Below are positions 1 to 64,000 of a stretch of 64,000 nucleotides of DNA, piece after piece (within the stretch, counting starts at the first letter, position 1; every line of letters begins with the position of its first letter). Location: contig NZ_CP133594.1 in NCBI RefSeq assembly GCF_031312535.1, positions 620,001 through 684,000 of the forward strand, in the 5' to 3' direction. The translations under genes were made by a program, and so were the position numbers. The stretch is from Methanolobus mangrovi (GTDB lineage Archaea > Halobacteriota > Methanosarcinia > Methanosarcinales > Methanosarcinaceae). The notes beneath the pieces are model-generated. The model was not told the DNA's origin, ran no database searches, and worked only from the letters and a program-made list of their open reading frames with translations.

Positions 1-326
1 AAATTATACTATGAATCATATTTAATTATGTGTTGTTTGTAGGAGAGTACATATTCATTGTAGTATCTTTTGTCGTATATATCTGGATACTATCATTTTG
101 CTCATAAGACCGAATAGATCTACTAATTTCCACCTTTGAATTCAATTTAAAAAATAAAGGTTAACCTTGAAACTATCAGGTAGTTATGTAGGTAAATCTT
201 GCCTCAAAAAAAGTTAATAAATATTCTGACCTCAATTTTGAAATTATAGACCGACAGTACACTCCACTCGATCTGGCATTTTTTTCTTCCAGAGCAAGCA
301 GGTGAACTTTGATTTTAGGAGATAGT
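1..326. other. Intergenic, no gene seen
   Basis: AT-rich sequence with stop codons in all frames. No convincing coding frame, tRNA or strong hairpin was seen. The only recognisable element is a Shine-Dalgarno-like AGGAGA at about 317-322, which serves the gene starting at 327. Confidence 0.5.
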
Positions 327-851
327 ATGAAGCCCCATCTTCATGTAGAACAAGCCAATTTATCGCATGTTAGTTTCCTTTCCGAGTTCGGGAAAGAATC
401 ATTTATAGATGCATATAAGCTAACCCTTCCTATGGAAGAACTTAGGGCCTATGTGGATGGTGCTTTCTCGGAAAAACTAATCAAACGTGAGATGGAAAGC
501 TCAGAAGCTCTTTATTTAATCTGCAAGAACTCAAAGGGAGTAATATGTGGCTACGCAAAAATTCTGAATTCTGAAGTACCAGATTGTGTCACAGATAACA
601 AGGCAATAGAATTGCAGCGCCTTTATGTTAAGAATGAATCAAGGGGCAAAGGAGTTGGAGGGATTCTATTCGAGAATGGAGAAGCAATTTCTAAGCAAAA
701 AGGCTTCAATGTAGTGTGGTTACGTGTATGGGATGGCAATACTGCTGCTCAGAATATTTACGTGAAGTGGGGATACACATTTTGCGGTAAAGAGTGGTAT
801 GAAGTAGGAAAAGAAAAAAGGAAAGTATTGGTCATGATGAAGCATATTTAA
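327..851 (+). CDS. GNAT family N-acetyltransferase
   Basis: Predicted to transfer the acetyl group of acetyl-CoA to an amine; the substrate cannot be told from sequence. The C-terminal half has the GNAT core: a beta strand ending LQRLYV, then the acetyl-CoA pyrophosphate-binding motif RGKGVGG, an alpha helix, and the late WDGNTAAQNIYVKWGY segment in which an Asn and a Tyr shape the active site. The frame is open from a TTG at 309, but ATG 327 sits just after AGGAGA and is preferred, giving 174 residues, normal for RimI-like single-domain enzymes. It stands alone, about 200 bp before the permease pair and on the same strand. Family assignment is firm, substrate unknown. Confidence 0.85.
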   Translation: MKPHLHVEQANLSHVSFLSEFGKESFIDAYKLTLPMEELRAYVDGAFSEKLIKREMESSEALYLICKNSKGVICGYAKILNSEVPDCVTDNKAIELQRLYVKNESRGKGVGGILFENGEAISKQKGFNVVWLRVWDGNTAAQNIYVKWGYTFCGKEWYEVGKEKRKVLVMMKHI

Positions 852-1053
852 GCAAGTTAGATTGACATATTCTGTCTGTGTATGGATTCTGCAGGTGCTT
901 CACATCATTTCTTTTTCTCCCTATTCTTCACTCATCATCAAGGTAAGATACCATTTGCAGTGGTACGATTATTTTTAGCCGTGTTTGCATAAAATGGTGG
1001 TAACAAGTGACTAATTTTTATAACATGTCATAAAAACATCTTATAGGATTTTG

Positions 1054-2364
1054 ATGACTGAAAACAAATCAATGGGCCTGTTATCAGCTACTTCCATTGG
1101 CGTCGGTGCAATGGTAGGTGCAGGTATCTTCTCAATATTCGGAACAGCAACCCAGATATCCGGTAATGCAGTCTACATATCTTTCATAATCGCAGGAGCT
1201 ATCGCTCTGTTAAGCACATATTCCTATGCTAAGTTGGGAGTAAGATATCCTTCCGCAGGCGGTCCTGTTGAGTTTCTTATTCAGGGTTTCGGTGACGGAA
1301 TATTAAGCGGTGGATTAAATCTCCTTCTCTGGACCGGATATATATTCGGACTTGCACTTTATGCAAAAGGATTTGCCCTTTATGGAATGACCTTTATAGC
1401 TGCTGGCTCCGCGGCGATATGGTCAAATATCTTTGCCACAGCTATAATTATTGTTTTTACAGCTATCAATTTCATAGGTGCAAAGGCTGTAGGCAGGTCA
1501 GAACTGTTCATTGTATCAATAAAAGTAGGGATTCTCCTGCTCTTTGCCATTTCGGGGCTTTTTTTCATCCAGCCTGTAAACCTGTCAATCGCACAATTCC
1601 CAACTACTCCTAATATTCTTTATGGAGCAGGAATCGTATTTCTTGCCTATCAGGGTTTTGGATTAATAACCAATGCTGCAGAGGATATGGATGATCCCGG
1701 GCAGACTCTCCCCAGAGCTCTGTATCTGAGCGTTCTCATCGTCATATGCATTTATGTTCTCGTAAGTTTTGCAGTTATCGGGAATCTATCCATGTCAGAA
1801 ATATCCACCTCAAAGGATTATGCACTGGCAGCAGCTGCAAAGCCTTTTCTGGGTGATATAGGATTCAAAATAATGGCAATAGCTGCCCTATTTTCAACAT
1901 CTTCAGCCATCAATGCATCTCTTTATGGTGGCGCAAATGTAAGTTATCTCATTGCTAAGGAAGGTGAGTTGCCTGAATTCTTTGAGAGGAAAGTCTGGAA
2001 CAGAAGCACCGAGGGTCTGTTCATCACTTCAGGTCTTGTTATTCTGTGTACGAATCTCCTGAACCTTGAAGGAATTGGTATGCTTGCAAGTGCTTCATTA
2101 TTGGTGATATATGTAGCAGTCAATACATCCCACCTGCGTTTGTCCGGGGAAACCGGTGCAAAACGCTATTTGATATATGCATCTTTATTCAGCAGCTTGG
2201 TATTTTTAGGGATTCTCATCTACTATGAACTGCTCCACTCAGTAACAACATTGATCGTATTTGCGGTAGTTATTATATTCTGCTTTATAGTAGAATGGAC
2301 TTATAGAAAATACTCAAGAAGGACATTAAAAACCAGATCAGTATGCGATGGGGCTAATTTATGA
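1054..2364 (+). CDS. APC superfamily amino acid permease (first of tandem pair)
   Basis: Integral membrane transporter of the amino acid-polyamine-organocation superfamily, likely importing an amino acid with proton or sodium. About 12 hydrophobic segments are visible. The N-terminal helix has the family signature around GVGAMVGAGIF, where unwound TM1 binds the substrate carboxylate, and a second conserved stretch LAYQGFGLITNAAEDM in TM6. Length of 436 residues is typical. ATG 1054 is chosen over the in-frame TTG at 1051; TAGGAT lies a few bases upstream. Its last bases overlap the next permease by four (ATGA), so the two are translationally coupled. The pair are clear paralogues. Substrate specificity is not readable. 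Confidence 0.88.
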   Translation: MTENKSMGLLSATSIGVGAMVGAGIFSIFGTATQISGNAVYISFIIAGAIALLSTYSYAKLGVRYPSAGGPVEFLIQGFGDGILSGGLNLLLWTGYIFGLALYAKGFALYGMTFIAAGSAAIWSNIFATAIIIVFTAINFIGAKAVGRSELFIVSIKVGILLLFAISGLFFIQPVNLSIAQFPTTPNILYGAGIVFLAYQGFGLITNAAEDMDDPGQTLPRALYLSVLIVICIYVLVSFAVIGNLSMSEISTSKDYALAAAAKPFLGDIGFKIMAIAALFSTSSAINASLYGGANVSYLIAKEGELPEFFERKVWNRSTEGLFITSGLVILCTNLLNLEGIGMLASASLLVIYVAVNTSHLRLSGETGAKRYLIYASLFSSLVFLGILIYYELLHSVTTLIVFAVVIIFCFIVEWTYRKYSRRTLKTRSVCDGANL

Positions 2365-3662
2365 AAGACGCATCATCTGTAAAATCCATAGGCTACCTCT
2401 CCGCAGTTTCCATAGGTATTGGCGGCATGGTTGGCGGAGGGATATTTGCAGTTCTTGGCCTTGCTGTGAAACTTGGGCAGGGTGGGACTCCTATTGCATT
2501 TGCACTTGCCGGCCTTGTCGCTTTGATAACTTCTTATTCCTATGCAAAATTATCAGTCTGCTATCCTTCCGAAGGTGGAACTGTGGAATTCCTGAATCAG
2601 GCCTTTGGTTCGGGTTTGATTACAGGAGGGCTTAATGTTCTTCTGTGGTTGAGCTATGTTGTAATGCTCTCGCTCTATGCCTACGCTTTTGGAAGCTATG
2701 GTTCCACATTTTTCCCGGATACCATGCAGGCAGTTTTAAGACATGTGCTTACCAGCATTATTATTGTAGCATTGACCATGGTGAATATTATTGGTGCAAA
2801 AGTCGTTGGAAAATCCGAAGAGTGGATAATTGGTTTTAAAATTACTATTCTGCTTATCTTCATTGGAGGCGGTCTATGGAGTTTAAAGTCACAGCCGCTC
2901 CAGCTCATAACAGGGACCAACCCATTTCAGCTTGTAGCCGGGGGCATGATAATTTTCCTGGCTTATGAAGGGTTTGAACTGATCGCAAACACAGCAAAGG
3001 ATGTAAAATATCCTGCTAGGACACTACCCCGTGCATATTATTCAGCCGTTGTCTTTGTTATTGCGCTTTATGTCCTGATAGCCTATGTAACCGTTGGGAA
3101 TGTGTCAACAGACACCATCGTACAGGCTCAGGACTATGCTCTTGCTGTAGCTGCAAAGCCTTTTTTGGGGAATTTTGGTTTCAATTTAATTGCAGTTGCA
3201 GCCCTGTTATCAACAACTTCAGCTATTAACGCAACCTTATACGGTGCTTCACGTGTGAGCTTTATCATAGCCAAAGATGGAGAATTGCCTGAGATACTGG
3301 AAGAAAAGATATGGAATCGTCCAATCGAAGGTCTGCTGATAACTTCATTTTTAACATTGATCGTAGCAAACGTGTTCGATCTGTCCAGTATTTCAATAAT
3401 GGGAAGTGCAGGATTCTTGCTTATATTTGGAGCAGTAAACACTTCTAATGCCCGCCTTCATCAGAAGACCGGAAGCAACAGGTGGATACCCATAACAGGT
3501 GTAATTGTCTGTTCAATTGCATTATTGACCCTGGTCTGGTACACATTGACTAACTCGCCAAAAGATATTCTCATATTGGCTTTGATGCTGGCTTTAGCAT
3601 TCACTATCGAAGCGGTTTACAGAAAGTACACCGGAAGAAGCATAAAAAAGATTCATAGTTGA
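2361..3662 (+). CDS. APC superfamily amino acid permease (second of tandem pair)
   Basis: Second APC permease, 433 residues, starting inside the stop of the previous gene. TM1 carries GIGGMVGGGIFAVLG and TM6 carries LAYEGFELIANTAKDV, matching its neighbour position by position (YQGFGLITNAAEDM there). The change of TM6 motif from YQGFG to YEGFE puts two acidic residues at the substrate site region, so the paralogues may differ in substrate; this is inference. About 12 TM segments, with a basic C-terminus. The pair probably arose by tandem duplication and is co-transcribed. It could function as separate homomeric carriers. Confidence 0.88.
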   Translation: MKDASSVKSIGYLSAVSIGIGGMVGGGIFAVLGLAVKLGQGGTPIAFALAGLVALITSYSYAKLSVCYPSEGGTVEFLNQAFGSGLITGGLNVLLWLSYVVMLSLYAYAFGSYGSTFFPDTMQAVLRHVLTSIIIVALTMVNIIGAKVVGKSEEWIIGFKITILLIFIGGGLWSLKSQPLQLITGTNPFQLVAGGMIIFLAYEGFELIANTAKDVKYPARTLPRAYYSAVVFVIALYVLIAYVTVGNVSTDTIVQAQDYALAVAAKPFLGNFGFNLIAVAALLSTTSAINATLYGASRVSFIIAKDGELPEILEEKIWNRPIEGLLITSFLTLIVANVFDLSSISIMGSAGFLLIFGAVNTSNARLHQKTGSNRWIPITGVIVCSIALLTLVWYTLTNSPKDILILALMLALAFTIEAVYRKYTGRSIKKIHS

Positions 3663-3695
3663 TATGGTTTTAATCAGGTAATGGAATACCAATGT

Positions 3696-5207
3696 TCAGG
3701 TATTTTCAGGCTCAACAGGAATCACAAACGCAAAGGTACTACCCTCTCCCGGCTTGCTCTGTACCCATATATTGCCGTCATGTAGTTCTATATACTTCTT
3801 GACAATTGCAAGCCCTAATCCGGTTCCTTCGTGCTCGCGTGTATTATATTGATCAAGTTGTTTGAACGGCTGGAAGAGTTTGGCAGTATTCTCTTGAGCG
3901 ATTCCTATGCCGTTATCTTTTATGCTGACCTCTATCATATCTTCGGAACGCTTTACACCAATTTTTATGAATCCTTTAGTTGGCGTGAACTTGATAGCAT
4001 TGCCTGTAAGGTTGTAGAGGATCTGTCTGAATTTTGTCCGGTCTGCATTAATGCTCAGGTCAGGATCAATTTTTGTATCCATATCTATAGTTATATCCTT
4101 TTTTGCTGCCAGAGGAGCAATTAACATTCTTACTTCCTCTACAGCATCAGAAACATAGAATGTTTCATAGTGAAGTTCCATTTTGCCTGCTTCTACCTTT
4201 GAGAAATCAAGGATGTCATTGATAAGTTGAAGCAAATGTTTGCTACTTTTTGAAATGTGATCCATGTAATTGTTCTGCTTTTCGTTAAGTTCTCCGGGAA
4301 TCTTTTGAAGCATCAGGTCTGAAAAACCTATTATGGAGTTCAGTGGGGTTCTTAACTCGTGGCTCATTGTAGCAAGGAATTCTGTCTTACTCTGGGTAGT
4401 ATCCTCAGCAGCCTGTTTAGCGGCAATTAATGCTTCTTCCGTCTGCTTTCTTTCTGAAATATCCCGGCATACACAAAAGATCAGTTTTTCGTCCCCAAAC
4501 ATGGAAGCGTTCCCGCTTATCTCCACATCAAGTAAAGTGCCATCCTTACGTCGATGTTTAGTTTCATGGATAACGCCTACACTGTTAGCAAGTCGGGTCA
4601 TTTCCATTAATTGTTCGCGAGTGTATTTAGCATCCCAGTCCCATATATGCAGTTTGAGTGTCTCTTCAAGCGTATAGCCATGCATGTCCGCATATCTCTG
4701 ATTTGCCTCGTAGACCTTAGAATTCTGGTCAAGGATGACAATCCCGTCTGCAGACTGTTCTGTCAAAATACGTCGCTTAGTGATCTCTGCTTTCAGTGCA
4801 TCTTCATTCTTTTTACGTTCAGTTATATCCCTGACAATAGTGCAACTGTACTCATTTCCTTCGTAGCTCATGTAGTTGACTGTGATCTCAACAGGAAAAA
4901 CACGGCCAGATTTTGTACGATGGGTAGCTTCTAATGTGGCTGATCCTTTCTGTTTAACCATCTCAAACTTTTCAGGCCAGAGTTCCTTTGAAATGGTAGG
5001 ATCGACATCATAGACTTTCATGGCCAATAACTCTTCTTGCAAGTATTCTAATAAAGAGCAAGCTGCTTTATTGGCATAGAAGAACTGTCCATCGGACCTT
5101 GCCCAGAAGACAGCGTCGCTTATTGTGTCCAGGGAGAAACTGATGAGTTGCATTTTCTCCATGTTTTCCCTGCACTGATCTTCTTCCATTTTCATAAAAT
5201 CGTCCAT
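3696..5207 (-). CDS. Cytoplasmic PAS-PAS sensor histidine kinase
   Basis: Soluble two-component sensor of 503 residues without membrane segments. Order: PAS domain 1 (about 22-130, ending in a PAC-like DITERKK), PAS domain 2 (about 145-255, ending DISERK), HisKA dimerisation domain with phospho-acceptor His283 in [15 protein letters not shown], then HATPase with N box around NLTGNAIKFT, DNGIGI and [16 protein letters not shown]. All catalytic motifs are intact. Faces away from the upstream permeases (convergent). No response regulator lies nearby, so its partner is unknown. Highly similar in its kinase core to the other kinases of this cluster, suggesting local duplication. Confidence 0.9.
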   Translation of the reverse strand: MDDFMKMEEDQCRENMEKMQLISFSLDTISDAVFWARSDGQFFYANKAACSLLEYLQEELLAMKVYDVDPTISKELWPEKFEMVKQKGSATLEATHRTKSGRVFPVEITVNYMSYEGNEYSCTIVRDITERKKNEDALKAEITKRRILTEQSADGIVILDQNSKVYEANQRYADMHGYTLEETLKLHIWDWDAKYTREQLMEMTRLANSVGVIHETKHRRKDGTLLDVEISGNASMFGDEKLIFCVCRDISERKQTEEALIAAKQAAEDTTQSKTEFLATMSHELRTPLNSIIGFSDLMLQKIPGELNEKQNNYMDHISKSSKHLLQLINDILDFSKVEAGKMELHYETFYVSDAVEEVRMLIAPLAAKKDITIDMDTKIDPDLSINADRTKFRQILYNLTGNAIKFTPTKGFIKIGVKRSEDMIEVSIKDNGIGIAQENTAKLFQPFKQLDQYNTREHEGTGLGLAIVKKYIELHDGNIWVQSKPGEGSTFAFVIPVEPENT

Positions 5208-5505
5208 TTTAGGTTAAAACATGGCGTGCTGCCTGTGTGGTATGTCAGATATGTGTCTTTGTCAAAGTGAAAAATCAGGGTATTTAATAATTATTCATGA
5301 GTTTGTGTTATGAGAATTACACGTTGATCGTGTGGTGATTAATATTCTTGCAAATAATATGATAATTCTAATATATAAATGTGTTTTTGTTGAACAACAA
5401 CATGTTTTAAGAGGATTAGTGGAAATAATTATTTTTATGAAATGAGATCTCTCTAATATCGGTATTGAGTTTACATTTCCTAAAGAAGGTTGCTTGGTTA
5501 TAGGA
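5208..5505. other. Intergenic, AT-rich
   Basis: About 300 bp of very AT-rich DNA between the intact kinase and the kinase remnant. No open frame with coding character, no clear terminator and no RNA gene was recognised. Confidence 0.4.
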
Positions 5506-6002
5506 TCAGTTGTTTTCCATTTTCAGTGGAATAACAAATGTAAAAGTACTTCCTTTACCAGTTTCACTTTCAACCTGAATATTTCCACCATGCAATTCCA
5601 CATATCTCTTTACAATTGCAAGGCCAAGCCCTGTCCCTTCAAATTCACGAGTTAGAAAAGAATCTGCCTGTCTGAAGGGTTTGAATATCTCTTGCAGATA
5701 ATCTTTTGAAATACCAGTTTGAATATTTTCGTATTGCCATTAATTACATTCCTTATTCCTTTCTCTGTACTAACAGCTTCATCCGGTCTTTCAGTTGTTA
5801 ATTCATCCAGGGATTTCAGATAATTGGATTCTTCAGTGCATTTAAGAGAATCCAGGCCACTATTTTGTGCAAAATCTTTCCAGCTTTGATTTGCATAAGA
5901 AATGGTTCCATCTGGTGATAGTATAATGATTCCATTTTCCCAGAGGTCCATTGAATCCGCTTCAAGATTAAAAACAGAAGGATTGTTGATTTTTGAAGAC
6001 AT
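5506..6002 (-). pseudogene. Collapsed PAS histidine kinase remnant
   Basis: Read on the minus strand, ATG 6002 begins a PAS-like domain (LWENGIIILSPDGTISYANQ). After roughly 95 residues the frame passes directly into the C-terminal third of a HATPase domain, but shifted by one frame: the in-frame tail ends at 5652, while the neighbouring frame continues through [10 protein letters not shown], then [18 protein letters not shown] and FTFVIPL to a stop at 5506-5508. The HisKA domain and the N and G1 boxes are absent. A deletion plus frameshift therefore joined the two ends. A start with AGGACATGAT upstream remains, so a short PAS peptide might still be made. Could be a sequencing indel plus deletion, but the missing HisKA argues for true decay. 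Confidence 0.85.
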
Positions 6003-6130
6003 ATCATGTCCTATTATATTATGTGTTTATTTTTATAATAGAGTGTATGTATTATTCACTATAATATATAACTGTTTAGAAATAGTAAAAATTCCAGTCT
6101 TTGTCCTATTAATTATTGGATGCTGGAAGT

Positions 6131-6712
6131 TTAAATCCAGTATCCTTGTACATAAGATCTTGTCTGCTGAACATATGGGGTGATGTACCTGAGTAAAAGG
6201 GGTACAATTACAAGTGTAGCAATTAAATTGCCTATGAACCACCCTTCAAATGTCACAAAAAACTCTGTCCACTGGATGACTCCATTGGTTACTAACATTA
6301 ACGAGCCCCACAAGGCGCCCACTAGATTGTTCAGTACACAGGCAAAGAGAACAAATATTGTCATATCCCTTTTTGTCCGCATTCTGATGTTCACTTTGAA
6401 ATATGCAAAGGCAGCTAGGGGGATAAGTACCTGCCAGAGGTCTGCAAGTGACCATGCCACATTCAATGAAAAAGGTACATCTGCAAGTATTCCGGCTCCG
6501 ATCATACAACCAAGATATGCTGAAAAAGCACCCCATATTCCGTACCAAAGGGCGAATACTATCATGAATGCTACAGCAAAATACATGCTGGAAACTCCTG
6601 GTGCAGGTGATATAGGAGAATTGATAACTGCAAATCTTGATAAAAGTGAATTAACCAGTGCAAGGAACAGCAAAATATTCAAATATCTCGAAAATGACTC
6701 TATATCGGGCAT
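6131..6712 (-). CDS. MASE1-like integral membrane sensor domain protein
   Basis: A 193-residue, almost entirely hydrophobic protein with five to six predicted membrane helices. The pattern (LWYGIWGAFSAYLG, then SLADLWQVLIPLAAF, then GNLIATLVIVPLLLRY) resembles MASE1 sensor domains that usually sit N-terminal to histidine kinases or cyclases. It has a strong ribosome site, GGAGGAGA, seven bases before ATG 6712, so it is likely expressed. It ends without any output domain and is followed 130 bp downstream, same strand, by the broken PAS-kinase remnant. It may be the detached sensor half of that former kinase, or a stand-alone protein; other small membrane families such as ECF-type substrate binders cannot be excluded. 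Confidence 0.55.
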   Translation of the reverse strand: MPDIESFSRYLNILLFLALVNSLLSRFAVINSPISPAPGVSSMYFAVAFMIVFALWYGIWGAFSAYLGCMIGAGILADVPFSLNVAWSLADLWQVLIPLAAFAYFKVNIRMRTKRDMTIFVLFACVLNNLVGALWGSLMLVTNGVIQWTEFFVTFEGWFIGNLIATLVIVPLLLRYITPYVQQTRSYVQGYWI

Positions 6713-6925
6713 GATATCTTCTCCTCCAATTTTGATATATGATGTACTGAATAATTTCTGTCAAAAATCGAATGTCTTCATTGTAAATGTATATATAGTA
6801 TTCTTTTTATTTAATATATTTATTGTATAAAATAAGTCTGATTGATATATATTTATGATTTGTTTTTCCAGGCATATTGCAGTTCGCATAAGGTGGAATT
6901 CGCTATAAAAAGTGATCAAAAGGAT

Positions 6926-8335
6926 ATGGATCCGCTTCGGATAAAAGAATGGTTCAAAAGACCATATTCAGTGACAGTCACTACTCTTTTGATCTTTGTT
7001 CTAGTTTTGTATCAGGCATGGTTGTATACTGGCAACTGGCTTGAAAATATTCTTGTAAATGGCCTTATTCCGGGAGATGTGACATTCATCAAAGCTCTCA
7101 CATTTATCCTTATCCTGTTAACCGCTAATATAGTTCACATGATAATCAGCAGACAGGTAGCTCTTTCAAGAACCGTGGAGGATCAGGAGAACAAACTTCA
7201 TTTATACGAAGCGAAGTTCCAGAGCTTCATTGATAATGTACCTGCTGTTGCTGTCCAGGGTTTTGATTCCAATCATACTGTGCATTACTGGAATCTTGCA
7301 AGTGAAAAAATGTACGGATATTCCAAAAAGGAAGCTATAGGGAAGAAAATGACCGAACTTATAGTCCCGGCTGAAAGCAGGGATGAGTTTGACAGGATCG
7401 TTGTTTCCACACAGGACGAAAACAATTACACTAACACCTTTGAAACAACTTTCCTCAATAAGAATGGAAATGAAGTTCCTGTATTTTCCAGCTACTCCGG
7501 TGTTCCGGTAGCTGAAGACAAATTAGAGATATTTTCTATGGAGATAGACCTTACGGAAAGAAAAAGAATGGAAAAGGCACTAAAGGGGGCGAAAGAACTT
7601 GCTGAGGCTTCAAGCCATGCAAAAAGCAAATTCTTAGCAAGCATGAGCCATGAGATTCGTACTCCTCTCAATTCCATTATAGGGTTTTCTGACATTCTCG
7701 CAAATGAAAGCTTAGAACCTTTAAGTGATAAACAAAAAAGGTATGCTCATAATATATCCACAAGTGGTCATCATTTGCTTGGAATCATAAATGATATACT
7801 TGATATATCTAAAACAGAAGCTGGAAAGATGGAGCTTGAATATGAAAAGATCTCAGTTCCTTCGATAATCAATGATATAGCAGAAAAGATGAGGCCATCA
7901 ACAAATGTCAGGAACATATTGATCGATGTCATTATAGAACAGGAAATCGAAATGGTTGAAGCAGATTCCGGAAAGTTGAAGCAGATTCTTTATAATCTTG
8001 TAGGGAATGCAGTCAAGTTCACTCGAGATAATGGAAATATAATCATCAGGTGCAAGGCTGTTGAAGATATGGTGCACATTGAAGTTGAAGATGATGGTAT
8101 AGGGATTAAAGAACATGACATTAATAAATTATTCAAGCCATTCTCTCAGATAGATGCACCTTCTATGAGTAAGTACAGGGGTACAGGATTGGGTCTGTCC
8201 CTTGTCAAAGAACTGGTCGAACTTCATAGCGGCGATGTCTGGGTAAGGAGCGAATACGGAAAATATAGTATTTTTGGCTTCAGTATTCCCATGCATCAAT
8301 TGGATAATAATAACATCATGCTTTTTTCAGCATGA
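6926..8335 (+). CDS. Membrane-bound PAS sensor histidine kinase
   Basis: Sensor kinase of about 469 residues from ATG 6926. Two N-terminal hydrophobic helices (about 16-34 and 52-72) anchor it with only a short extracytoplasmic loop. Then a PAS domain (about 97-212, ending DLTERKR), HisKA with phospho-acceptor His242 in [15 protein letters not shown], and HATPase with [16 protein letters not shown] and [16 protein letters not shown]. The frame is open back to TTG 6842; GTG 6893 is another option, and AAAAGGAT precedes ATG 6926 closely, so the start is uncertain. Its 3' end overlaps the convergent kinase gene by 20 bp. No response regulator adjoins it. Confidence 0.87.
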
Positions 8336-10901
8336 CCCAGAAAACACTGCCATGCCCTGCGGGGTTATCCTCAACACCATATTTGCCACCATGCAGTTCT
8401 ATTATTCTTTTGACTATGGCAAGACCAAGGCCAGTTCCTTTGATGCCTTTCTTATCGGCACGATGGAAACGGTTGAAAAGAAGAGGTTTATCTTTATCCG
8501 AAATACCAATTCCAAAATCGGTAACACTGGTCTTCCACATATTATTTTCATCTGAAAAAGTTATCTCTATCCTGCTTTTAGGTGGACTGTACTTTATAGC
8601 ATTTGAAAGCAGATTTGCAAAAACTTCTTCGATAACAGTATTGACCACAGAAGGACAAGGCCCGTCTGCTGTGAAGACGATTTCATGCTCTTTCATTTCA
8701 TGCTGTGTTTTGAAACTGTCCAGAACCATCTTGAAAATAGGAACTATATCCATATTTTCAAAAACAATATCTTCATTCTTTTGCAGTTTTGCAAGTTTAG
8801 TAGCAGTTTCCAGAAGTTCTATGAGCCTGTCGTTGTTATCTCGAACCTTTTCCGCAAGTTTGAGCGCATTTTCATCATTGATGGTCATAATAAGTTCTTC
8901 AGTGTAACCCTTGACAACACTTGCAGGCGTTAGCAGGTCATGTCTGATAATGTCAGTGAACAGATCCTTCAGTTCATTTGAATGCTTGAGTTCACCTGCA
9001 TATCTCTTTAACCTCTCTTCAGCCTTCTTTCTCTCAGTTATATCCCTTGCAACTGAGATAATTGCCTGCTCTCCTTTGTATTCAATTAATCTTGAATTAA
9101 CTTCGTGAGGTAATAAGGAACCATTCTTGTGAACATCATATATCTCAAAAATAATATTCTTCTCTTTCATTATGCGTTCAGTATAGCCATCCATCATGGG
9201 TCTCATTCCTGGCCACACCAGATCTTTTGGAGACATTTCAAGCATTTCATCTTTAGTGTATCCTGTGGAAGAGACTGCAGCTTTGTTAACGTCTATGAAT
9301 TTACCATGAGGTTTGTGAATCGATATCAGGTCATCAATATTATTAAATATCGTCTTGAGATTATTCTCCGACTCTACTAGCATTGCTTCCATTTTTCTGC
9401 TCTCTGTAATATCCTCTCCTGAACTTATTACGCCAATGCGCTTGCCATTTTCATCCTCAAGAGGGACATCATGCCAGAATATCAGTCTTTCTTCACCACT
9501 TTTAGTGAGTATCAGGTTTTCAAAGTATTCCGGTGGATCTATCTCCCCATTAATTACCTTTATAAAATTCTCCCTGGTAATATCCCTTACACTCTCGGGA
9601 AGGAACTTGTCAAACCAGCTCGCACCTATGATCTCATCTTTTGTGTATCCAAGAACTTCAGCTCCTTTTTTGTTAACAAACGTAATGTTTGTGTCAACAC
9701 CAACTATCCCTATTATAGAACCGGCGACATCCAGGTAATTCTCAAGTTTATCCCTTTCTTGCTTTAGGATGTCTTCAATGCATTTCCTTTCGCTGATGTC
9801 CCTTAGAATCAGAAGTTTTGCTTCACTGCCTTCATAATCAATAACAGAACCTGTGATCTCAACAGGTAGCTCCTGCTTGTTTTTCGTCAGCAGATCGACA
9901 TGGAATATTGCTTTATTGGCAATATTGCTATTGCATTGGTTGAGCCATTCAATGGATCTTTGATGATCTTCGGTTGGAATAAGTTTAAGGTAGCGTTCAT
10001 TGATAATATCTTCATATTCATATCCGGTAATATCCAGTGCTTTCGAGTTTGCAAATCTTACGAGTCCTTTCTGAACGATAATAATTCCATCATTTCCTTT
10101 TTCCACGATGGTTGAATACTTTCTTTCAGACTCCTGCAGTTCCAACTCGGCTTTTTTTGCCTCAGAGATATTCCTTGCAACACAGATGAATGTCTTTTCA
10201 TCATTGTTTGCAAGTGGTTTGCATGTGATGCTCATAGGTACTATCTCTCCACTTTTACACCTATGATCAAATTCGAATGTCGAGCTTCCTTTTACAGCAG
10301 CATCTTTTATCATGGGGGAGTTTTCAAAATTATCTGAACATTGGGTCAACAAGTCTTTGATATTCATTTGATGCAGTTCTTCTGCAGTATATCCTGTGCA
10401 GGTCTCAAAACTTGTATTGAAGTCAAGTATATTCCCATTTGAATTCACGACAAATAGGTAATCTTCAAGTTTGTTGCAGTAACTCCTCATCTTTTTTTCA
10501 ATATTATCTAATTCCATTACTTTTTTTCTTTTTTCAAAAAAGAGCGATATCATTCTGGAAATAAGATGCAGCATCTTTTCATAATTATGGATTAGATCAG
10601 CATTATTTTCAATTTCTGTATCCTTGCCTGCGATTATGATCTCAATGAAGCCTTCTTTCTTGCCATTTACAGTAATATCACTGGTAAGAATAATACCAGG
10701 TTTGCTGTAGGAATCAGATTCACAATGCTCATCAAGCCATGATATTTTAACGGACATATTTTCAGGTTCAGAAAACAAGGATGGTATCCGCTCTACCAGT
10801 ATCTTTAACATTTCTTCTACAGATGTCTCATCCAGTATAGTATCAACTAGATCCGCTATGCCTGCTATGCTATGTTCAGTGTTGCTAGAGTATCCATTCA
10901 T
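8316..10901 (-). CDS. Multi-PAS sensor histidine kinase
   Basis: Large soluble kinase, 861 residues. An N-terminal region without obvious homology (about 1-150) is followed by four PAS/PAC units; each PAC ends in a recognisable DITE/DISE/NISE-R/AK motif. The HisKA-type domain uses the variant phospho-acceptor motif RHDLLTPASV, and the HATPase has NLLSNAIKYSPP, DFGIGI and [18 protein letters not shown]. The frame is open to 10988, but ATG 10901 follows GGGGAAAGTGGGAA and is the better start. The HDLxxP motif sets it apart from the HELRTP kinases beside it, so it is not a recent duplicate of them. It probably integrates several cytoplasmic signals such as redox, though no cofactor ligand can be pinpointed. 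Confidence 0.88.
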   Translation of the reverse strand: MNGYSSNTEHSIAGIADLVDTILDETSVEEMLKILVERIPSLFSEPENMSVKISWLDEHCESDSYSKPGIILTSDITVNGKKEGFIEIIIAGKDTEIENNADLIHNYEKMLHLISRMISLFFEKRKKVMELDNIEKKMRSYCNKLEDYLFVVNSNGNILDFNTSFETCTGYTAEELHQMNIKDLLTQCSDNFENSPMIKDAAVKGSSTFEFDHRCKSGEIVPMSITCKPLANNDEKTFICVARNISEAKKAELELQESERKYSTIVEKGNDGIIIVQKGLVRFANSKALDITGYEYEDIINERYLKLIPTEDHQRSIEWLNQCNSNIANKAIFHVDLLTKNKQELPVEITGSVIDYEGSEAKLLILRDISERKCIEDILKQERDKLENYLDVAGSIIGIVGVDTNITFVNKKGAEVLGYTKDEIIGASWFDKFLPESVRDITRENFIKVINGEIDPPEYFENLILTKSGEERLIFWHDVPLEDENGKRIGVISSGEDITESRKMEAMLVESENNLKTIFNNIDDLISIHKPHGKFIDVNKAAVSSTGYTKDEMLEMSPKDLVWPGMRPMMDGYTERIMKEKNIIFEIYDVHKNGSLLPHEVNSRLIEYKGEQAIISVARDITERKKAEERLKRYAGELKHSNELKDLFTDIIRHDLLTPASVVKGYTEELIMTINDENALKLAEKVRDNNDRLIELLETATKLAKLQKNEDIVFENMDIVPIFKMVLDSFKTQHEMKEHEIVFTADGPCPSVVNTVIEEVFANLLSNAIKYSPPKSRIEITFSDENNMWKTSVTDFGIGISDKDKPLLFNRFHRADKKGIKGTGLGLAIVKRIIELHGGKYGVEDNPAGHGSVFWVMLKKA

Positions 10902-11100
10902 TTCCCACTTTCCCCAGGAGTAATAAACGGCTGATAATTTCAATATACACTGGAATGTGATTGCATTCCACCCTACCCTACTAACCATATGCTTCTATAA
11001 GTTATAAATATATTCGCCAAAAGTATATTTGATAAAAATATTTTATAAAATTAGTTTATTTAAATCATTTCAAAAAAGATTAAAGCAACAAGAATTTGAT

Positions 11101-12387
11101 TTAAGCATATATGCAGCTTTCAATAGAACTTATATCCTGACCTGCAACGGAATTAATAATACTAAGGTAATCCGCATTACTGATATCATTTCCAGCATTT
11201 ATGAATTGCCGGTTCATTTCCTGCAATGAATCAATACCTATTTTTTCATATAATGTAAATGTCAGGTAAAATGCTTTTTTATATCCGAAGTCCACACGTT
11301 CTTCAGTAGAATCATCGATACTTTCAGGTGTGCTCCAATCCGATAGTGGATAATCATATTGATCCTTCAGATCTTCGTATTTGTCAAGGAATCTGTCACG
11401 TCTAGAGTCTGCTTCATCAGGTTCCATTTCACTAAGGACCAAATATGTATATAGGTCTGCATAACCTTCATCCATCCACAATTGGTCAAAGTTGCAGGCA
11501 CGTGTCCAGTAATGTGCAAGTTCATGTATGAGTATTCCATGATTGGAAGTATATAGCAGCCATATTCCGCTTCTTCCCTGGTTATACCCTCCATATCCGC
11601 CGGTTTCAGTTAGATTTGCCTGTGTGATGGTGATATTGTACTCAGCAGGATATGCAATTCCCCATTTATCCTCAAGCAATGCCAGACTCTCAACTGTTGT
11701 TTGCATGATGTCCTGTGCCCACTGCTCTTCACCTTCCCAGTATCTTACCTTTATCTCTACATCTCTCTCTTTGAGGTGGGCTGTATCTACCATTGTCAGG
11801 CGTGGTGATGATCTAACGGAATTGACTGTATATGCTCTATCCCAGTTCTTTCCTTTTTCGAATATGTATACGCTTGAATACATTTTTACTTCTACTTTAT
11901 AATCATCTCTGCCTATATGCGTATCAAAATCCGATGGTACTTCGAGTGTAACTTCTATATTGTCCCCATATTCACTTAAGGAAAAAACAGCTGTATTTTT
12001 GTTTATTTCAAGTTCGTAGTCGATGTGGAATGTATAACTTCCCTCATACCACACTTTCTGGTTGAAATAAAAAACATAATAACCTTCAGCAGATCTTGTA
12101 AATGCAAGTGTATTCTCGCTGTCATAGGATTCTATACCTGTTGCTCCATCGGGAAGATTGTAGTTGTAATTAGAGTAGTAGCCTCTCCAATATTTAGTAT
12201 CTTCATTGTTGTTGGAGAATGTAATTTCCTTGGAGACTTTAACAATGCCTTCTTCCGGAAGCAGTTTGTAACTGGATACAATGTCAGTGGAGATATCATT
12301 GCTATCAGCTACTGTTACACTAATAGTACACAGGAAAAGGATGAGAAAAATCATTCCTGTCAGTAATCGACGTTTTGCAGAATATCC
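11101..12387 (-). CDS. Exported gluzincin-type metallopeptidase (M1-like)
   Basis: Secreted zinc peptidase candidate, 428 residues from ATG 12387; the frame is open to ATG 12420. A signal peptide is evident: basic MGYSAKRR, then a hydrophobic core ending near TVADS. The N-terminal half is beta-rich, as in M1/M61 enzymes. The zinc motif is HELAHYW, and the third ligand lies in WMDEGYADLY. Only 14 residues separate the second His from that Glu, against 18 in classic M1 enzymes, so the loop is shortened; the W-x-DEG context is nevertheless that of gluzincins. No C-terminal membrane anchor is seen. It stands alone; role probably in degrading surface peptides or proteins. Confidence 0.75.
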   Translation of the reverse strand, partial: GYSAKRRLLTGMIFLILFLCTISVTVADSNDISTDIVSSYKLLPEEGIVKVSKEITFSNNNEDTKYWRGYYSNYNYNLPDGATGIESYDSENTLAFTRSAEGYYVFYFNQKVWYEGSYTFHIDYELEINKNTAVFSLSEYGDNIEVTLEVPSDFDTHIGRDDYKVEVKMYSSVYIFEKGKNWDRAYTVNSVRSSPRLTMVDTAHLKERDVEIKVRYWEGEEQWAQDIMQTTVESLALLEDKWGIAYPAEYNITITQANLTETGGYGGYNQGRSGIWLLYTSNHGILIHELAHYWTRACNFDQLWMDEGYADLYTYLVLSEMEPDEADSRRDRFLDKYEDLKDQYDYPLSDWSTPESIDDSTEERVDFGYKKAFYLTFTLYEKIGIDSLQEMNRQFINAGNDISNADYLSIINSVAGQDISSIESCIYA

Positions 12388-12677
12388 CATTGCTATCCAA
12401 TGAGAGAACTGAATGGACATTGTTTAAACTGTTATGACATCAAATCCTAATTTGTGTACATGAAAATAGATATTATGTACACATATTCATTAAAATTCTG
12501 TGTAAATTATTAATTTATGTACTTATGATTGAATATACATGTATGAATATAATTTACGAGGGACTTCATTCCGATGGATGAGATGATTTATTACAACGGA
12601 TGTTTGAAATTTTTACTTAAAATATGAAGTTGAAGAAGATTTAAAACCAAAAGTATTAATGCAACAGTATTGCAGTA

Positions 12678-15014
12678 TCAGGTAGTAATCCTCTTATACA
12701 ACACTGGAAGAGTCTCTGGAAGTGAACTGGCATCATCTATTATCGTGTATCCTGCGCCAGAGAAAATATTGTCAAGATACTTGCTGGGATCCGGATCCAC
12801 GGTTATGCAGAAAAAATGTATTCCTCTGGCATTGCCTTCACTTATGGCTATTCTGGTATCTTCTTCAGCAATACTTCCTTTGTATGCGCTTTCTCCCCTG
12901 GAACTATCAAAGGGTTCGCCATCTGATAAAAGCATCATTATCTTTGTTTTTGCATTTACCTTTTCAAGTTTCCTGATCGAATGGCGGATGGCAGGTCCGA
13001 GCCTTGTGTTGGATACCGGTTCCAGCAGACTTATCCTGCGTGCAACGTTCTCCGATAGTTCCTCATCGAATTCCTTTATAACAAAGTATTCAACATCATC
13101 TCTGGTCTGGCCGGAAAAAGCATAGATCGCATACTTATCGCCTATACTTTCAAGAGCCTGCATCATAATGATAAGAGAATCTTTTTCGACATCCAATATG
13201 CTCTTTCCCTCATAGTTAACCATTTTATGAGTGGAATAACTGACATCTATAAGAAAAAGAGTTGCAACATCCCTTTCATGCTTGTCCCATCTGAGGTAGA
13301 GACCATCATCAGGATTTATTCCGCATTTCTTCTGTATCAGGGCATCAATGAAGGCGTCGATATCTACCTCAGTTCCATCGGTCTGTTCCTTCATCCTGCG
13401 GAATGTTTCCGGCTTCATCCTGTTGAATACCTGTTTGATCAGAGATATCTCATTCCTGTATTGTTTTGAAGCATCCTTATAATAATCACTGGACATACCA
13501 CTAGGCTCGATCTCGTTGAGCGTACACCAGTCTGCTTTATAATCATTGATCACAGCATCCCATTCTTCATACATGTAACTGCCCAGTATCTTCCAGTTCT
13601 TGTCTGTAGCATAGGTCTGAGGTTTGACCTTTTCCTCTTGTGGCCAGTTTTCCTCTGCTGCCAGTTCCACTTCACTTTCGGGAATGAAATTCCTGATAAT
13701 ATTATCATGTGATCTGGAGGAAAGAGGGTCCTTCTTGTCATATGCTCCAATACTCACTCCACGATAGTCAAGGTTCTTCAGTACCTCATACTCCTTCTGA
13801 CTCAGTGGACCCATATGCTCATCAAGCAGGATGTATATCCTGAAGGTCGTATCAAGGGAATCAAGAATGGATGATTCTTTCCGGAATATCCTATCCATCA
13901 GCAAAGCCTTTACCGGGTCCAGAAGAGCCTTTGTCCTTTCACCAATGTTGTAAACAGGTTCATGTCGTATCGAGATCCACAGAAGTGATTCCATGAACTC
14001 TTCTAGGTAACCTGTCGGAGTAGACCTTGTCAGAAGCATCTGGTATCTTATCCTCTCAAGGTCTGCGCGAACTCCCCTGTAGTATTCCATTATCAGGTAC
14101 TCGGCCCTGGCATCTTCCAGAATGCCGAGTATTGTTCCTGCCAGCGGCTGGTTGGGGAACAGAGCTATGATGTCAGCGATATCAATGACACCCTCGGGTT
14201 GCAGACCTGACAGATAAGTTCTTTTCTTTATGGTTGTGTACCTTCTTCTGATATCTGCCATCAGTTCTGCTGCCCCACCAAGTTCTAGTTTATGGGAACT
14301 GAACTTTACATGACCAACCTCATGCATTATGCTCAGCTTGTATATCTTGAAGTTATCTTCAAAATCACCGTATTTCTTGATCCTGGGTGTAAGGTAGATG
14401 GTCTTGCCTGCAATCACAGGATTTACGGAATTGGATTCTTCCTCCATTTCTAACATCCTTCGGGAAAGAATGTTGAAATTGACACCTGATAATCCAAGGG
14501 CATAGTATCTTAGAACGCTTACGATCTCATTAAGTGCCGCAGACCCCTTAATTCTCTCAATGAATTCCTTTGAGATCTCAGACTTCAGGGAAAAATAAGT
14601 TTTTCCAAGGGATGGATTCTCTTCAAATATACATATGCCGTTCAGGGCCCACTCTTCCAGTTCATTGACATTCAGATCATTTAAGAGCGGAGGGGAATAT
14701 GAAAAATAATCAATGGCCAGATCCTTATCCTGGTCAAATATCTTCATCCCGGTACCTGCCCATTTCCTGATTCCTTCAGGCCCTGCATTCTCTGCTGCAT
14801 CGGGAAGATTTTCAAGGAAAACTCCTGCAAGCATCCAGTCTTTATCGAGCAGCATACGGGCAGTTCTGAGAAGTTCGCTATGATACGATGGGCTGCTCTT
14901 TTTCAGAACACTGAGGAGTTTCTTGTGATAATTCCTTCCAAAGAACCTGGATTTTATAAGTTCGATCAGTTCCTCTTCTGTGAGATCTTTGTGTTCAGCG
15001 GTATTTTTTGACAA
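12678..15014 (-). CDS. NorD-like VWA domain protein with HExxH motif
   Basis: A 778-residue cytoplasmic protein of the NorD/CoxE-type group. The C-terminal third is a von Willebrand factor A domain with the MIDAS motif DVSYSTHK, a Thr in the SNTRLGPAIRHS segment and the later Asp in LLSDGEPFD. The middle has a zinc-peptidase-like HEVGH followed by an acidic stretch, GGAAELMADIRRR, and EDARAEY. Bacterial NorD works with the MoxR-type ATPase NorQ to assemble metalloenzymes; no MoxR gene is present here. The start is TTG 15014 with GGAGTGAAGAGAT upstream. The family is known in methanogens lacking nitric oxide reductase, so its client enzyme is unknown. Confidence 0.8.
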   Translation of the reverse strand: MSKNTAEHKDLTEEELIELIKSRFFGRNYHKKLLSVLKKSSPSYHSELLRTARMLLDKDWMLAGVFLENLPDAAENAGPEGIRKWAGTGMKIFDQDKDLAIDYFSYSPPLLNDLNVNELEEWALNGICIFEENPSLGKTYFSLKSEISKEFIERIKGSAALNEIVSVLRYYALGLSGVNFNILSRRMLEMEEESNSVNPVIAGKTIYLTPRIKKYGDFEDNFKIYKLSIMHEVGHVKFSSHKLELGGAAELMADIRRRYTTIKKRTYLSGLQPEGVIDIADIIALFPNQPLAGTILGILEDARAEYLIMEYYRGVRADLERIRYQMLLTRSTPTGYLEEFMESLLWISIRHEPVYNIGERTKALLDPVKALLMDRIFRKESSILDSLDTTFRIYILLDEHMGPLSQKEYEVLKNLDYRGVSIGAYDKKDPLSSRSHDNIIRNFIPESEVELAAEENWPQEEKVKPQTYATDKNWKILGSYMYEEWDAVINDYKADWCTLNEIEPSGMSSDYYKDASKQYRNEISLIKQVFNRMKPETFRRMKEQTDGTEVDIDAFIDALIQKKCGINPDDGLYLRWDKHERDVATLFLIDVSYSTHKMVNYEGKSILDVEKDSLIIMMQALESIGDKYAIYAFSGQTRDDVEYFVIKEFDEELSENVARRISLLEPVSNTRLGPAIRHSIRKLEKVNAKTKIMMLLSDGEPFDSSRGESAYKGSIAEEDTRIAISEGNARGIHFFCITVDPDPSKYLDNIFSGAGYTIIDDASSLPETLPVLYKRITT

Positions 15015-15416
15015 GATATCTCTTCACTCCACGATGATAATGATCCCCCTACTCATATCTGTGAAATTTGTCCTTACTTATTTATATTAGCTATGTAGGG
15101 ATAATTTCATAAAATAATGAGTTTCTGACCTTCTTTATGTTGTATCGCATGATCCTTGTGTGATACTTACGACCAAACAATGGCATATTTAATACCTTAA
15201 ACATAACCATTTCTTAGGCGTTGTAGTCCGGACTAACCATTATATTCATGTATTATGTATGTCATGTTGACGCATACCTCAGTACACGAATTAATTATTC
15301 ATTAATACTCCTCTCTTGGTGTTTAAAAACCAGCTTCTCGATGACGAAAGCATATATGAGTTTATATAAAGGTTTAAACACTCAAAGATGTACTTATATG
15401 AAAGGTGTTTGCGGAG
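15015..15416. promoter_or_regulatory. Divergent intergenic region with paaK promoter
   Basis: This 400 bp gap separates the VWA gene from the CoA ligase. TTTATATAAA at 15361-15370 is a strong archaeal TATA box; transcription would start near 15392, leaving a leader of about 25 nt that carries AAAGGTG. A perfect 12-bp palindrome, TAGTCCGGACTA, lies at 15224-15235 and could be an operator for either gene. No RNA gene was recognised. Confidence 0.6.
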
Positions 15417-16727
15417 ATGTCCCCCATGAATTACTGGCAGCCAAAATACGAAACGATGAAAAAGGAAGAACTTGCCGAACTACAACTAAAACGCTTAAAG
15501 AAGACGGCTGCAGCGGTCTATAATAATGTTCCCTTTTATAAAGAAAAATTCAAGCAGCTTGGCATCACCCCGGATGATATAAGATCGCTGGATGATATCA
15601 GCAAGTTACCTACCACAAGAAAGACAGATCTTCGGGACAATTATCCCTTTGGACTCTTTGCTGTTCCAAAAAAGGATGTTGTGAGAATACACGCTTCTTC
15701 AGGTACAAGCGGAAAACCAACTGTTGTCGGTTACACTAAGAACGATATAGAGAACTGGTCAGACCTTATGGCAAGGAACCTTACAATGGCCGGTCTTGAC
15801 AAGAATGATGTTTTCCAGAATGCTGTGAACTACGGACTTTTCACAGGTGGTCTTGGTTTCCACTACGGCGTGGAACGCATGGGTGCCATGACAGTTCCAA
15901 GTGGCACAGGCAATACCTGCCGGCAACTTGAAATGATGATGGATTTCGGTGTCACTGCAATTCATTGTACTCCTTCTTATGCTCTTTATCTTGCAGAAAC
16001 TGCAAGGGAAATGGATATTGTTGACAAACTTTCTCTGAGAGTTGGTTGTTTTGGTGCAGAACCCTGGTCATCCAATACAAGAAAACAGCTTGAGAATGCC
16101 TTGAATATCAAGGCATACGATTCCTATGGTCTTTCGGAGCTTATGGGTCCGGGAGTTGCTTTTGAATGTGAGGAGCAGGATGGTCTTCACGTATGGAGTG
16201 ATCACTTCTATGTAGAAGTACTTGATGAGAATGGAGAGCAGGTCGCAGAAGGCGAGAAGGGAGAACTTGTACTCACGTCACTTACAAAGGAAGCACTTCC
16301 AATTATAAGATACAGGACCGGAGACATCACAAGATTACTTGAAAGTGAGTGTTCATGTGGTCGAACAACGCCTCGTATATCAAGACTTCTCGGAAGAGCC
16401 GATGATATGCTTATTGTCAGGGGTATAAACGTATTCCCTTCACAGATCGAAGATGTCATAGTCAATATTCCTGAAGTAACAGAGCATTTCCAGGTCATCC
16501 TTGACAGGAATGTAAAGATGCTTGATGAGATCACGGTAAAGGTGGAACTCGAGGAAAATGCATTCACCGGTGAACTGAAGGACCTTGCCGCTGTGCGCAG
16601 GCATGTGGAGAATGAGCTAAAAGGCGTACTCAATATAAGGACAAATGTGGAACTTGTCGAGAAGGGTACTATTCCACGTTCAGAGGGTAAGTCAAAGAAG
16701 GTCATTGACAGAAGAAATGCTCTTTAA
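15417..16727 (+). CDS. paaK: Phenylacetate-CoA ligase-like adenylate-forming enzyme
   Basis: Activates a carboxylic acid to its CoA thioester through an acyl-adenylate. The protein (436 residues) is the length of PaaK and has the P-loop-like HASSGTSGKPTVVGYT, the DSYGLSELMGPG adenine-binding segment and the YRTGDIT hinge motif. The late LLGRADDMLIVRGINVFPSQIE stretch is characteristic of the PaaK C-terminal domain. ATG 15417 follows AAAGGTG; GTG 15405 and ATG 15429 are alternatives. It lies 41 bp before methanogenesis marker 8 and is probably co-transcribed with it. Many archaea carry PaaK homologues whose acid is not phenylacetate; aryl acids such as phenylacetate or indoleacetate are likely substrates but not proven. 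Confidence 0.85.
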   Translation: MSPMNYWQPKYETMKKEELAELQLKRLKKTAAAVYNNVPFYKEKFKQLGITPDDIRSLDDISKLPTTRKTDLRDNYPFGLFAVPKKDVVRIHASSGTSGKPTVVGYTKNDIENWSDLMARNLTMAGLDKNDVFQNAVNYGLFTGGLGFHYGVERMGAMTVPSGTGNTCRQLEMMMDFGVTAIHCTPSYALYLAETAREMDIVDKLSLRVGCFGAEPWSSNTRKQLENALNIKAYDSYGLSELMGPGVAFECEEQDGLHVWSDHFYVEVLDENGEQVAEGEKGELVLTSLTKEALPIIRYRTGDITRLLESECSCGRTTPRISRLLGRADDMLIVRGINVFPSQIEDVIVNIPEVTEHFQVILDRNVKMLDEITVKVELEENAFTGELKDLAAVRRHVENELKGVLNIRTNVELVEKGTIPRSEGKSKKVIDRRNAL

Positions 16728-16768
16728 GTACAATGAACAATTATTCTTCTTATAAAAGGTGAAAAACG

Positions 16769-17617
16769 ATGGCACATGTAATGGAAATATTGGGTAAGGC
16801 AAGAGTTGTTGTAGAGAATGGAGAAGTTGTAGAGGTTAGTGAACCTCTTATCAGCTGGTGTCCGATCTTTGATAAAGCGCGGGGTATCACTGAGATTACA
16901 AAGGAAGAGATTAAGAAGAATATGGAATTCCGAATCAGGGATTTTGGTCTCTTCACAGGTAAACGTCAGCTTGACATGGATATATTTGTTGGATTTGGTG
17001 CTTCCGAGACTATGATGACAGGACTTAACCGTGGTCTTCTTGACACAACGGTTACTGCATGTGATGGCGCAGGTTCTGTGATATCCAACAACCCAAATCT
17101 TGTACAGGGTATGGGTGCCCGTATTTCCGGTCTTGTTGAGACTGAACCAATTGATGAAACCATCAACGGTATAACTGAACGTGGTGGAATCGTACTTGAT
17201 CCATCAACGGCAAAGCTGGATCCTGTTGCAGCTACCAGGAAGGCTGCCGGACTTGGTTACCAGAAGATAGCAGTAACCGTTGTTTTCCCGGAAACTGCAA
17301 AGCAGTTAAGGGAACTGGAATCTGAACTGGGTCTCGAGCTGACCATAATTGGTGCACATGTAACCGGTATCGACAGGGATTTTGCACAGGAGCTGTTGAA
17401 CAATGTTGATATTGTAACCAGCTGTGCATCAAAAAACATACGTGACCTTGTAAAGCCACTTGTACAGGTCGGGAATGCGGTCCCTCTTTTCGGACTTACG
17501 CAAAGAGGAAAGGAACTGCTTCTTGAAAGAGCAAAGGAAGTTGATTCACCTTTGCTTGTAAGTTCTACGAAATTACCTTCATTGCCTGAAAACAGGCAGC
17601 CAAAAGAGCTGGTTTGA
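16769..17617 (+). CDS. Methanogenesis marker protein 8 (DUF2099)
   Basis: A 282-residue soluble protein recognised as the methanogenesis marker 8 family, found almost only in methanogens. Recognisable stretches are SWCPIFDKARGI, FRIRDFGLFTG near the N-terminus, TACDGAGSVISNNP in the middle and GAHVTGIDRDFAQEL. Its biochemical function is not established. Spaced 41 bp after the CoA ligase on the same strand, with GTG-rich leader AAAAGGTGAAAAACG before ATG 16769, and followed by a hairpin terminator that overlaps its stop codon. Presence here is one of the main reasons for calling the organism a methanogen. Confidence 0.85.
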   Translation: MAHVMEILGKARVVVENGEVVEVSEPLISWCPIFDKARGITEITKEEIKKNMEFRIRDFGLFTGKRQLDMDIFVGFGASETMMTGLNRGLLDTTVTACDGAGSVISNNPNLVQGMGARISGLVETEPIDETINGITERGGIVLDPSTAKLDPVAATRKAAGLGYQKIAVTVVFPETAKQLRELESELGLELTIIGAHVTGIDRDFAQELLNNVDIVTSCASKNIRDLVKPLVQVGNAVPLFGLTQRGKELLLERAKEVDSPLLVSSTKLPSLPENRQPKELV

Positions 17618-17632
17618 TCATCCAGCTTTTTT
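17607..17632 (+). terminator. Hairpin terminator after marker protein 8
   Basis: AGCTGG at 17607-17612 pairs with CCAGCT at 17622-17627 around a nine-base loop that contains the stop codon; six Ts follow. It should end the paaK-marker 8 transcript. Confidence 0.7.
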
Positions 17633-17678
17633 AACTGTTTTTTGAATGTTTTTGATGTTATTATTGTACAAATAAGTC

Positions 17679-18104
17679 TTATTCTTCAGGAATTTCAAGT
17701 TTGTTTTTCTTTCTGTAAGCCATTCCGTTGAATATAGCTACAATATCTCCATCATCATCAGTTACATTTACTACATACGTTGATATCTTCGGGTTTATGG
17801 ATGTTTCCTTAGCTTCAGCATAAAGGGTTCCTTTCATTGCGGCTTTTACGTAAGCTATGTCGACATTGATGGCAACTGCTACAGTCCCGTAGGAGTTGGA
17901 TGCGGCGGCAAAAACCATATCTGCCAATGTAAAAATGGCTCCTCCGTGGACAGTACCCAGGATATTAAGATGTCTTTTCTCTATTTCCATCTCTGCTTTT
18001 GCATATCCCTTTGAAACAAAAGTGAGATTCATACCTGAATTTGATGCAAAGCATTCCTGTGAGAAATATCTCTTGATATCATCCATGTTTTGTTGTGTTT
18101 TCAT
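17679..18104 (-). CDS. PaaI-family hot-dog acyl-CoA thioesterase
   Basis: Predicted hydrolase of acyl- or aryl-CoA thioesters, 141 residues from ATG 18104, which follows GAGGGGG; ATG 18116 is an alternative. The hot-dog signature is clear: HGGAIFTLADMVFAAASNSYG, where the HGG loop and the following Asp form the active site of PaaI/4-hydroxybenzoyl-CoA type thioesterases. A central run of beta strands follows and ends in the conserved substrate-pocket region. It is convergent with the PaaK-like ligase operon, and PaaI enzymes typically release CoA trapped by such ligases, so a functional link is plausible although the genes are on opposite strands. Confidence 0.85.
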   Translation of the reverse strand: MKTQQNMDDIKRYFSQECFASNSGMNLTFVSKGYAKAEMEIEKRHLNILGTVHGGAIFTLADMVFAAASNSYGTVAVAINVDIAYVKAAMKGTLYAEAKETSINPKISTYVVNVTDDDGDIVAIFNGMAYRKKNKLEIPEE

Positions 18105-18204
18105 GTTCCCCCTCATCTGAATAATGTCTATCTTCTCTGTTTTTCTGATACTTATCTATTGTTAATGAATCTTGTAAATTGTTCGTAGTTCTACAAAGCA
18201 AATG

Positions 18205-18266
18205 ATTAATCATGATAAATCGTAATAAAGTTTATATAGAATCAAAACAATGTTTATCATGATAAA
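18205..18266 (+). promoter_or_regulatory. Promoter with two operator-like palindromes
   Basis: TTTATCATGATAAA at 18253-18266 is a perfect 14-bp palindrome. A near copy, TTAATCATGATAAA, lies at 18206-18219; centres are 47 bp apart. Between them is a TATA box, GTTTATATAGA, around 18230-18240. The perfect site covers the expected transcription start just before ATG 18269. This is the layout of a repressed promoter, and the TCATGATAA core resembles metal-regulator (Fur/DtxR/MntR-like) boxes, though the regulator is inferred. Confidence 0.65.
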
Positions 18267-18268
18267 AC

Positions 18269-18382
18269 ATGACAGAATACCACGTTAATTACAATTCGTA
18301 CAGCTTCGGGACATTGCTCCTCTCCCTTATGATTGCTCTGTTGACATATTACTCATTCCTTAGTTACCACGGTGTAGTTTAA
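18269..18382 (+). CDS. 37-residue single-helix membrane peptide
   Basis: A short frame of 37 residues, starting MTEYHVNYNSYSFGT and continuing into one hydrophobic helix, LLLSLMIALLTYYSFL, then SYHGVV. It is not a recognised family. Support comes from context rather than length: a TATA box and two palindromic operator-like sites lie directly upstream, and a 10-bp stem terminator lies 60 bp downstream, so it forms a complete independent transcription unit. The ATG would be almost leaderless. Small membrane peptides of this size often modulate transporters; that role is speculation here. Confidence 0.6.
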   Translation: MTEYHVNYNSYSFGTLLLSLMIALLTYYSFLSYHGVV

Positions 18383-18444
18383 GCTTTTAATGTGTACCAC
18401 ACAAATATACAATTGGGTCTAAGTGGGGTTTAGTGTGGAAAAGG

Positions 18445-18480
18445 GCAAATGGATAATCCATCATCCATTTGCTTTCTTTT
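18445..18480 (+). terminator. Hairpin terminator of small-peptide unit
   Basis: GCAAATGGAT at 18445-18454 pairs perfectly with ATCCATTTGC at 18463-18472 around an eight-base loop, followed by TTTCTTTT. It closes the unit beginning at 18269. Confidence 0.75.
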
Positions 18481-18576
18481 CGGATGTGTGGCAGTTTTCT
18501 TCAAGTTGTTCTTATATTCTGTTTTTTAGATATGTGATTTTTAACATTTCACCTTTTAGTTGTCTCATTTCCATCT

Positions 18577-19245
18577 ATGATCTTTGATATAAAACGAATG
18601 ATGTGTTCAAACGCCTTCAAAAATGGAGTAAAATTGGATTTAAATCTTGACCCTAGCATGAATGTGATCTATGCGGATAAATCCAAGATAAAAGTAATAC
18701 TGCATCATTTGATAAGCAATGGTATTAAATTCACACCATCAGGCGGCAATGTTTTAGTGTCCGTCACAAAAAATAATGATGAAGAGCTACACATTGTAAT
18801 TCGGGATAACGGCATCGGTATATCAGAAGAGGACCAACAGAGATTTTAAAATGCTTTTGTGCAACTCGATGTTTCTCTCAATCGAAAATTTGCCGGCACA
18901 GGTCTTGGATTAACCATAGTGAAAAAGTTTGTCGAGGTCCAGGGTGGTTCTATATGTCTTGAAAGCACACTTGGCATAGGGAGTACATTTGAGGTAACAA
19001 TACCTTTAATGTGTCCGGATTATACCTATGCTTCTAGCAGTGCTTGTAACACAGAACCGTTTTTAGAATTATTCGAAAAATCCAGCTCAAAGTATCTCAT
19101 CATCCACTATCTCAACATCAAGCACATCCAGGGATATCTCTTCTCCGCTTCCGTTGAAGCATTTCCAGTTTTCAGGTCCGAAGGGATGTCCAACTATAAT
19201 ATGATGGTTTCCTGTTTTACTGAAAAGTCTCAGGTCTGCTTTTGA
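18577..19245 (+). pseudogene. Truncated histidine kinase with in-frame TAA
   Basis: The frame encodes only a HATPase domain: the N box is HHLISNGIKFTPSGG, the G1 box RDNGIGI. A TAA stop at 18847-18849 interrupts it, and the same frame then continues with NAFVQLDVSLNRKF, GTGLGLTIVKKFVEV and GSTFEVTIPL to about 19010. The sensor region and HisKA phospho-acceptor are absent. Beyond 19010 the frame has no kinase similarity and runs antisense into the JAMM gene until TGA at 19243. Because the interrupting codon is TAA rather than TAG, pyrrolysine insertion does not explain it. It is a decayed kinase fragment. Confidence 0.82.
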
Positions 19246-19488
19246 AGGTCGTATAATAGAACTGGGGTGGCTGTGTACTGACCCGACTGCTGATATATTT
19301 GGCATCATGAAAAGCTTGAGGACTGCATTTACCTCACTGGATTCGGTGCCAGGAAGAATGAGAATATCTGTTATGATTCCATCTTTCGTCTGCAAAAGAC
19401 CTGCAAATTCATTTGGGTATGTGGATTTGCTTACTTCAAGTATAAAATCAAGTGTTTCTCTTGCAATACCTTTTACTCCTGCACTCAT
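19087..19488 (-). CDS. JAMM/MPN-domain metalloprotein (Mov34-like)
   Basis: A 133-residue single-domain JAB/MPN protein, the archaeal relative of deubiquitinating isopeptidases. The zinc site is complete: an upstream Glu in PNEFAGLL, then SVHSHPSSIIRPSKADL, matching the H-x-H-P-x(n)-S-x(2)-D spacing. Archaeal homologues can cleave small ubiquitin-like modifiers (SAMPs) or sulfur-carrier proteins; no such partner gene is nearby, so the substrate is uncertain. ATG 19488 is used; no strong ribosome site is seen. Divergent from malic enzyme, with 100 bp between them. The broken kinase frame overlaps its 3' end antisense. Confidence 0.87.
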   Translation of the reverse strand: MSAGVKGIARETLDFILEVSKSTYPNEFAGLLQTKDGIITDILILPGTESSEVNAVLKLFMMPNISAVGSVHSHPSSIIRPSKADLRLFSKTGNHHIIVGHPFGPENWKCFNGSGEEISLDVLDVEIVDDEIL

Positions 19489-19589
19489 ACTATAATCTTA
19501 GTCTATGCGAACATATAACTTTTTTGAAGACATTCCCTATTTAAATATGTTAATAATATTTGAATGGTAATATTAGGGGAGTGAGTGAA

Positions 19590-20822
19590 ATGGATGCAGA
19601 TTTAAAAGCCTCAATGTGTAAGGAAAGTGACAACAGTCTGGGAGAGCGGTCATTAGAACTGCATGAAAGTGCCGGTGGAGTGATTGGCATAAGTGGAAAG
19701 GTTCCACTCAATAATATAGAGGATCTGAGTCTTGCTTATACTCCCGGAGTTGCAGAACCATGCAAAAAAATAGCAGCGAATATGGATGATGTTTACAGAT
19801 ACACCATGAAAAAGAACTCTGTAGCAGTAATTACAGATGGGTCTGCTGTCCTTGGTCTTGGGAACATTGGTGCATATGCTGCTTTACCTGTAATGGAAGG
19901 TAAAGCCCTGATATTCAAAGAGCTCGCAGGCATAGATGCATTTCCTGTTTGTCTTGACACAACAGATACTGAAGAGATAATCAGGACAGTTAAACACATA
20001 GCACCTGCATTTGGTGGCATCAATCTGGAAGACATCAGTGCTCCCCGTTGTTTTGAGATAGAGGAAAGGTTGCGTAAGGAACTTCCTATACCTGTGTTCC
20101 ACGATGACCAGCACGGAACGGCAGTCGTGGCCATCGCAGGTCTTATCAATGCTTTGAAGATTGTTGGAAAACAAATGGATAATATAAGTGTAGTTATATC
20201 GGGAGCCGGAGCTGCAGGTAAAGCAATAGCTCTCAAACTGATGTACGCTGGTGTCAGTGCTGAAAGGCTCATTGTATGTGACAGTCGCGGAACGATTTAC
20301 AAAGAACGCAAAGAAGGTATGAACCCCGAAAAAGAAGAGATTGCAAACCTGACAAATAAGCAAAATATGACAGGAACGCTGGCAGATGCGCTGGTTGGTG
20401 CCGATGTATTCATAGGTGTTTCAGCACCTGGGATAGTAAGTAGCGAAATGGTTTCATTCATGGCCCATGATGCAATTTTATTTGCAATGGCCAATCCCAT
20501 TCCGGAGATAATGCCCAATATTGCTAAAAATGCAGGTGCAAGAGTGGTTGCAACAGGTCGTTCGGATTGTCCAAACCAGATAAACAACTGCCTTGGTTTT
20601 CCCGGCATATTCCGCGGAGCTCTGGATACACGTGCCAGCGATATAACTCTGGAAATGGAAATGGCAGCGGTGTTTGCACTTGCAGGCATCGTTACAGATG
20701 ATGAGCTCAATGAAAATTACATAATTCCGGGTCCGCTTGACAAAAGAGTTGTAGAAGCTGTAGCATCCGCAGTTGCAGAAGCAGCAGTCAGAAGTGGTGT
20801 GGCAAAGATCAATTTGCGTTGA
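19590..20822 (+). CDS. Malic enzyme, NAD(P)-dependent
   Basis: Oxidatively decarboxylates malate to pyruvate and CO2 with reduction of NAD(P). The 410-residue size matches short prokaryotic malic enzymes. Visible motifs: LAYTPGVAEPCKKI near the N-terminus with the catalytic Tyr, the metal/catalytic region VFHDDQHGTAVV, and the Rossmann motif ISGAGAAGKAIA. Late FPGIFRGALDTRA is also typical. ATG 19590 lies nine bases after GGGGAG; the frame is open to 19560. A TATA-like TATTTAAATATG lies about 50 bp upstream. In a methanogen it would link pyruvate with the partial citric acid pathway. It is monocistronic; the next gene converges on it. Confidence 0.93.
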   Translation: MDADLKASMCKESDNSLGERSLELHESAGGVIGISGKVPLNNIEDLSLAYTPGVAEPCKKIAANMDDVYRYTMKKNSVAVITDGSAVLGLGNIGAYAALPVMEGKALIFKELAGIDAFPVCLDTTDTEEIIRTVKHIAPAFGGINLEDISAPRCFEIEERLRKELPIPVFHDDQHGTAVVAIAGLINALKIVGKQMDNISVVISGAGAAGKAIALKLMYAGVSAERLIVCDSRGTIYKERKEGMNPEKEEIANLTNKQNMTGTLADALVGADVFIGVSAPGIVSSEMVSFMAHDAILFAMANPIPEIMPNIAKNAGARVVATGRSDCPNQINNCLGFPGIFRGALDTRASDITLEMEMAAVFALAGIVTDDELNENYIIPGPLDKRVVEAVASAVAEAAVRSGVAKINLR

Positions 20823-20833
20823 TAAAAATGCTA

Positions 20834-22303
20834 TTATATCAGCAAAAGGTAGAGTGCTCCTGATATAATGGCACCTGCAAAGGTCGCTACAAAATTAACA
20901 CCGCTGTTTGAAAGTAGTCCCCTTTTTTGTAGGGTTGCACCAAGCAGACTATCAACATTCGTTCCCAAAAAGCCGCCTGCGGTAGTAACAGCCAGGGCAA
21001 GGAACACATGATCAACTCTTCCGAAGAGGATAGGAAGCAATCCTATAACCATTGAACCCAGAAGTGCTGCGAGTTCACCGAGAATTGATACTGCTCCGTC
21101 AACTCCTGTTTGTGTGGGCTTCAGGGTTGTTATCATTATTGGTTGTGAGTGTGCAGTCGTTCCTATCTCACTTGCCAGCGTGTCGCCGGTTGCTGTGGCC
21201 ACAGTGCCAAGATAGGCAAAGATTATCAGTTCTGCATGTTGCGGATATATTCCATAGCAAATCGCAAGTATGAGGGCTGCTGTACTGTTACTGAAAACAT
21301 TCTCATAACTTCGGACTCCGCCCTTTGATTGTGCAAGACCGATGGATTCCTTATATTTGTATTTGAATTTGGTAAAGGCTCCTCCCAGAATAAAGAAAGT
21401 AAGCAGGAGTATGAACCAAAAGAGTTCGCTGAATACGATAATTAGCACACCAAGCAGGGCTGCACTGAAAAGTGCTGAAAGGTCAGCTATTTTAGTCCTA
21501 TAGGCCAGATAGCCCAGGACCAATGAAAAGATAAGTGCAATGAACATCTGTTGTGCCGGTACTGAGTATCCGAAAGAACTGAACAGCCACATAGACATCC
21601 CCGAACCCAGTGGAACAGAAATGTTGTTATCGATACGTGTGGGTATTGATTCAAAAAGGGCACCTGTTATGGAACCAATGACAGCCAGGAAGAATAGCAT
21701 ATTTGAACTAACGTCTGATTCCTGCCAGTACAAAAACCATGTTCCTGCAATGTATGCTGTTATTATTCCCACGCCAAGAAGCACAATACTTGATGGTAAT
21801 ATATGGGATTCATGTCCATCAATGTTTTTAGGCTCATAGCGAAGAGATTGCAGTTTCTTTCTGTGGCGTATAAATTTTGCAGCACTGGTACCGAAGGTAG
21901 ATATGGCGATGGCACCTGCAATCACATATAATGGAAACCGATATGATGTGAAATCCAGTAGTGAACTTATCAGCATTAAGATAAATACTGCAATAGCCAG
22001 ATTCTTTGCACTCTTTAGTCCCTCATTGATATTGCCAGTTAGCATTTCTCTGGAACCGGGGAGTGGTTTTTTGTAAAGGTATCTATTGATCGGTGAATCT
22101 TCAGGAAGAAATGTCAGTCCCATTATGACAAAGAAGCTCAGTAATAATAATATCTCAGCTCCGATAAAAGGAAAAAGCAGCACCAGAAGGCCAAAGGCAG
22201 CATGAAGTAACTGCCTTCGGTATTCATGCTCCATTTTTTCAAACAATCCTAGAATGCTTTCCATGTTAATCGATTGTGTTTTGCTGATATGGTAGGATAC
22301 CAT
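20834..22303 (-). CDS. DUF92 integral membrane protein (VTE6/TMEM19-like)
   Basis: A polytopic membrane protein of 489 residues (ATG 22303; ATG 22264 is also possible). The N-terminal part begins EYRRQLLHAAFG, reminiscent of dolichol-kinase-like CTP-dependent lipid kinases, and the C-terminal part is DUF92, with GDTLASEIG and the closing GGFLGTNVDSLLGATLQ motif. In plants the DUF92 protein VTE6 is a phytyl-phosphate kinase. An archaeal role in salvage of isoprenoid alcohols from ether lipids is attractive but only inferred. The combination of both parts in one chain is common in archaeal members. Converges with malic enzyme with an 11-bp gap. Confidence 0.75.
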   Translation of the reverse strand: MVSYHISKTQSINMESILGLFEKMEHEYRRQLLHAAFGLLVLLFPFIGAEILLLLSFFVIMGLTFLPEDSPINRYLYKKPLPGSREMLTGNINEGLKSAKNLAIAVFILMLISSLLDFTSYRFPLYVIAGAIAISTFGTSAAKFIRHRKKLQSLRYEPKNIDGHESHILPSSIVLLGVGIITAYIAGTWFLYWQESDVSSNMLFFLAVIGSITGALFESIPTRIDNNISVPLGSGMSMWLFSSFGYSVPAQQMFIALIFSLVLGYLAYRTKIADLSALFSAALLGVLIIVFSELFWFILLLTFFILGGAFTKFKYKYKESIGLAQSKGGVRSYENVFSNSTAALILAICYGIYPQHAELIIFAYLGTVATATGDTLASEIGTTAHSQPIMITTLKPTQTGVDGAVSILGELAALLGSMVIGLLPILFGRVDHVFLALAVTTAGGFLGTNVDSLLGATLQKRGLLSNSGVNFVATFAGAIISGALYLLLI

Positions 22304-22413
22304 TAAAGTATATATTGATAATGATAAATGTAGTATTGTGTTATTAATATATTTGCTTTAATAAAATCTCATCTGTTTTTGTTTTTCTCTGGAAAAACCA
22401 CTACTTTTAAGCC

Positions 22414-22450
22414 ATGCTATGTCTACGCATAGCATTATTTATACAAATAT
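22414..22450 (+). promoter_or_regulatory. Palindrome beside TATA box of XRE-cupin operon
   Basis: ATGCTATG at 22414-22421 and CATAGCAT at 22428-22435 form a perfect inverted repeat with six bases between. It abuts a TATA-like TTATTTATACAAAT. Transcription starting near 22470 would leave a leader of about 130 nt before the regulator gene. The site fits an operator for the XRE-cupin protein itself. The surrounding 22304-22602 gap holds nothing else recognised, apart from GATAATGATAA at about 22318 near the DUF92 start. Confidence 0.55.
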
Positions 22451-22602
22451 CTTCAAATAATAGTAACTCTTAAAATCACAGGCCTATCTGGTAAAGACTC
22501 GGGGAGAAGAACCCGTTCTGAGAAATGTTTTGCTTTTTGCTTTTGGCAAGGTGTGAAAATTCTCTTGTTGTATCCATATGATTACTTTATGAAGGTATTT
22601 CT

Positions 22603-23157
22603 ATGCAGGAAAAGATCAAAGAAATTGCAGCTCGTGTAAAGGAATTACGTGATATTTCAGATATTTCCGTTAAGGAGATGGCTGAAAAGCTAACATTACC
22701 TGTTGACACATATACTCGGTATGAGAATGGAGAGGAGGACATGCCTGCAAGCATTCTCCTTGAGATCGCCCAGAATCTCAATGTTGACATGTCCGTGCTA
22801 CTTACAGGTGAAGTACCAAGAATGCATGTGTTCTCTGTTACCAGAAAAGACAAGGGTATCAGTGCTGAACGCCGTAAGGACTACAAGTACCAGAACATTG
22901 CTGCTAACTTTGCTCACAAGAAAGCTGAGCCTTTTGTTGTGAGAGTTGATCCAAAACCTGAAGGCACCCCAGTATCCATGAATTCTCACCCCGGGCAGGA
23001 ATTCGATTATGTCCTTGAAGGAACCCTAAAAGTAACTATTCACAATAATGAGATAGTCCTTGAAGAAGGAGATTCCATTTTCTTTGATTCTAATTATGCA
23101 CACGGAATGCAGGCAATGGGCGGAAAACCCGCGAAATTCCTGGCCGTTATTTTATGA
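22603..23157 (+). CDS. XRE-family regulator with C-terminal cupin domain
   Basis: Transcription regulator of 184 residues. Residues 1-65 form a helix-turn-helix of the Cro/C1 type ([23 protein letters not shown]), and residues 110-184 a cupin with [14 protein letters not shown] and [15 protein letters not shown], the latter carrying the usual metal or ligand-binding positions. Such proteins sense small metabolites and repress or activate adjacent genes. It starts seven bases after GAAGGT and is separated by only nine bases from the acyl-CoA synthetase, so it heads that operon. A paralogue at 34179-34757 heads a second CoA-ligase operon. Probable ligand: the acid or acyl-CoA handled by the operon (inference). 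Confidence 0.87.
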
Positions 23158-23166
23158 GGAGGCAGT

Positions 23167-24843
23167 ATGACTTCATTACTTGACAGATATATTTCACGTG
23201 TTGAATATGATTCCTACGAGGATTTTAAGGAAAACTTCAAAATAAACGTTCCTGATAATTTTAACTTCGCCTATGAAGTGGTCGATGTTTACGCAGCGCA
23301 GCAGCCTGGTAAGAAGGCTCTTGTCTGGTGTGATGACAACGGCAGTGAACAGATATTCACTTTCAAGGACCTTGAGTATTATAGTAATAAGACTGCCAGC
23401 ATGCTGAAAAGCATGGGAGTCAAGAAAGGCGATAATGTAATGCTCATGCTCAAGAGCCGCTATGAGTTCTGGTTCTGTCTGCTGGCACTTCATAGAATAG
23501 GTGCTATTGCAGTTCCTGCAACTCACATGCTTACGAAGAAGGACATTGTTTACAGAGTAGAGCGTGCCGTTATCAACACCGTCATTTGCGCACCTGACGA
23601 AGGTATTCTTAATTATGTGGATGAAGCTTACGATGAGATAAGCAGCATACTGAAGAACCGGCTGGTTATCGAAATGGAAAGAACCGGCTGGCTAGATTTC
23701 ACCGTTGAGATGGAAAAGGCTTCAGAGAACTTTGCCCGTCCAACCGGTGAAGAAGCAACTACCAATAATGATATCCTGCTGAATTACTTCTCATCAGGAA
23801 CCACAGGTTTCCCGAAGATGGTGCAGCACAACTTTATCTATCCGCTTGCACACATTATCACTGCAAAGTACTGGCAGAATGTCACGGATGAAGGTCTTCA
23901 CTACACAGTTGCTGATTCCGGCTGGGCAAAATGCGTATGGGGTAAGATATACGGCCAGTGGATAGCAGGCAGTGCTGTCTTTGTATATGATTATGAAAGA
24001 TTCAGTGCTGACAGGATGCTTGAGAACGCAATCAAGTACGGTGTAACCACATTCTGTGCTCCGCCAACCATATACAGGTTCCTTATCAGGGAAGACCTGA
24101 GTAACTATGATTTCAGCTGTCTCAAGTATTGTGTAACAGCAGGTGAACCGCTGAATCCTGAAGTATATGAACAGTTCTACCGCATAACAGGAATGAAGCT
24201 CATGGAAGGTTTTGGACAGACAGAGACAGTCGTTTCCGTTGCAACTTACCCATGGCTCGAACCAAAACCAGGCTCTATGGGCAAACCTTCTCCTGAATAT
24301 GATATCCTTCTCCTCAATGGCGAAGGCAAACCCTGTGAAGCCGGTGAAGAAGGCGAGATCGTCATAGACACAAGTTTTGGAAACCCACCGGGAATATTTA
24401 CAGGATACCGCTCTGATGAGCAGATGACATCAAGGGTCTGGTATGACGGATATTACCACACAGGCGATATGGCATGGAAAGATGAGGATGGTTATTTCTG
24501 GTTCGTCGGCAGGGCTGATGATATCATTAAGACCTCCGGTTACCGTGTCGGTCCTTTTGAAGTGGAGAGTGCTCTTATAGAACACCCTGCTGTACTTGAA
24601 TGTGCTATCACAGGTGTTCCTGATCCAGTAAGAGGACAGGTTATCAAAGCAACAATTGTACTTACAAAGGATTACACTGCAAGTGATGAACTGAAGAAAG
24701 AGCTTCAGGACCACGTAAAGAAGGTCACTGCACCTTACAAGTATCCACGTGTTGTCGAGTTCGTACCTGAACTTCCAAAGACCATCAGTGGAAAGATCAG
24801 ACGTGTGGAAATACGTGACCATGATAAGGAAAGTTCACAGTAA
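23167..24843 (+). CDS. Acyl-CoA synthetase, MacS-like (AMP-forming)
   Basis: ATP-dependent acid:CoA ligase of the acetyl/medium-chain class, 558 residues. The phosphate-binding loop is [16 protein letters not shown], the adenine motif [11 protein letters not shown], the hinge [15 protein letters not shown], and the C-terminal catalytic Lys occurs in [10 protein letters not shown]. It resembles the methanosarcinal medium-chain or 2-methylbutyryl-type synthetases more than true acetyl-CoA synthetases (the N-terminus is short). GAGGAGGC precedes ATG 23167. Position directly after the regulator and before the 2-oxoacid oxidoreductase suggests a shared pathway for branched-chain or aryl acids: acyl-CoA made here could be reductively carboxylated by the oxidoreductase, or made by it and hydrolysed. 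Direction is inference. Confidence 0.88.
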
Positions 24844-24967
24844 CTTTCCATTTTACATGTTTGATATTTAGTCCCCGAACCATAAAGTAAATAGATGCTT
24901 ATTGCCTCTATGGACTATTCCTGTTTCCGGGATATTATTTTTATCGAGTAAAATGAGGCATTATATT

Positions 24968-25201
24968 ATGTCAGGCAAGAAAGAACCGTACCCGGTTATC
25001 AATATCATTGAGTGTAAAGCCTGCGGACGTTGCATTGTAGCATGTCCGAAAAGTGTCCTGAAAATGAGCGATAAGCTCAACGAGAGAGGATACTACTATG
25101 TAGAATATGCAGGCGAAGGCTGTACAGGTTGTGCCAATTGCTACTATACCTGTCCTGAGCCGCTTGCTATAGAGATACACATTCCGCTTAAGGAAGAATG
25201 A
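24968..25201 (+). CDS. 2-oxoacid:ferredoxin oxidoreductase, ferredoxin-like subunit
   Basis: Small 77-residue iron-sulfur protein with two 4Fe-4S binding motifs, [12 protein letters not shown] and [12 protein letters not shown], joined by a 30-residue linker. It is the delta-type electron-transfer subunit of the adjacent oxidoreductase. ATG 24968 is chosen because GAGG lies nine bases before it; the frame extends to 24902 without supporting features. It is 17 bases before the alpha subunit and therefore in the same operon. Confidence 0.9.
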
Positions 25202-25218
25202 GCTTAAGGTGAGAACAC

Positions 25219-26280
25219 ATGGCAACACAATTAGTAAAAGGCAACACAGCGGCTGTCATTGGCGCATTATACGCTGGTTGTGACTGTTATTTCGGTTATC
25301 CTATCACTCCTGCAAGTGAGATATTGCAGGAGGCTTCCAAATATTTCCCTATGCTGGGAAGGAAATTCGTACAGGCAGAATCAGAAGAGGCTGCCATCAA
25401 CATGGTCTACGGAGCAGCATCCACCGGCCACAGGGTCATGACTGCATCTTCCGGTCCAGGTATCAGTCTTAAACAGGAAGGGGTTTCATACCTTGCAGGT
25501 GCTGAGCTTCCCTGTGTAATAGTCGATATTATGAGAGCAGGTCCGGGACTTGGAAACATCGGTCCTGAGCAGGGCGACTACAATCAGGTAGTAAAAGGCG
25601 GAGGACACGGTAATTACAAGAACATAGTACTGGCTCCTAACTCCGTTCAGGAAATGTGCGACATGGTCATCAAAGGCTTTGAACTTGCTTTCAAGTACCG
25701 AACTCCTGTTTATGTACTGGCTGACGGAGTACTTGGTCAGATGGTCGAGTCCCTGCAGTTCCCGGAAGTTTCAGTTAAACCGGAAATAGATACCTCATGG
25801 GCTGTAAGTGGAACAGCAGATACCAGAGAGAACCTTGTTACATCCATATTCCTTGATTTCAATCAGCTTGAAGAATTCAACTATGAGATCCAGGAGAAAT
25901 ATGACACTATAAAAGAACAAGAGGTTGATTACGAGGATTACATGACAAAGGATGCATCTATCATCCTTGTATCGTACGGAATCAGCAGCCGTATATGCAG
26001 GTCAGCTGTGGACCAGGCAAGAAAAGAAGGTATCAATGTCGGTCTTTTCAGGCCAAAGACACTCTTCCCGTTCCCTGAAAAAGAATTGAAGGAAATTGCT
26101 GATTCAAGAGAATGCACATTCGTCTCTGTTGAGATGAGCAATGGTCAGATGCTTGATGATGTCAGGCTTGCCATCCAGTGCAGCAGACCGGTAGAACTTG
26201 TTTACCGTCTTGGCGGTAATCTGATAACCATGGACCAGGTGCTGGAATGTGTAAGGAAGATTGCTGCAAGGGAGGAATAA
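25219..26280 (+). CDS. 2-oxoacid:ferredoxin oxidoreductase, alpha subunit
   Basis: Pyrimidine-binding and transketolase C-domain subunit of a thiamine-diphosphate enzyme that oxidatively decarboxylates 2-oxoacids to acyl-CoA with ferredoxin reduction. The 353 residues include [16 protein letters not shown], where the TPA motif contacts substrate, [15 protein letters not shown] with the catalytic Glu, and [20 protein letters not shown]. The size and motif pattern fit the VOR/KOR type alpha subunits. AAGGTGAG lies a few bases before ATG 25219. Whether it acts on 2-oxoisovalerate, 2-oxoglutarate or other acids cannot be settled; the synthetase next door favours a branched-chain acid. Confidence 0.92.
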
Positions 26281-26282
26281 AG

Positions 26283-27704
26283 ATGGCAGAGAAAATAATA
26301 AAAAACTCAGGTCTGTATCCTGAATTCTCCCGTAAGGGAGGCGCTGCATCTACTGCCACTCACTACTGTCCGGGATGTGGACACGGTGTCATCCACAAGC
26401 TTATTGGTGAAGCAATGTCCGATATGGAGATACAGGACCGCAGTATCATGATAAGTCCCGTAGGCTGTGCTGTTTTCGCTTACTACTACTTTGACTGTGG
26501 AAATCTCCAGGTGGCACATGGTCGTGCTCCTGCTGTGGGAACCGGTGTTTCAAGAGCACAGGATGATGCGGTAGTTATTTCCTATCAGGGTGACGGTGAC
26601 CTTGCATCCATAGGTTTGAACGAGACTCTGCAGGCAGCGAACCGTGGTGAAAAGATGGCTGTTTTCTTCGTGAATAACACTGTTTACGGTATGACCGGTG
26701 GCCAGATGGCACCAACCACTCTCATCGGAGAGAAAACTGTCACCTGTCCGGATGGAAGGGACCCAAGGTTTGCAGGTTATCCACTGCACATGTGTGAACT
26801 TATCAACAACCTTAAAGCTCCTGTATTTATCGAACGAGTATCCATTTCAGATATATCCCATATCAGAAAGGCACGCAAAGCTATCCGTAAAGCTCTTGAG
26901 ATACAGCGCGATGGAAAAGGATATGCATTTGTGGAGATTCTTTCTACCTGTCCCACAAACCTGAGACAGAACTCAGAGCAGAGCACTAAATTCGTGAACG
27001 AGGAAATGGAGAAGGAATTCCCACTGGGTAATTTCAGGGATCTGTCTGATGAAACAGAACCACTTCACAGAGCAGATAGTGTTTTTGAGAAGCAGGCAAT
27101 CGACTCACTCTTCAATCTTGAGACCGAATCATCACTGGATGCGGTTCTTGATCCTTCACTCCCTGAAGTCCAGATAAAAGCAGCAGGATTTGGAGGTCAG
27201 GGTGTGCTTAGTATGGGTCTGACCCTTGCACACGCAGGCTGTGATGGACAGCGCTTTGTTTCATGGTATCCTTCATACGGTCCTGAACAAAGAGGTGGCA
27301 CATCCAATTGTTCTGTCGTAGTTTCAGGTGAATCTATTGGTTCTCCTGTGGTCTACACTCCTGATGTCCTTGTTGCAATGAACCGCCCATCACTGGAAAA
27401 GTTCGCTGCGGATGTTAAAGAAGGTGGCTACATACTCTACGATTCAACTATTGGTGAATGTGATATCCCCGAAGGTGTTACAGGAATAGCCATACCCGCA
27501 CTCAGGATCGCAGGAGATGCAGGTTCTGAAAAGGCTGCAAATACTGTCATGCTCGGAGTTATCATGGCTCTTGGAATAACAGGTCTTACTGAAGACAATT
27601 TCAAGGCAGCACTGACTGAAACCTTCTCCAAGAAGCCAAAGCTTATTCCGCTAAATCATGCGGTTCTTGAAGCAGCGGCCTCATGGGCAAGAGAGAATAT
27701 CTGA
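26283..27704 (+). CDS. 2-oxoacid:ferredoxin oxidoreductase, fused beta-gamma subunit
   Basis: Two subunits in one 473-residue chain. Residues about 1-270 are the thiamine-diphosphate-binding beta subunit: [12 protein letters not shown], then the [12 protein letters not shown] cofactor motif and [11 protein letters not shown]. Residues about 290-473 are the gamma subunit: [18 protein letters not shown] and [19 protein letters not shown]. In many VOR and KOR enzymes these are separate genes; the linker lies around residues 255-295. The start is ATG 26283 following GGAGG, two bases after the alpha stop. The gene closes the operon, which ends in a hairpin terminator at 27731. Confidence 0.92.
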
Positions 27705-27730
27705 ATCCGACATTTATTTTAATTAACCGC

Positions 27731-27764
27731 TACAGGCTTTATGCCTGTAATATTTCTTTTTTTG
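27731..27764 (+). terminator. Hairpin terminator of oxidoreductase operon
   Basis: TACAGGC at 27731-27737 pairs with GCCTGTA at 27743-27749 around a five-base loop; a T-rich tract follows at 27751-27764. It closes the operon that begins with the XRE-cupin gene. Confidence 0.75.
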
Positions 27765-27816
27765 AAGATAGATTTTAATAATTGTAAGTTTTTATTCTAA
27801 TATGGGAGCGGCAAAA

Positions 27817-28209
27817 ATGACTGAAAGCAATATAATCGAAGTTAATGATTCCAACTGGGACGAGTTTCTTGTGAATCAGGAGAAGCCCATGGTTGTTATG
27901 TTCTATCTTCCTACCTGTGCTCATTGTAAGGAAATAGAACCATATTTCAGGGAATACTCAACTGAATTCCATGCTTCATGCACTTTTGTCAGGATGAATG
28001 GCCTGGAAAGCCCCATGACAGCAAGGAAATATGGTGTAAGAGGAGCACCAACTTTCAAGTTCTTCTGCAAAGGCCAGGCTATCAGGGAAGAAGTGGGTCT
28101 TGTTTATCCGTCGATACTTCGAAAAGCCATTGATGATCTAATAAAACATGGTGACGAATGTGTCCTGCACACCTCACCCCTGCCTGATGAAATTTCGCCA
28201 TATGAGTGA
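27817..28209 (+). CDS. Thioredoxin-like disulfide oxidoreductase
   Basis: A thioredoxin-fold protein of 130 residues. The redox motif is CAHC in the MFYLPTCAHCKEIEP stretch, and the cis-proline loop is RGAPTFKFF. The dipeptide between the cysteines (Ala-His) differs from Gly-Pro of classic thioredoxin, so its redox potential and partners probably differ. A 20-residue C-terminal extension beyond the fold contains one further Cys. ATG 27817 follows GGGAG with eight bases spacing; ATG 27802 is in frame upstream. It is a single-gene unit between two terminators or convergent ends. Confidence 0.85.
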   Translation: MTESNIIEVNDSNWDEFLVNQEKPMVVMFYLPTCAHCKEIEPYFREYSTEFHASCTFVRMNGLESPMTARKYGVRGAPTFKFFCKGQAIREEVGLVYPSILRKAIDDLIKHGDECVLHTSPLPDEISPYE

Positions 28210-28228
28210 ACGAATTCTTTTTTATTCT

Positions 28229-28894
28229 TCATTCTTTTTTGATGAACTCACCCTTTACATACTGGTAATATAGTGGTTTCCCGGTTGCAATTTCAAGTTT
28301 GGGTATATCGTCATCACTGATGTTCTCAATGTACTTGACCACGGAACGCAGGCTGTTACCGTGTGCAGAAACTATGACATTCTTACCATTTTCAAGCTGG
28401 GGGAGGATATGTTCCTTAAAGTAAGGAATTGTGCGTTCATAGGTATCCCTGAGACTCTCGCCACCCGGGGGTTGTACATCGTAACTTCTTCTCCAGATAA
28501 AGACCTGCTCTTCCCCGTAAACTTCCTTTGCTTCCTGCTTGTTCTGGCCCTGAAGATTTCCGTAGAAACGCTCGTTAAGGGAATCACTTGAATATATCGG
28601 TATTTCGGAATCATCGAACCTGGATGGATGATATGACCATTCATCTCTTTTTTTGCTATCATGCAGGAAAATACCTGTTTTTTTCTGCCTGGCAAGTATC
28701 AGGTAAAGTGTTTCCTGTGATCGTGATAATTTAGATGTGAAAGCAACATCCAGATCAACATTCTCAAGTTCATTTGCACAATCCATTGCCTCTTTAATAC
28801 CTTTTTCACTCAGGGGTACGTCAACCCATCCCGCGAACCTGTTCTCAAGATTCCATCTTGATTGTCCATGTCTTACCAGTATCAGATAGTTCAT
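28229..28894 (-). CDS. gpmA: 2,3-bisphosphoglycerate-dependent phosphoglycerate mutase
   Basis: Interconverts 3- and 2-phosphoglycerate in glycolysis/gluconeogenesis via a phosphohistidine. Protein of 221 residues, typical of GpmA. It has LILVRHGQSRWNLENRFAGW with the catalytic His, SKLSRSQETL, the NERFYGNLQGQNKQ substrate loop, and VSAHGNSLRS with the second catalytic His. ATG 28894 follows GGGGAT; the frame extends to 28987 without support. Divergent from nudC. Many archaea use the unrelated cofactor-independent enzyme, so possession of this form is noteworthy but not rare in Methanosarcinaceae. Confidence 0.9.
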   Translation of the reverse strand: MNYLILVRHGQSRWNLENRFAGWVDVPLSEKGIKEAMDCANELENVDLDVAFTSKLSRSQETLYLILARQKKTGIFLHDSKKRDEWSYHPSRFDDSEIPIYSSDSLNERFYGNLQGQNKQEAKEVYGEEQVFIWRRSYDVQPPGGESLRDTYERTIPYFKEHILPQLENGKNVIVSAHGNSLRSVVKYIENISDDDIPKLEIATGKPLYYQYVKGEFIKKE

Positions 28895-29000
28895 CGAATA
28901 TCCCCATTTAACTGAATAATAGTTTGTTTGCAGATTATTAAAACCTTGAGGTTTTCTAAGGTAACTTTGATAAGTGTACCCGGACATTATTCATCAAGCT

Positions 29001-29855
29001 ATGAACACAGAAGAAAGATCATGGGAGTCGGATTTCCTGCCATTGGTTCGTCCACCGCAAAAAAATGGTAGTAATGATACCTATTGTTTTGCATTTAAGG
29101 ACCGGGAACTATTGCTGGTGAAAGGGAATAACAGTTTAAGGCTGCCTTCACTTGAAGAGATTGGGAATATGGATATCGATATTCTCAGGACACAGTATTT
29201 GGGTGAACTTAAAGATATTTCCTGTTTTTCAGTTGAGCTTGATAATTCAAATGCTGTTGCTAGTATTGTTGAGAATGCCAGTTTCGTATCTGTCAGAGAA
29301 CTGCCGGGTATTCTGGAAGAAACACTTGCTTATCTTGCAGGAAAAGCCGTTCACATCATGGAGTGGGACAGGAACACTTTGTTCTGTGGAAGGTGCGGTT
29401 CCGCTACATCACTCAAGGAGAACGAACGAGCAAAAGAATGTCCTGAATGTGGTTTCCTTGCCTTTCCAAAGATATCCCCTGCAATCATTGTACTAATAGA
29501 AAAGGATGACAGGGTACTGCTTGCCCGTTCCCCTCATTTCAGACCCGGACTTTACAGTATCTTAGCCGGTTTTGTAGAACCAGGTGAATCAATAGAAGAA
29601 GCAGTTGTAAGGGAGGTCAGGGAAGAAGTAGGCATATCGATAAAGAATGTCAGGTATTTTGGAAGCCAGCCCTGGCCTTATCCGGATTCACTGATGATAG
29701 GATTCACTGCAGAGTTTCTGGAAGGAGACATAAAAGTTGACGGTGTTGAAATAGAGGAAGCCGGATGGTTCACAAAAGACGAAATCCCAGTCGTCCCGGG
29801 AAAAACAAGTATATCCGGCTGGCTGATCGAATATTTCATTAACAAGCATTCATAG
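29001..29855 (+). CDS. nudC: NAD+ diphosphatase (NudC-type Nudix hydrolase)
   Basis: Hydrolyses NADH or NAD to NMN and AMP; bacterial NudC also removes NAD caps from RNA. The protein has an N-terminal domain, a zinc ribbon with CGRCG and CPECG, the Nudix box GFVEPGESIEEAVVREVREE, and the diagnostic NudC motif SQPWPYPDS downstream. Length of 284 residues from ATG 29001 fits the family; GTG 28974 with AAGG upstream is an alternative start. It is divergent from gpmA, sharing a promoter region of about 100 bp. Confidence 0.9.
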   Translation: MNTEERSWESDFLPLVRPPQKNGSNDTYCFAFKDRELLLVKGNNSLRLPSLEEIGNMDIDILRTQYLGELKDISCFSVELDNSNAVASIVENASFVSVRELPGILEETLAYLAGKAVHIMEWDRNTLFCGRCGSATSLKENERAKECPECGFLAFPKISPAIIVLIEKDDRVLLARSPHFRPGLYSILAGFVEPGESIEEAVVREVREEVGISIKNVRYFGSQPWPYPDSLMIGFTAEFLEGDIKVDGVEIEEAGWFTKDEIPVVPGKTSISGWLIEYFINKHS

Positions 29856-30111
29856 TTTGCGAAGCTCTTTTTTTCGGTATGGGGAATAAAGGTACTTCCT
29901 TTTTCTTTTTCGCTATTTGCTGCCATAGTGCCTTTGTGCATTTTGATATATTTCTGTCAGGCTTTTTCAAGCTATATATACTTCTATATATCATATACTC
30001 CTAATAAATAGAAAGAGTCTTTATGCACAAGATTTATACTATCTGATTACAAATAATTAGTAAGAAATGCAAATTGCATAAAGATAATATCAGCTTGGAG
30101 AGGTGTGAGGA

Positions 30112-32052
30112 TTGGTGTTAAAAAGAATTATTTATATTACATTGTTACTGCTTGCCTGTACTTTATTTGTGCAAACATGCACTGCATTGACATATTCAGG
30201 TGGAGGGGAATGGAACTATTCTGAAGAGATAAGTATCAGGGAAAACTCAGGGAACAACCTGATAAATTACCAGATACCCATAGTTCTTAACAGTTCTAAT
30301 TTTGATTTTTCCCTCGCAAGTTCAGAAGGTGAAGACATACGTTTTTCCTCTGGTGATAAGCAACTTCAGCACTGGATAGAAGAATGGAATGTTGCAAGAG
30401 AGGAAGCGGTTGTATGGGTAAAGGTTCCGTCCATTGCGGCAGAAGGCACTGCAAAAATAACAATGCACTATGGCAATCCTGATGCAACGGATATAAGCAG
30501 CAGTGCTTCTACTTTTGAATTCTATGATGATTTCAGTGGCTCCAGTTTATTTGGAAACTGGGAGTCGTATACCACAGGTGGAAGTGAGCTAAAAGTTTCC
30601 AATGGCGTATGCAATCTGATAGTTCCAAAATTCCATCCGGAGGATGTTGTGAGTATCAAATCCAAGGACGAGTTCCCTGTAAACTCCATGTTCGTAGCCA
30701 AAAGAAAGAAAACCACTACAGGAACCGATAGTCGTGGTCCTGTTATAACACAGGGATTTGTGGATCCACAAAGAGAGACAAAGAACCAGGTATTAACATC
30801 TACCGAACTTCAGAATGAGACAAAAGTTATCTGGATACTTGAAAACTCCAAAAGCGATGCACGTTATTTCCCAAGAGACCTTACAGCCGTCAATGTAGCC
30901 GAAGGTGACTGGTACACAATTGGTGTTGCATGGTATATGGAAGATGAATTTGGTAAGATTGCCTGGTTCAAGAATGGTGTGAGAGATAGCAGAATGGACC
31001 TTGCAGCAACAGAAGAGAACAATTATATTCCTGTTACAGATATGAAGGTATATCTTTTTGCAAGCACCTATTCCGATGTTTCTGATAATACCGGTTACGC
31101 ATCCTTTGATTATGTCTACGTGCGGAAATTTGTTTCTGAAGAACCCACTGTGATGTTCGCAGGCACTATGGCAGAGGAAGAAACAGTTACAGAAGCAGAG
31201 CCTGTCAGGATAAATATAACCCCTGCAAGCGGTCTGATAAGTGCAATTCGCATCTTCGATACGGCAGATTATGATGACACTGCTATCGTCGATCTCAAGG
31301 ACAGCGGAATAAATACTGTAATGTTGCTTACCGATGGTGATAATGTATGGAACCTGGAAAGATTTGTGAAGAAAGCTCATGACAATGATATGCAGGTCTA
31401 TGCAATGATATTCAATGACCCTAAGAGTGATTCAGATGAGGATAACTCTGTGTATGTCAAAGATGTGCTGGAGCAGGTCATGGATTACAACAGCAAGTCA
31501 CTTTCAGCTTTTGATGGTGTTAACATTGCACTTGATCCGTGCAGCGAGGACCCCGAGGAAGCCTGTGCCTTGAACCTTCTCATTCTTGAGGATGCGCGTG
31601 AAATCGCAGGAGACAAACTTGCTGTGGCTATTGATATTCCTTCATCATATGCTCTGGCAGATATTCCCGCGGTTTCAGCAAATGCAGATCTCATAATCCT
31701 CCAGACATATTCTCTGGATGAGAGCTACCCTCAAACCAAGGACGAAATCATAGATTCCATAGCATCAAAGATGGGTGAGATCAGGATATCTGATTCAAAA
31801 GCACTTATTGGAATTGCAGTAAATGAAGGTTTCATGACCGATGCCGATGTCCAGAGCTTACTGGAAGAGCTTCAGGATTACTATGCAGAAGATACTGCAT
31901 TCATGGGTACTTCCATAGTTGTCTATGAAGATTACGAGGAGTATAGCATGATCCCTGAAACAACAGAGGAAAGCAAAGGAATACCAGGATTCTCCGGACT
32001 ATTCGCCATTATCGGACTGCTGGCAGTATCATACTGGCAAAAAAGAAGATGA
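30112..32052 (+). CDS. Secreted DUF2341 protein with PGF-like C-terminal anchor
   Basis: A surface protein of about 646 residues. After a signal peptide (hydrophobic run ending near CTALTY) comes a DUF2341-like beta domain at about 35-130 (DIRFSSGDKQLQHWIEEW, ITMHYGNP), then a concanavalin-like segment to about 350. Residues about 370-600 read like an alpha/beta barrel related to extracellular glycosidases, though catalytic residues cannot be assigned. The C-terminus, GIPGFSGLFAIIGLLAVSYW then basic residues, matches PGF-CTERM-type sorting signals processed by archaeosortase. Start is TTG 30112 or GTG 30115 after GGAGAGGTG. A TATA-like GCTATATATA occurs at 29971. Likely part of the cell envelope. 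Confidence 0.75.
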   Translation: MVLKRIIYITLLLLACTLFVQTCTALTYSGGGEWNYSEEISIRENSGNNLINYQIPIVLNSSNFDFSLASSEGEDIRFSSGDKQLQHWIEEWNVAREEAVVWVKVPSIAAEGTAKITMHYGNPDATDISSSASTFEFYDDFSGSSLFGNWESYTTGGSELKVSNGVCNLIVPKFHPEDVVSIKSKDEFPVNSMFVAKRKKTTTGTDSRGPVITQGFVDPQRETKNQVLTSTELQNETKVIWILENSKSDARYFPRDLTAVNVAEGDWYTIGVAWYMEDEFGKIAWFKNGVRDSRMDLAATEENNYIPVTDMKVYLFASTYSDVSDNTGYASFDYVYVRKFVSEEPTVMFAGTMAEEETVTEAEPVRINITPASGLISAIRIFDTADYDDTAIVDLKDSGINTVMLLTDGDNVWNLERFVKKAHDNDMQVYAMIFNDPKSDSDEDNSVYVKDVLEQVMDYNSKSLSAFDGVNIALDPCSEDPEEACALNLLILEDAREIAGDKLAVAIDIPSSYALADIPAVSANADLIILQTYSLDESYPQTKDEIIDSIASKMGEIRISDSKALIGIAVNEGFMTDADVQSLLEELQDYYAEDTAFMGTSIVVYEDYEEYSMIPETTEESKGIPGFSGLFAIIGLLAVSYWQKRR

Positions 32053-32070
32053 TGTGATATTCACATCATC
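32048..32070. terminator. Bidirectional hairpin between convergent genes
   Basis: GATGATGTGA at 32048-32057 pairs perfectly with TCACATCATC at 32061-32070, loop TAT. It includes the stop codon of the surface protein gene and lies 20 bp from the 3' end of the convergent CoA ligase gene, with T-rich flanks on the plus strand. Confidence 0.7.
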
Positions 32071-32088
32071 TGATTCTATTTTCAAATT

Positions 32089-33729
32089 TTATTCTTCATT
32101 TTTCAGAAGCTCAACTGCCAGGTCCCTGAGTTTGAACTTCTGGACTTTTCCACTTGCAGTAAGCGGATAATCATCTACAAAGAAAACATGTTTCGGAACT
32201 TTGTAACGTGCTATCTTTGACAGACTATAGTCCCTGACATCCTCTTCGGTAAGTTCAGTTCCTTCCTCGGGAATTACAAAGGCTCCGACTATCTCTCCGT
32301 ATTTCTCATCAGGTATGCCAACGACCTGTGCACTCTTGACGCCTGGCATGGTGAACAGGAACTCTTCTATCTCCCTGGGATAGATATTCTCGCCGCCACG
32401 GATTATCATATCCTTTATACGACCGGTAATGCGGTAGTATCCTTCATCGTCAACTGTTGCAAGATCTCCGCTGTGCAGCCATCCGTCCTTATCAATTGCA
32501 AGGTCAGTCATTTCAGGCATCTTGTAGTATCCTTTCATGACATTGTAACCGCGACAGCATATCTCGCCCTGGACATCCGGTCCGACAGTCTCTCCCGTCT
32601 CGGGATTTACAATCTTCACTTCGATCTCAGGCATGGCTGTTCCTACCGTACTGACACGTCGTTCTATAGGATCATCTGTACTAGTCTGTGTAAATACGGG
32701 TGATGCTTCAGTAAGTCCGTAGGCAATGGTAATGTCCTTGCAGTTCATGTCATTGATAACACGTTTCATGGCCTCTATCGGGCATGGTGAACCTGCCATG
32801 ATACCAGTCCTGAGTGAGGAAAGGTCAAACATCTTGAACATCGGATGGCTGAACTCTGCAATGAACATTGTCGGTACGCCGTAAAGGGCTGTACATTTCT
32901 CTTTCTGGACAGCAGCCAGCACCATAAGCGGGTCGAACAGTTCAAGTAACACCAGTGTGCCGCCATGTGTGAGAGTTGCAAGTACACCGAGCACAATTCC
33001 AAAGCAATGGAAAAGCGGGACCGGAAGACAAACCCTGTCTTCTTCTGTGAATTTCTGTCTTTCACCGATGTAGTAACCGTTGTTAAGTATATTGTAATGA
33101 GTGAGCATGACACCTTTAGGGAAACCTGTTGTTCCTGATGTGTACTGCATATTGATCACATCATTCTTATCAAGTGTCTGCATGATCCTATGGATATCTT
33201 CATCGCTTCCATGCTGTCCCAGAAGGAGCAGTTCACGAGTACTGTACATTCCTCTGTGTTTTTCCTGACCGATGAAAATAACATTTTTCAGGAAAGGGAA
33301 TTTCTCGCTTTTAAGATTTCCACGACTTTGTGTCTTAAGCTCAGGAACCAGTTCATAGATCGTATCAATGTAACTAACATCCCTGAAACCGTCGATTATG
33401 GCAATGGCTTTCAGGTCAGCCTGTTTCATGACATACTCGACTTCGTGTATCTTGTATGCTGTATTTACCGTGACGAAAACGGCTCCTATCTTTGATGTTG
33501 CGAAAAGGAAGGTAAGCCAGTCAGGCACGTTTGTAGCCCAAATGCCTACATGGTCACCTTTTCCAATCCCAATTTCTATAAGACCCTTGGCCAGCATGTT
33601 GACGCGTTCGTCGAATTCTTTATAGGTGAATCTCAGGTCCCTGTCCGGATAGACCAAAAACTCCCTGTCAGGGTCATTCATGACCATTTTCTCAAAAAAA
33701 ACGCCCACTGTATCATTTGTAAAAGGCAT
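32089..33729 (-). CDS. AMP-dependent fatty-acyl-CoA ligase-like enzyme
   Basis: Adenylate-forming CoA ligase of 546 residues, similar to FadD-type and FadK-type ligases. Motifs: [52 protein letters not shown] and the catalytic Lys in [12 protein letters not shown]. Substrate is probably a medium- or long-chain acid but may be branched or aromatic. It is the last gene of a three-gene operon (regulator, thioesterase, ligase) on the minus strand. Methanogens have no fatty acid membrane lipids, so this operon probably serves salvage or detoxification of environmental acids; this is inference. Confidence 0.87.
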
Positions 33730-33747
33730 GATTATATCTCCATGGTA

Positions 33748-34164
33748 TCATTTACAACTATCACTTTCTTCCTGCAGGTGCTCTTCAAGCTCTTTCCTTA
33801 TGTCATCAGGTACGGGGACTGACTTCTTATTGATGAAATCGTAGTGAACGATAGTGGATCTGCCTATTGCACCAATTTTATCATTTTGCCATGCTTCCTG
33901 GGTAACTGTGAATGATGAGTTTCCAATCTTTGATATGTAAGTAATTATATCGACATCCGATCCGTAGAACATTTCACCTACATAATTGTACTCTGTCCTT
34001 GCCATGATCAATTTCCATTTCTCATAGCTGAGGTCAAGGTCAGGAGTGAACAGTCTGAATACAGGATTACGTGCCTGTTCGAACCATATGGCAATGGCAA
34101 TATTGTTAGCGTGTTTCAATCCGTCAATATCACCGAATCTTGGAGTAACAGTTGTTTTAAACAT
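33748..34164 (-). CDS. YbgC-type hot-dog acyl-CoA thioesterase
   Basis: A 138-residue thioesterase of the 4-hydroxybenzoyl-CoA/YbgC class. The N-terminal RFGDIDGLKHANN resembles the catalytic FxDxDxxGHVNN signature, with the second Asp conserved; an acidic FYGSDVDIIT strand and the TIVHYDF strand complete the fold. AGAAGATC precedes the ATG. Eighteen bases separate it from the CoA ligase, and 14 from the regulator upstream, so the three are one operon. A thioesterase beside a ligase may limit CoA sequestration. Confidence 0.83.
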   Translation of the reverse strand: MFKTTVTPRFGDIDGLKHANNIAIAIWFEQARNPVFRLFTPDLDLSYEKWKLIMARTEYNYVGEMFYGSDVDIITYISKIGNSSFTVTQEAWQNDKIGAIGRSTIVHYDFINKKSVPVPDDIRKELEEHLQEESDSCK

Positions 34165-34178
34165 ATTGATCTTCTTTT

Positions 34179-34757
34179 TTAGTAAGGTGCATATACGACT
34201 GCCAGTATCTTTGCATCTTCACTGCCCACTGCATGGACATGATGAGGAACTATTGAATCGTAATATATACTGTCGCCGGTTGAGAGTTTGAAGCTGTCCT
34301 TTCCATAAAGGATCTCAATCTGGCCGTTGAGTACGTAAATGAACTCTTCTCCCTCGTGAGATGATTGTTTTGCATCTCCTGATTTTGGGGGATGGACGTC
34401 AATGATAAAAGGCTCCATGTGCCTGTCAGCTTTGTCAGTTGCAAGTGAAAAGAAGTCAAGAGTACTTATCTCGCAAGCATCACAATTGCCGGAGAATCTT
34501 ACTACGTTCTTTGAAGCACCGTCTTTAGTAACTACAGGTCCGTTGTGAGCAGCATCATCAAGGAAAGTTCCCAAACGAACTCCCAGGGCTCTCGCGATCT
34601 GCATAAGTGGAGTCAATGAAGGAACAAGTGCTCCGTTCTCAAGTTGCTCGACAAGCTCGGTGCTTGTGTTACTATTGTTTGCCAGCTCTTCCACAGACAT
34701 TTTCTGCATTTCACGTATCTGGCGGATCTTGTTTCCCAGTATATTCTTTTCTGCCAT
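34179..34757 (-). CDS. XRE-family regulator with C-terminal cupin domain (second copy)
   Basis: A 192-residue regulator with HTH at about 10-65 ([20 protein letters not shown]) and a cupin at about 115-190 ([39 protein letters not shown]). It is a paralogue of the regulator at 22603-23157 with the same domain plan, and likewise precedes a CoA ligase. The His-His in the second cupin motif suggests metal binding. GAGGAAAAAAT precedes ATG 34757. An inverted repeat at 34830-34855 lies about 75 bp upstream and may be its operator. Confidence 0.87.
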
Positions 34758-34829
34758 ATTTTTTCCTCAGTTGTCAAAAACGCGTTCTATGGCTTATGAT
34801 ACTTTAAGTTAAAAAAGTATTGATTTATC

Positions 34830-34859
34830 ATTATCATTCAACTGACAATGATAATCATT
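34830..34859. promoter_or_regulatory. Fur-box-like inverted repeat upstream of XRE-cupin operon
   Basis: ATTATCATT at 34830-34838 and AATGATAAT at 34847-34855 form a perfect 9-bp inverted repeat with eight bases between. The right arm lies within AATGATAATCATT, a close match to the bacterial Fur box. It sits between the end of the 98-residue gene and the start of the regulator, so it may be an operator or a terminator; no T tract follows on the minus strand, which favours an operator. Confidence 0.5.
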
Positions 34860-35155
34860 CAGATATCCCCTGCAATCATTGCTTTATGGTAAGCCATTGC
34901 CAGAATCCGGTTCACAAGAGCACTGGCTTCCTGTTCAGAATCAACCATTCTCACAGTAACCTGGCCATTCCGAAAAAAGTTCATTTCCTTGATCCCAATC
35001 TTTATTACTACCATACCAAGATTTTCCGAATATTTACCATCGAGATATTTTGCGATCAGAGGAAGGTCTGGTTTTTCATCAAGATGTGCGATGATCCGCA
35101 GCTTCCATGGGTCTGCTATGCATGGAAGAACCTTTTCTATATCGTTTACTTGCAT
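34859..35155 (-). CDS. Small protein resembling archaeal Fe-S-protein accessory domain
   Basis: A 98-residue protein from ATG 35155, which is preceded by GGAGGAGG; the frame extends to 35278 but the extra part lacks support and would overlap the next gene. The segment LPCIADPWKLRIIAHLDE resembles the conserved start of a domain seen attached to archaeal 4Fe-4S proteins, but no cysteine cluster is present here (a single Cys). I do not recognise a function. It is divergent from the hydantoinase-like gene, 117 bp away. Confidence 0.65.
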   Translation of the reverse strand: MQVNDIEKVLPCIADPWKLRIIAHLDEKPDLPLIAKYLDGKYSENLGMVVIKIGIKEMNFFRNGQVTVRMVDSEQEASALVNRILAMAYHKAMIAGDI

Positions 35156-35272
35156 TTCCTCCTCCATATTAGTGAAATGTATTTTAAAATTTATTGAAGC
35201 GATTATACTTAAATATCTCGCAAGCATTGTATTAAATGTAGTTCGATTTATTTTTAAAAAAGGTGATATTAA

Positions 35273-37207
35273 ATGCACTTTGGTCTTGGTATCGATGCCG
35301 GTGGGACATATACGGATGCAGTACTCATACGAGGCTCAGACGGAGCTATCGTGGATTCGAAAAAGGCTTTTACAACATATCCTGATTTGCAGGAAGGAAT
35401 AAAGAATGTACTTGATTCACTGGATCAGGAACTTTTGAAGGATGTAAATCTTGTTTCCGTTTCTACTACCCTTTCAACAAATTCTCTTCTAGAAGGTACG
35501 GGAACAGCTGTTGGTCTTATAATCGTGGGTGAACAACCGGCACAAACAGAATTTCCATCACAGTATGTTCTGTGTGCTTCAGGCGGCCATGATACCAGAG
35601 GTGATGAGGCCTGTGAACTTGACCTTTCTTCAATCGAAGATTTCATTCTCTGGACAAAAACAAAGGTCTCAGCGTATGCTGTTTCAGCATATTTTGGTGT
35701 CCGAAACCCGGAGCATGAGCTGAAGGTCAAAGAGCTTATCACTAAAATGACCGGAATGCCGGTAGTATGTGGATATGAACTATCCCAGGAACTTGGTGCC
35801 TATGAGAGGGCGGTCACTGCTGTCTTGAATGCACAGCTGATACCTATAACATACCAGTTCGTCAATTCTGTTGTCAAAGATATAAGAGCAAGGGGGATCA
35901 ATGCCCGTCTTCTGATGCTCAAGTGTGATGGTTCTGTCTATAATATAGAAGATGCCCTTGAAAAACCAATCGAAACCATCTTTTCCGGACCTGCTGCAAG
36001 TCTTCTTGGTGCTTCATATCTCTCTAAAATGGAAACCTGTGCTGTTATCGATATTGGAGGAACCAGTACCGATGTTTCCATGCTGTACAATGGTGTTCCT
36101 GAAATAAGTGTATCGGGTGCTGTTGTAGGCGGGTGGAAAACACGTGTAAGGGCCATGAAGATGGAAACCTCTGCAACAGGTGGTGACAGCCATATATGGA
36201 TCAAGGATGAGAAGGTGAGAATTGGTCCGAAAAGAGTGATACCACTTTGTGTTGCATCGAAGATATATCCTGGATTTACCAGCAAACTCAAAAGAAGCAG
36301 GGTTATTTCCAGAACAACTATGGATGAGAACTTCCAGCCTACCAAGTTCTTTGTAAGGACAGGTTATGAGGCTTCAGATGTTGATGATAATGAAAAGGAA
36401 ATTCTTACATTTATGGGAAGTGACCCCATCTCAGTTACTGAGATGTCAACTGTTATGAGCAAGACCACATCCTCAAAAGTACTGGATTCACTTGTCAAAA
36501 AAAGGCTCATTCAGGGAATCGGATTTACACCCACCGATGCATTGCATGTGCTTGGGATTTACACAAAATGGGATGTCAGTGCGTCTGAGATTGGTGCACT
36601 CAATCTTTCAAAATATATCCAGAAGGGAAAATATGATTTTTGCAGTCATGTAAGGGAACTTGTGGCAAAGAACATGGCAGCCGATCTTATGTCCTATATC
36701 CTGCCACACCATCCGGCTGAAATGATAGATGATCTGTTGAGTCACGAATATCCTGCCAAATTCAAAGTTGAATTGCCGGTGGTATTGCTTGGAGGTCCTG
36801 CACAGGCATACGACAGTGAGCTCAGGTCCCTTATAGAAGCAGATGTGGTGGTACCTGAGTTTGCAGATGTTGGAAATGCAGTGGGTGCTCTTGCCGGAAA
36901 AGGTGTGAAAAGAATTGAGATATCAATAATGCCTGCTTCCATTGAGAATCCTGATGAGGATTTCCTGCTTTTTTCTCCTGTGGGGAGGGAACGTTTCCAG
37001 AGATATGCTGATGCAGTGGAATTTGCAACAAAACTTGGAACCGAACTTGTACTGGATTATGAGATGCGGTGTGGAATACTAAAACAAGATACAAAGATAA
37101 CCGTGTCTAAAAAGACCACATCACCTGATAACTGGTCCCATCCTCCACTGACGACACGGGTAATAGTTGTAGGTATAGGAAATCCTATGATGGTCCTGAA
37201 GGACTAG
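35273..37207 (+). CDS. Hydantoinase/oxoprolinase (HyuA) family protein
   Basis: Soluble ATP-dependent amidohydrolase-family protein, 644 residues. It begins with the ASKHA-type phosphate loop GIDAGGTYTDAVLI, has the second nucleotide motif VIDIGGTSTDVSMLYNG, and a third near GGPAQAYDSEL. The middle includes FSGPAASLLGASYL, characteristic of HyuA/oxoprolinase A. Such enzymes hydrolyse five-membered cyclic amides with ATP; a HyuB partner is absent, and solitary HyuA homologues are widespread in methanogens with unknown substrate. The C-terminal 70 residues extend beyond the usual core. AAAAAGGTGAT precedes ATG 35273. Confidence 0.83.
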   Translation: MHFGLGIDAGGTYTDAVLIRGSDGAIVDSKKAFTTYPDLQEGIKNVLDSLDQELLKDVNLVSVSTTLSTNSLLEGTGTAVGLIIVGEQPAQTEFPSQYVLCASGGHDTRGDEACELDLSSIEDFILWTKTKVSAYAVSAYFGVRNPEHELKVKELITKMTGMPVVCGYELSQELGAYERAVTAVLNAQLIPITYQFVNSVVKDIRARGINARLLMLKCDGSVYNIEDALEKPIETIFSGPAASLLGASYLSKMETCAVIDIGGTSTDVSMLYNGVPEISVSGAVVGGWKTRVRAMKMETSATGGDSHIWIKDEKVRIGPKRVIPLCVASKIYPGFTSKLKRSRVISRTTMDENFQPTKFFVRTGYEASDVDDNEKEILTFMGSDPISVTEMSTVMSKTTSSKVLDSLVKKRLIQGIGFTPTDALHVLGIYTKWDVSASEIGALNLSKYIQKGKYDFCSHVRELVAKNMAADLMSYILPHHPAEMIDDLLSHEYPAKFKVELPVVLLGGPAQAYDSELRSLIEADVVVPEFADVGNAVGALAGKGVKRIEISIMPASIENPDEDFLLFSPVGRERFQRYADAVEFATKLGTELVLDYEMRCGILKQDTKITVSKKTTSPDNWSHPPLTTRVIVVGIGNPMMVLKD

Positions 37208-37267
37208 AATGCATGCTTTTTGGTAAAAGAAAAAGCAATATATAACCACGGGACGTAAAATATAATC

Positions 37268-38002
37268 ATGCACAGATTGGCGGAACTTCTGGAAAGCTCG
37301 AAAAACTGTGTTTTCCTGAGCGGAGCTGGAATTTCTACCTTATCAGGTATACCTGATTTCAGGGGTAGCAATGGTCTGTACACAAGATATGATGCGAATA
37401 AGATATTCGATCTTGAATGTTTTCGTAATGATCCCGCTTATTTTTATTCACATGCAATGGACTTCATCTATAATCTGGATAGCAAGAAGCCTAATATTAT
37501 TCACAATACTCTGGCCACTCTGGAAAAAGAAGGATTTGTTAAGGCTGTCATTACCCAGAATATTGATCTGCTGCACCAGAAAGCAGGGTCTATTAATGTT
37601 ATAGAGATCCATGGTTCACCTGCAAATCACAGATGTGTCTCCTGTAACAGGGATTATTCCTATGATGAGATTTGTGAAATGTTAAAAAAAGAACCAGTTC
37701 CTTATTGTTCTGAGTGTAATGGGCTGATCAAACCAGACATCACGTTCTTTGGGGAAATGCTTGATCATAATTCGTTTACAAAAGCCGTAGAAGCAAGTTC
37801 AGGAGCAGATATTTTTGTGGTAATCGGCTCATCACTTGTGGTCCAGCCAGCAGCCAGTCTTCCACTCTATTCACTGGAAGCCGGGGGAAAGCTTGTAATA
37901 ATCAATAACATGCCTACTCCCCTGGACAGATATGCGGTTCTTAAGTATAATGAGCTTGGAGAGGTTTTCAATTATCTTTCCGATCATTTCAGGGAGAGAT
38001 AA
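37268..38002 (+). CDS. cobB: Sir2-family NAD-dependent protein deacylase
   Basis: Removes acyl groups from lysine with NAD. The 244-residue sirtuin shows FLSGAGISTLSGIPDFRG (NAD-binding), TQNIDLLHQKAG, the catalytic His in EIHGSPANHRC, and zinc-binding pairs CVSC and CSEC. Lacks the Tyr/Arg pair usual in succinyl-specific sirtuins as far as can be judged, so acetyl-lysine is the likely substrate. In this context it may reverse acylation of AMP-forming CoA ligases, whose catalytic Lys is a known sirtuin target; that link is inference. Its 3' end overlaps the convergent TfoX-domain gene by 19 bp. Confidence 0.9.
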   Translation: MHRLAELLESSKNCVFLSGAGISTLSGIPDFRGSNGLYTRYDANKIFDLECFRNDPAYFYSHAMDFIYNLDSKKPNIIHNTLATLEKEGFVKAVITQNIDLLHQKAGSINVIEIHGSPANHRCVSCNRDYSYDEICEMLKKEPVPYCSECNGLIKPDITFFGEMLDHNSFTKAVEASSGADIFVVIGSSLVVQPAASLPLYSLEAGGKLVIINNMPTPLDRYAVLKYNELGEVFNYLSDHFRER

Positions 38003-38238
38003 TACTCTTTAAGAGCCATCTTTTCATTTTCAGGAAGATCATGCCATCGCATCCCCAGAATGGCTCCTTCCAGTGCATAGAGCTTGTTTATACATGAGGT
38101 TTCATCGATGGTCATTATTCTTTCGAATACTTTCCTGCTTCCAAGCTTGGCAAGTTCAGCCGGAGTTTCTACTCCGACCTGCTCAAGCTGTTCTTCTATC
38201 TTTTTGCCGATATTTGGAAGTTTGACAAGATCACCCAT
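37984..38238 (-). CDS. TfoX C-terminal domain protein
   Basis: An 84-residue protein consisting only of the helix-hairpin-helix-like TfoX C-terminal domain: KLPNIGKKIEEQLEQVGV, then TPAELAKLGS and the closing EGAILGMRWHDLPENEK. In bacteria TfoX/Sxy regulates competence; archaeal single-domain forms have no known role. It follows the pirin-like gene by 14 bp and is probably co-transcribed with it. Confidence 0.85.
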   Translation of the reverse strand: MGDLVKLPNIGKKIEEQLEQVGVETPAELAKLGSRKVFERIMTIDETSCINKLYALEGAILGMRWHDLPENEKMALKEYYLSLK

Positions 38239-38252
38239 ACACTTCAGCTTTT

Positions 38253-38954
38253 TCAGTATTTACCGGTGGCATCCACAAGAATGAAAAAGGAGTCACTTTC
38301 TGCTTTGATGATCAATGGCTCATTCTGGTTTATACGAGCCTGATCATAAATTTCAAGTTTTTCCCCGCATACATCAAGCTCTCCTTCAATCACATAGATG
38401 AAAACATATCTGGCGATATCGGTTAGAAGGTCGAACATCTGTCCCTTCTCCAGTTTTGCAATAGAAACAGTTACATTAGCACGTATTTTGAGAGCACCTG
38501 GGTATCCCTGTCCGGCAACATGAACAAGTTCGTTCTTCTGTGACATCACATCAAAGTTCTTTTTATTTGATGTAGGTGCCATGTTCTCTCTTAATGGATT
38601 GATCCACATCCTGCAAAGGCGTGTGTCTTTGTCTGTGAGATTCATTCCTGAAAATGATATGCCTTCACCAGCAGACATAACCTGTACATCACCGGCTTTC
38701 AGGACCTCTTTTGCTCCTGTACTGTCTTCATGGGTCAGTTCTCCTTCGAGAATGATCGTGATTATTTCTTTGTTGTCGACGGATTCCGGCTTAAATGCTT
38801 TTCCTGCCAGTAAAGTATCATCGTTAAAGACCTTAAGGTCTCCAAAGTGAGTGTTCTTCATGTCCAGATAATCCGCATAGGAAAAGAGCCAGTAACTTTG
38901 TGATGATTCGGTATCCACAAGATGTCTTTCGTTTGATTTTACAATCTTTATCAT
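38253..38954 (-). CDS. Pirin-like bicupin protein
   Basis: A 233-residue protein of the pirin/YhhW family with two cupin domains. The N-terminal cupin (about 40-120) includes FGDLKVFNDD and ILEGELTHEDSTG; the C-terminal cupin is around 160-230. The metal-binding HxH of typical pirins is incomplete: a His remains in LTHEDS, but the expected first pair HPH is not evident, so quercetinase-type activity is doubtful. AAGGAAGATC precedes ATG 38954. Likely a redox- or stress-related regulator or enzyme. Confidence 0.75.
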   Translation of the reverse strand: MIKIVKSNERHLVDTESSQSYWLFSYADYLDMKNTHFGDLKVFNDDTLLAGKAFKPESVDNKEIITIILEGELTHEDSTGAKEVLKAGDVQVMSAGEGISFSGMNLTDKDTRLCRMWINPLRENMAPTSNKKNFDVMSQKNELVHVAGQGYPGALKIRANVTVSIAKLEKGQMFDLLTDIARYVFIYVIEGELDVCGEKLEIYDQARINQNEPLIIKAESDSFFILVDATGKY

Positions 38955-39148
38955 GATGATCTTCCTTGATTTTCTGTCTTATCTGGCATTGGTGTTTAAG
39001 TATTTGACTGTCAGGTATGTTTCAGTATGTCTTCAGAAGATCTTATAGCTGAAGCTAAGTGCAAAATAATCTAAAACAGAATCAAAATGATCATGGTAAG
39101 CGACTGGAATCAAAATAGAGTTAAAGAAAAGAGAATAGAAAATACCGC

Positions 39149-39658
39149 TTATTCTTCAGCGGCATTTTCAAACACAAGTTCAAGTACACCGTTCCTGTAG
39201 CTTGAGATCATGCTTGTCGGGTCCACTTTGCATGGGAGGTCTATTACTTTTGAATAGCCGGTACCACTGGTTATAACGGTTAGTTCCACATGGGACTCGT
39301 AAGAGTGATATTCCACACTATTTTCTTCAACTCCGAGATCTGCCATCAGGAATACCTTATTCTCTGCCTCAAAGACATCTATGAAAGGTTCCTGGTTGAA
39401 GATATAGAAATCTCCCTCAGTTTCTTCATCGTCATCTTCGTACTCGAAGGGTTCAACTCCATGTTGACCTCTAAAGCCAAATATTGTCGGCTTTTTTCCT
39501 GGCTGGTTGATTATTGTAAAACCATGGATCACAGGTTTGCCGCCATTTTGCTTGATACTGCTGGCGAACATTTTCATGATGTGCTCTATCAGTTCATCAA
39601 TGCTTGCAATCTTATCCTGTGAATCGTCATCACCGGAGTAATGATCCTTGTCATTCAT
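39149..39658 (-). CDS. Hsp20/alpha-crystallin-like small heat shock protein
   Basis: A 169-residue protein. The first 85 residues are polar with a long acidic run (EYEDDDEETEGD); the last 85 form an alpha-crystallin-type beta sandwich, EPFIDVFEAENKVFLMADL, then YRNGVLELVFE, which is the counterpart of the usual A-x-x-x-N-G-V-L motif. The organisation resembles archaeal Hsp20 homologues and the GvpH group. No gas vesicle genes are nearby, so a general chaperone is more likely. GAGGAT precedes ATG 39658. Confidence 0.8.
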   Translation of the reverse strand: MNDKDHYSGDDDSQDKIASIDELIEHIMKMFASSIKQNGGKPVIHGFTIINQPGKKPTIFGFRGQHGVEPFEYEDDDEETEGDFYIFNQEPFIDVFEAENKVFLMADLGVEENSVEYHSYESHVELTVITSGTGYSKVIDLPCKVDPTSMISSYRNGVLELVFENAAEE

Positions 39659-39881
39659 TCCTATATCCTCTTTTCTACAAACTCATCTATCAACAAACAG
39701 TTCGTTTCGAACATTTCCGAAACTATAATAACCCCTTATTGTTCTATAATATGCGAACAAGTCATATAAATATTATGCGTTCTAAAAAAGACAGGAATGT
39801 ATGCCTTTTTGACACTTTTCCAATCAACTATTTATTTGTGAACCGAGTTTTAGGGAACCAGACAATAAAAGAGGAAGACCA

Positions 39882-41144
39882 ATGGTGTCAAAACAAGTTC
39901 CTTTCACAAAGGAAAAGCTAACAGAGATAATTGAAAAGTATCCTACACCTTTTCATATTTACGATGAGAAGGGAATCATTGAGAATTCAAGAAAGCTCAA
40001 AGAAGCATTCAGTGAAGTAAACGGTTTCAAGGAATATTTTGCTGTAAAAGCCCTGCCAAATCCGTATATCATGAAGCTGCTCAAGGCCGAGGGTTTTGGT
40101 GCTGACTGCAGTTCCCTTCCGGAACTTCTGCTTGCAGAAAATACCGGAATTGTTGGCGAGAATATCATGTTCAGTTCCAACGACACTCCTGAAGAGGAGT
40201 TCATCAAGGCAAAGGAACTGGGAGCTATCATAAACCTCGATGATATCAGCCATATTGAGTTCCTCGAAGAGGTTGCCGGATTACCTGAGATCGTCTGTTG
40301 TCGTTACAATCCAGGTCCTCTTAAGGAAGGAAACGCTATCATCGGTAATCCTGAGGAAGCAAAATACGGTTTTACAAGGGAGCAGCTTTTCGAAGGCTAC
40401 CGGATGATGAAGGAAAAAGGTGTCAAAAGGTTCGGTATGCACACAATGGTGGCTTCCAATGAACTGGACCCTGAGTATTTCATTGAGACTGCAAAGATAC
40501 TCTTCGAGCTGATAGCTGAGCTATCAAAGGAACTTGATATCAAATTCGAGTTTGTGAACCTTGGCGGTGGAATAGGTATTCCTTACAGGCCTGACCAGGA
40601 ACCAGTACCTTATGATGTCATTGCTAAAGGTGTCAGAAAGGCTTATGATGAGATCATCAGAGGAAATGGCCTCCATCCACTGAAGATATTCCTGGAATGT
40701 GGAAGGGTAATTACCGGACCATACGGTTATCTTGTGACCACTGTTCGCCACCTGAAACATATCTACAAGGACTACGTGGGTACTGATGCATGCATGGCCA
40801 ACCTCATGCGTCCGGCTCTGTATGGTTCATACCATCATATCACTGTGATGGGAAAGGAAAACGAGGAAGCTTCACAGCTTTACGATGTCACTGGTTCACT
40901 TTGTGAGAACAATGACAAGTTTGCCATTGACAGGCTCCTTCCTGAAGTTACCAGAGGAGATGTCCTTGTAATTCATGATGCAGGAGCACACGGTCATGCT
41001 ATGGGTTTCAACTATAACGGCAAACTCAGGTCAGCAGAGATACTCCTGAGATCCGATGGAAGTTTTGTAGAGATAAGAAGGGCAGAAACAGTGGATGACT
41101 ATTTTGCAACACTGGATATGTCAGGTCTTTCTGCCTTTGAATGA
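39882..41144 (+). CDS. lysA: Diaminopimelate decarboxylase-like PLP enzyme
   Basis: Fold-type III PLP decarboxylase, 420 residues. The PLP-binding Lys is in EYFAVKALPNPYIMK, the PLP phosphate loop is NLGGGIGIPYRP, and the substrate-binding ECGRVITGPYGYLVT and GSLCENND motifs are present. The latter, with the catalytic Cys, supports action on meso-diaminopimelate to give lysine, or a related acid. It is somewhat divergent from standard LysA in the HTMVASNELD region, so a different amino acid is possible. GAGGAAGACC precedes ATG 39882. It is a single gene with a TATA-like element at about 39764-39772. Confidence 0.82.
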   Translation: MVSKQVPFTKEKLTEIIEKYPTPFHIYDEKGIIENSRKLKEAFSEVNGFKEYFAVKALPNPYIMKLLKAEGFGADCSSLPELLLAENTGIVGENIMFSSNDTPEEEFIKAKELGAIINLDDISHIEFLEEVAGLPEIVCCRYNPGPLKEGNAIIGNPEEAKYGFTREQLFEGYRMMKEKGVKRFGMHTMVASNELDPEYFIETAKILFELIAELSKELDIKFEFVNLGGGIGIPYRPDQEPVPYDVIAKGVRKAYDEIIRGNGLHPLKIFLECGRVITGPYGYLVTTVRHLKHIYKDYVGTDACMANLMRPALYGSYHHITVMGKENEEASQLYDVTGSLCENNDKFAIDRLLPEVTRGDVLVIHDAGAHGHAMGFNYNGKLRSAEILLRSDGSFVEIRRAETVDDYFATLDMSGLSAFE

Positions 41145-41168
41145 ATATTATAATATTCATTCACTTTT
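41141..41168 (+). terminator. 20-bp palindrome and T tract after lysA-like gene
   Basis: ATGAATATTATAATATTCAT at 41141-41160 is a perfect palindrome overlapping the stop codon, followed by a short T tract at 41164-41168. All-AT stem, so termination is plausible but weak. Confidence 0.5.
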
Positions 41169-41303
41169 TAAAAACACGCATTTAATGGCTTTGTAACTGA
41201 TTTATTTTTACACAAATGTACATGATTTTTTCATAACATACTTATAGGTGTCCATTAACCTGTAGTAATGTTGCTTACTTTATGTTCAAAAACTGGTGAT
41301 TTG

Positions 41304-42875
41304 ATGAATAGACTACCAATTACGTTACTGATGATTGTGTCGATATTGCTCTCCTTTGTGGTGGCACCGGCAAGCGCTGTACCGAACGATGATGAAAAAG
41401 TTCCTGTTCTTATTAAATTTAAAGGGAAAACAGACGCTCAGCTTGTAAAAGCCAATGGTGGAAGTATAAAATACGAATATGATGTTGTTCCTGCCATTGC
41501 CGCAGAGCTTCCTCAAAAGGCAATAGATGCTCTTTATAAGAATCCGAATATTGAACTTATTGAACCTGATAGAATAGCCCAGATAACAGAAGAAACAATT
41601 CCATGGGGAATAACCAGGGTTAATGCGCCTGCTACTCAGGCACTTGGTTTTACCGGTAGTGGTATTAAAGTCGCTGTGATCGATACCGGTGTTGATTACA
41701 ACCACCCTGACCTTGCAGCAAATTACCTTGGCGGTTATGACTACGTTAACGATGATAATTATCCGATGGATGACCACAGCCACGGAACCCATGTTGCTGG
41801 TACCGTTCTGGGAATTGATAATGAAATAGGAGTGCTTGGAGTTGCTCCGAATGCAGGTTTCTATGCTCTTAAGGCTGCAGACAGCACTGGGTACGCCACA
41901 TACAGTGATATTATAGCATCCATCAACTGGGCTGTGAATAATGGTGCTGACGTAATTACCATGAGCCTTGGTGGTTCCCCTTCTTCCACACTCGAAGCTG
42001 CATGTGATAATGCATATAACAGTGGTGTTGTGGTCGTTGCAGCAGCCGGAAACTCCGGTGGCGCAGTAATCTATCCTGCAGGCTATGATTCTGTTATCGC
42101 AGTCTCAGCTACTGATTCCAATAATGTTAAGGCTTCATGGTCATCATACGGTCCTGAAGTAGAACTGGCAGCTCCTGGTGTATCAATATACTCCACTATG
42201 CCTGGATCTTCATACGGCTACAAGAGCGGTACAAGTATGGCTACACCTCATGTGACTGGTGTGGTTGCTCTTCTGCTCAGCACAGATGTATCAGGAACAA
42301 ACCTTGACCTCGATAAGGATGGTACATGGGATCCTGCAGAGGTACGTGCAAGACTCCAGAGCACAGCAACTGATATTGGAGCAAGCGGACAGGATGACTA
42401 CTATGGCTATGGACTTGTCAATGCCCTGGCAGCAGTCTCCGATCTGGAACAGGCACCTGCTGTAGAGGACCCAGTTGAAACGGTTACACCTCCTGCTGAT
42501 GAAGCACCTGCAGGAGATTCCCCGGTAGAAGAAATGCATCTGAGTGATCTTTCTGTTACTACAGATTACTCTGTTAAAGCCAACAAACATGTTTTTGCAT
42601 ATGCAATTGCAACAGCTACTGTTGTAGATGTTGATGGTAATCCTCTATCTGGCGCAACAGTTACCGGTGACTGGAGCGGCCTTGTTTCAGGAACTGTTTC
42701 TGCTGTGACTGATTCAAGTGGTGTTGTTACATTCCAGTCCGCCCAGTTGAAGAATCCATTAGGAAGCTTTATCTTCACAGTTACTGGTGTCACACTCGAT
42801 GGTTATACATACAATTCCGGTGCAAACGGATTTGAAAGTGAAGTAAGTGCTGATTTCACTTTGTCATTGAAGTAA
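41304..42875 (+). CDS. Secreted subtilisin-like serine protease (S8)
   Basis: A 523-residue exported protease. Signal peptide at 1-25 (ends APASAV), an I9-like propeptide at about 30-95, then the S8 domain with the triad Asp127 (AVIDTGVDYNHPDL), His160 (HGTHVAGTV) and Ser311 (GTSMATPHVTGV). A Pro/Glu-rich linker at about 400-425 is followed by an Ig-like domain (about 430-523), likely for surface binding. No C-terminal membrane anchor, so released or loosely bound. ATG 41304 follows GGTGATTTG; the frame is open to 41268. A strong hairpin terminator follows. Confidence 0.92.
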   Translation: MNRLPITLLMIVSILLSFVVAPASAVPNDDEKVPVLIKFKGKTDAQLVKANGGSIKYEYDVVPAIAAELPQKAIDALYKNPNIELIEPDRIAQITEETIPWGITRVNAPATQALGFTGSGIKVAVIDTGVDYNHPDLAANYLGGYDYVNDDNYPMDDHSHGTHVAGTVLGIDNEIGVLGVAPNAGFYALKAADSTGYATYSDIIASINWAVNNGADVITMSLGGSPSSTLEAACDNAYNSGVVVVAAAGNSGGAVIYPAGYDSVIAVSATDSNNVKASWSSYGPEVELAAPGVSIYSTMPGSSYGYKSGTSMATPHVTGVVALLLSTDVSGTNLDLDKDGTWDPAEVRARLQSTATDIGASGQDDYYGYGLVNALAAVSDLEQAPAVEDPVETVTPPADEAPAGDSPVEEMHLSDLSVTTDYSVKANKHVFAYAIATATVVDVDGNPLSGATVTGDWSGLVSGTVSAVTDSSGVVTFQSAQLKNPLGSFIFTVTGVTLDGYTYNSGANGFESEVSADFTLSLK

Positions 42876-42883
42876 GGGAATAC

Positions 42884-42917
42884 AGGTACCAATCGGTACC
42901 TTCTTTTTCTATTTTTT
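42884..42917 (+). terminator. Hairpin terminator of subtilase gene
   Basis: AGGTACC at 42884-42890 pairs with GGTACCT at 42895-42901, loop AATC, followed by a T-rich tract (TCTTTTTCTATTTTTTG). Confidence 0.8.
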
Positions 42918-43083
42918 GAAATTCTTTTCTGGTTTATGGTCATTTTGACTGCCAATGATTATAGTTCTATTTTTATAAAATTAGGCATGCTGTTAATGTG
43001 AACATGTACATTTCAGGCATTTTTCAATATCCAATCCGGTATAATTAATACTAAAAGGCTAGTATCATTGATTGGGGATATCT

Positions 43084-43476
43084 ATGCAAGTACAGACCGG
43101 AAAGAGAATTGAGCTAATCGATATTACGGACAGGGTACGAAAACACGTTAGTGAAAGCGGTGTGCAGAACGGTATCTGCGTGTTAAGTACAAAGCATACG
43201 ACTACTTCGATAATTGTCAATGAGAATGAGTCAGGTCTTGTTTCTGATATTCTGAAGCTGCTGGAAAAGCTTGTTCCACCACATGCAGGCTATGCTCATG
43301 ACAGGATTGACAATAATGCTGATTCCCACTTGAAAGCTGTACTCCTTGGTAACAGTAAAACGATGCCTGTTATCAACGGGAAACCCTTGCTTGGTACATG
43401 GCAGAGCATCTTTCTTGCGGAGCTGGATGGTCCCAGGACAAGAGAGGTCACTGTGACTGTTATCAGCAGTGACTGA
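43084..43476 (+). CDS. YjbQ family protein (UPF0047)
   Basis: A 130-residue single-domain protein of the YjbQ family, with STKHTTTSIIVNENES, then HLKAVLLGNSKTMPVINGK and LGTWQSIFLAELDGPRTREV. The conserved His/Asp/Glu residues bind a metal in solved members; weak thiamine phosphate synthase activity has been reported for the family. Function in methanogens is unknown. ATG 43084 follows GGGGAT; the frame is open from 43072. A single gene. Confidence 0.88.
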   Translation: MQVQTGKRIELIDITDRVRKHVSESGVQNGICVLSTKHTTTSIIVNENESGLVSDILKLLEKLVPPHAGYAHDRIDNNADSHLKAVLLGNSKTMPVINGKPLLGTWQSIFLAELDGPRTREVTVTVISSD

Positions 43477-43554
43477 AAAAGTGTAAGAAAACTTATCAGG
43501 AAAGTATCAGAAAGAAAGCAAAAAAAGTAAAGAAAAAATAGGAATAAAAAAGGT

Positions 43555-43755
43555 TTATTCGCTTGTTTTTTCGTAGTCAGCGTGTGCATAGAAGCATCTT
43601 TTAGGAGAACAGACGGCATCTGCGCTCTTGAGGTTCTTGAGTATTTTGCTGACTTCTTTGCTGTCAAGACCTGTTGCTTCAGCGATCTCGCCCGGTCTCA
43701 TTGGTTTTGCTGCATCTTTAAGCGCGTCAAGTACTTTCTGTTCATCGTCTGCCAT
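43555..43755 (-). CDS. Small winged-helix DNA-binding protein
   Basis: A 66-residue protein forming one winged helix: DALKDAAKPMRPGEIAEATG, then DSKEVSKILKNLKSADAV. A pair of cysteines (AVCSPKRCFY) in the wing could bind metal or sense redox. This type of tiny regulator is common in Methanosarcinales. ATG 43755 follows GGAGAATAAA. It is downstream of no operon and may act globally or on its own promoter. Confidence 0.78.
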   Translation of the reverse strand: MADDEQKVLDALKDAAKPMRPGEIAEATGLDSKEVSKILKNLKSADAVCSPKRCFYAHADYEKTSE

Positions 43756-43829
43756 GTTTTATTCTCCTGTAATTGATTGCAATAAATGTGATCGATCATA
43801 ATTAATTTAGTGTATTTAGTTGGTTGCAA

Positions 43830-44246
43830 TTAATCGAATGCTTCCCTGATGGATTCAGCCAGTTCTGCAATGTTGTCTGTTGAAGGATGCAATTCTACGA
43901 TGGTGTGCATGTTCCCCTCACCGTCACCAACACGTCTGGGTATGATGTGAACGTGCACATGTGGCACTGTCTGTCCTGCAATCTCCCCATTGTTGATGCC
44001 GATATTCATTCCTTCCAGTCCAAGTGTCTTTTCCAAGGTCTTTGCAACCTTGTTCACAAAAGCGAACAAAGAAGCTGCATCTCCTTCTTCCATATCCGTG
44101 AACCTGCCAAAGTGCTTCTTAGGAAGAACAATGGTATGCCCCTCAGAACATGGATATATGTCGAGAAAAGCATAAACAAACTCATCTTCATACACCTTAT
44201 GCGAAGGAATCTCACCAGCAACGATCTTGCAGAATAAACAATCCAT
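43830..44246 (-). CDS. HIT family nucleotide hydrolase
   Basis: A 138-residue HIT protein of the Hint type (purine nucleoside phosphoramidase). CLFC at the N-terminus with a later His can bind zinc, and the catalytic motif is TVPHVHVHIIPR. ATG 44246 follows GAGGGTGAT; the frame extends to 44321. It is upstream of the winged-helix gene on the same strand, about 75 bp apart. Confidence 0.9.
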   Translation of the reverse strand: MDCLFCKIVAGEIPSHKVYEDEFVYAFLDIYPCSEGHTIVLPKKHFGRFTDMEEGDAASLFAFVNKVAKTLEKTLGLEGMNIGINNGEIAGQTVPHVHVHIIPRRVGDGEGNMHTIVELHPSTDNIAELAESIREAFD

Positions 44247-44354
44247 ATGAATCACCCTCTTTCTTTGATTGTTGCAATATTTAATGATTGTTGTTGGGCA
44301 AATCCCAAAAGGCATTATCAAGTAAGTGAATAATGCTGGAAGACATTAAGTGAT

Positions 44355-44600
44355 GTGTTCCTTGATTACATAGACCATCCTGAAGCACAGTTTGAAGGGG
44401 ATGTTAGGGTTCTGCAAAGGAGACATCTGAAGCCCAAAGGATGTGTTTACATTAACAAGGAAGCCAACAAGGTTGAAATCCAGGAGCTTGAGAGCAATAA
44501 GGTTGAAACTTATCTTGATATCAGTAAGATTCATGAATGGATACTTTCTCTGGAGCAAAAAGATGCACGGCAATGGAAATCAAGGATAGGGGTACACTGA
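44355..44600 (+). CDS. Small uncharacterised protein
   Basis: An 81-residue charged protein starting at GTG 44355 (an overlapping ATG at 44353 is closed by TAG). The sequence alternates strands and a terminal helix (GCVYINKEANKVEIQEL; KIHEWILSLEQ). No family was recognised and there are no membrane segments or cysteine clusters (one Cys). The start lacks an obvious ribosome site, so this may be a truncated gene. Kept because its amino acid composition and codon use look coding. Confidence 0.45.
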   Translation: MFLDYIDHPEAQFEGDVRVLQRRHLKPKGCVYINKEANKVEIQELESNKVETYLDISKIHEWILSLEQKDARQWKSRIGVH

Positions 44601-44730
44601 AGAGAATTAAAGATAAAATCAGACAAGGTAAAAAGCTAAATAACGAAAAATGAGCGGTGAAGGTGTTAGTAAGCAATTTTTGCCTGATTCGACCTTTAAA
44701 ATCACCACAATAATCCTACATTCATTTCCT

Positions 44731-45207
44731 TTAGATTGTTGCAGGGAGTTTTTCTTTCCAAGCATTGCAGAAATCTCTGTAGACTGGACGGAAGATAATC
44801 AAGATAATCACCGCTAATACTATTGCAATGTTTGAGGCTATAGCAAAATATTTGACAAGTACAATGACCAAAACTTCCGCAGCATTTTTTTTCCCTAACT
44901 TGAAAGCTTCAGCAAGCATATTTCGGGGTTCATTATCCTCAGATGAACAAAGTACATTGTGTATCCCTATCTCCAATCTTTTGAAGATCCATATTCCGAG
45001 TTTCTTCAATTTGTCTTCAAACCCACTTTTGTCCTTTTCATGAACAAGTGGCCTGTACTTACTGCTCTCAGTTACATTTGTTATATTTGCTTCGTAGCGT
45101 CTTCCAAGCTCCATATAAAGTTTGTTTTCATCAGTTTCCAATAATGTTTCCGATAATGGTAATAGATTTTCCAAATCTAATTCAGTTTGCATATTCAATT
45201 CAGACAC
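44731..45207 (-). CDS. Uncharacterised membrane protein
   Basis: A 158-residue protein with a soluble, charged N-terminal region of about 100 residues and a hydrophobic hairpin near the C-terminus (AAEVLVIVLVKYFAIAS and IAIVLAVIILIIF), ending in a basic-polar tail. AGGGGT lies before ATG 45207. No family recognised. It is isolated, with over 400 bp of non-coding DNA upstream. Its architecture suggests a membrane-anchored cytoplasmic domain. Confidence 0.6.
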   Translation of the reverse strand: MSELNMQTELDLENLLPLSETLLETDENKLYMELGRRYEANITNVTESSKYRPLVHEKDKSGFEDKLKKLGIWIFKRLEIGIHNVLCSSEDNEPRNMLAEAFKLGKKNAAEVLVIVLVKYFAIASNIAIVLAVIILIIFRPVYRDFCNAWKEKLPATI

Positions 45208-45569
45208 ATTTGTAACCCCTTTTAATTGACGTATTTAGGCTATTCAATTAATTACAGCCAAAAGCTCTCCTGCTTTCAGCTGATTTGGTACAGAATTTCA
45301 CGTTAATATTCCCAAACTAGAAGAGATCTGAGTGAATACCCCTAATTCATATCCCTTCAAATATTATTTATTTTCTTCAAACTATTTAAATTTGATATAT
45401 TATCTTTTTTAGTTATAAATATAATTGGCATTATCTAAAATTCTAATATTAGTTGCAATTAAAATTGTTTAGATCGTAACACCATAAAAATATAAAATGG
45501 CCTCCCATGAAGTTTATAAATCGCTTGTGTGTCACAATGACAAAAGCATTGTCCTATTTAGAGTTGTAT
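45208..45569. other. Intergenic, AT-rich
   Basis: Very AT-rich gap upstream of the membrane protein gene. It should hold that gene's minus-strand promoter, but no single TATA box stands out. No RNA gene or coding frame was recognised. Confidence 0.4.
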
Positions 45570-45612
45570 ATATCCCAAAAAGCTACATAGAGAGGTTCAA
45601 TCTAAACCTCTC
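45570..45612 (-). terminator. Hairpin terminator of VIT/VWA gene
   Basis: GAGAGGTT at 45590-45597 pairs with AACCTCTC at 45605-45612. On the minus strand it lies about 20 bases after the stop of the surface protein gene and is followed by a short T run. Confidence 0.65.
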
Positions 45613-45630
45613 CATCTAACACAAAAATCT

Positions 45631-47565
45631 CTACTCACGTTTCCTTAACACCAACATCACCCCAATAATTCCCACAGCAGCATACAAAGCCTCAAACCCG
45701 GGTGATTCTTCTTCTGCGGTTTCTTCAACGGGAATTTCCTCCATAACCATCTCTTCTTCAGCAGGCATTTCTTCTATCGCTTCTTCCGCAACCTCGGAAT
45801 CATCCACAACTACACTCTCGTCCATTCCCATTTCTCCAGGAGGCATACTGTCGGTTACATCTTGCTTCTCGGTTTCAGGTATTTCCACAAAGAGCGAGGT
45901 GTATGGGGTCACAAACTCGAATTCAAGTGAGAGGTCGGTAACTGCAGTAACAAGGTCGTCAGTTTCGCCTTCCACCTCGATCCTGTCAAGCAGGTCGTTG
46001 ATAGTTTCGTAAGCCCATAATCTTGGGATGAAGGAATTTTCTGCTTTTGGCAGAATTGTGAACTGGTTGTTGAATTCCTGGGTTCCTGAGCGGCTGGTAG
46101 CTTTGATCTCAGAGCTTATGGTGCTGGTTCCGGTGTTGTATTTTCCGAGTACAATAGCGTCAGAGCCTGCAAACAGGCTGCTTTCTACAGTGTTCACAAT
46201 ATCCGATACCTTTCCGTTGTAACTGAATTCTATATCCGTTATCAATGGTGTGGATATGGTTGCATAGAAATCGCTGATACCTTCTTCTGCACCAGTGGTG
46301 GAGGTGAAACGCTCGGCTTTACCGTTATTCTCCAGACTAAGCGCCCTCAGCGACTCATAATATTCCTCATGCTCAATTCCAAAAGCGATGCTGAATATGG
46401 AAACATCCACCTTGTTAGCTTCCATGACATTCTCACGGATCACATACCTGGAAGTAACGCCGGAGGTTGGTTCACCATCAGTGAGGAATACTATTATCGG
46501 GACATTCTCGGTTTCATCGTTGAACATTCCAAGTGCATTCAACAGAGCGTCATTGATATTTGTGCCACCGTCGGCGTTCAGATTGTCCACAAATTCTATG
46601 GAATCCTTTTTGGAGCTTGCATTTGCTTCCATCAGTTGTTCTGAATAAGTATGCACTTCTCCGTCAAAGAATATCACATTGAAACGGTCGTTGGCCGGCA
46701 GACCATAGATGATATCAGAGAACACACTCTTGACCTGATACATCTTTTCCCCACTCATTGAACCGGATTTATCGATAACGAAAATGATGTCCTTGTTGAG
46801 TGCTTTTGTGCCCAGGTCATCCTCTGTGGGTGAGAATATGTGCATCATATACCCCTGACCGCCTGTTTCGTAGAAGAGCATCTCTCCGTTCAGGGCAGGG
46901 TTATTGGTCGTGAAAATAATATTGAGGTCGGAATCAGGAACTGATTGTGAGTTATATGTCACCTGTCCTTTGGTGGATGAAAGATATTCTGTGTTTGCTT
47001 CGGCAAATCCGGGAGTTTCCAGGCTGAGGATCTTGTTCACAGAGCTGATATCCACATTTACGGACAGGTTGTTTATATTGCGATAACTGCGAAGCGGCTG
47101 AGTATATTCATATTCCCCAAGGGTCTTTTTCAATGCCTGTTCATAGGTCAGCCTGACAATGATACTCTGATGAGGTTCAAAGTTCAATGCATAGCTGAAC
47201 CTGTCCTTGCCTGCATCTGTCAACAGTCCTGCTGACCTTCCTTCAGATACGGCTTCCTCAAACTCTTCTTTGGCCTGAGTTTTTGGAAGTACCTCTGAAT
47301 TGTATTCCTCCCCATCGATGATTATGGTAAAATCGGATATGAATGCATCTTCGGATTTGAATATACTAAAATCATCATAGGCAGCTTCATCTTCATTGCT
47401 TGTTATTTTCTGCTCAACGGTGGTAACTGCATATCCGTTGTTGATATCAACATCTATACTCATGTAATCGACCGATGCAGTAGCCATAGCCGGTGAGGCC
47501 GCTAACAATATCGACAGAAGAATGGCTAGTGGAAGATAAATTTGTTTAATTGCTCCTGTTTTCAC
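45631..47565 (-). CDS. VIT/VWA-domain surface protein with PGF-like anchor
   Basis: A 644-residue exported protein resembling inter-alpha-trypsin inhibitor heavy chains. Order: signal peptide (about 1-35, ending PAMATA), VIT domain (about 35-165), VWA domain with intact MIDAS DKSGSMSGEK, a Thr in GGTNINDAL and the Asp in FLTDGEPTSG, then a beta region. A Glu-rich linker (about 575-615) ends in SPGFEALYAAVGIIGVMLVL followed by basic residues, a PGF-CTERM-type sorting signal. GTG 47565 follows AGGGGGA; the frame is open to TTG 47586. Probably an S-layer-associated adhesion protein. Confidence 0.87.
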   Translation of the reverse strand: MKTGAIKQIYLPLAILLSILLAASPAMATASVDYMSIDVDINNGYAVTTVEQKITSNEDEAAYDDFSIFKSEDAFISDFTIIIDGEEYNSEVLPKTQAKEEFEEAVSEGRSAGLLTDAGKDRFSYALNFEPHQSIIVRLTYEQALKKTLGEYEYTQPLRSYRNINNLSVNVDISSVNKILSLETPGFAEANTEYLSSTKGQVTYNSQSVPDSDLNIIFTTNNPALNGEMLFYETGGQGYMMHIFSPTEDDLGTKALNKDIIFVIDKSGSMSGEKMYQVKSVFSDIIYGLPANDRFNVIFFDGEVHTYSEQLMEANASSKKDSIEFVDNLNADGGTNINDALLNALGMFNDETENVPIIVFLTDGEPTSGVTSRYVIRENVMEANKVDVSIFSIAFGIEHEEYYESLRALSLENNGKAERFTSTTGAEEGISDFYATISTPLITDIEFSYNGKVSDIVNTVESSLFAGSDAIVLGKYNTGTSTISSEIKATSRSGTQEFNNQFTILPKAENSFIPRLWAYETINDLLDRIEVEGETDDLVTAVTDLSLEFEFVTPYTSLFVEIPETEKQDVTDSMPPGEMGMDESVVVDDSEVAEEAIEEMPAEEEMVMEEIPVEETAEEESPGFEALYAAVGIIGVMLVLRKRE

Positions 47566-47775
47566 ATATATTCCCCCTGACAACAATTCCAGTAACTTGT
47601 TGAAAAGTCCTGTTTTTGAACTGTTATTCAGTCTGATATGCTTAACAATGTATAATTATTCCTACTTATATCTAGTGAATTTTAACAGTGTGGTGGGTGA
47701 AAAAGTATCGATATGGCATGTCAAACAAAGAATCTAAATAAATTACATCCATATCATTTATGGTGAGGGTTATAG

Positions 47776-48384
47776 TTGAATTTCAGTAGAAAACTGATCA
47801 TAACGGCATCAGCAATCATCCTGCTTCTGCTCTCGTTCGCATTCCTTGACATAGGTGTAAAATCAAGCATCACAAATGCAGAATCTACAACCAGTGCATA
47901 TTCCAGCGGAGAAACTGAAAATCTTCTCTCAATAGATATCATTCTCTATCTCGATCAGGAAAATGGTTTTGACACGATGGTGGAAAAACAGTTGATAACA
48001 ACTTTTGAGGAAACCGGCTATTCAGTGACCCTTACAGATGAAATAAAAGATGATTATAGTTCCCAGTTTGTTTTTGTGAACGTTATTGATATGAATATGT
48101 TCTACACTCCGTTGTACTCAAAATCCTATGTTGATGTCATGTTCGGATTTTCCTCTACAGGTAAGACAAAGTATCTGGATATTGAAGGTTCAGGTGACAG
48201 GAAAGCGGTTGTATTCTCATCAGAAGATGAAGATGATTATCAGTTTCTTGCACAGGGCGATGTCACTTTATATGATGAAACAAAGGGTATTTTCACCTAC
48301 AACTCTTACCAGAATCATATTGCCAGGGAGATTGCCAGATCAGTTGCTTCAGAGTTAGATTCCCAGCTAAAGACCCGCAATTGA
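47776..48384 (+). CDS. Membrane-anchored or secreted hypothetical protein
   Basis: A 202-residue protein with an N-terminal hydrophobic segment (LIITASAIILLLLSFAFL) acting as signal anchor and an extracytoplasmic alpha/beta domain. There is no Cys for lipidation. The start is TTG 47776, placed six bases after GGTGAGGG, a good case for non-ATG initiation. No family recognised. The same frame continues open after the TGA stop at 48382-48384 (see the next entry). Confidence 0.65.
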   Translation: MNFSRKLIITASAIILLLLSFAFLDIGVKSSITNAESTTSAYSSGETENLLSIDIILYLDQENGFDTMVEKQLITTFEETGYSVTLTDEIKDDYSSQFVFVNVIDMNMFYTPLYSKSYVDVMFGFSSTGKTKYLDIEGSGDRKAVVFSSEDEDDYQFLAQGDVTLYDETKGIFTYNSYQNHIAREIARSVASELDSQLKTRN

Positions 48385-48570
48385 ATCCTGCAAAAAAGCT
48401 ATACAGTTTTCGTTTCAGCCGATGAGGTTGCTATAAGAGCAATACTTTCCAGCAATGGCTCTACGGGCCAGCTATCATATTCACTAAATAATGGCGATAT
48501 CGATGTTGATATTGAATGCAAGAGCTTTTTGAAGAAGGCAGCACTTGCAGCTTTGAAAGCGTTTGCGTAG
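48385..48570 (+). pseudogene. Open frame with no start codon, after a TGA
   Basis: Sixty-one sense codons follow the upstream gene's TGA in the same frame and end at TAG 48568-48570. There is no ATG, GTG or TTG in this frame. The peptide reads SYTVFVSADEVAIRAILSSN, and later NNGDIDVDIECKSFLKKAA; the layout of a beta-rich half and a C-terminal helix vaguely recalls Pcc1 subunits of KEOPS. Best seen as a gene remnant or a readthrough extension. Function not assignable. Confidence 0.4.
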
Positions 48571-49021
48571 TGATATTTGTTTTTTGTTTTTGATTTTGGG
48601 AAGGGGGATTCTCAAAAACCTCAAATATTCGTTGATGAAGAATCTATCAAGTAGAATGTGTTGGCTCTGAATCCTGAAAAGACAAGAGAATATGGAATTA
48701 AATATAGGAGACGCTCAAGAGAATGAAGGACAGGATATTGAGTGGTGGGAGTTCAATTTCAGGATAAAAAAAGTGAGGAAATTGATAAGTGGATTTTGAT
48801 TCATGATTAAAACTAGATGTAAGCTAAAAACTTCTGATTAACTATTTCTTAATCCTTTCTACGCTGAAAGAAGAATGCCAGATCAAGTATAGTAGCTATC
48901 GGAACTGTTATCGTGGGAAACTCTAAATTTGGACACCTTTTCATCACTATAAATAAAATTATAGAATCCAAAACTTTGTAATCATTAAAAAAGAAAAGTA
49001 GATTCTTATGTTGAATCTGAA
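48571..49021. other. Intergenic with short decayed frames
   Basis: About 450 bp without a supported gene. A 35-codon frame from ATG 48692 (containing IEWWEFNFRIKKV) and overlapping short frames look like fragments rather than genes. No terminator or RNA gene stands out. Confidence 0.4.
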
Positions 49022-49438
49022 TCAATCTGTAGGAACAATTCTTATTGAATCAGTACCTTCAATGGGTATACCATCATAAGTTTCGCCTGTCAAAGTTGTA
49101 TCAGCCTCTCCCAAAGCTATTCCAGTCTCTTTAACCTTAAATTTAAGCACAAGATCCTGATCCCCGTCCCCATCGACATCTTCAATTGTCCATCTTAGTG
49201 GTGAAGCTGAGGCAAAAATCACAGTAGTGGGGTCTACAGTGGATGCATCAAAGTCATCTGTAGTCAATATTGCAACTGAGATTACACCATTACTTTTCAG
49301 ATTTATGGAATTTGGCTCTGAACCAGGTTTGATGTCAATGTCAATATCTATATCACCACCGTTAGCCAATGCAATGCCTGCAGCCATTGTCATTAGTAAT
49401 AATGCAATGGCGAAAATAATCAACTTGTTTGTTTTCAT
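49022..49438 (-). CDS. Secreted calcium-binding-like repeat protein
   Basis: A 138-residue exported protein. Signal peptide about 1-25 (IIFAIALLLMTMAAGIALA), then DIDIDIDIKPGSEPNSINLK, a motif recurring in surface proteins of Methanosarcina and some bacteria, and VDGDGDQDLVLKF, a calcium-loop-like Asp-rich segment. No sorting signal, so probably released or part of a complex. ATG 49438 is preceded by GGGGGA. Function unknown. Confidence 0.75.
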   Translation of the reverse strand: MKTNKLIIFAIALLLMTMAAGIALANGGDIDIDIDIKPGSEPNSINLKSNGVISVAILTTDDFDASTVDPTTVIFASASPLRWTIEDVDGDGDQDLVLKFKVKETGIALGEADTTLTGETYDGIPIEGTDSIRIVPTD

Positions 49439-49780
49439 TTCTATTTCCCCCATGAATCCAGATATGTTTGGATTTTTAGATATATTACACTAGTTTCTCT
49501 TTAACATTGAGTATAGTCTTTGCGAAACAATGTTCCTTCAAAAGTTAGTAAAGTTATTATGAAAATAGACGCATAATATATCAGATGCTATTTTTTAATA
49601 AATGCAAGCTTATAAAATAACAAGTATTATTCATCAGATTTTTGAAAATAATTTAATTTACATTTAAAAATGAGAATGGTGTTTATTTTATCGGCATCAA
49701 CGTCCATTTTATTTCTTAGTATTTCTAAGGAATAATGTTTCGCATTGTTTTATGTACCATGAGCAAAAGATGATGAAATG
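49439..49780. other. Intergenic
   Basis: AT-rich upstream region of the secreted protein gene; it should hold its minus-strand promoter. No coding frame is supported. The plus-strand small RNA candidate follows. Confidence 0.4.
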
Positions 49781-49876
49781 TATTCTAACTAGCTTAGAAT
49801 ATCGTACCACCTTTCTCAACTAGTTATGAATACTATCGTATCGCCGGACACCGATATAATTATCGGTGTCCTTTTT
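49781..49876 (+). ncRNA. Candidate small RNA with two perfect hairpins
   Basis: TATTCTAA at 49781-49788 pairs with TTAGAATA at 49794-49801 (loop CTAGC). GGACACCGATA at 49846-49856 pairs perfectly with TATCGGTGTCC at 49861-49871 (loop TAAT) and is followed by five Ts. There is no protein gene upstream on the plus strand that this 11-bp terminator-like hairpin could serve, so it may close a small RNA. The 5' end is not defined. It could alternatively be a structure-forming operator or a transcription barrier for sfsA. Confidence 0.4.
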
Positions 49877-50045
49877 GGAAAACATCTGGATTTTTTGATT
49901 TGTTAGGATTGTATCATTGTTTAAAATTACTGTTGCGTTTTTTGGTTATTACTATCACCCCAATTGAATGTTATAGGATTCAGATTTGCCCCCCCTTCTA
50001 TTTACATAACGTCTTTATTGAATCCAAGCACATCAGGAACAAGCT

Positions 50046-50810
50046 ATGAAAACAAAAACTCCGCCATCCTCAATCCCCTCCAAAAAAGTCCTCCAAATCC
50101 CCACCGACACTGAAGGCATTCTCATAGAGCGGCCAAACCGTTTCCTTGCCATCGTTGAGATAGAGGAGAACGGCACTAAAAAGCAGGAAAAAGTCCATGT
50201 GCATGATCCCGGCAGGCTCATTGACGTGTTCTATCCAGGTAACAGGGTGCTTTTGAGGAAGGCCAACAATCCGAAGAGAAAGACAGGATGGGACATGATA
50301 GCGGGGAGGATATCTGATAACTGGATACTCATTAACTCGGCATTTCACAGGCAGATATCCGGCTGGGTTATTGAGAATGGGGTTGTGGATTTTTTCAGTA
50401 ATGCAGACAGTATCCTGCCAGAGCAGAAGTACGGTGACAGCAGGCTTGATTATCTGATCCTGAAAGAGGGTAAGAGTATATGGGTGGAGGTTAAGGGCTG
50501 CACACTGGCAGAAGGTAGGGTTGCTTCGTTTCCTGATGCTCCGACCACGCGCGGAAAGCGCCATCTTGAAGAACTCATCAAGGCAAGGACTGAGGGATAT
50601 GAAGCCGCAGTGCTCATTCTTGTTCTCAGGCCGGAAGCAGAATGCTTCACGGCAAACGGGCTCATCGATCCTGCATTTGCAGAGACTTTTAAGAAGGCTC
50701 TGGAAGCTGGTGTAAAAGTGTTCCCGCTTTTATTCTCATTTGAGGATGGGGTGATATGTTATCACTCCCAGCTTCCTCTTTGCGATAAGGTGCTCTCTGC
50801 GGAAAGCTAA
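50046..50810 (+). CDS. sfsA: SfsA family protein (predicted nuclease/DNA-binding)
   Basis: A 254-residue SfsA homologue. N-terminal OB-like part with RPNRFLAIVEIE and HVHDPGRLIDVFYPG; C-terminal restriction-endonuclease-like part with YGDSRLDYLIL and IWVEVKGCTLAEGRVASFPD, where Asp and the ExK pair form a PD-(D/E)xK site. Bacterial SfsA binds DNA and has nuclease activity reported; its role in archaea is unclear. The N-terminus is about 20 residues longer than usual. AGGAAC precedes ATG 50046. It converges with the radical SAM gene, 14 bp apart. Confidence 0.9.
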   Translation: MKTKTPPSSIPSKKVLQIPTDTEGILIERPNRFLAIVEIEENGTKKQEKVHVHDPGRLIDVFYPGNRVLLRKANNPKRKTGWDMIAGRISDNWILINSAFHRQISGWVIENGVVDFFSNADSILPEQKYGDSRLDYLILKEGKSIWVEVKGCTLAEGRVASFPDAPTTRGKRHLEELIKARTEGYEAAVLILVLRPEAECFTANGLIDPAFAETFKKALEAGVKVFPLLFSFEDGVICYHSQLPLCDKVLSAES

Positions 50811-50824
50811 AAGCAGGATTTCCC

Positions 50825-52177
50825 TTATCGATCCGGTTTCACCAGCCAGCAGTGGCAGTTTGACTGGAAGATATCCCCGTGGGCAAAATTAGCTGCAAGG
50901 CAGCTTCCCCTGCAAACAGGAAGCCAGTCGCATTGCTGACAGCTACCGTTAACATCCGAGGTTTTCAGGCTCCTGAAATAATTGAGGAAACGGGAATTGT
51001 TCCATATCCACTGGAAATCTTTTTCTTTCACATTCTCTGCTTCTGCTCCCGAAAAATAATTACATGGGAGTACCTCTCCGCTGGATGTGACGGTACAGTA
51101 GGAAATTGCACCATCGCAGCCTATTCTCGTATCAGCATCAATCTCCTGTTCAGGAGGCAGGCTGAAAGTGCATTCGAATTCCATTGGAGCTATATTGACA
51201 CCATCCTCCTCTTTCTTAGCATGCAGGAATTCTGTCAGCTCTCTCATTCTGGCAGGAGCCACTTCCAGTTCATCCGCATACTTCCCGCGTCCGAACGGGA
51301 CAAAAGGGAGGATACGGAATGTCTGCACTCCCATCTCATTCGCAAGCTCGTAAAGGCGGTGGATATCATCAATATTCATTGTAGTAACTGTGGCTGCAAG
51401 GGTAACAGGAACACCTGCACGTATCAGAAGCTCTATTCCATCCTTCGTTCTCTGCCACGACCCGGGATGCTGGCGGAATTCATCATGCACAGCAGGTTCC
51501 GGTGAATCAAAACTTACCTGTACACAGGCACCTATACTGGCAAGTCTTTGTGCAGCATTCTCGTCTATCAATGTCCCGTTGGTGGCTACCTGTATCGAGA
51601 TACCTTTTCCTGCTGCATATTCAGCAATGTCGAAAAAGTCCTTTCTTACCATAGGTTCCCCGCCACTCAGTATGAATTGACTGATGCCGAAGCCCGCACA
51701 CTGATCTATAAACTTGCAACACTCGGCAAAGTCCAGCTCCTCTCTGCCCTCCTCTCCTGCGCTTACAACACAGTGCTTACACCTGAGATTACATCTTGAT
51801 GTCAGGTCCCACAGAACAGCTAAAGGCGGTGGCAGTTTCCAGTAATTGAGTCTTCCTCTTCGCCACCATAGCATCCCGTCCCCTGTGAGCTTTTCAAGCA
51901 GACTAGAACTCATATCAACAACAGTATTCCTGTCAGTTCTATAAGCTCCTGAGATTTCCGTGATTATTTCATCAAGGGTCCTGTATCCGTCACAGAGCTT
52001 CAACAGCCAGAAAGCAGGCTCATTCAGCTCATTTTCTACTCCTGTGATGGGGTTTTCTATGACCCATACCTCATCTTCATGTTTTATCCTGAAAGGAAAA
52101 TATGGCACAAGCTCATTTCTATCCAAAATAGAAAAAGGTCCGGGAACAGTTCCCGGTTCGTTTTTCGGCAATATCAC
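50825..52177 (-). CDS. PqqD-radical SAM-SPASM peptide maturase-like protein
   Basis: A 450-residue radical SAM enzyme. Residues about 25-105 resemble PqqD (the RRE that binds precursor peptides), with ENPITGVENELNEPAFWLLK. The radical SAM core begins at SRCNLRCKHC, with Cys129, Cys133 and Cys136 binding the 4Fe-4S cluster, followed by FILSGGEPMVRKD for SAM. The C-terminus (about 330-450) holds a SPASM domain with more than ten cysteines, including SCQQCDWLPVCRGSC. Such enzymes make thioether or C-C crosslinks in peptides. The GTG start shares four bases with the stop of the upstream thermolysin-type gene, which carries eight CPP(A/S)P repeats; these are the obvious substrate (inference). Related enzymes of tetrapyrrole pathways cannot be wholly excluded. 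Confidence 0.88.
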   Translation of the reverse strand: MILPKNEPGTVPGPFSILDRNELVPYFPFRIKHEDEVWVIENPITGVENELNEPAFWLLKLCDGYRTLDEIITEISGAYRTDRNTVVDMSSSLLEKLTGDGMLWWRRGRLNYWKLPPPLAVLWDLTSRCNLRCKHCVVSAGEEGREELDFAECCKFIDQCAGFGISQFILSGGEPMVRKDFFDIAEYAAGKGISIQVATNGTLIDENAAQRLASIGACVQVSFDSPEPAVHDEFRQHPGSWQRTKDGIELLIRAGVPVTLAATVTTMNIDDIHRLYELANEMGVQTFRILPFVPFGRGKYADELEVAPARMRELTEFLHAKKEEDGVNIAPMEFECTFSLPPEQEIDADTRIGCDGAISYCTVTSSGEVLPCNYFSGAEAENVKEKDFQWIWNNSRFLNYFRSLKTSDVNGSCQQCDWLPVCRGSCLAANFAHGDIFQSNCHCWLVKPDR

Positions 52178-54309
52178 TTTAGTTCCCCAAGCATCACAAG
52201 GGTCTTCTTTCTCCAGTCATGCATCTTAGCTTCCGATATTCCAAGAGCCTTCGAAAGTTCAGTGATTTTCTTTTCATTCTCTGTAGCCTTCATGAAATCT
52301 CCCAGTGTCAGGATAGATCTTCCCTTGAAAAGATTTGCAGTTTCAGGACCGATTCCTACAATTTCAATTATATCCGTTTTCAGTGTTATTTCAGGTCTTC
52401 TTACACGGATGTCCGGGATATATGGTGGCAATGGATCAGGTCCAGGCAGACATGAAAGTCCCGGAGACGGTGGGCATGCAATATGCGGTGAAGGAGGACA
52501 CACTACTATTGGAGATGGCGGACATACAATATCCGGTGCAGGTGGGCAGATATATGGTGACGGAGGGCATGCGAAATGCGGTGATGGCGGGCAGATATAT
52601 GGTGACGGTGGACACAGGATGTGTGGTGCAGGTGGACAGATGAACGGAGCTATCCAGCATATCATCGGACATGTGACCGCAGTACCTATGCCAACAGCAG
52701 CGAAAGCGTTTATAATGCTTGCTCTCCAGCGTGAATAATGCGGGTTGGTTGCATAGAGATCGTCAAGCGAATCCAGCACAGCATCCCTCATATCACTGAA
52801 ATCAGAACTTGATACCAGATGGGTTGTAAGCGCCTGATAGTAAATAATACCAAGAACATCACGTCCAAGTCCTTCACATATCCTTATACCACGATGTGTC
52901 CCACCGGTTGCTATCAGGTAAGCTGCTTTGTTCATGATACCGCTGTTTATGTGTACTCCGCCGTAATCCTGGGCTCCGGTGTATTTATCGGTCATATGAT
53001 CTGGCTGATGGCCTGCAAGAACACTGTCTATCGGATTTGCCGGATCATACAGGCCGCCATTGGTAGGGTCTTCCATATTACGTGACCCTGGTGCAGAAGC
53101 CAGCAGCCATGCATCTTCCCCGAAGATCCAGTTACCGGCTATAAGGGCGGCGAAAACATCCGACATGGACTCGTTCAGGGCACCTGATTCCCCGCTGTAA
53201 ACAAGATTTGCAGTGTATTCAGTGACAGCATGTGTCCACTCGTGTGCTATTATGTCCAGTGCGCAAAGAGGATCATATTTTATCCCATCACCGTTACCTA
53301 TCTTGACATAACTTCCATTCCATGATGCATTGTTCCAGTTTGCTCCGCAATTTGCATAAATATGCATGTCAGCGCCGGCATCATCGTAGCTGTCACGTCC
53401 GTGAACGGTAAAGAAGTAGTCATACACCATTCTTGTATAGAGATGACAATCAACGTCAGGTCCCTGAGATGCTGCAGACCAGTTGTTATTATTATCTTCA
53501 GATACAGGAGCAGGAGGATAGCCTCCGTTAGCATCGTGGGTTGTTACCCTTGCAGAACTTGGTAACCACTGGTCGTCAAGCTGATATTGGGCAGAACCGT
53601 GGTCGTGTACAGTATTAATAGTTACAGCACCGGAATATCTTCCGATTCCTGAACCGGTGGTCCGGGTATGCGTCTGTTCATTATTGTATTTCCAGACAAT
53701 TTCTCCGCTTAGTGCATCAACAAAATATTCCCATTTTGCAGGCGTATCGTCCCCTTTAAGGTCCCTGTCCATACCATTGACAGTCACGTGCCACACAAGA
53801 TGGGGTTGTTCCACAAATTGTGTAAGTATCATAAGAGCAGGCTCTGCATGCAGGCGACCCAGGGAATTGTTCCTGTCATCACCAAGTGCTACTTTTAAAG
53901 CCTGTTCATCAGTGATCTTTGGTTTTTCAGGCAGGTCTATTCCGGGTGTAAGTTTCCCAGTTGTTCCTTTTATTTTATTATTTGCGTCAATATGGACTAT
54001 AATTTCACTGCCAAACACGGGCAGTTCTTTGTAAACCTGCTGCATGCGTACATGTCTGGCTCCAAGCCTGTCAGTATCTATTCTTTTTAGCAGCATTTCC
54101 TTTTGTACAGAATCCAGTAAAAAAAGTCCTTTGTTCTGATCAAGGAATTCAATGGCAGCAATACCCGGATCTAAATGCTCTGCCTGTGCAAGTACTCCTT
54201 TTACTCGCAATGGGCTGCCGGTTTGTTCGTCCCACTTTATCTCAATATTTGCATCTATCTTTTTTAGATTCTCTAATACGTCTGTTTGTTTCTTACTCGG
54301 ATTATACAT
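52174..54309 (-). CDS. Thermolysin-type (M4) metallopeptidase with CPP(A/S)P repeat tail
   Basis: A 711-residue protein. Residues about 10-210 are an FTP/PepSY-type propeptide. The M4 catalytic domain (about 215-546) has the zinc site HEWTH at 356-360 with Glu380 in NESMSDVFA, and His453 in GGVHINSG, so it is probably active. Residues 547-624 form a Cys-Pro repeat (see separate entry), and 645-711 a helix-hairpin-helix-like domain with IVGIGPETANLFKG. No signal peptide is visible at the N-terminus (MYNPSKKQTD), unusual for M4 enzymes, so export, if any, is non-classical. It is translationally coupled to the radical SAM gene. ATG 54309 follows GGGGAGACAGGT. Confidence 0.9.
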   Translation of the reverse strand: MYNPSKKQTDVLENLKKIDANIEIKWDEQTGSPLRVKGVLAQAEHLDPGIAAIEFLDQNKGLFLLDSVQKEMLLKRIDTDRLGARHVRMQQVYKELPVFGSEIIVHIDANNKIKGTTGKLTPGIDLPEKPKITDEQALKVALGDDRNNSLGRLHAEPALMILTQFVEQPHLVWHVTVNGMDRDLKGDDTPAKWEYFVDALSGEIVWKYNNEQTHTRTTGSGIGRYSGAVTINTVHDHGSAQYQLDDQWLPSSARVTTHDANGGYPPAPVSEDNNNNWSAASQGPDVDCHLYTRMVYDYFFTVHGRDSYDDAGADMHIYANCGANWNNASWNGSYVKIGNGDGIKYDPLCALDIIAHEWTHAVTEYTANLVYSGESGALNESMSDVFAALIAGNWIFGEDAWLLASAPGSRNMEDPTNGGLYDPANPIDSVLAGHQPDHMTDKYTGAQDYGGVHINSGIMNKAAYLIATGGTHRGIRICEGLGRDVLGIIYYQALTTHLVSSSDFSDMRDAVLDSLDDLYATNPHYSRWRASIINAFAAVGIGTAVTCPMICWIAPFICPPAPHILCPPSPYICPPSPHFACPPSPYICPPAPDIVCPPSPIVVCPPSPHIACPPSPGLSCLPGPDPLPPYIPDIRVRRPEITLKTDIIEIVGIGPETANLFKGRSILTLGDFMKATENEKKITELSKALGISEAKMHDWRKKTLVMLGELK
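52438..52638 (-). repeat. CPP(A/S)P codon repeat within M4 peptidase
   Basis: Eight units of 7 or 8 residues, each beginning CPPSP or CPPAP (residues 558-619), are flanked by degenerate units CWIAP before and CLPGP after; one more Cys occurs at 547. Unit lengths run 8, 7, 8, 7, 8, 8, 8, 8. Each unit ends in two or three mostly hydrophobic residues such as HIL, YI, HFA or IVV. At DNA level the units are similar but not identical, so the array is selected rather than freshly expanded. The Cys spacing matches substrates of radical SAM thioether enzymes in being regular. Confidence 0.92.
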
Positions 54310-54672
54310 ACCTGTCTCCCCTGAGTATAGTTCCCACTAACTAACATTACTGATGTTCTGATCATTGAGAATATTGCTTAAGTTTTCAGACTTAGAGTAC
54401 CCCTGCTAAGTTCTGACTAAATACCTCTCCCATTTATATTTGAGGGCTTATAAATTATAAAGTTTACTCTCAAAAACATTTTAATATTTTTATTTATCTC
54501 ACAAAAAGATTCCTGTATGCTCTGCAATCAATTCCAATCCCAGGATTCATATTGCCAATAGGGATGAGAGCAGATAAATCTCTAAAGCTTTCTAAAATTG
54601 ATATTGAATTCGTCATTTGTTAAATACTTATATATGTATCTCCGCTCAAATTAACTTTTACGGGGTTATGGT
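54310..54672 (+). promoter_or_regulatory. Intergenic with AGCS symporter promoter
   Basis: Divergent gap between the peptidase and symporter genes. TTAAATACTTATATATG at about 54620-54636 is a good archaeal BRE/TATA; transcription would begin near 54658, giving a leader of about 15 nt. The minus-strand promoter of the peptidase should also lie here but is not distinct. Confidence 0.55.
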
Positions 54673-56073
54673 ATGGGTTTACTTGATGTTATACGGGAAG
54701 TGGTGAATCATTCATCCATACTTACATCACTTACAGAGATCGACGGTTTTATATGGGGTCCGCCGTTGCTGACATTATTGATTGGAACAGGACTCTTCTA
54801 CACATTCCGGCTTGGCTTCATCCAGATAAACAGATTACCCCTTGCCCTGAAATACGTTATTGGGTCAAGAAAGGCTGAAAAAGGTTCGCAGGGAGACATA
54901 TCCAGTTTTGGTGCCCTTAGTACTGCCCTTGCAGCTACAGTGGGGACCGGTAACATTGTAGGAGTTGCAACGGCAATAAAGACAGGTGGGCCCGGTGCTC
55001 TTTTCTGGATGTGGATAGCTGCATTTTTCGGAATGGCGACCATGTATGCGGAATGCCTGCTCTCTGTAAAATACAGGACTTTCGATGAGAATGGACAGGT
55101 TTCAGGAGGTCCTATGTATTATATCAAGAATGGTCTTGCAGACAGGTCCTATAGCGGCCTGCTCTCCAAAATGTTTGCTGTCTTTGGTATTTTCGTCGGA
55201 TGCATGGGTATAGGCACCTTTGCCCAGATGAATGCTATAGTTGATTCTGCAAAGATAACCTTTGATATCCCTGTCATCTACACTGGTGCAGTGGTCACCG
55301 TATTCGTGTTCCTTGTGATCATCGGTGGTATCAGGAGCATTGCAAAGGTTGCACAAGTGGTGGTTCCTTTCATGGCTATAGCTTACGTTCTGGGATCAGT
55401 ATTGATATTGCTTCTGAATCTGGACCAGGTACCCTCTGCAATCTCCCTGGTGTTCAGGTCAGCTTTCAGCAGGACAGCAGCAACAGGGGGCTTTCTGGGA
55501 GCATCCATAATGATGGCAATACAGTTTGGTGTGGCAAGGGGTGTTTTTTCCAACGAAGCGGGACTTGGTAGTACGCCCATAGCTGCTGCTGCCGCCAGGG
55601 TCAAAAGTCCTGTAAAACAGGGTCTGATCTCCATGACTGCAACTTTCTTTGATACTATTATTGTCTGCAGCATGACGGGAATGGTACTCATCATAAGTGG
55701 TTCATGGAAGGGTGAACTTGCAGGAGCCTATATGACGAACTATGCGTACTCATCCGTACTGGAAAATATTGGTACTTATGTGGTGGGAATAGGATTGATG
55801 TTCTTTGCCTTCACCACCATACTCGGCTGGAACTATTATGCAGAACGCTGTACTGAGTTCCTTTTCGGTGTGAAAGCAATACTACCTTTCAAGTTCGTAT
55901 ACATATTAATGGTATCAATGGGTGCATTCCTGACCCTTGATATTATATGGGTACTGGCTGACATATTCAATGGCCTGATGGCTGTTCCCAATCTGATAGC
56001 CCTGATAGCATTAAGAAAGATTGTAATATCCGAAACAAAGAACTATTTTGATGAGATGAAAAAAGAGTCGTGA
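54673..56073 (+). CDS. Sodium:alanine symporter (AGCS family)
   Basis: Sodium-coupled carrier for alanine or glycine, 466 residues with about 11 membrane helices. The family signatures FGALSTALAATVGTGNIVGVA and GGPGALFWMWIAAFFGM are present, as is SNEAGLGSTPIAAAAA in the middle and the late GWNYYAERC motif. Archaeal members (Methanococcus AgcS) transport alanine and glycine. GGGGTTATGGT precedes ATG 54673. It is monocistronic. Terminus is slightly basic and cytoplasmic. Confidence 0.92.
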   Translation: MGLLDVIREVVNHSSILTSLTEIDGFIWGPPLLTLLIGTGLFYTFRLGFIQINRLPLALKYVIGSRKAEKGSQGDISSFGALSTALAATVGTGNIVGVATAIKTGGPGALFWMWIAAFFGMATMYAECLLSVKYRTFDENGQVSGGPMYYIKNGLADRSYSGLLSKMFAVFGIFVGCMGIGTFAQMNAIVDSAKITFDIPVIYTGAVVTVFVFLVIIGGIRSIAKVAQVVVPFMAIAYVLGSVLILLLNLDQVPSAISLVFRSAFSRTAATGGFLGASIMMAIQFGVARGVFSNEAGLGSTPIAAAAARVKSPVKQGLISMTATFFDTIIVCSMTGMVLIISGSWKGELAGAYMTNYAYSSVLENIGTYVVGIGLMFFAFTTILGWNYYAERCTEFLFGVKAILPFKFVYILMVSMGAFLTLDIIWVLADIFNGLMAVPNLIALIALRKIVISETKNYFDEMKKES

Positions 56074-56117
56074 TAAGTTGTTTTATTTTCAGAAAGCCGT
56101 ATAAAAAAGAGTTTCTA

Positions 56118-56306
56118 TTATTTCTTCTCTTTTTTCTTTTCACCCTCATCGGAAGTTTTGCACCACTCATCGATTATAAGATCATCAGCACTCTTCTTTT
56201 CGTCCTCTTCGGTGGGGACTTCACACCAGTTCTGAATTTCATCATCAAGTGATGGTATCTCTATGTCTTCGGTTTTTTGTTCTTTTTTATCATTCTTTTT
56301 ATCCAT
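56118..56306 (-). CDS. Small acidic protein with two Trp-Cys motifs
   Basis: A 62-residue, very charged protein. Two similar units are seen: DEIQNWCEVPTEEDEKK and DLIIDEWCKTSDEGEKKK, each with a Trp-Cys pair about 28 residues apart. No hydrophobic segment. GGAGG lies six bases before ATG 56306. It is likely expressed, but I do not recognise a family. The paired cysteines could bind metal or form a disulfide. Confidence 0.65.
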   Translation of the reverse strand: MDKKNDKKEQKTEDIEIPSLDDEIQNWCEVPTEEDEKKSADDLIIDEWCKTSDEGEKKKEKK

Positions 56307-56553
56307 CAAATGCCTCCAGAATCAAGTATCTATCTTCATGTTCAAAAATGTTTTCGCGTGCCGTTCTTATTTTGCATTGTTATTTTAAGTTCTTATTTTT
56401 TAATTAATCCTCAAACAATAACAAGCCTAAAAAATGAATGATCACTGGTGAAAAATCGTTGTAACTAAAACTCCGGTAGTTATATCTATTCTGGTGAAGT
56501 CTGTTTCCGAAAGTAGAAATAGAGTTAGTTTTAATCATTTTATGGAGATTGGT

Positions 56554-57795
56554 ATGAAACGGATTGTTTTAGGATTCCAGCACGTACTTGCGATGTTCGG
56601 TGCCACTGTCACTGTTCCGCTGGTCGTTGGTTCTGCAATAGGGCTTCCACTTTCGGATATTGCAGTGATGATACAGGCTGTTCTTCTTGCGATGGGAATT
56701 GCAACCTTGTTACAGACATTTATCGGTTCTAAGTTCCCCATTGTTCAGGGTTCGAGTTTCGCCTTCATTCCAGGTCTTATTGCAATCGGTTCCGGGATCG
56801 GACTTGCTGCGGTGGAAGGTGCCCTGATAGTCGGGGGTATTGTTGAAGGGCTGACCGGGGCGTTAGGACTTATCGGTAAACTGAAAAAGCTGTTCTCACC
56901 CCTTGTTACGGGCATAACCATCATGCTTGTGGGTTTCTCTCTTGCCAATGTGGCTGTACAATATTCTTTTAACTATTTTGCCGATGCTTCCGGAGCTACT
57001 ATTCTGCCTTCTTCTGTAATTGCCCTTACGACATTCATTACCACAATACTTGTTGCACTGAAAGCGAAAGGAACATTCAGGACCATGCCGGTGATTGCAG
57101 GTGTACTGGTCGGTTACATTATGAGTATTGCATTCGGACTGGTTGATTTTACTCTGGTGACAAGCCTTCCGTTTTTCAGCCTACCTAAGTTGCTTCCCTG
57201 GGGCACTCCGGTTTTTGACATAAGTGCTATAATCATACTTCTTTTCGCATTCATGGTCAGCATCATTGAAAGTGTGGGTGATTACCATGCTATATCCACT
57301 ATTGCAGACCTGTCAATTGACAATAAAAAAATAAATCGTGGTATTGGTTCGGAAGGTCTTTCATGTTCCATTGCCGGTGTATTTGGTGCATGTGGTACCA
57401 CCAGTTATTCAGAGAACATCGGTCTTGTGGCTCTTACAAGAGTTTCCAGTGTGCAGGTTGTGCAGATCGGTGCAGGTATTCTCATATTGTTCTCACTTAT
57501 CCCTAAATTCTCCGGTCTGCTGGCATCAATTCCTGCACCAGTACTCGGTGGCCTGACAACAGCACTCTACGGAATGATCGGTGTTACAGGTCTTAAACTA
57601 ATAAAGGACAGGGTGGAGCTGAATGACAGGAACACGCTCATTCTGGCAAGTTCGCTGGTACTGGGTCTTGGTGCCCCGCAGCTTCCGGCAGAATTCCTGG
57701 CAAATTTCCCGCAGGTAATTGCAAGTATCCTTGCATCCGGGATGGCCGTAGGTGCCATATCAGCAATAATAATGGACCAGTTGCTCAAAGAGTAG
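56554..57795 (+). CDS. uraA: Uracil-xanthine permease (NCS2 family)
   Basis: Nucleobase:cation symporter with about 14 membrane segments. Family motifs: LGFQHVLAMFGATVTVPLVVG in TM1, QGSSFAFIPG in TM3, and the substrate motif FMVSIIESVGDYHAIS, followed by GTTSYSENIGLVALTRVSS. The frame is open to GTG 56494; ATG 56554 follows GGAGATTGGT and is preferred (413 residues), but the longer form has a more usual length before TM1. It precedes upp by 54 bp, so uracil is the probable substrate. Confidence 0.92.
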   Translation: MKRIVLGFQHVLAMFGATVTVPLVVGSAIGLPLSDIAVMIQAVLLAMGIATLLQTFIGSKFPIVQGSSFAFIPGLIAIGSGIGLAAVEGALIVGGIVEGLTGALGLIGKLKKLFSPLVTGITIMLVGFSLANVAVQYSFNYFADASGATILPSSVIALTTFITTILVALKAKGTFRTMPVIAGVLVGYIMSIAFGLVDFTLVTSLPFFSLPKLLPWGTPVFDISAIIILLFAFMVSIIESVGDYHAISTIADLSIDNKKINRGIGSEGLSCSIAGVFGACGTTSYSENIGLVALTRVSSVQVVQIGAGILILFSLIPKFSGLLASIPAPVLGGLTTALYGMIGVTGLKLIKDRVELNDRNTLILASSLVLGLGAPQLPAEFLANFPQVIASILASGMAVGAISAIIMDQLLKE

Positions 57796-57849
57796 AGAAG
57801 ATGCTAATAACAGGTAATCAAACTAATACATTCAAACACAGGTGGTAAT

Positions 57850-58548
57850 ATGATAAAAGATAATAGATGGAATGGTGTTTACTCATTTGAAGATTCTCCG
57901 TACCTCATGGAGATCCTCACCGAACTTCGTTCAAAAGAAACGGAGAACATCAAATTCAGGAAAGGTCTGGTCAAGTTGGGAAGATACATGGGCTATGAGT
58001 TTACCAGGACAATGGATTTCAAAAAGACCAGAATCGAGACCCCTTTAGAGAAGACAGATGGTGTTGCTTCTGGTGACAGGGACCATGTATTCATTATTAC
58101 GGTTCTCAGGGTCGCCATACCTCTTATGGAAGGTCTCATCAAGACACTTGAACATGCAAGGGTGGGAATCGTCTCTGCTTCAAGGGGTAAGGCACCGGAT
58201 TTTGAAATTGAGATGAATTACATTAAGGTTCCGCGTATAAAGGAAGAGGACACCTTGATAATCTCAGACCCGATGATAGCAACCGGTTCTACTCTCCTGA
58301 AGACCATTACAGAGATAAAGAAATGTGGTAATCCGAAAAGGATAGTTATAATAGGTGTGCTTGCAGCACCCGAAGGGATAACTGCGATAAAAGAAGAGTT
58401 TCCTGATGTTGAGATATATGTAACAAAGATAGACAGGGAACTCAACGACAAAGGTTACATCCTTCCCGGTCTGGGAGATGCAGGTGACAGGGCGTTTGGC
58501 GAGCCAATTAACATTTCCCTGCTTCCTATGATGCATAATCTCGAATAA
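57850..58548 (+). CDS. upp: Uracil phosphoribosyltransferase
   Basis: Salvages uracil to UMP with PRPP. The 232-residue protein contains the PRPP-binding motif [18 protein letters not shown], a flexible catalytic loop region ([21 protein letters not shown]), and the C-terminal uracil-binding [14 protein letters not shown]. It forms an operon with uraA. AGGTGGT precedes ATG 57850. A bidirectional terminator follows. Confidence 0.95.
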
Positions 58549-58595
58549 GATATCAACAGTATTTCCCGGAAAAGAAGTACAAAAATAGTAAAAAG

Positions 58596-58625
58596 GATCT
58601 GTTATCCAGGTAACAGATCACCTGT
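58596..58625. terminator. Hairpin between convergent upp and chagasin-like genes
   Basis: GATCTGTTA at 58596-58604 pairs perfectly with TAACAGATC at 58611-58619, loop TCCAGG. It is near the stop of the convergent gene at 58628 and flanked by A-rich and T-rich tracts, so it can terminate from both sides. Confidence 0.75.
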
Positions 58626-58627
58626 TT

Positions 58628-59344
58628 TTATTCGCTGACCTCAGTAATGGTCCTTATTTCGATCAGCTGTCCCCACATGTGGAAACTCATCAGGTCGTTT
58701 CTTGGGTATGCAACGAATTCGACCATGTTTCCATCATTTTGAAATTGTTCTGCAAGGTTTATCGGGTCATAATGTGACTCATCTTCAGCGATAATACCGT
58801 AGAATCCACCTTCAAGTTCCAGATATGCAATTGTTCCTGTTCCTTTTATAAGTTCATCTTCCTCAAGAACCATGACATTCAGTTTGAAGGTGTCTTCAGC
58901 TCCGGTCTTTTCTTCCCATGGACGCATGTAAATTGCAGATATATTTTGTTCACCCGTATCAACGACTTCGAATGTCCACTGGTGGAAACCACCTGCACCA
59001 ACTAGTTTCTCAGTTCCTTCTTGCTGTTCATAATTGTCTTCTTTGAGTTTCAGTCCATCGCCGTGAGTCAGGTTCCATGAATAACCTGTTGTGGGATTCT
59101 CTGTGAGTTTCACGAGGATTGTGTCTCCCTTTATGGCATATACTGTATTCTGACTGTCATTTTCTGAATAGGAGCTTGTGATGGGCTGCACCATGTCAGT
59201 TATCTCATCTGCGGTGTTATTATCCTCACTTGTCGGCAATTCTCCCTGCACATTATCTTCATCTGATGCTACACATCCTGAATTTAGGATTACAAGTGAA
59301 AGTATTGCGATTAAAGCAATGATTTTGATGAATTTATTATTCAA
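58628..59344 (-). CDS. Chagasin-like (I42) lipoprotein inhibitor of cysteine peptidases
   Basis: A predicted lipoprotein: hydrophobic helix ending ILNSGC, a lipobox-like site, then an acidic linker. The domain at about 70-160 carries the three chagasin loops: NPTTGYSW, GAGGFHQWTFEV and YMRPWE, which insert into the active site of papain-like proteases. The C-terminal 75 residues form a separate domain containing GTIAYLELEGGFYGIIAE, not recognised. TTG 59344 lies nine bases after GGGGGAG; ATG 59353 and ATG 59371 are in frame. It may protect the surface from papain-like peptidases. Confidence 0.8.
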   Translation of the reverse strand: MNNKFIKIIALIAILSLVILNSGCVASDEDNVQGELPTSEDNNTADEITDMVQPITSSYSENDSQNTVYAIKGDTILVKLTENPTTGYSWNLTHGDGLKLKEDNYEQQEGTEKLVGAGGFHQWTFEVVDTGEQNISAIYMRPWEEKTGAEDTFKLNVMVLEEDELIKGTGTIAYLELEGGFYGIIAEDESHYDPINLAEQFQNDGNMVEFVAYPRNDLMSFHMWGQLIEIRTITEVSE

Positions 59345-59463
59345 GCATGTCATCTCCCCCTTTTTGTTCATTAATAATTGTTTTTTAACTATATACGCAT
59401 TTATTTAGCTATGGGCTTGTAGCCGGGTTTCTGTCAATGTGCATGTCATTATATTCTCAATAG

Positions 59464-59486
59464 ATATATTTAAATAATATAAAGTA
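59464..59486 (+). promoter_or_regulatory. TATA promoter of small basic ORF
   Basis: ATATATTTAAATAATATAAAG is a strong archaeal TATA region. Transcription would begin around 59505, about 25 nt before the small frame at 59531, which has GGTG as ribosome site. Confidence 0.5.
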
Positions 59487-59530
59487 GTACATAGGCTGCC
59501 GATACCCGGCAAAACAAAAAAGGTGAAAAT

Positions 59531-59695
59531 ATGGATTTAGCAACAAAACTGAGATACAAGGTTATTAACCTGAACCATTTCAGACGATGTATGATGAGCA
59601 GGATGCAATATCAGCTATCTTCATACTGGAAAAAAGAGGCAAATATCCCTGCTTTCGACATGAAACCGGCAAAAGCTTCCAGCTTAACAATATGA
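59531..59695 (+). CDS. Small basic protein, 54 residues
   Basis: Frame from ATG 59531 to TGA 59693-59695. It is preceded by AAAAAAGGTGAAAAT, a clear ribosome site, and a TATA box about 60 bp upstream. Composition is basic with several Met residues (FRRCMMSRMQYQLSSYWKKE). No family recognised and no membrane segment. A 66-codon antisense frame overlaps it but has no comparable signals. Likely but not certain to be a gene. Confidence 0.45.
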   Translation: MDLATKLRYKVINLNHFRRCMMSRMQYQLSSYWKKEANIPAFDMKPAKASSLTI

Positions 59696-59775
59696 TTAAC
59701 CTCCATGAAAAACGAACTGCCATCTCTTAATAAAAAACGGTTAAGCATAAACATTTGTAAGGTCTGAAGTCTATG

Positions 59776-59792
59776 TGGGTGCAATGCACCCA
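59776..59792. repeat. 17-bp palindrome
   Basis: TGGGTGCA at 59776-59783 and TGCACCCA at 59785-59792 form a perfect inverted repeat around one base. It lies in the gap between the small basic ORF and the convergent pair of paralogues, so it may be a terminator or operator. Confidence 0.5.
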
Positions 59793-59820
59793 ATCCCTCC
59801 ACAACCTCCATTCTATTTTT

Positions 59821-60144
59821 TTATAATTCATCGAACTCTATGCTGACCCTCTCTGACTTCTTAGCCAGATTCTTTGAAAGCATACCGGTTTCCATCCTGC
59901 AGACGTGAAGAACTCCTGCGGGTACAAGGCATATAGGTGTACACTGTACTTCTTTTGCTCTGTCGATAACGAAATTATCTTTAATGTCCATGGTTTCCAT
60001 CATGGGGATTTCCATGTGTGACATTTTCTTGATCTTCTCACAGGGTGTGTCGATATCTATAATAATATTACTTCCGTCAAGTTCCCCTGTAATCTTGTGA
60101 GTGAACCCACATATTGCTGAATTGACCCGAACTGTTGTTGCCAT
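59821..60144 (-). CDS. Small Cys-conserved methanogen protein, paralogue A
   Basis: A 107-residue soluble protein. It shares with its neighbour the start VRVNSAICGF, a mid Cys in DTPCEKIKKMSHMEIP, a Cys-rich CTPICLVPAGVLHVC segment, and the end KKSERVSIEF. The five common cysteines are spread like a metal site. No family function is known to me; it resembles methanogen proteins of the DUF6951 type, a tentative match. GTGATTAAAA precedes ATG 60144. It follows paralogue B by 14 bp and is in the same operon. Confidence 0.75.
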   Translation of the reverse strand: MATTVRVNSAICGFTHKITGELDGSNIIIDIDTPCEKIKKMSHMEIPMMETMDIKDNFVIDRAKEVQCTPICLVPAGVLHVCRMETGMLSKNLAKKSERVSIEFDEL

Positions 60145-60158
60145 TTTTAATCACTTGA

Positions 60159-60479
60159 TCATTCGTCATTGAATTCTATGCTGACCCTTTCGGATTGTTT
60201 TGCCAGCGTTTTTGAAAGCATACCCAATTCCATATTGCATACGTGCATTACTCCCGCAGGCACAATGCATGTTGTGCAGCAGACATCTTGTGCCTGATTC
60301 ATGACATAATTTTCCTTTATGTTCCGGGTTTCCTTTTTTGGTATCTCCATGTGTGAGATTTTAGCGACCTTTTTGCAGTCAGTTTCAATATCTGCGATGA
60401 TGGTCTTTCCATCAAGTTCTCCAATTATCTTATGCTTGAACCCGCAAATAGCTGAATTTACTCTTACTTCTGATGTCAT
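60159..60479 (-). CDS. Small Cys-conserved methanogen protein, paralogue B
   Basis: A 106-residue paralogue of the protein at 59821-60144, first in the two-gene operon. Matching segments: VRVNSAICGFKHKIIGEL, ETDCKKVAKISHMEIP, VCCTTCIVPAGVMHVC, and KQSERVSIEF. It has one Cys more than paralogue A in the central VCCTTC cluster. Probably arose by tandem duplication. Function unknown; the cysteines could bind iron-sulfur or another metal. GGAGAACATACC precedes ATG 60479. Confidence 0.75.
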   Translation of the reverse strand: MTSEVRVNSAICGFKHKIIGELDGKTIIADIETDCKKVAKISHMEIPKKETRNIKENYVMNQAQDVCCTTCIVPAGVMHVCNMELGMLSKTLAKQSERVSIEFNDE

Positions 60480-60662
60480 GGTATGTTCTCCTTAAATCTC
60501 CATAAAAGTTCTATAATTATAGTTTCATTGAATGTGGATGGTTTTAAAAGTTTGCGTCTAAGTTAAAAAACAGCTGTTTTTTAGCAGTTCTGTCCGCTAG
60601 CTGCTGTAATTCATAAAAAAAATGTGTTAGAATAACACAATTTAAGAATGCATATTTATAGA

Positions 60663-60998
60663 CTACTTTTCTTCGTCACCGGAACAACTGCAACAGACAT
60701 TTCCTTTCAATATCTCTTTCCAGTCTCCGATCACGTCATGTGTCCAGCAATCATCAGCACCGGCTGCCTCTCTCATGGTGAGTGCAAAGATATATGAGAG
60801 ATCCTTAACTGTGGCTCCTGCTTCCAGAGCACCTTTGAAATGTTTCAAAACACATGGTTTTGATCTGGCTTTGATTGAAAGGGCAAAACAAAGGTACTGG
60901 TATGTTTTTTCGTCAATTGGCCTTTTTTCGGCATAGAGTTTGTCTATTTCATCAAGTTTCTCGGTAAATTCGGGAAAGAACTCTTCAAGCATCCTCAT
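60663..60998 (-). CDS. Carboxymuconolactone decarboxylase/AhpD-like protein
   Basis: A 111-residue all-helical protein of the CMD/AhpD fold: the CFALSIKARSKPCVLKHFKG motif includes a single Cys and the conserved His, not the CxxC pair of AhpD peroxidase partners, so thiol-disulfide chemistry at that site is doubtful. The C-terminus is extended with a cysteine cluster, GNVCCSCSGDEEK, which could bind metal. GGAGAT precedes ATG 60998; the frame extends to 61031. Single gene. Confidence 0.78.
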   Translation of the reverse strand: MRMLEEFFPEFTEKLDEIDKLYAEKRPIDEKTYQYLCFALSIKARSKPCVLKHFKGALEAGATVKDLSYIFALTMREAAGADDCWTHDVIGDWKEILKGNVCCSCSGDEEK

Positions 60999-61151
60999 GA
61001 TTATATCTCCACTGTTTTTTTCAGTTAACACTGTTAATCCGGCATTTGGTAATACGATTCAGTGCCAGATACTTCAAAATATGTTGAAGTCGCTATTTAA
61101 ATCTAATTGCTGTTTTCACCCTGTGTAAGAAATAGGTCTGATCAACGGGTT

Positions 61152-62063
61152 TCAAACCTGTATCCTGAAGTATTTCCCAAACACTCTGGGACTTTTCTCA
61201 ATAACTGCAATATAAGCTCCAAGCAGAATGAATATGCAACCTATAATGGTGTTTGCAAGCAAAGGTGTATGCAGAATGGTAAAATCAAAAAAGATGCCGC
61301 TGACAGGTTCAAGCAACGCAAGAATACTTCCCTTCTGTGCTTCTATCTGCGAGATACCACTAACATAAAGGAGTGCGGCCATGGCGGTATTCACGACCCC
61401 GAACAATATTAACAGGTTCAAGTTATCTGCAAAAACGGGTTTAGGAACTCCGCCAGCAAATGGCAAAAGTAAAACAACACCTATCAGGGTATACCAGAAT
61501 AGCTGGGCAACGCTTGAGTAATCATCCTTGATATAACGGATAGTTACAATCTCACTGCCAAATGAAAAACCGGCAAGGATTCCTGCAGCTATACCTATTA
61601 TGTACCCATTGCCCGCTGCAAATCCGGTCGTTATGCCGGACATATCAACAATGAACAAAAGTCCGATAAACGACAGTACCAGCGCTACTATCCCTTTACG
61701 TGTTATCTTTTCCTTGAGTATGAGTGGTGACAGCAGAGTAACATACATCGGTGCCGTATAGAGCATCAGTATTGCAACTGAGAAACTTGTGTATTTTATG
61801 CATATAAAATATGTGAAAAGTGTAGTAGTATTAATAAAGCCAAGCAACAACAGGTATCGTTTCTTTTTCCGTGGTATTATCTGGGATAACTTTCCCGTGA
61901 GTATTATGAATACCAGAAGCGAAAGCACACCAAAGAGCTGCTTGTAGAATATCATTGGTCCTGTTGGTACATCTTGCAGGTAATCAACGAATACGCCTAA
62001 AAGTCCGAACAGAACAGAACCGGTAACAAGTTCAATGTACGGTTTTTTTGATCCCGGGTTCAT
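61152..62063 (-). CDS. DMT superfamily transporter (EamA family)
   Basis: A 303-residue protein with ten hydrophobic segments arranged as two EamA repeats (about 10-140 and 155-290). The segment ALLEPVSGIFFDFTIL is typical of the second repeat. Probable exporter of metabolites such as amino acids or a nucleoside; specificity not readable. Divergent from the VOC gene by 100 bp. Confidence 0.85.
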   Translation of the reverse strand: MNPGSKKPYIELVTGSVLFGLLGVFVDYLQDVPTGPMIFYKQLFGVLSLLVFIILTGKLSQIIPRKKKRYLLLLGFINTTTLFTYFICIKYTSFSVAILMLYTAPMYVTLLSPLILKEKITRKGIVALVLSFIGLLFIVDMSGITTGFAAGNGYIIGIAAGILAGFSFGSEIVTIRYIKDDYSSVAQLFWYTLIGVVLLLPFAGGVPKPVFADNLNLLILFGVVNTAMAALLYVSGISQIEAQKGSILALLEPVSGIFFDFTILHTPLLANTIIGCIFILLGAYIAVIEKSPRVFGKYFRIQV

Positions 62064-62163
62064 AGATGGGAAATGGTGATATGGATTATATAGAATTTGG
62101 TGAGTGTCAGGATTTACGAAACTTTTAATATTTCAAACCCTACATCTAAATGGGGGTAAACAT

Positions 62164-62532
62164 ATGGCAACATTCATTCATATCGATGTACCAACGGACG
62201 ATCTTGAACGTGCAAAGAAATTCTATTTTGATCTTTTTGACTGGGAATTTGAAAAACCATTTCCAGAAATGGATTACTATCTCTACAAAACGACTGGCCT
62301 GAATGGGGAAGAAGGTATCAGGGGTGGAATGGGTCTTCGGGGAGAACCTGAACAAAGAATTACCAGTTATATCGGTGTTCCGTCTATTGAGGAATATACA
62401 GATAAGATAGAAAAAGCCGGAGGCAAAGTGCTTAATCAAATGCCAGTACCTGGCTGGGGCTATCTCGCCATCTGTCTTGATACCGAAGGAAATATGTTTG
62501 GCATCTGGGAAGATAATAGTGAAGCCGTATAA
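62164..62532 (+). CDS. VOC family protein (glyoxalase-like)
   Basis: A 122-residue vicinal-oxygen-chelate protein: FIHIDVPTDDLERAKKFYFD, then YIGVPSIEEYTDKIEKAGGK and AICLDTEGNMFGIWE. The putative metal ligands include His and Glu of these strands. Such proteins range from glyoxalases to antibiotic-resistance proteins; substrate unknown. GGGGT precedes ATG 62164; the frame is open to 62104. Confidence 0.88.
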   Translation: MATFIHIDVPTDDLERAKKFYFDLFDWEFEKPFPEMDYYLYKTTGLNGEEGIRGGMGLRGEPEQRITSYIGVPSIEEYTDKIEKAGGKVLNQMPVPGWGYLAICLDTEGNMFGIWEDNSEAV

Positions 62533-62700
62533 TCTTTAGCTACAGGGTATTGCAGTCTTTTTATTTTTTATTACTGACGGGGATGTCATTTACAAAAATG
62601 AATATCCACTGCTTATTTTTTATTATGTAAATATGATTTATTTCTTCTTTAAGACGTTACCTTTACATATCAGACTTACACTTTAAGTAGCCATTAGAAC

Positions 62701-62714
62701 TTTGTATATACAAA
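62701..62714 (+). promoter_or_regulatory. Palindromic TATA region of mtaC-like gene
   Basis: TTTGTATATACAAA is a perfect 14-bp palindrome with TATATA at its centre. It would place transcription start near 62735, leaving a leader of about 60 nt before ATG 62794. Confidence 0.45.
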
Positions 62715-62793
62715 ACCTTCTTAGCACAATAATTTATTCGTGTAAGCAGACATGCACCGCATAAAAAACATAAATTCTAGTAAAGGAGGCTCA

Positions 62794-63558
62794 ATGCTAG
62801 ATATAGACCCGACAGGTATCCTTATAAGATACAATGTCAAACTCGAGAGTGAGTTATCCACTGATGAAGTAGCTAGAGAACTTTTTCCTTCAGATGTACT
62901 TCTAAGCAATATAGTTGAGGCAGTTTTTGAGGGCGATGAAGATGAGGTCATCATTACTCTCAAAGAGGCAGTAAAAGCTGGCAAAGATCCTATATCCCTC
63001 ATAGACGATGCTCTCATGGTAGGAATGGATATCGTATCTCAATTATATGATGACGGGCTCCTCTTTCTCCCGGATGTGATAATTGCATCCCATGCCATGA
63101 CTGATGGAATTGAATATTGTAAAGAGATATCCGGAAAGACCCATGAATGTAAGGGAACGGTTGTATCATATGTTGTTGAAGGGGATATCCATGACATCGG
63201 TAAAAAGATATTGACCGTATTTTTGAGATCAAATGGATACGATGTCATAGATCTTGGAAGCGACGTGCCTATAGATGAAGTTATAATTGCTGTGCTGAAA
63301 CACAGACCTATTATGCTCACTGGTACCTCCCTGATGACAACGACCATGTATTCCTTTATGGAAGTTAATAACCGCTTACTTGAAAATGATATCAGAATAC
63401 CATTTGTATGTGGTGGCGGGGCTGTAACCCAGGACTTTGTGATGAACTATGAATTGGGTATATATTGTGAAGATGCTGCAATGGTCCCTAAAATTGCAGA
63501 TATGATAATAAAAAACAAAAATATAGATGAATTAAGGGAACAATTTCATGTACATTAA
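62794..63558 (+). CDS. mtaC: Methanol corrinoid protein MtaC-like
   Basis: Corrinoid protein that carries the methyl group from methanol:corrinoid methyltransferase to MtaA. The 254 residues have the N-terminal helical cap (LDIDPTGILIRYNV, DPISLIDDALMVGM) and the B12-binding motif VEGDIHDIGKKI with the cobalt ligand His133, then LTGTSLMTTTMYSF and CGGGAVTQDF. The sequence closely follows MtaC rather than MtbC or MttC. ATG 62794 follows AAAGGAGG. The partner mtaB usually sits next to mtaC, but neither flank shows it here, so the copy is solitary; a PAS sensor gene follows. Functions in energy metabolism in the cytoplasm. Confidence 0.88.
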   Translation: MLDIDPTGILIRYNVKLESELSTDEVARELFPSDVLLSNIVEAVFEGDEDEVIITLKEAVKAGKDPISLIDDALMVGMDIVSQLYDDGLLFLPDVIIASHAMTDGIEYCKEISGKTHECKGTVVSYVVEGDIHDIGKKILTVFLRSNGYDVIDLGSDVPIDEVIIAVLKHRPIMLTGTSLMTTTMYSFMEVNNRLLENDIRIPFVCGGGAVTQDFVMNYELGIYCEDAAMVPKIADMIIKNKNIDELREQFHVH

Positions 63559-63868
63559 CACTATTAGTACAGAAAAATAGAACATAATAGGTGGCTCACA
63601 TCCAAAATCATATCCCTCTTGTGTAGATTGGATTGAAGGAAGTATAAAACTTAGATGAGAGCCAAATATTAATCTGCATCCTTCATGTATTTAATATCTC
63701 CTTTTTAGTCAGGAAACACTAAAGATATGGATAATTCATTTTGATTCTAAATAATCATATATGATTCATCTTTGTGTAAAAAATGTAAGTAGATAATAAA
63801 CAGCTATAATGGCGTAAGGATATAATATTGTTAAAAAAGGGGGTCATATCATCAGTTCTGAAAATCTC
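63559..63868. other. Intergenic between mtaC and PAS sensor gene
   Basis: About 310 bp, AT-rich, with no gene seen. A TATA-like TATAATATTG occurs near 63821-63830 and AAAAAAGGGGG at 63833-63843 could be a ribosome site. Confidence 0.4.
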
Positions 63869-64000
63869 ATGGAAACAAAACATCCCTCTTGCCTGAGGGA
63901 CGCGGAACTTACAGGTATTGGTCCCGTTTTTTCATTTCTCTGGAGCAATGACAACAAGAGGTCAGTAATATCGGTTTCAGATAATATCTCCCTTTTGGAT
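63869..64000 (+). CDS. PAS-domain sensor protein, start only (cut by window end)
   Basis: Forty-four codons remain from ATG 63869. The peptide contains ELTGIGPVFSFLWS and SVISVSDNISLL, a pattern typical of the first PAS domain of methanogen sensor kinases. The region upstream is open in the same frame back to about 63821, but has no standard start codon; AGGGGG at 63838-63843 lies 25 bases from the ATG, so the start is uncertain. It follows mtaC and could regulate methylotrophic genes; this is inference. Confidence 0.6.
   Translation, partial: METKHPSCLRDAELTGIGPVFSFLWSNDNKRSVISVSDNISLLD

Follow-up and report, generated by a model that had tools for sequence, protein, structure and literature searches.

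In the genome of the methane-producing archaeon Methanolobus mangrovi, a thermolysin-like peptidase that ends in a row of cysteine-containing repeats is encoded directly upstream of a radical SAM enzyme, and this arrangement raises the question of what the enzyme acts upon. The window, the 64,000-nucleotide stretch of DNA that was analysed, comes from a complete genome of 2.62 Mb. Within it, the two genes form a small operon on the minus strand, with the M4 peptidase gene first (52174..54309, 711 aa) and the radical SAM gene second (50825..52177, 450 aa, GTG start). The genes flanking the pair, which we take to be sfsA-like and amino acid symporter-like, lie in the opposite orientation. The best explanation of the locus as a whole is likely to be an operon of an enzyme and its substrate, the cysteines of the peptidase's tail being modified.

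The first gene encodes a thermolysin-like (M4) peptidase zymogen with a C-terminal Cys-repeat tail. It resembles the thermolysin family in its FTP propeptide motif (aa 75-119; 53953..54087, minus strand; domain match 1.2e-13) and in its complete catalytic domains, Peptidase_M4 and Peptidase_M4_C (aa 218-541; 52687..53658, minus strand; 4.2e-30 and 2.6e-37). A sub-threshold PepSY match follows the FTP motif at aa 131-204. The active site is intact, with HEWTH at aa 356-360 and NESMSD containing E380, and the HExxH motif, the downstream glutamate and the two catalytic domains together place the protein in family M4. Secreted thermolysin zymogens carry a signal peptide, whereas the window protein has none and instead bears the Cys-repeat tail and a helical domain. 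Neither a signal peptide nor a hydrophobic leader was found among the 14 orthologues examined (the window protein begins MYNPSKKQTDVLENL), and the start position is identical in 14/14. The C-terminal helical domain (aa 640-711, ~70 aa; 52177..52392, minus strand) is HHH_5/HTH-like at scores below the Pfam cut-offs. A helix-hairpin-helix-like domain had been proposed after the repeat from the sequence alone; a five-helix domain is modelled there (local pLDDT ~80, in an AlphaFold model of low confidence overall), but the HHH_5 score of 20.4 bits is weak against a cut-off of 27. The AlphaFold models of the M4 protein and the radical SAM enzyme, built from 14 close sequences, are poor, with a mean pLDDT of 39 and 56, respectively. 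The post-tail sequence, comprising the whole helical domain, is conserved in the Methanolobus M4 proteins.

Between the catalytic and helical domains lies the Cys-repeat tail, the predicted substrate region (aa 547-626; 52432..52671, minus strand), with 11 cysteines; for 10 of them the residue at +3 is Ala, Ser or Gly. It reads TCPMICWIAPFI-CPPAPHIL-CPPSPYI-CPPSPHFA-CPPSPYI-CPPAPDIV-CPPSPIVV-CPPSPHIA-CPPSPGLS-CLPGPDP. The eight CPP[AS]P units proper (52462..52638, minus strand) recur at a spacing of 7 or 8 residues, with the degenerate units CWIAP and CLPGP on the two sides, and each Methanolobus M4 protein has 7-9 tail units. All ten aligned tail cysteines are invariant in 14 species, with both Cys codons used in every tail Cys column, and the tail has diverged in these species at a mean pS of 0.54 and pN of 0.07. 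As the cysteines are invariant despite mixed codons and high synonymous divergence, the tail residues are held by selection and do not reflect a recent DNA repeat or chance low complexity. The window's own genome holds no second multi-copy match to the tail motif.

The second gene encodes the predicted tail-modifying enzyme, a PqqD-radical SAM-SPASM protein on the minus strand. Its PqqD domain, of the RiPP recognition element (RRE) type (aa 50-103; 51869..52030, minus strand), scores 26.2 bits against a cut-off of 23.4, and is followed by a Radical_SAM domain (7.3e-26) with the CxxxCxxC motif C129/C133/C136 (aa 129-136; 51770..51793, minus strand) and a SPASM domain with seven SPASM cysteines (50849..51118, minus strand; 1.2e-8). 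The CxxxCxxC motif is invariant in 14 orthologues, as are the seven SPASM cysteines across nine aligned representatives of four types of tail-bearing protein (carriers). The low-confidence model gives the PqqD region a beta-hairpin and winged-helix order; in one homologue, L149, no PqqD domain was detected with Pfam. The CxxxCxxC core, SPASM and PqqD domains and the adjoining Cys-tail gene characterize a radical SAM/SPASM peptide maturase with an RRE. The closest solved structures by sequence are the RiPP maturases SkfB (4.9e-24), PqqE and CteB, and by fold, in a search with the low-confidence model, SkfB, SuiB and CteB. SkfB, CteB and PqqE, which have SPASM or twitch domains, are the closest solved relatives of the window enzyme, but their substrates are short precursor peptides and their overall identity to it is low. 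In four lineages, every NCBIfam score of the enzyme is below the curated cut-off, those against the equivalogs AhbD, NirJ2, MftC, StsB and PqqE included.

The two genes share a GTGA stop/start overlap of 4 bp (52174..52177, minus strand), which is conserved in 14/14 species. The sequence-only reading had described this four-base overlap, a leaderless M4 peptidase with eight CPP(A/S)P units at 7- or 8-residue spacing, and an enzyme with a PqqD-like region, CxxxCxxC core and Cys-rich SPASM domain, all of which are borne out. It had also suggested that co-occurrence of the two genes be examined: both are present in the same 14 of 27 Methanolobus genus members and neither in the same other 13, as it would predict. 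Among named relatives, the enzyme was found in Methanolobus species and in Methanosarcinaceae MAGs. At the threshold used, 0/34 genomes of other genera hold the enzyme, and three weak M4 matches in these genomes all lack the tail. The adjacency of M4 gene and enzyme is retained while the genes on both sides vary between species, so that the pair itself is the unit. No small precursor ORF was found in the operon; the partner is the 711-aa enzyme and not the short precursor peptide with leader and core of a RiPP.

PqqD domains were searched across the order, and an enzyme profile was then run against its 186 genomes. This returned 23 full-length homologues (E<=1e-153), followed by a gap to the next match at 1e-89, the level of the first AhbD-like enzymes. 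Homologue G436 starts at a contig end and its upstream gene is absent from the data, leaving 22 of 23 usable. In each of the 22, the gene immediately upstream encodes a protein with C-x-x-[Gly/Ala/Ser]-(x)-Pro repeats at its C-terminal end. This carrier is an M4 peptidase in 14 cases, an S8 subtilase in 2, a ~320-aa protein in 3 and a CIS13-type fibre-like protein in 3. The S8 carriers (G397, G500) are leaderless subtilases with tails of CLRAPQII-CLRAPQII-...-CLRGPIQ-CLRGPIQ or (CPPAPKI-CPPGPIR)n; the group comprises two near-identical enzymes only, and the carrier of G397 is assigned from that of G500 because the G397 sequence is cut inside the tail. The ~320-aa carriers (G037, G047, G473) have tails of CRTGLPDMTLH-CRTGLPDMTLH... 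and CAAGP, and gave no recognised family in Pfam, NCBIfam and PDB searches. The fibre-like carriers (G439, G459, G461) are 1176-1398 aa long and hold a CIS13-type contractile-injection-system N-terminus (2.3e-25) together with carboxypeptidase-regulatory and Ig-like repeats; two of the three have long tails of CLAGKPDNTIT or CPAGQPNTP units, while G459 has only a short, irregular version. Tail spacing across carriers is mostly 7-13 residues, and no feature other than the tail was found to be common to them all.

It is with the C-x-x-[G/A/S]-(x)-P tail, rather than with the peptidase, that the enzyme is consistently paired. The sequence-only reading had proposed that the enzyme modifies the repeat cysteines of the peptidase, and had named homologues generally found without the repeat protein as its refutation. 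The opposite was found, 22/22 lying beside a Cys-repeat gene, non-M4 carriers included; the proposal proved too narrow in that it tied the enzyme to a peptidase. Since PqqD domains bind peptide segments, the tail could instead be the segment that is bound, a docking handle only, with the enzyme modifying the carrier elsewhere or acting on some other substrate. This is very improbable, as the number of units (7-9 in Methanolobus) and their spacing vary while the Cys and the small +3 residue are fixed, which fits a substrate better, and no other common feature was found in the carriers. The tail cysteines are likely to be the substrate of the radical SAM enzyme.

A uniform criterion of at least four C-x-x-[GAS]-x(0,1)-P motifs within 100 aa was applied to 4,289 ORFs of the fetched loci, which overlap and repeat. 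One ORF matched in each locus holding the enzyme and its upstream gene, and none matched in the control loci, which included those of AhbD, of the 470-500-aa archaeal radical SAM family and of distant bacterial matches. As the motif was picked after the tails had been seen, the scan is a description with negative controls and not a blind test. A tblastn search of plasmids returned generic SPASM enzymes only (mycofactocin, NirJ), with no Cys-tail neighbour around the two full-coverage matches, and the scan of viral contigs found no relative of the enzyme. Maximum-likelihood analysis places the tail-associated enzymes together with L150 in one clade (support 100/99), separate from AhbD and from the 470-500-aa family; L150 is a distant, long-branch member with no tail protein nearby. 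There is one sub-clade per carrier type, those of the M4, S8 and ~320-aa carriers each at 100/99 or better, and the fibre-type enzymes group with the contig-end homologue (G436). Judging from the tree, the carriers were swapped at deep branches and the tail stayed, with the order of the sub-clades less sure because long branches meet at some deep joins.

A heme-regulatory role is also known for CP motifs, and the top named models by full-length score are heme enzymes rather than peptide maturases, namely AhbD (220 bits against a cut-off of 500) and NirJ2. This would accord with a tail that is an unmodified thiolate, heme/metal-binding or disulphide array, beside an enzyme that makes a tetrapyrrole or another cofactor. 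However, these scores are far below cut-off, and the matches span the core and SPASM domain and leave out the PqqD part; the presence of that domain counts against the heme reading. The tail also tracks the enzyme across carriers and has no conserved metal-ligand pattern such as CxxC. The heme role was rejected on two grounds, the separation of the tail enzymes from the AhbD clade and the presence in the genome of its own AhbD-like gene (the second-best paralogue), and the array reading in general has very little probability.

With the tail as substrate, the residue at +3 bears on the product. In one M4 tail and all other tails, this residue is Gly in 60, Ala in 16 and Ser in 6 of 93 cases (82/93, 88%), a figure that rests partly on repeats inside one protein, which are not independent; G/A/S stands at +3 in 24/63 non-tail Cys of the same proteins. 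Pro is found at +4 or +5 in most tail units. Gly has no beta-carbon, so only its alpha-carbon is available as an acceptor. Streptosactin has unnested alpha-thioethers between Cys25 and Ser28 and between Cys31 and Gly34 (PMC8172795, PMC13361665). The small, mostly Gly, residue at +3 and the same ring in streptosactin lead to the prediction of tandem four-residue alpha-thioether rings. Streptosactin and GggB, a type II unnested sactipeptide system, share with the present pair a SPASM radical SAM enzyme and four-residue Cys-x-x-Ser/Gly rings of the predicted tail geometry, but streptosactin itself has 14 residues and two rings, whereas here 7-9 or more units lie at the C-terminus of full-size archaeal proteins.

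A thioether product is moderately likely. The assignment of the acceptor to the +3 alpha-carbon, predicted from the C-x-x-[G/A/S] pattern only, is more tentative and falls a little short of an even chance. Other chemistry on the tail cysteines, such as a beta/gamma thioether, Cys oxidation or decarboxylation, or epimerisation, is rather unlikely, yet deserves consideration: SPASM enzymes are chemically diverse, the enzyme also matches the models for PapB and the SCIFF maturase (ranthipeptide), and CteB is among its closest structures. Against it, Gly is the commonest +3 residue across lineages (60/93), and a beta-carbon acceptor at this position is excluded in the Gly units, though not acceptors elsewhere.

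In RiPP maturase systems, PqqD-type domains bind the substrate. In the mechanism proposed, the PqqD domain would dock on the co-translated partner from the two-gene operon, and the enzyme would then proceed along the partner's C-terminal tail, modifying each Cys. The likeliest product would be a row of short unnested thioether rings, each running from a Cys sulphur to the alpha-carbon at +3 with a loss of 2 Da; the acceptor would be Ala or Ser in the M4 tail and Gly in most relatives. The prolines after the rings may then stiffen the tail into a protease-resistant stalk that links the peptidase to the final helical domain. The radical SAM enzyme QhpD offers a parallel, forming several Cys thioethers in the protein subunit QhpC, which is encoded in the same operon (PMC7876137). 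As here, the target in this quinohemoprotein amine dehydrogenase is a protein subunit, not a small peptide; unlike here, the crosslinks are Cys-to-Asp/Glu and QhpC is a small leader-bearing gamma-subunit, without a repeat tail or catalytic carrier.

Such a stalk, stiff and protease-proof, would suit a tail that has a protease on one side and a conserved terminal domain on the other, and that also occurs on a fibre. That the tail serves as a rigid or proteolysis-proof appendage and not as a released peptide is nevertheless the least certain step, and is offered as a possibility somewhat below even chances. The main rival is that the tail is a RiPP core on its own protease, the enzyme crosslinking it and the peptidase cutting free a bioactive peptide or signal. 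Radical SAM enzyme, PqqD domain and protease make up the classical RiPP gene set, and the carrier is a protease in two of the four types and may be in a third. Moreover, the protease that cleaves crosslinked QhpC, QhpE, is subtilisin-like (PMC7876137), and the S8 carrier matches QhpE weakly. Release is improbable, however, given that the helical domain beyond the tail is conserved in Methanolobus, that one carrier, the CIS fibre, is no protease, and that the pair is not accompanied by an exporter or immunity gene.

Small peptides are the main known targets of radical SAM crosslinking. In the archaeal case considered here, entire enzymes and injection-system proteins would instead receive it on a repeat tail, with the radical-chemistry enzyme probably stapling the tail cysteines of the adjoining gene's product. 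The predicted chemistry is of a known kind; no description was found of such a substrate layout, in which full-size archaeal proteins bear a repeat tail that can move between carriers. The sequence-only reading likewise knew of no description of a repeat modified while part of a peptidase, and no account of the Cys-tail/radical SAM pairing was found in the papers searched, which took in few subscription papers and no preprints. That similar tails occur on proteins of very different kinds suggests a general, so far undescribed decoration of whole proteins. It may be, although this is held only tentatively, that one archaeal enzyme clade builds strings of Cys-to-+3 thioethers on the C-terminal tails of unrelated full-size proteins, among them peptidases of different classes and an injection-system fibre, as a portable module, giving rigid, stapled, protease-proof stalks. 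Because of the pairing, substrate, cysteines and acceptor position can all be predicted; if true, this would add a portable tail-stapling modification and pose the new question of why peptidases carry the tail.

Two further points concern the carriers. The M4 peptidase was considered as cargo of a contractile injection system, since related genomes have such a system. In G439, which has a fibre-like carrier, a sheath gene lies on the same contig. No sheath gene is present in the window's genome, nor in 13 of the 14 genus members with the pair, which makes a cargo role unnecessary. In the ~320-aa carrier, the motifs YDHG and TVSCxSA resemble, by eye only, those of a clan CD cysteine peptidase.

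The contractile-injection-system loci of three regions from family f5 genomes (L094, L096 and L098) hold both a Cys-tail fibre and the radical SAM gene. Close to these two genes, L096 and L098 encode a leaderless FTP/M36 (fungalysin-type) peptidase. Several ‘LQRTIGNQAV’ proteins are also found near the fibre and radical SAM genes in these loci, with one of these proteins containing DUF6861.

At L023 (genome G036), an M4 peptidase is leaderless and has no Cys tail, indicating that leaderless M4 zymogens also occur outside the pair. By eye, its C-terminus carries two P-domain-like repeats.

Directly after the S8-linked radical SAM gene lies an ORF of approximately 108 aa, at L119:3509-3832 (minus strand) and L093:1852-2178 (plus strand). 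Judged by eye, this ORF is similar to the N-terminal region of the S8 carrier, and it could represent a free propeptide-like inhibitor.

A distant, long-branch homologue of the enzyme is encoded in another family of the same phylum (L150:6890-8311, plus strand). No tail protein was found within about 6 kb of it, and it is possibly a stand-alone or trans-acting member.

A conserved radical SAM family of 470-500 aa, widespread in archaea (L151-L159), has a different N-terminal region, and no Cys-tail neighbours were found at these loci. PqqD domains also reside within proteins of approximately 720-750 aa (719-748 aa; L080, L086, L087, L100 and L101), the start of which resembles, by eye, cobalamin-binding radical SAM enzymes. 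These proteins are common in family f5 and are also present in genome G365.
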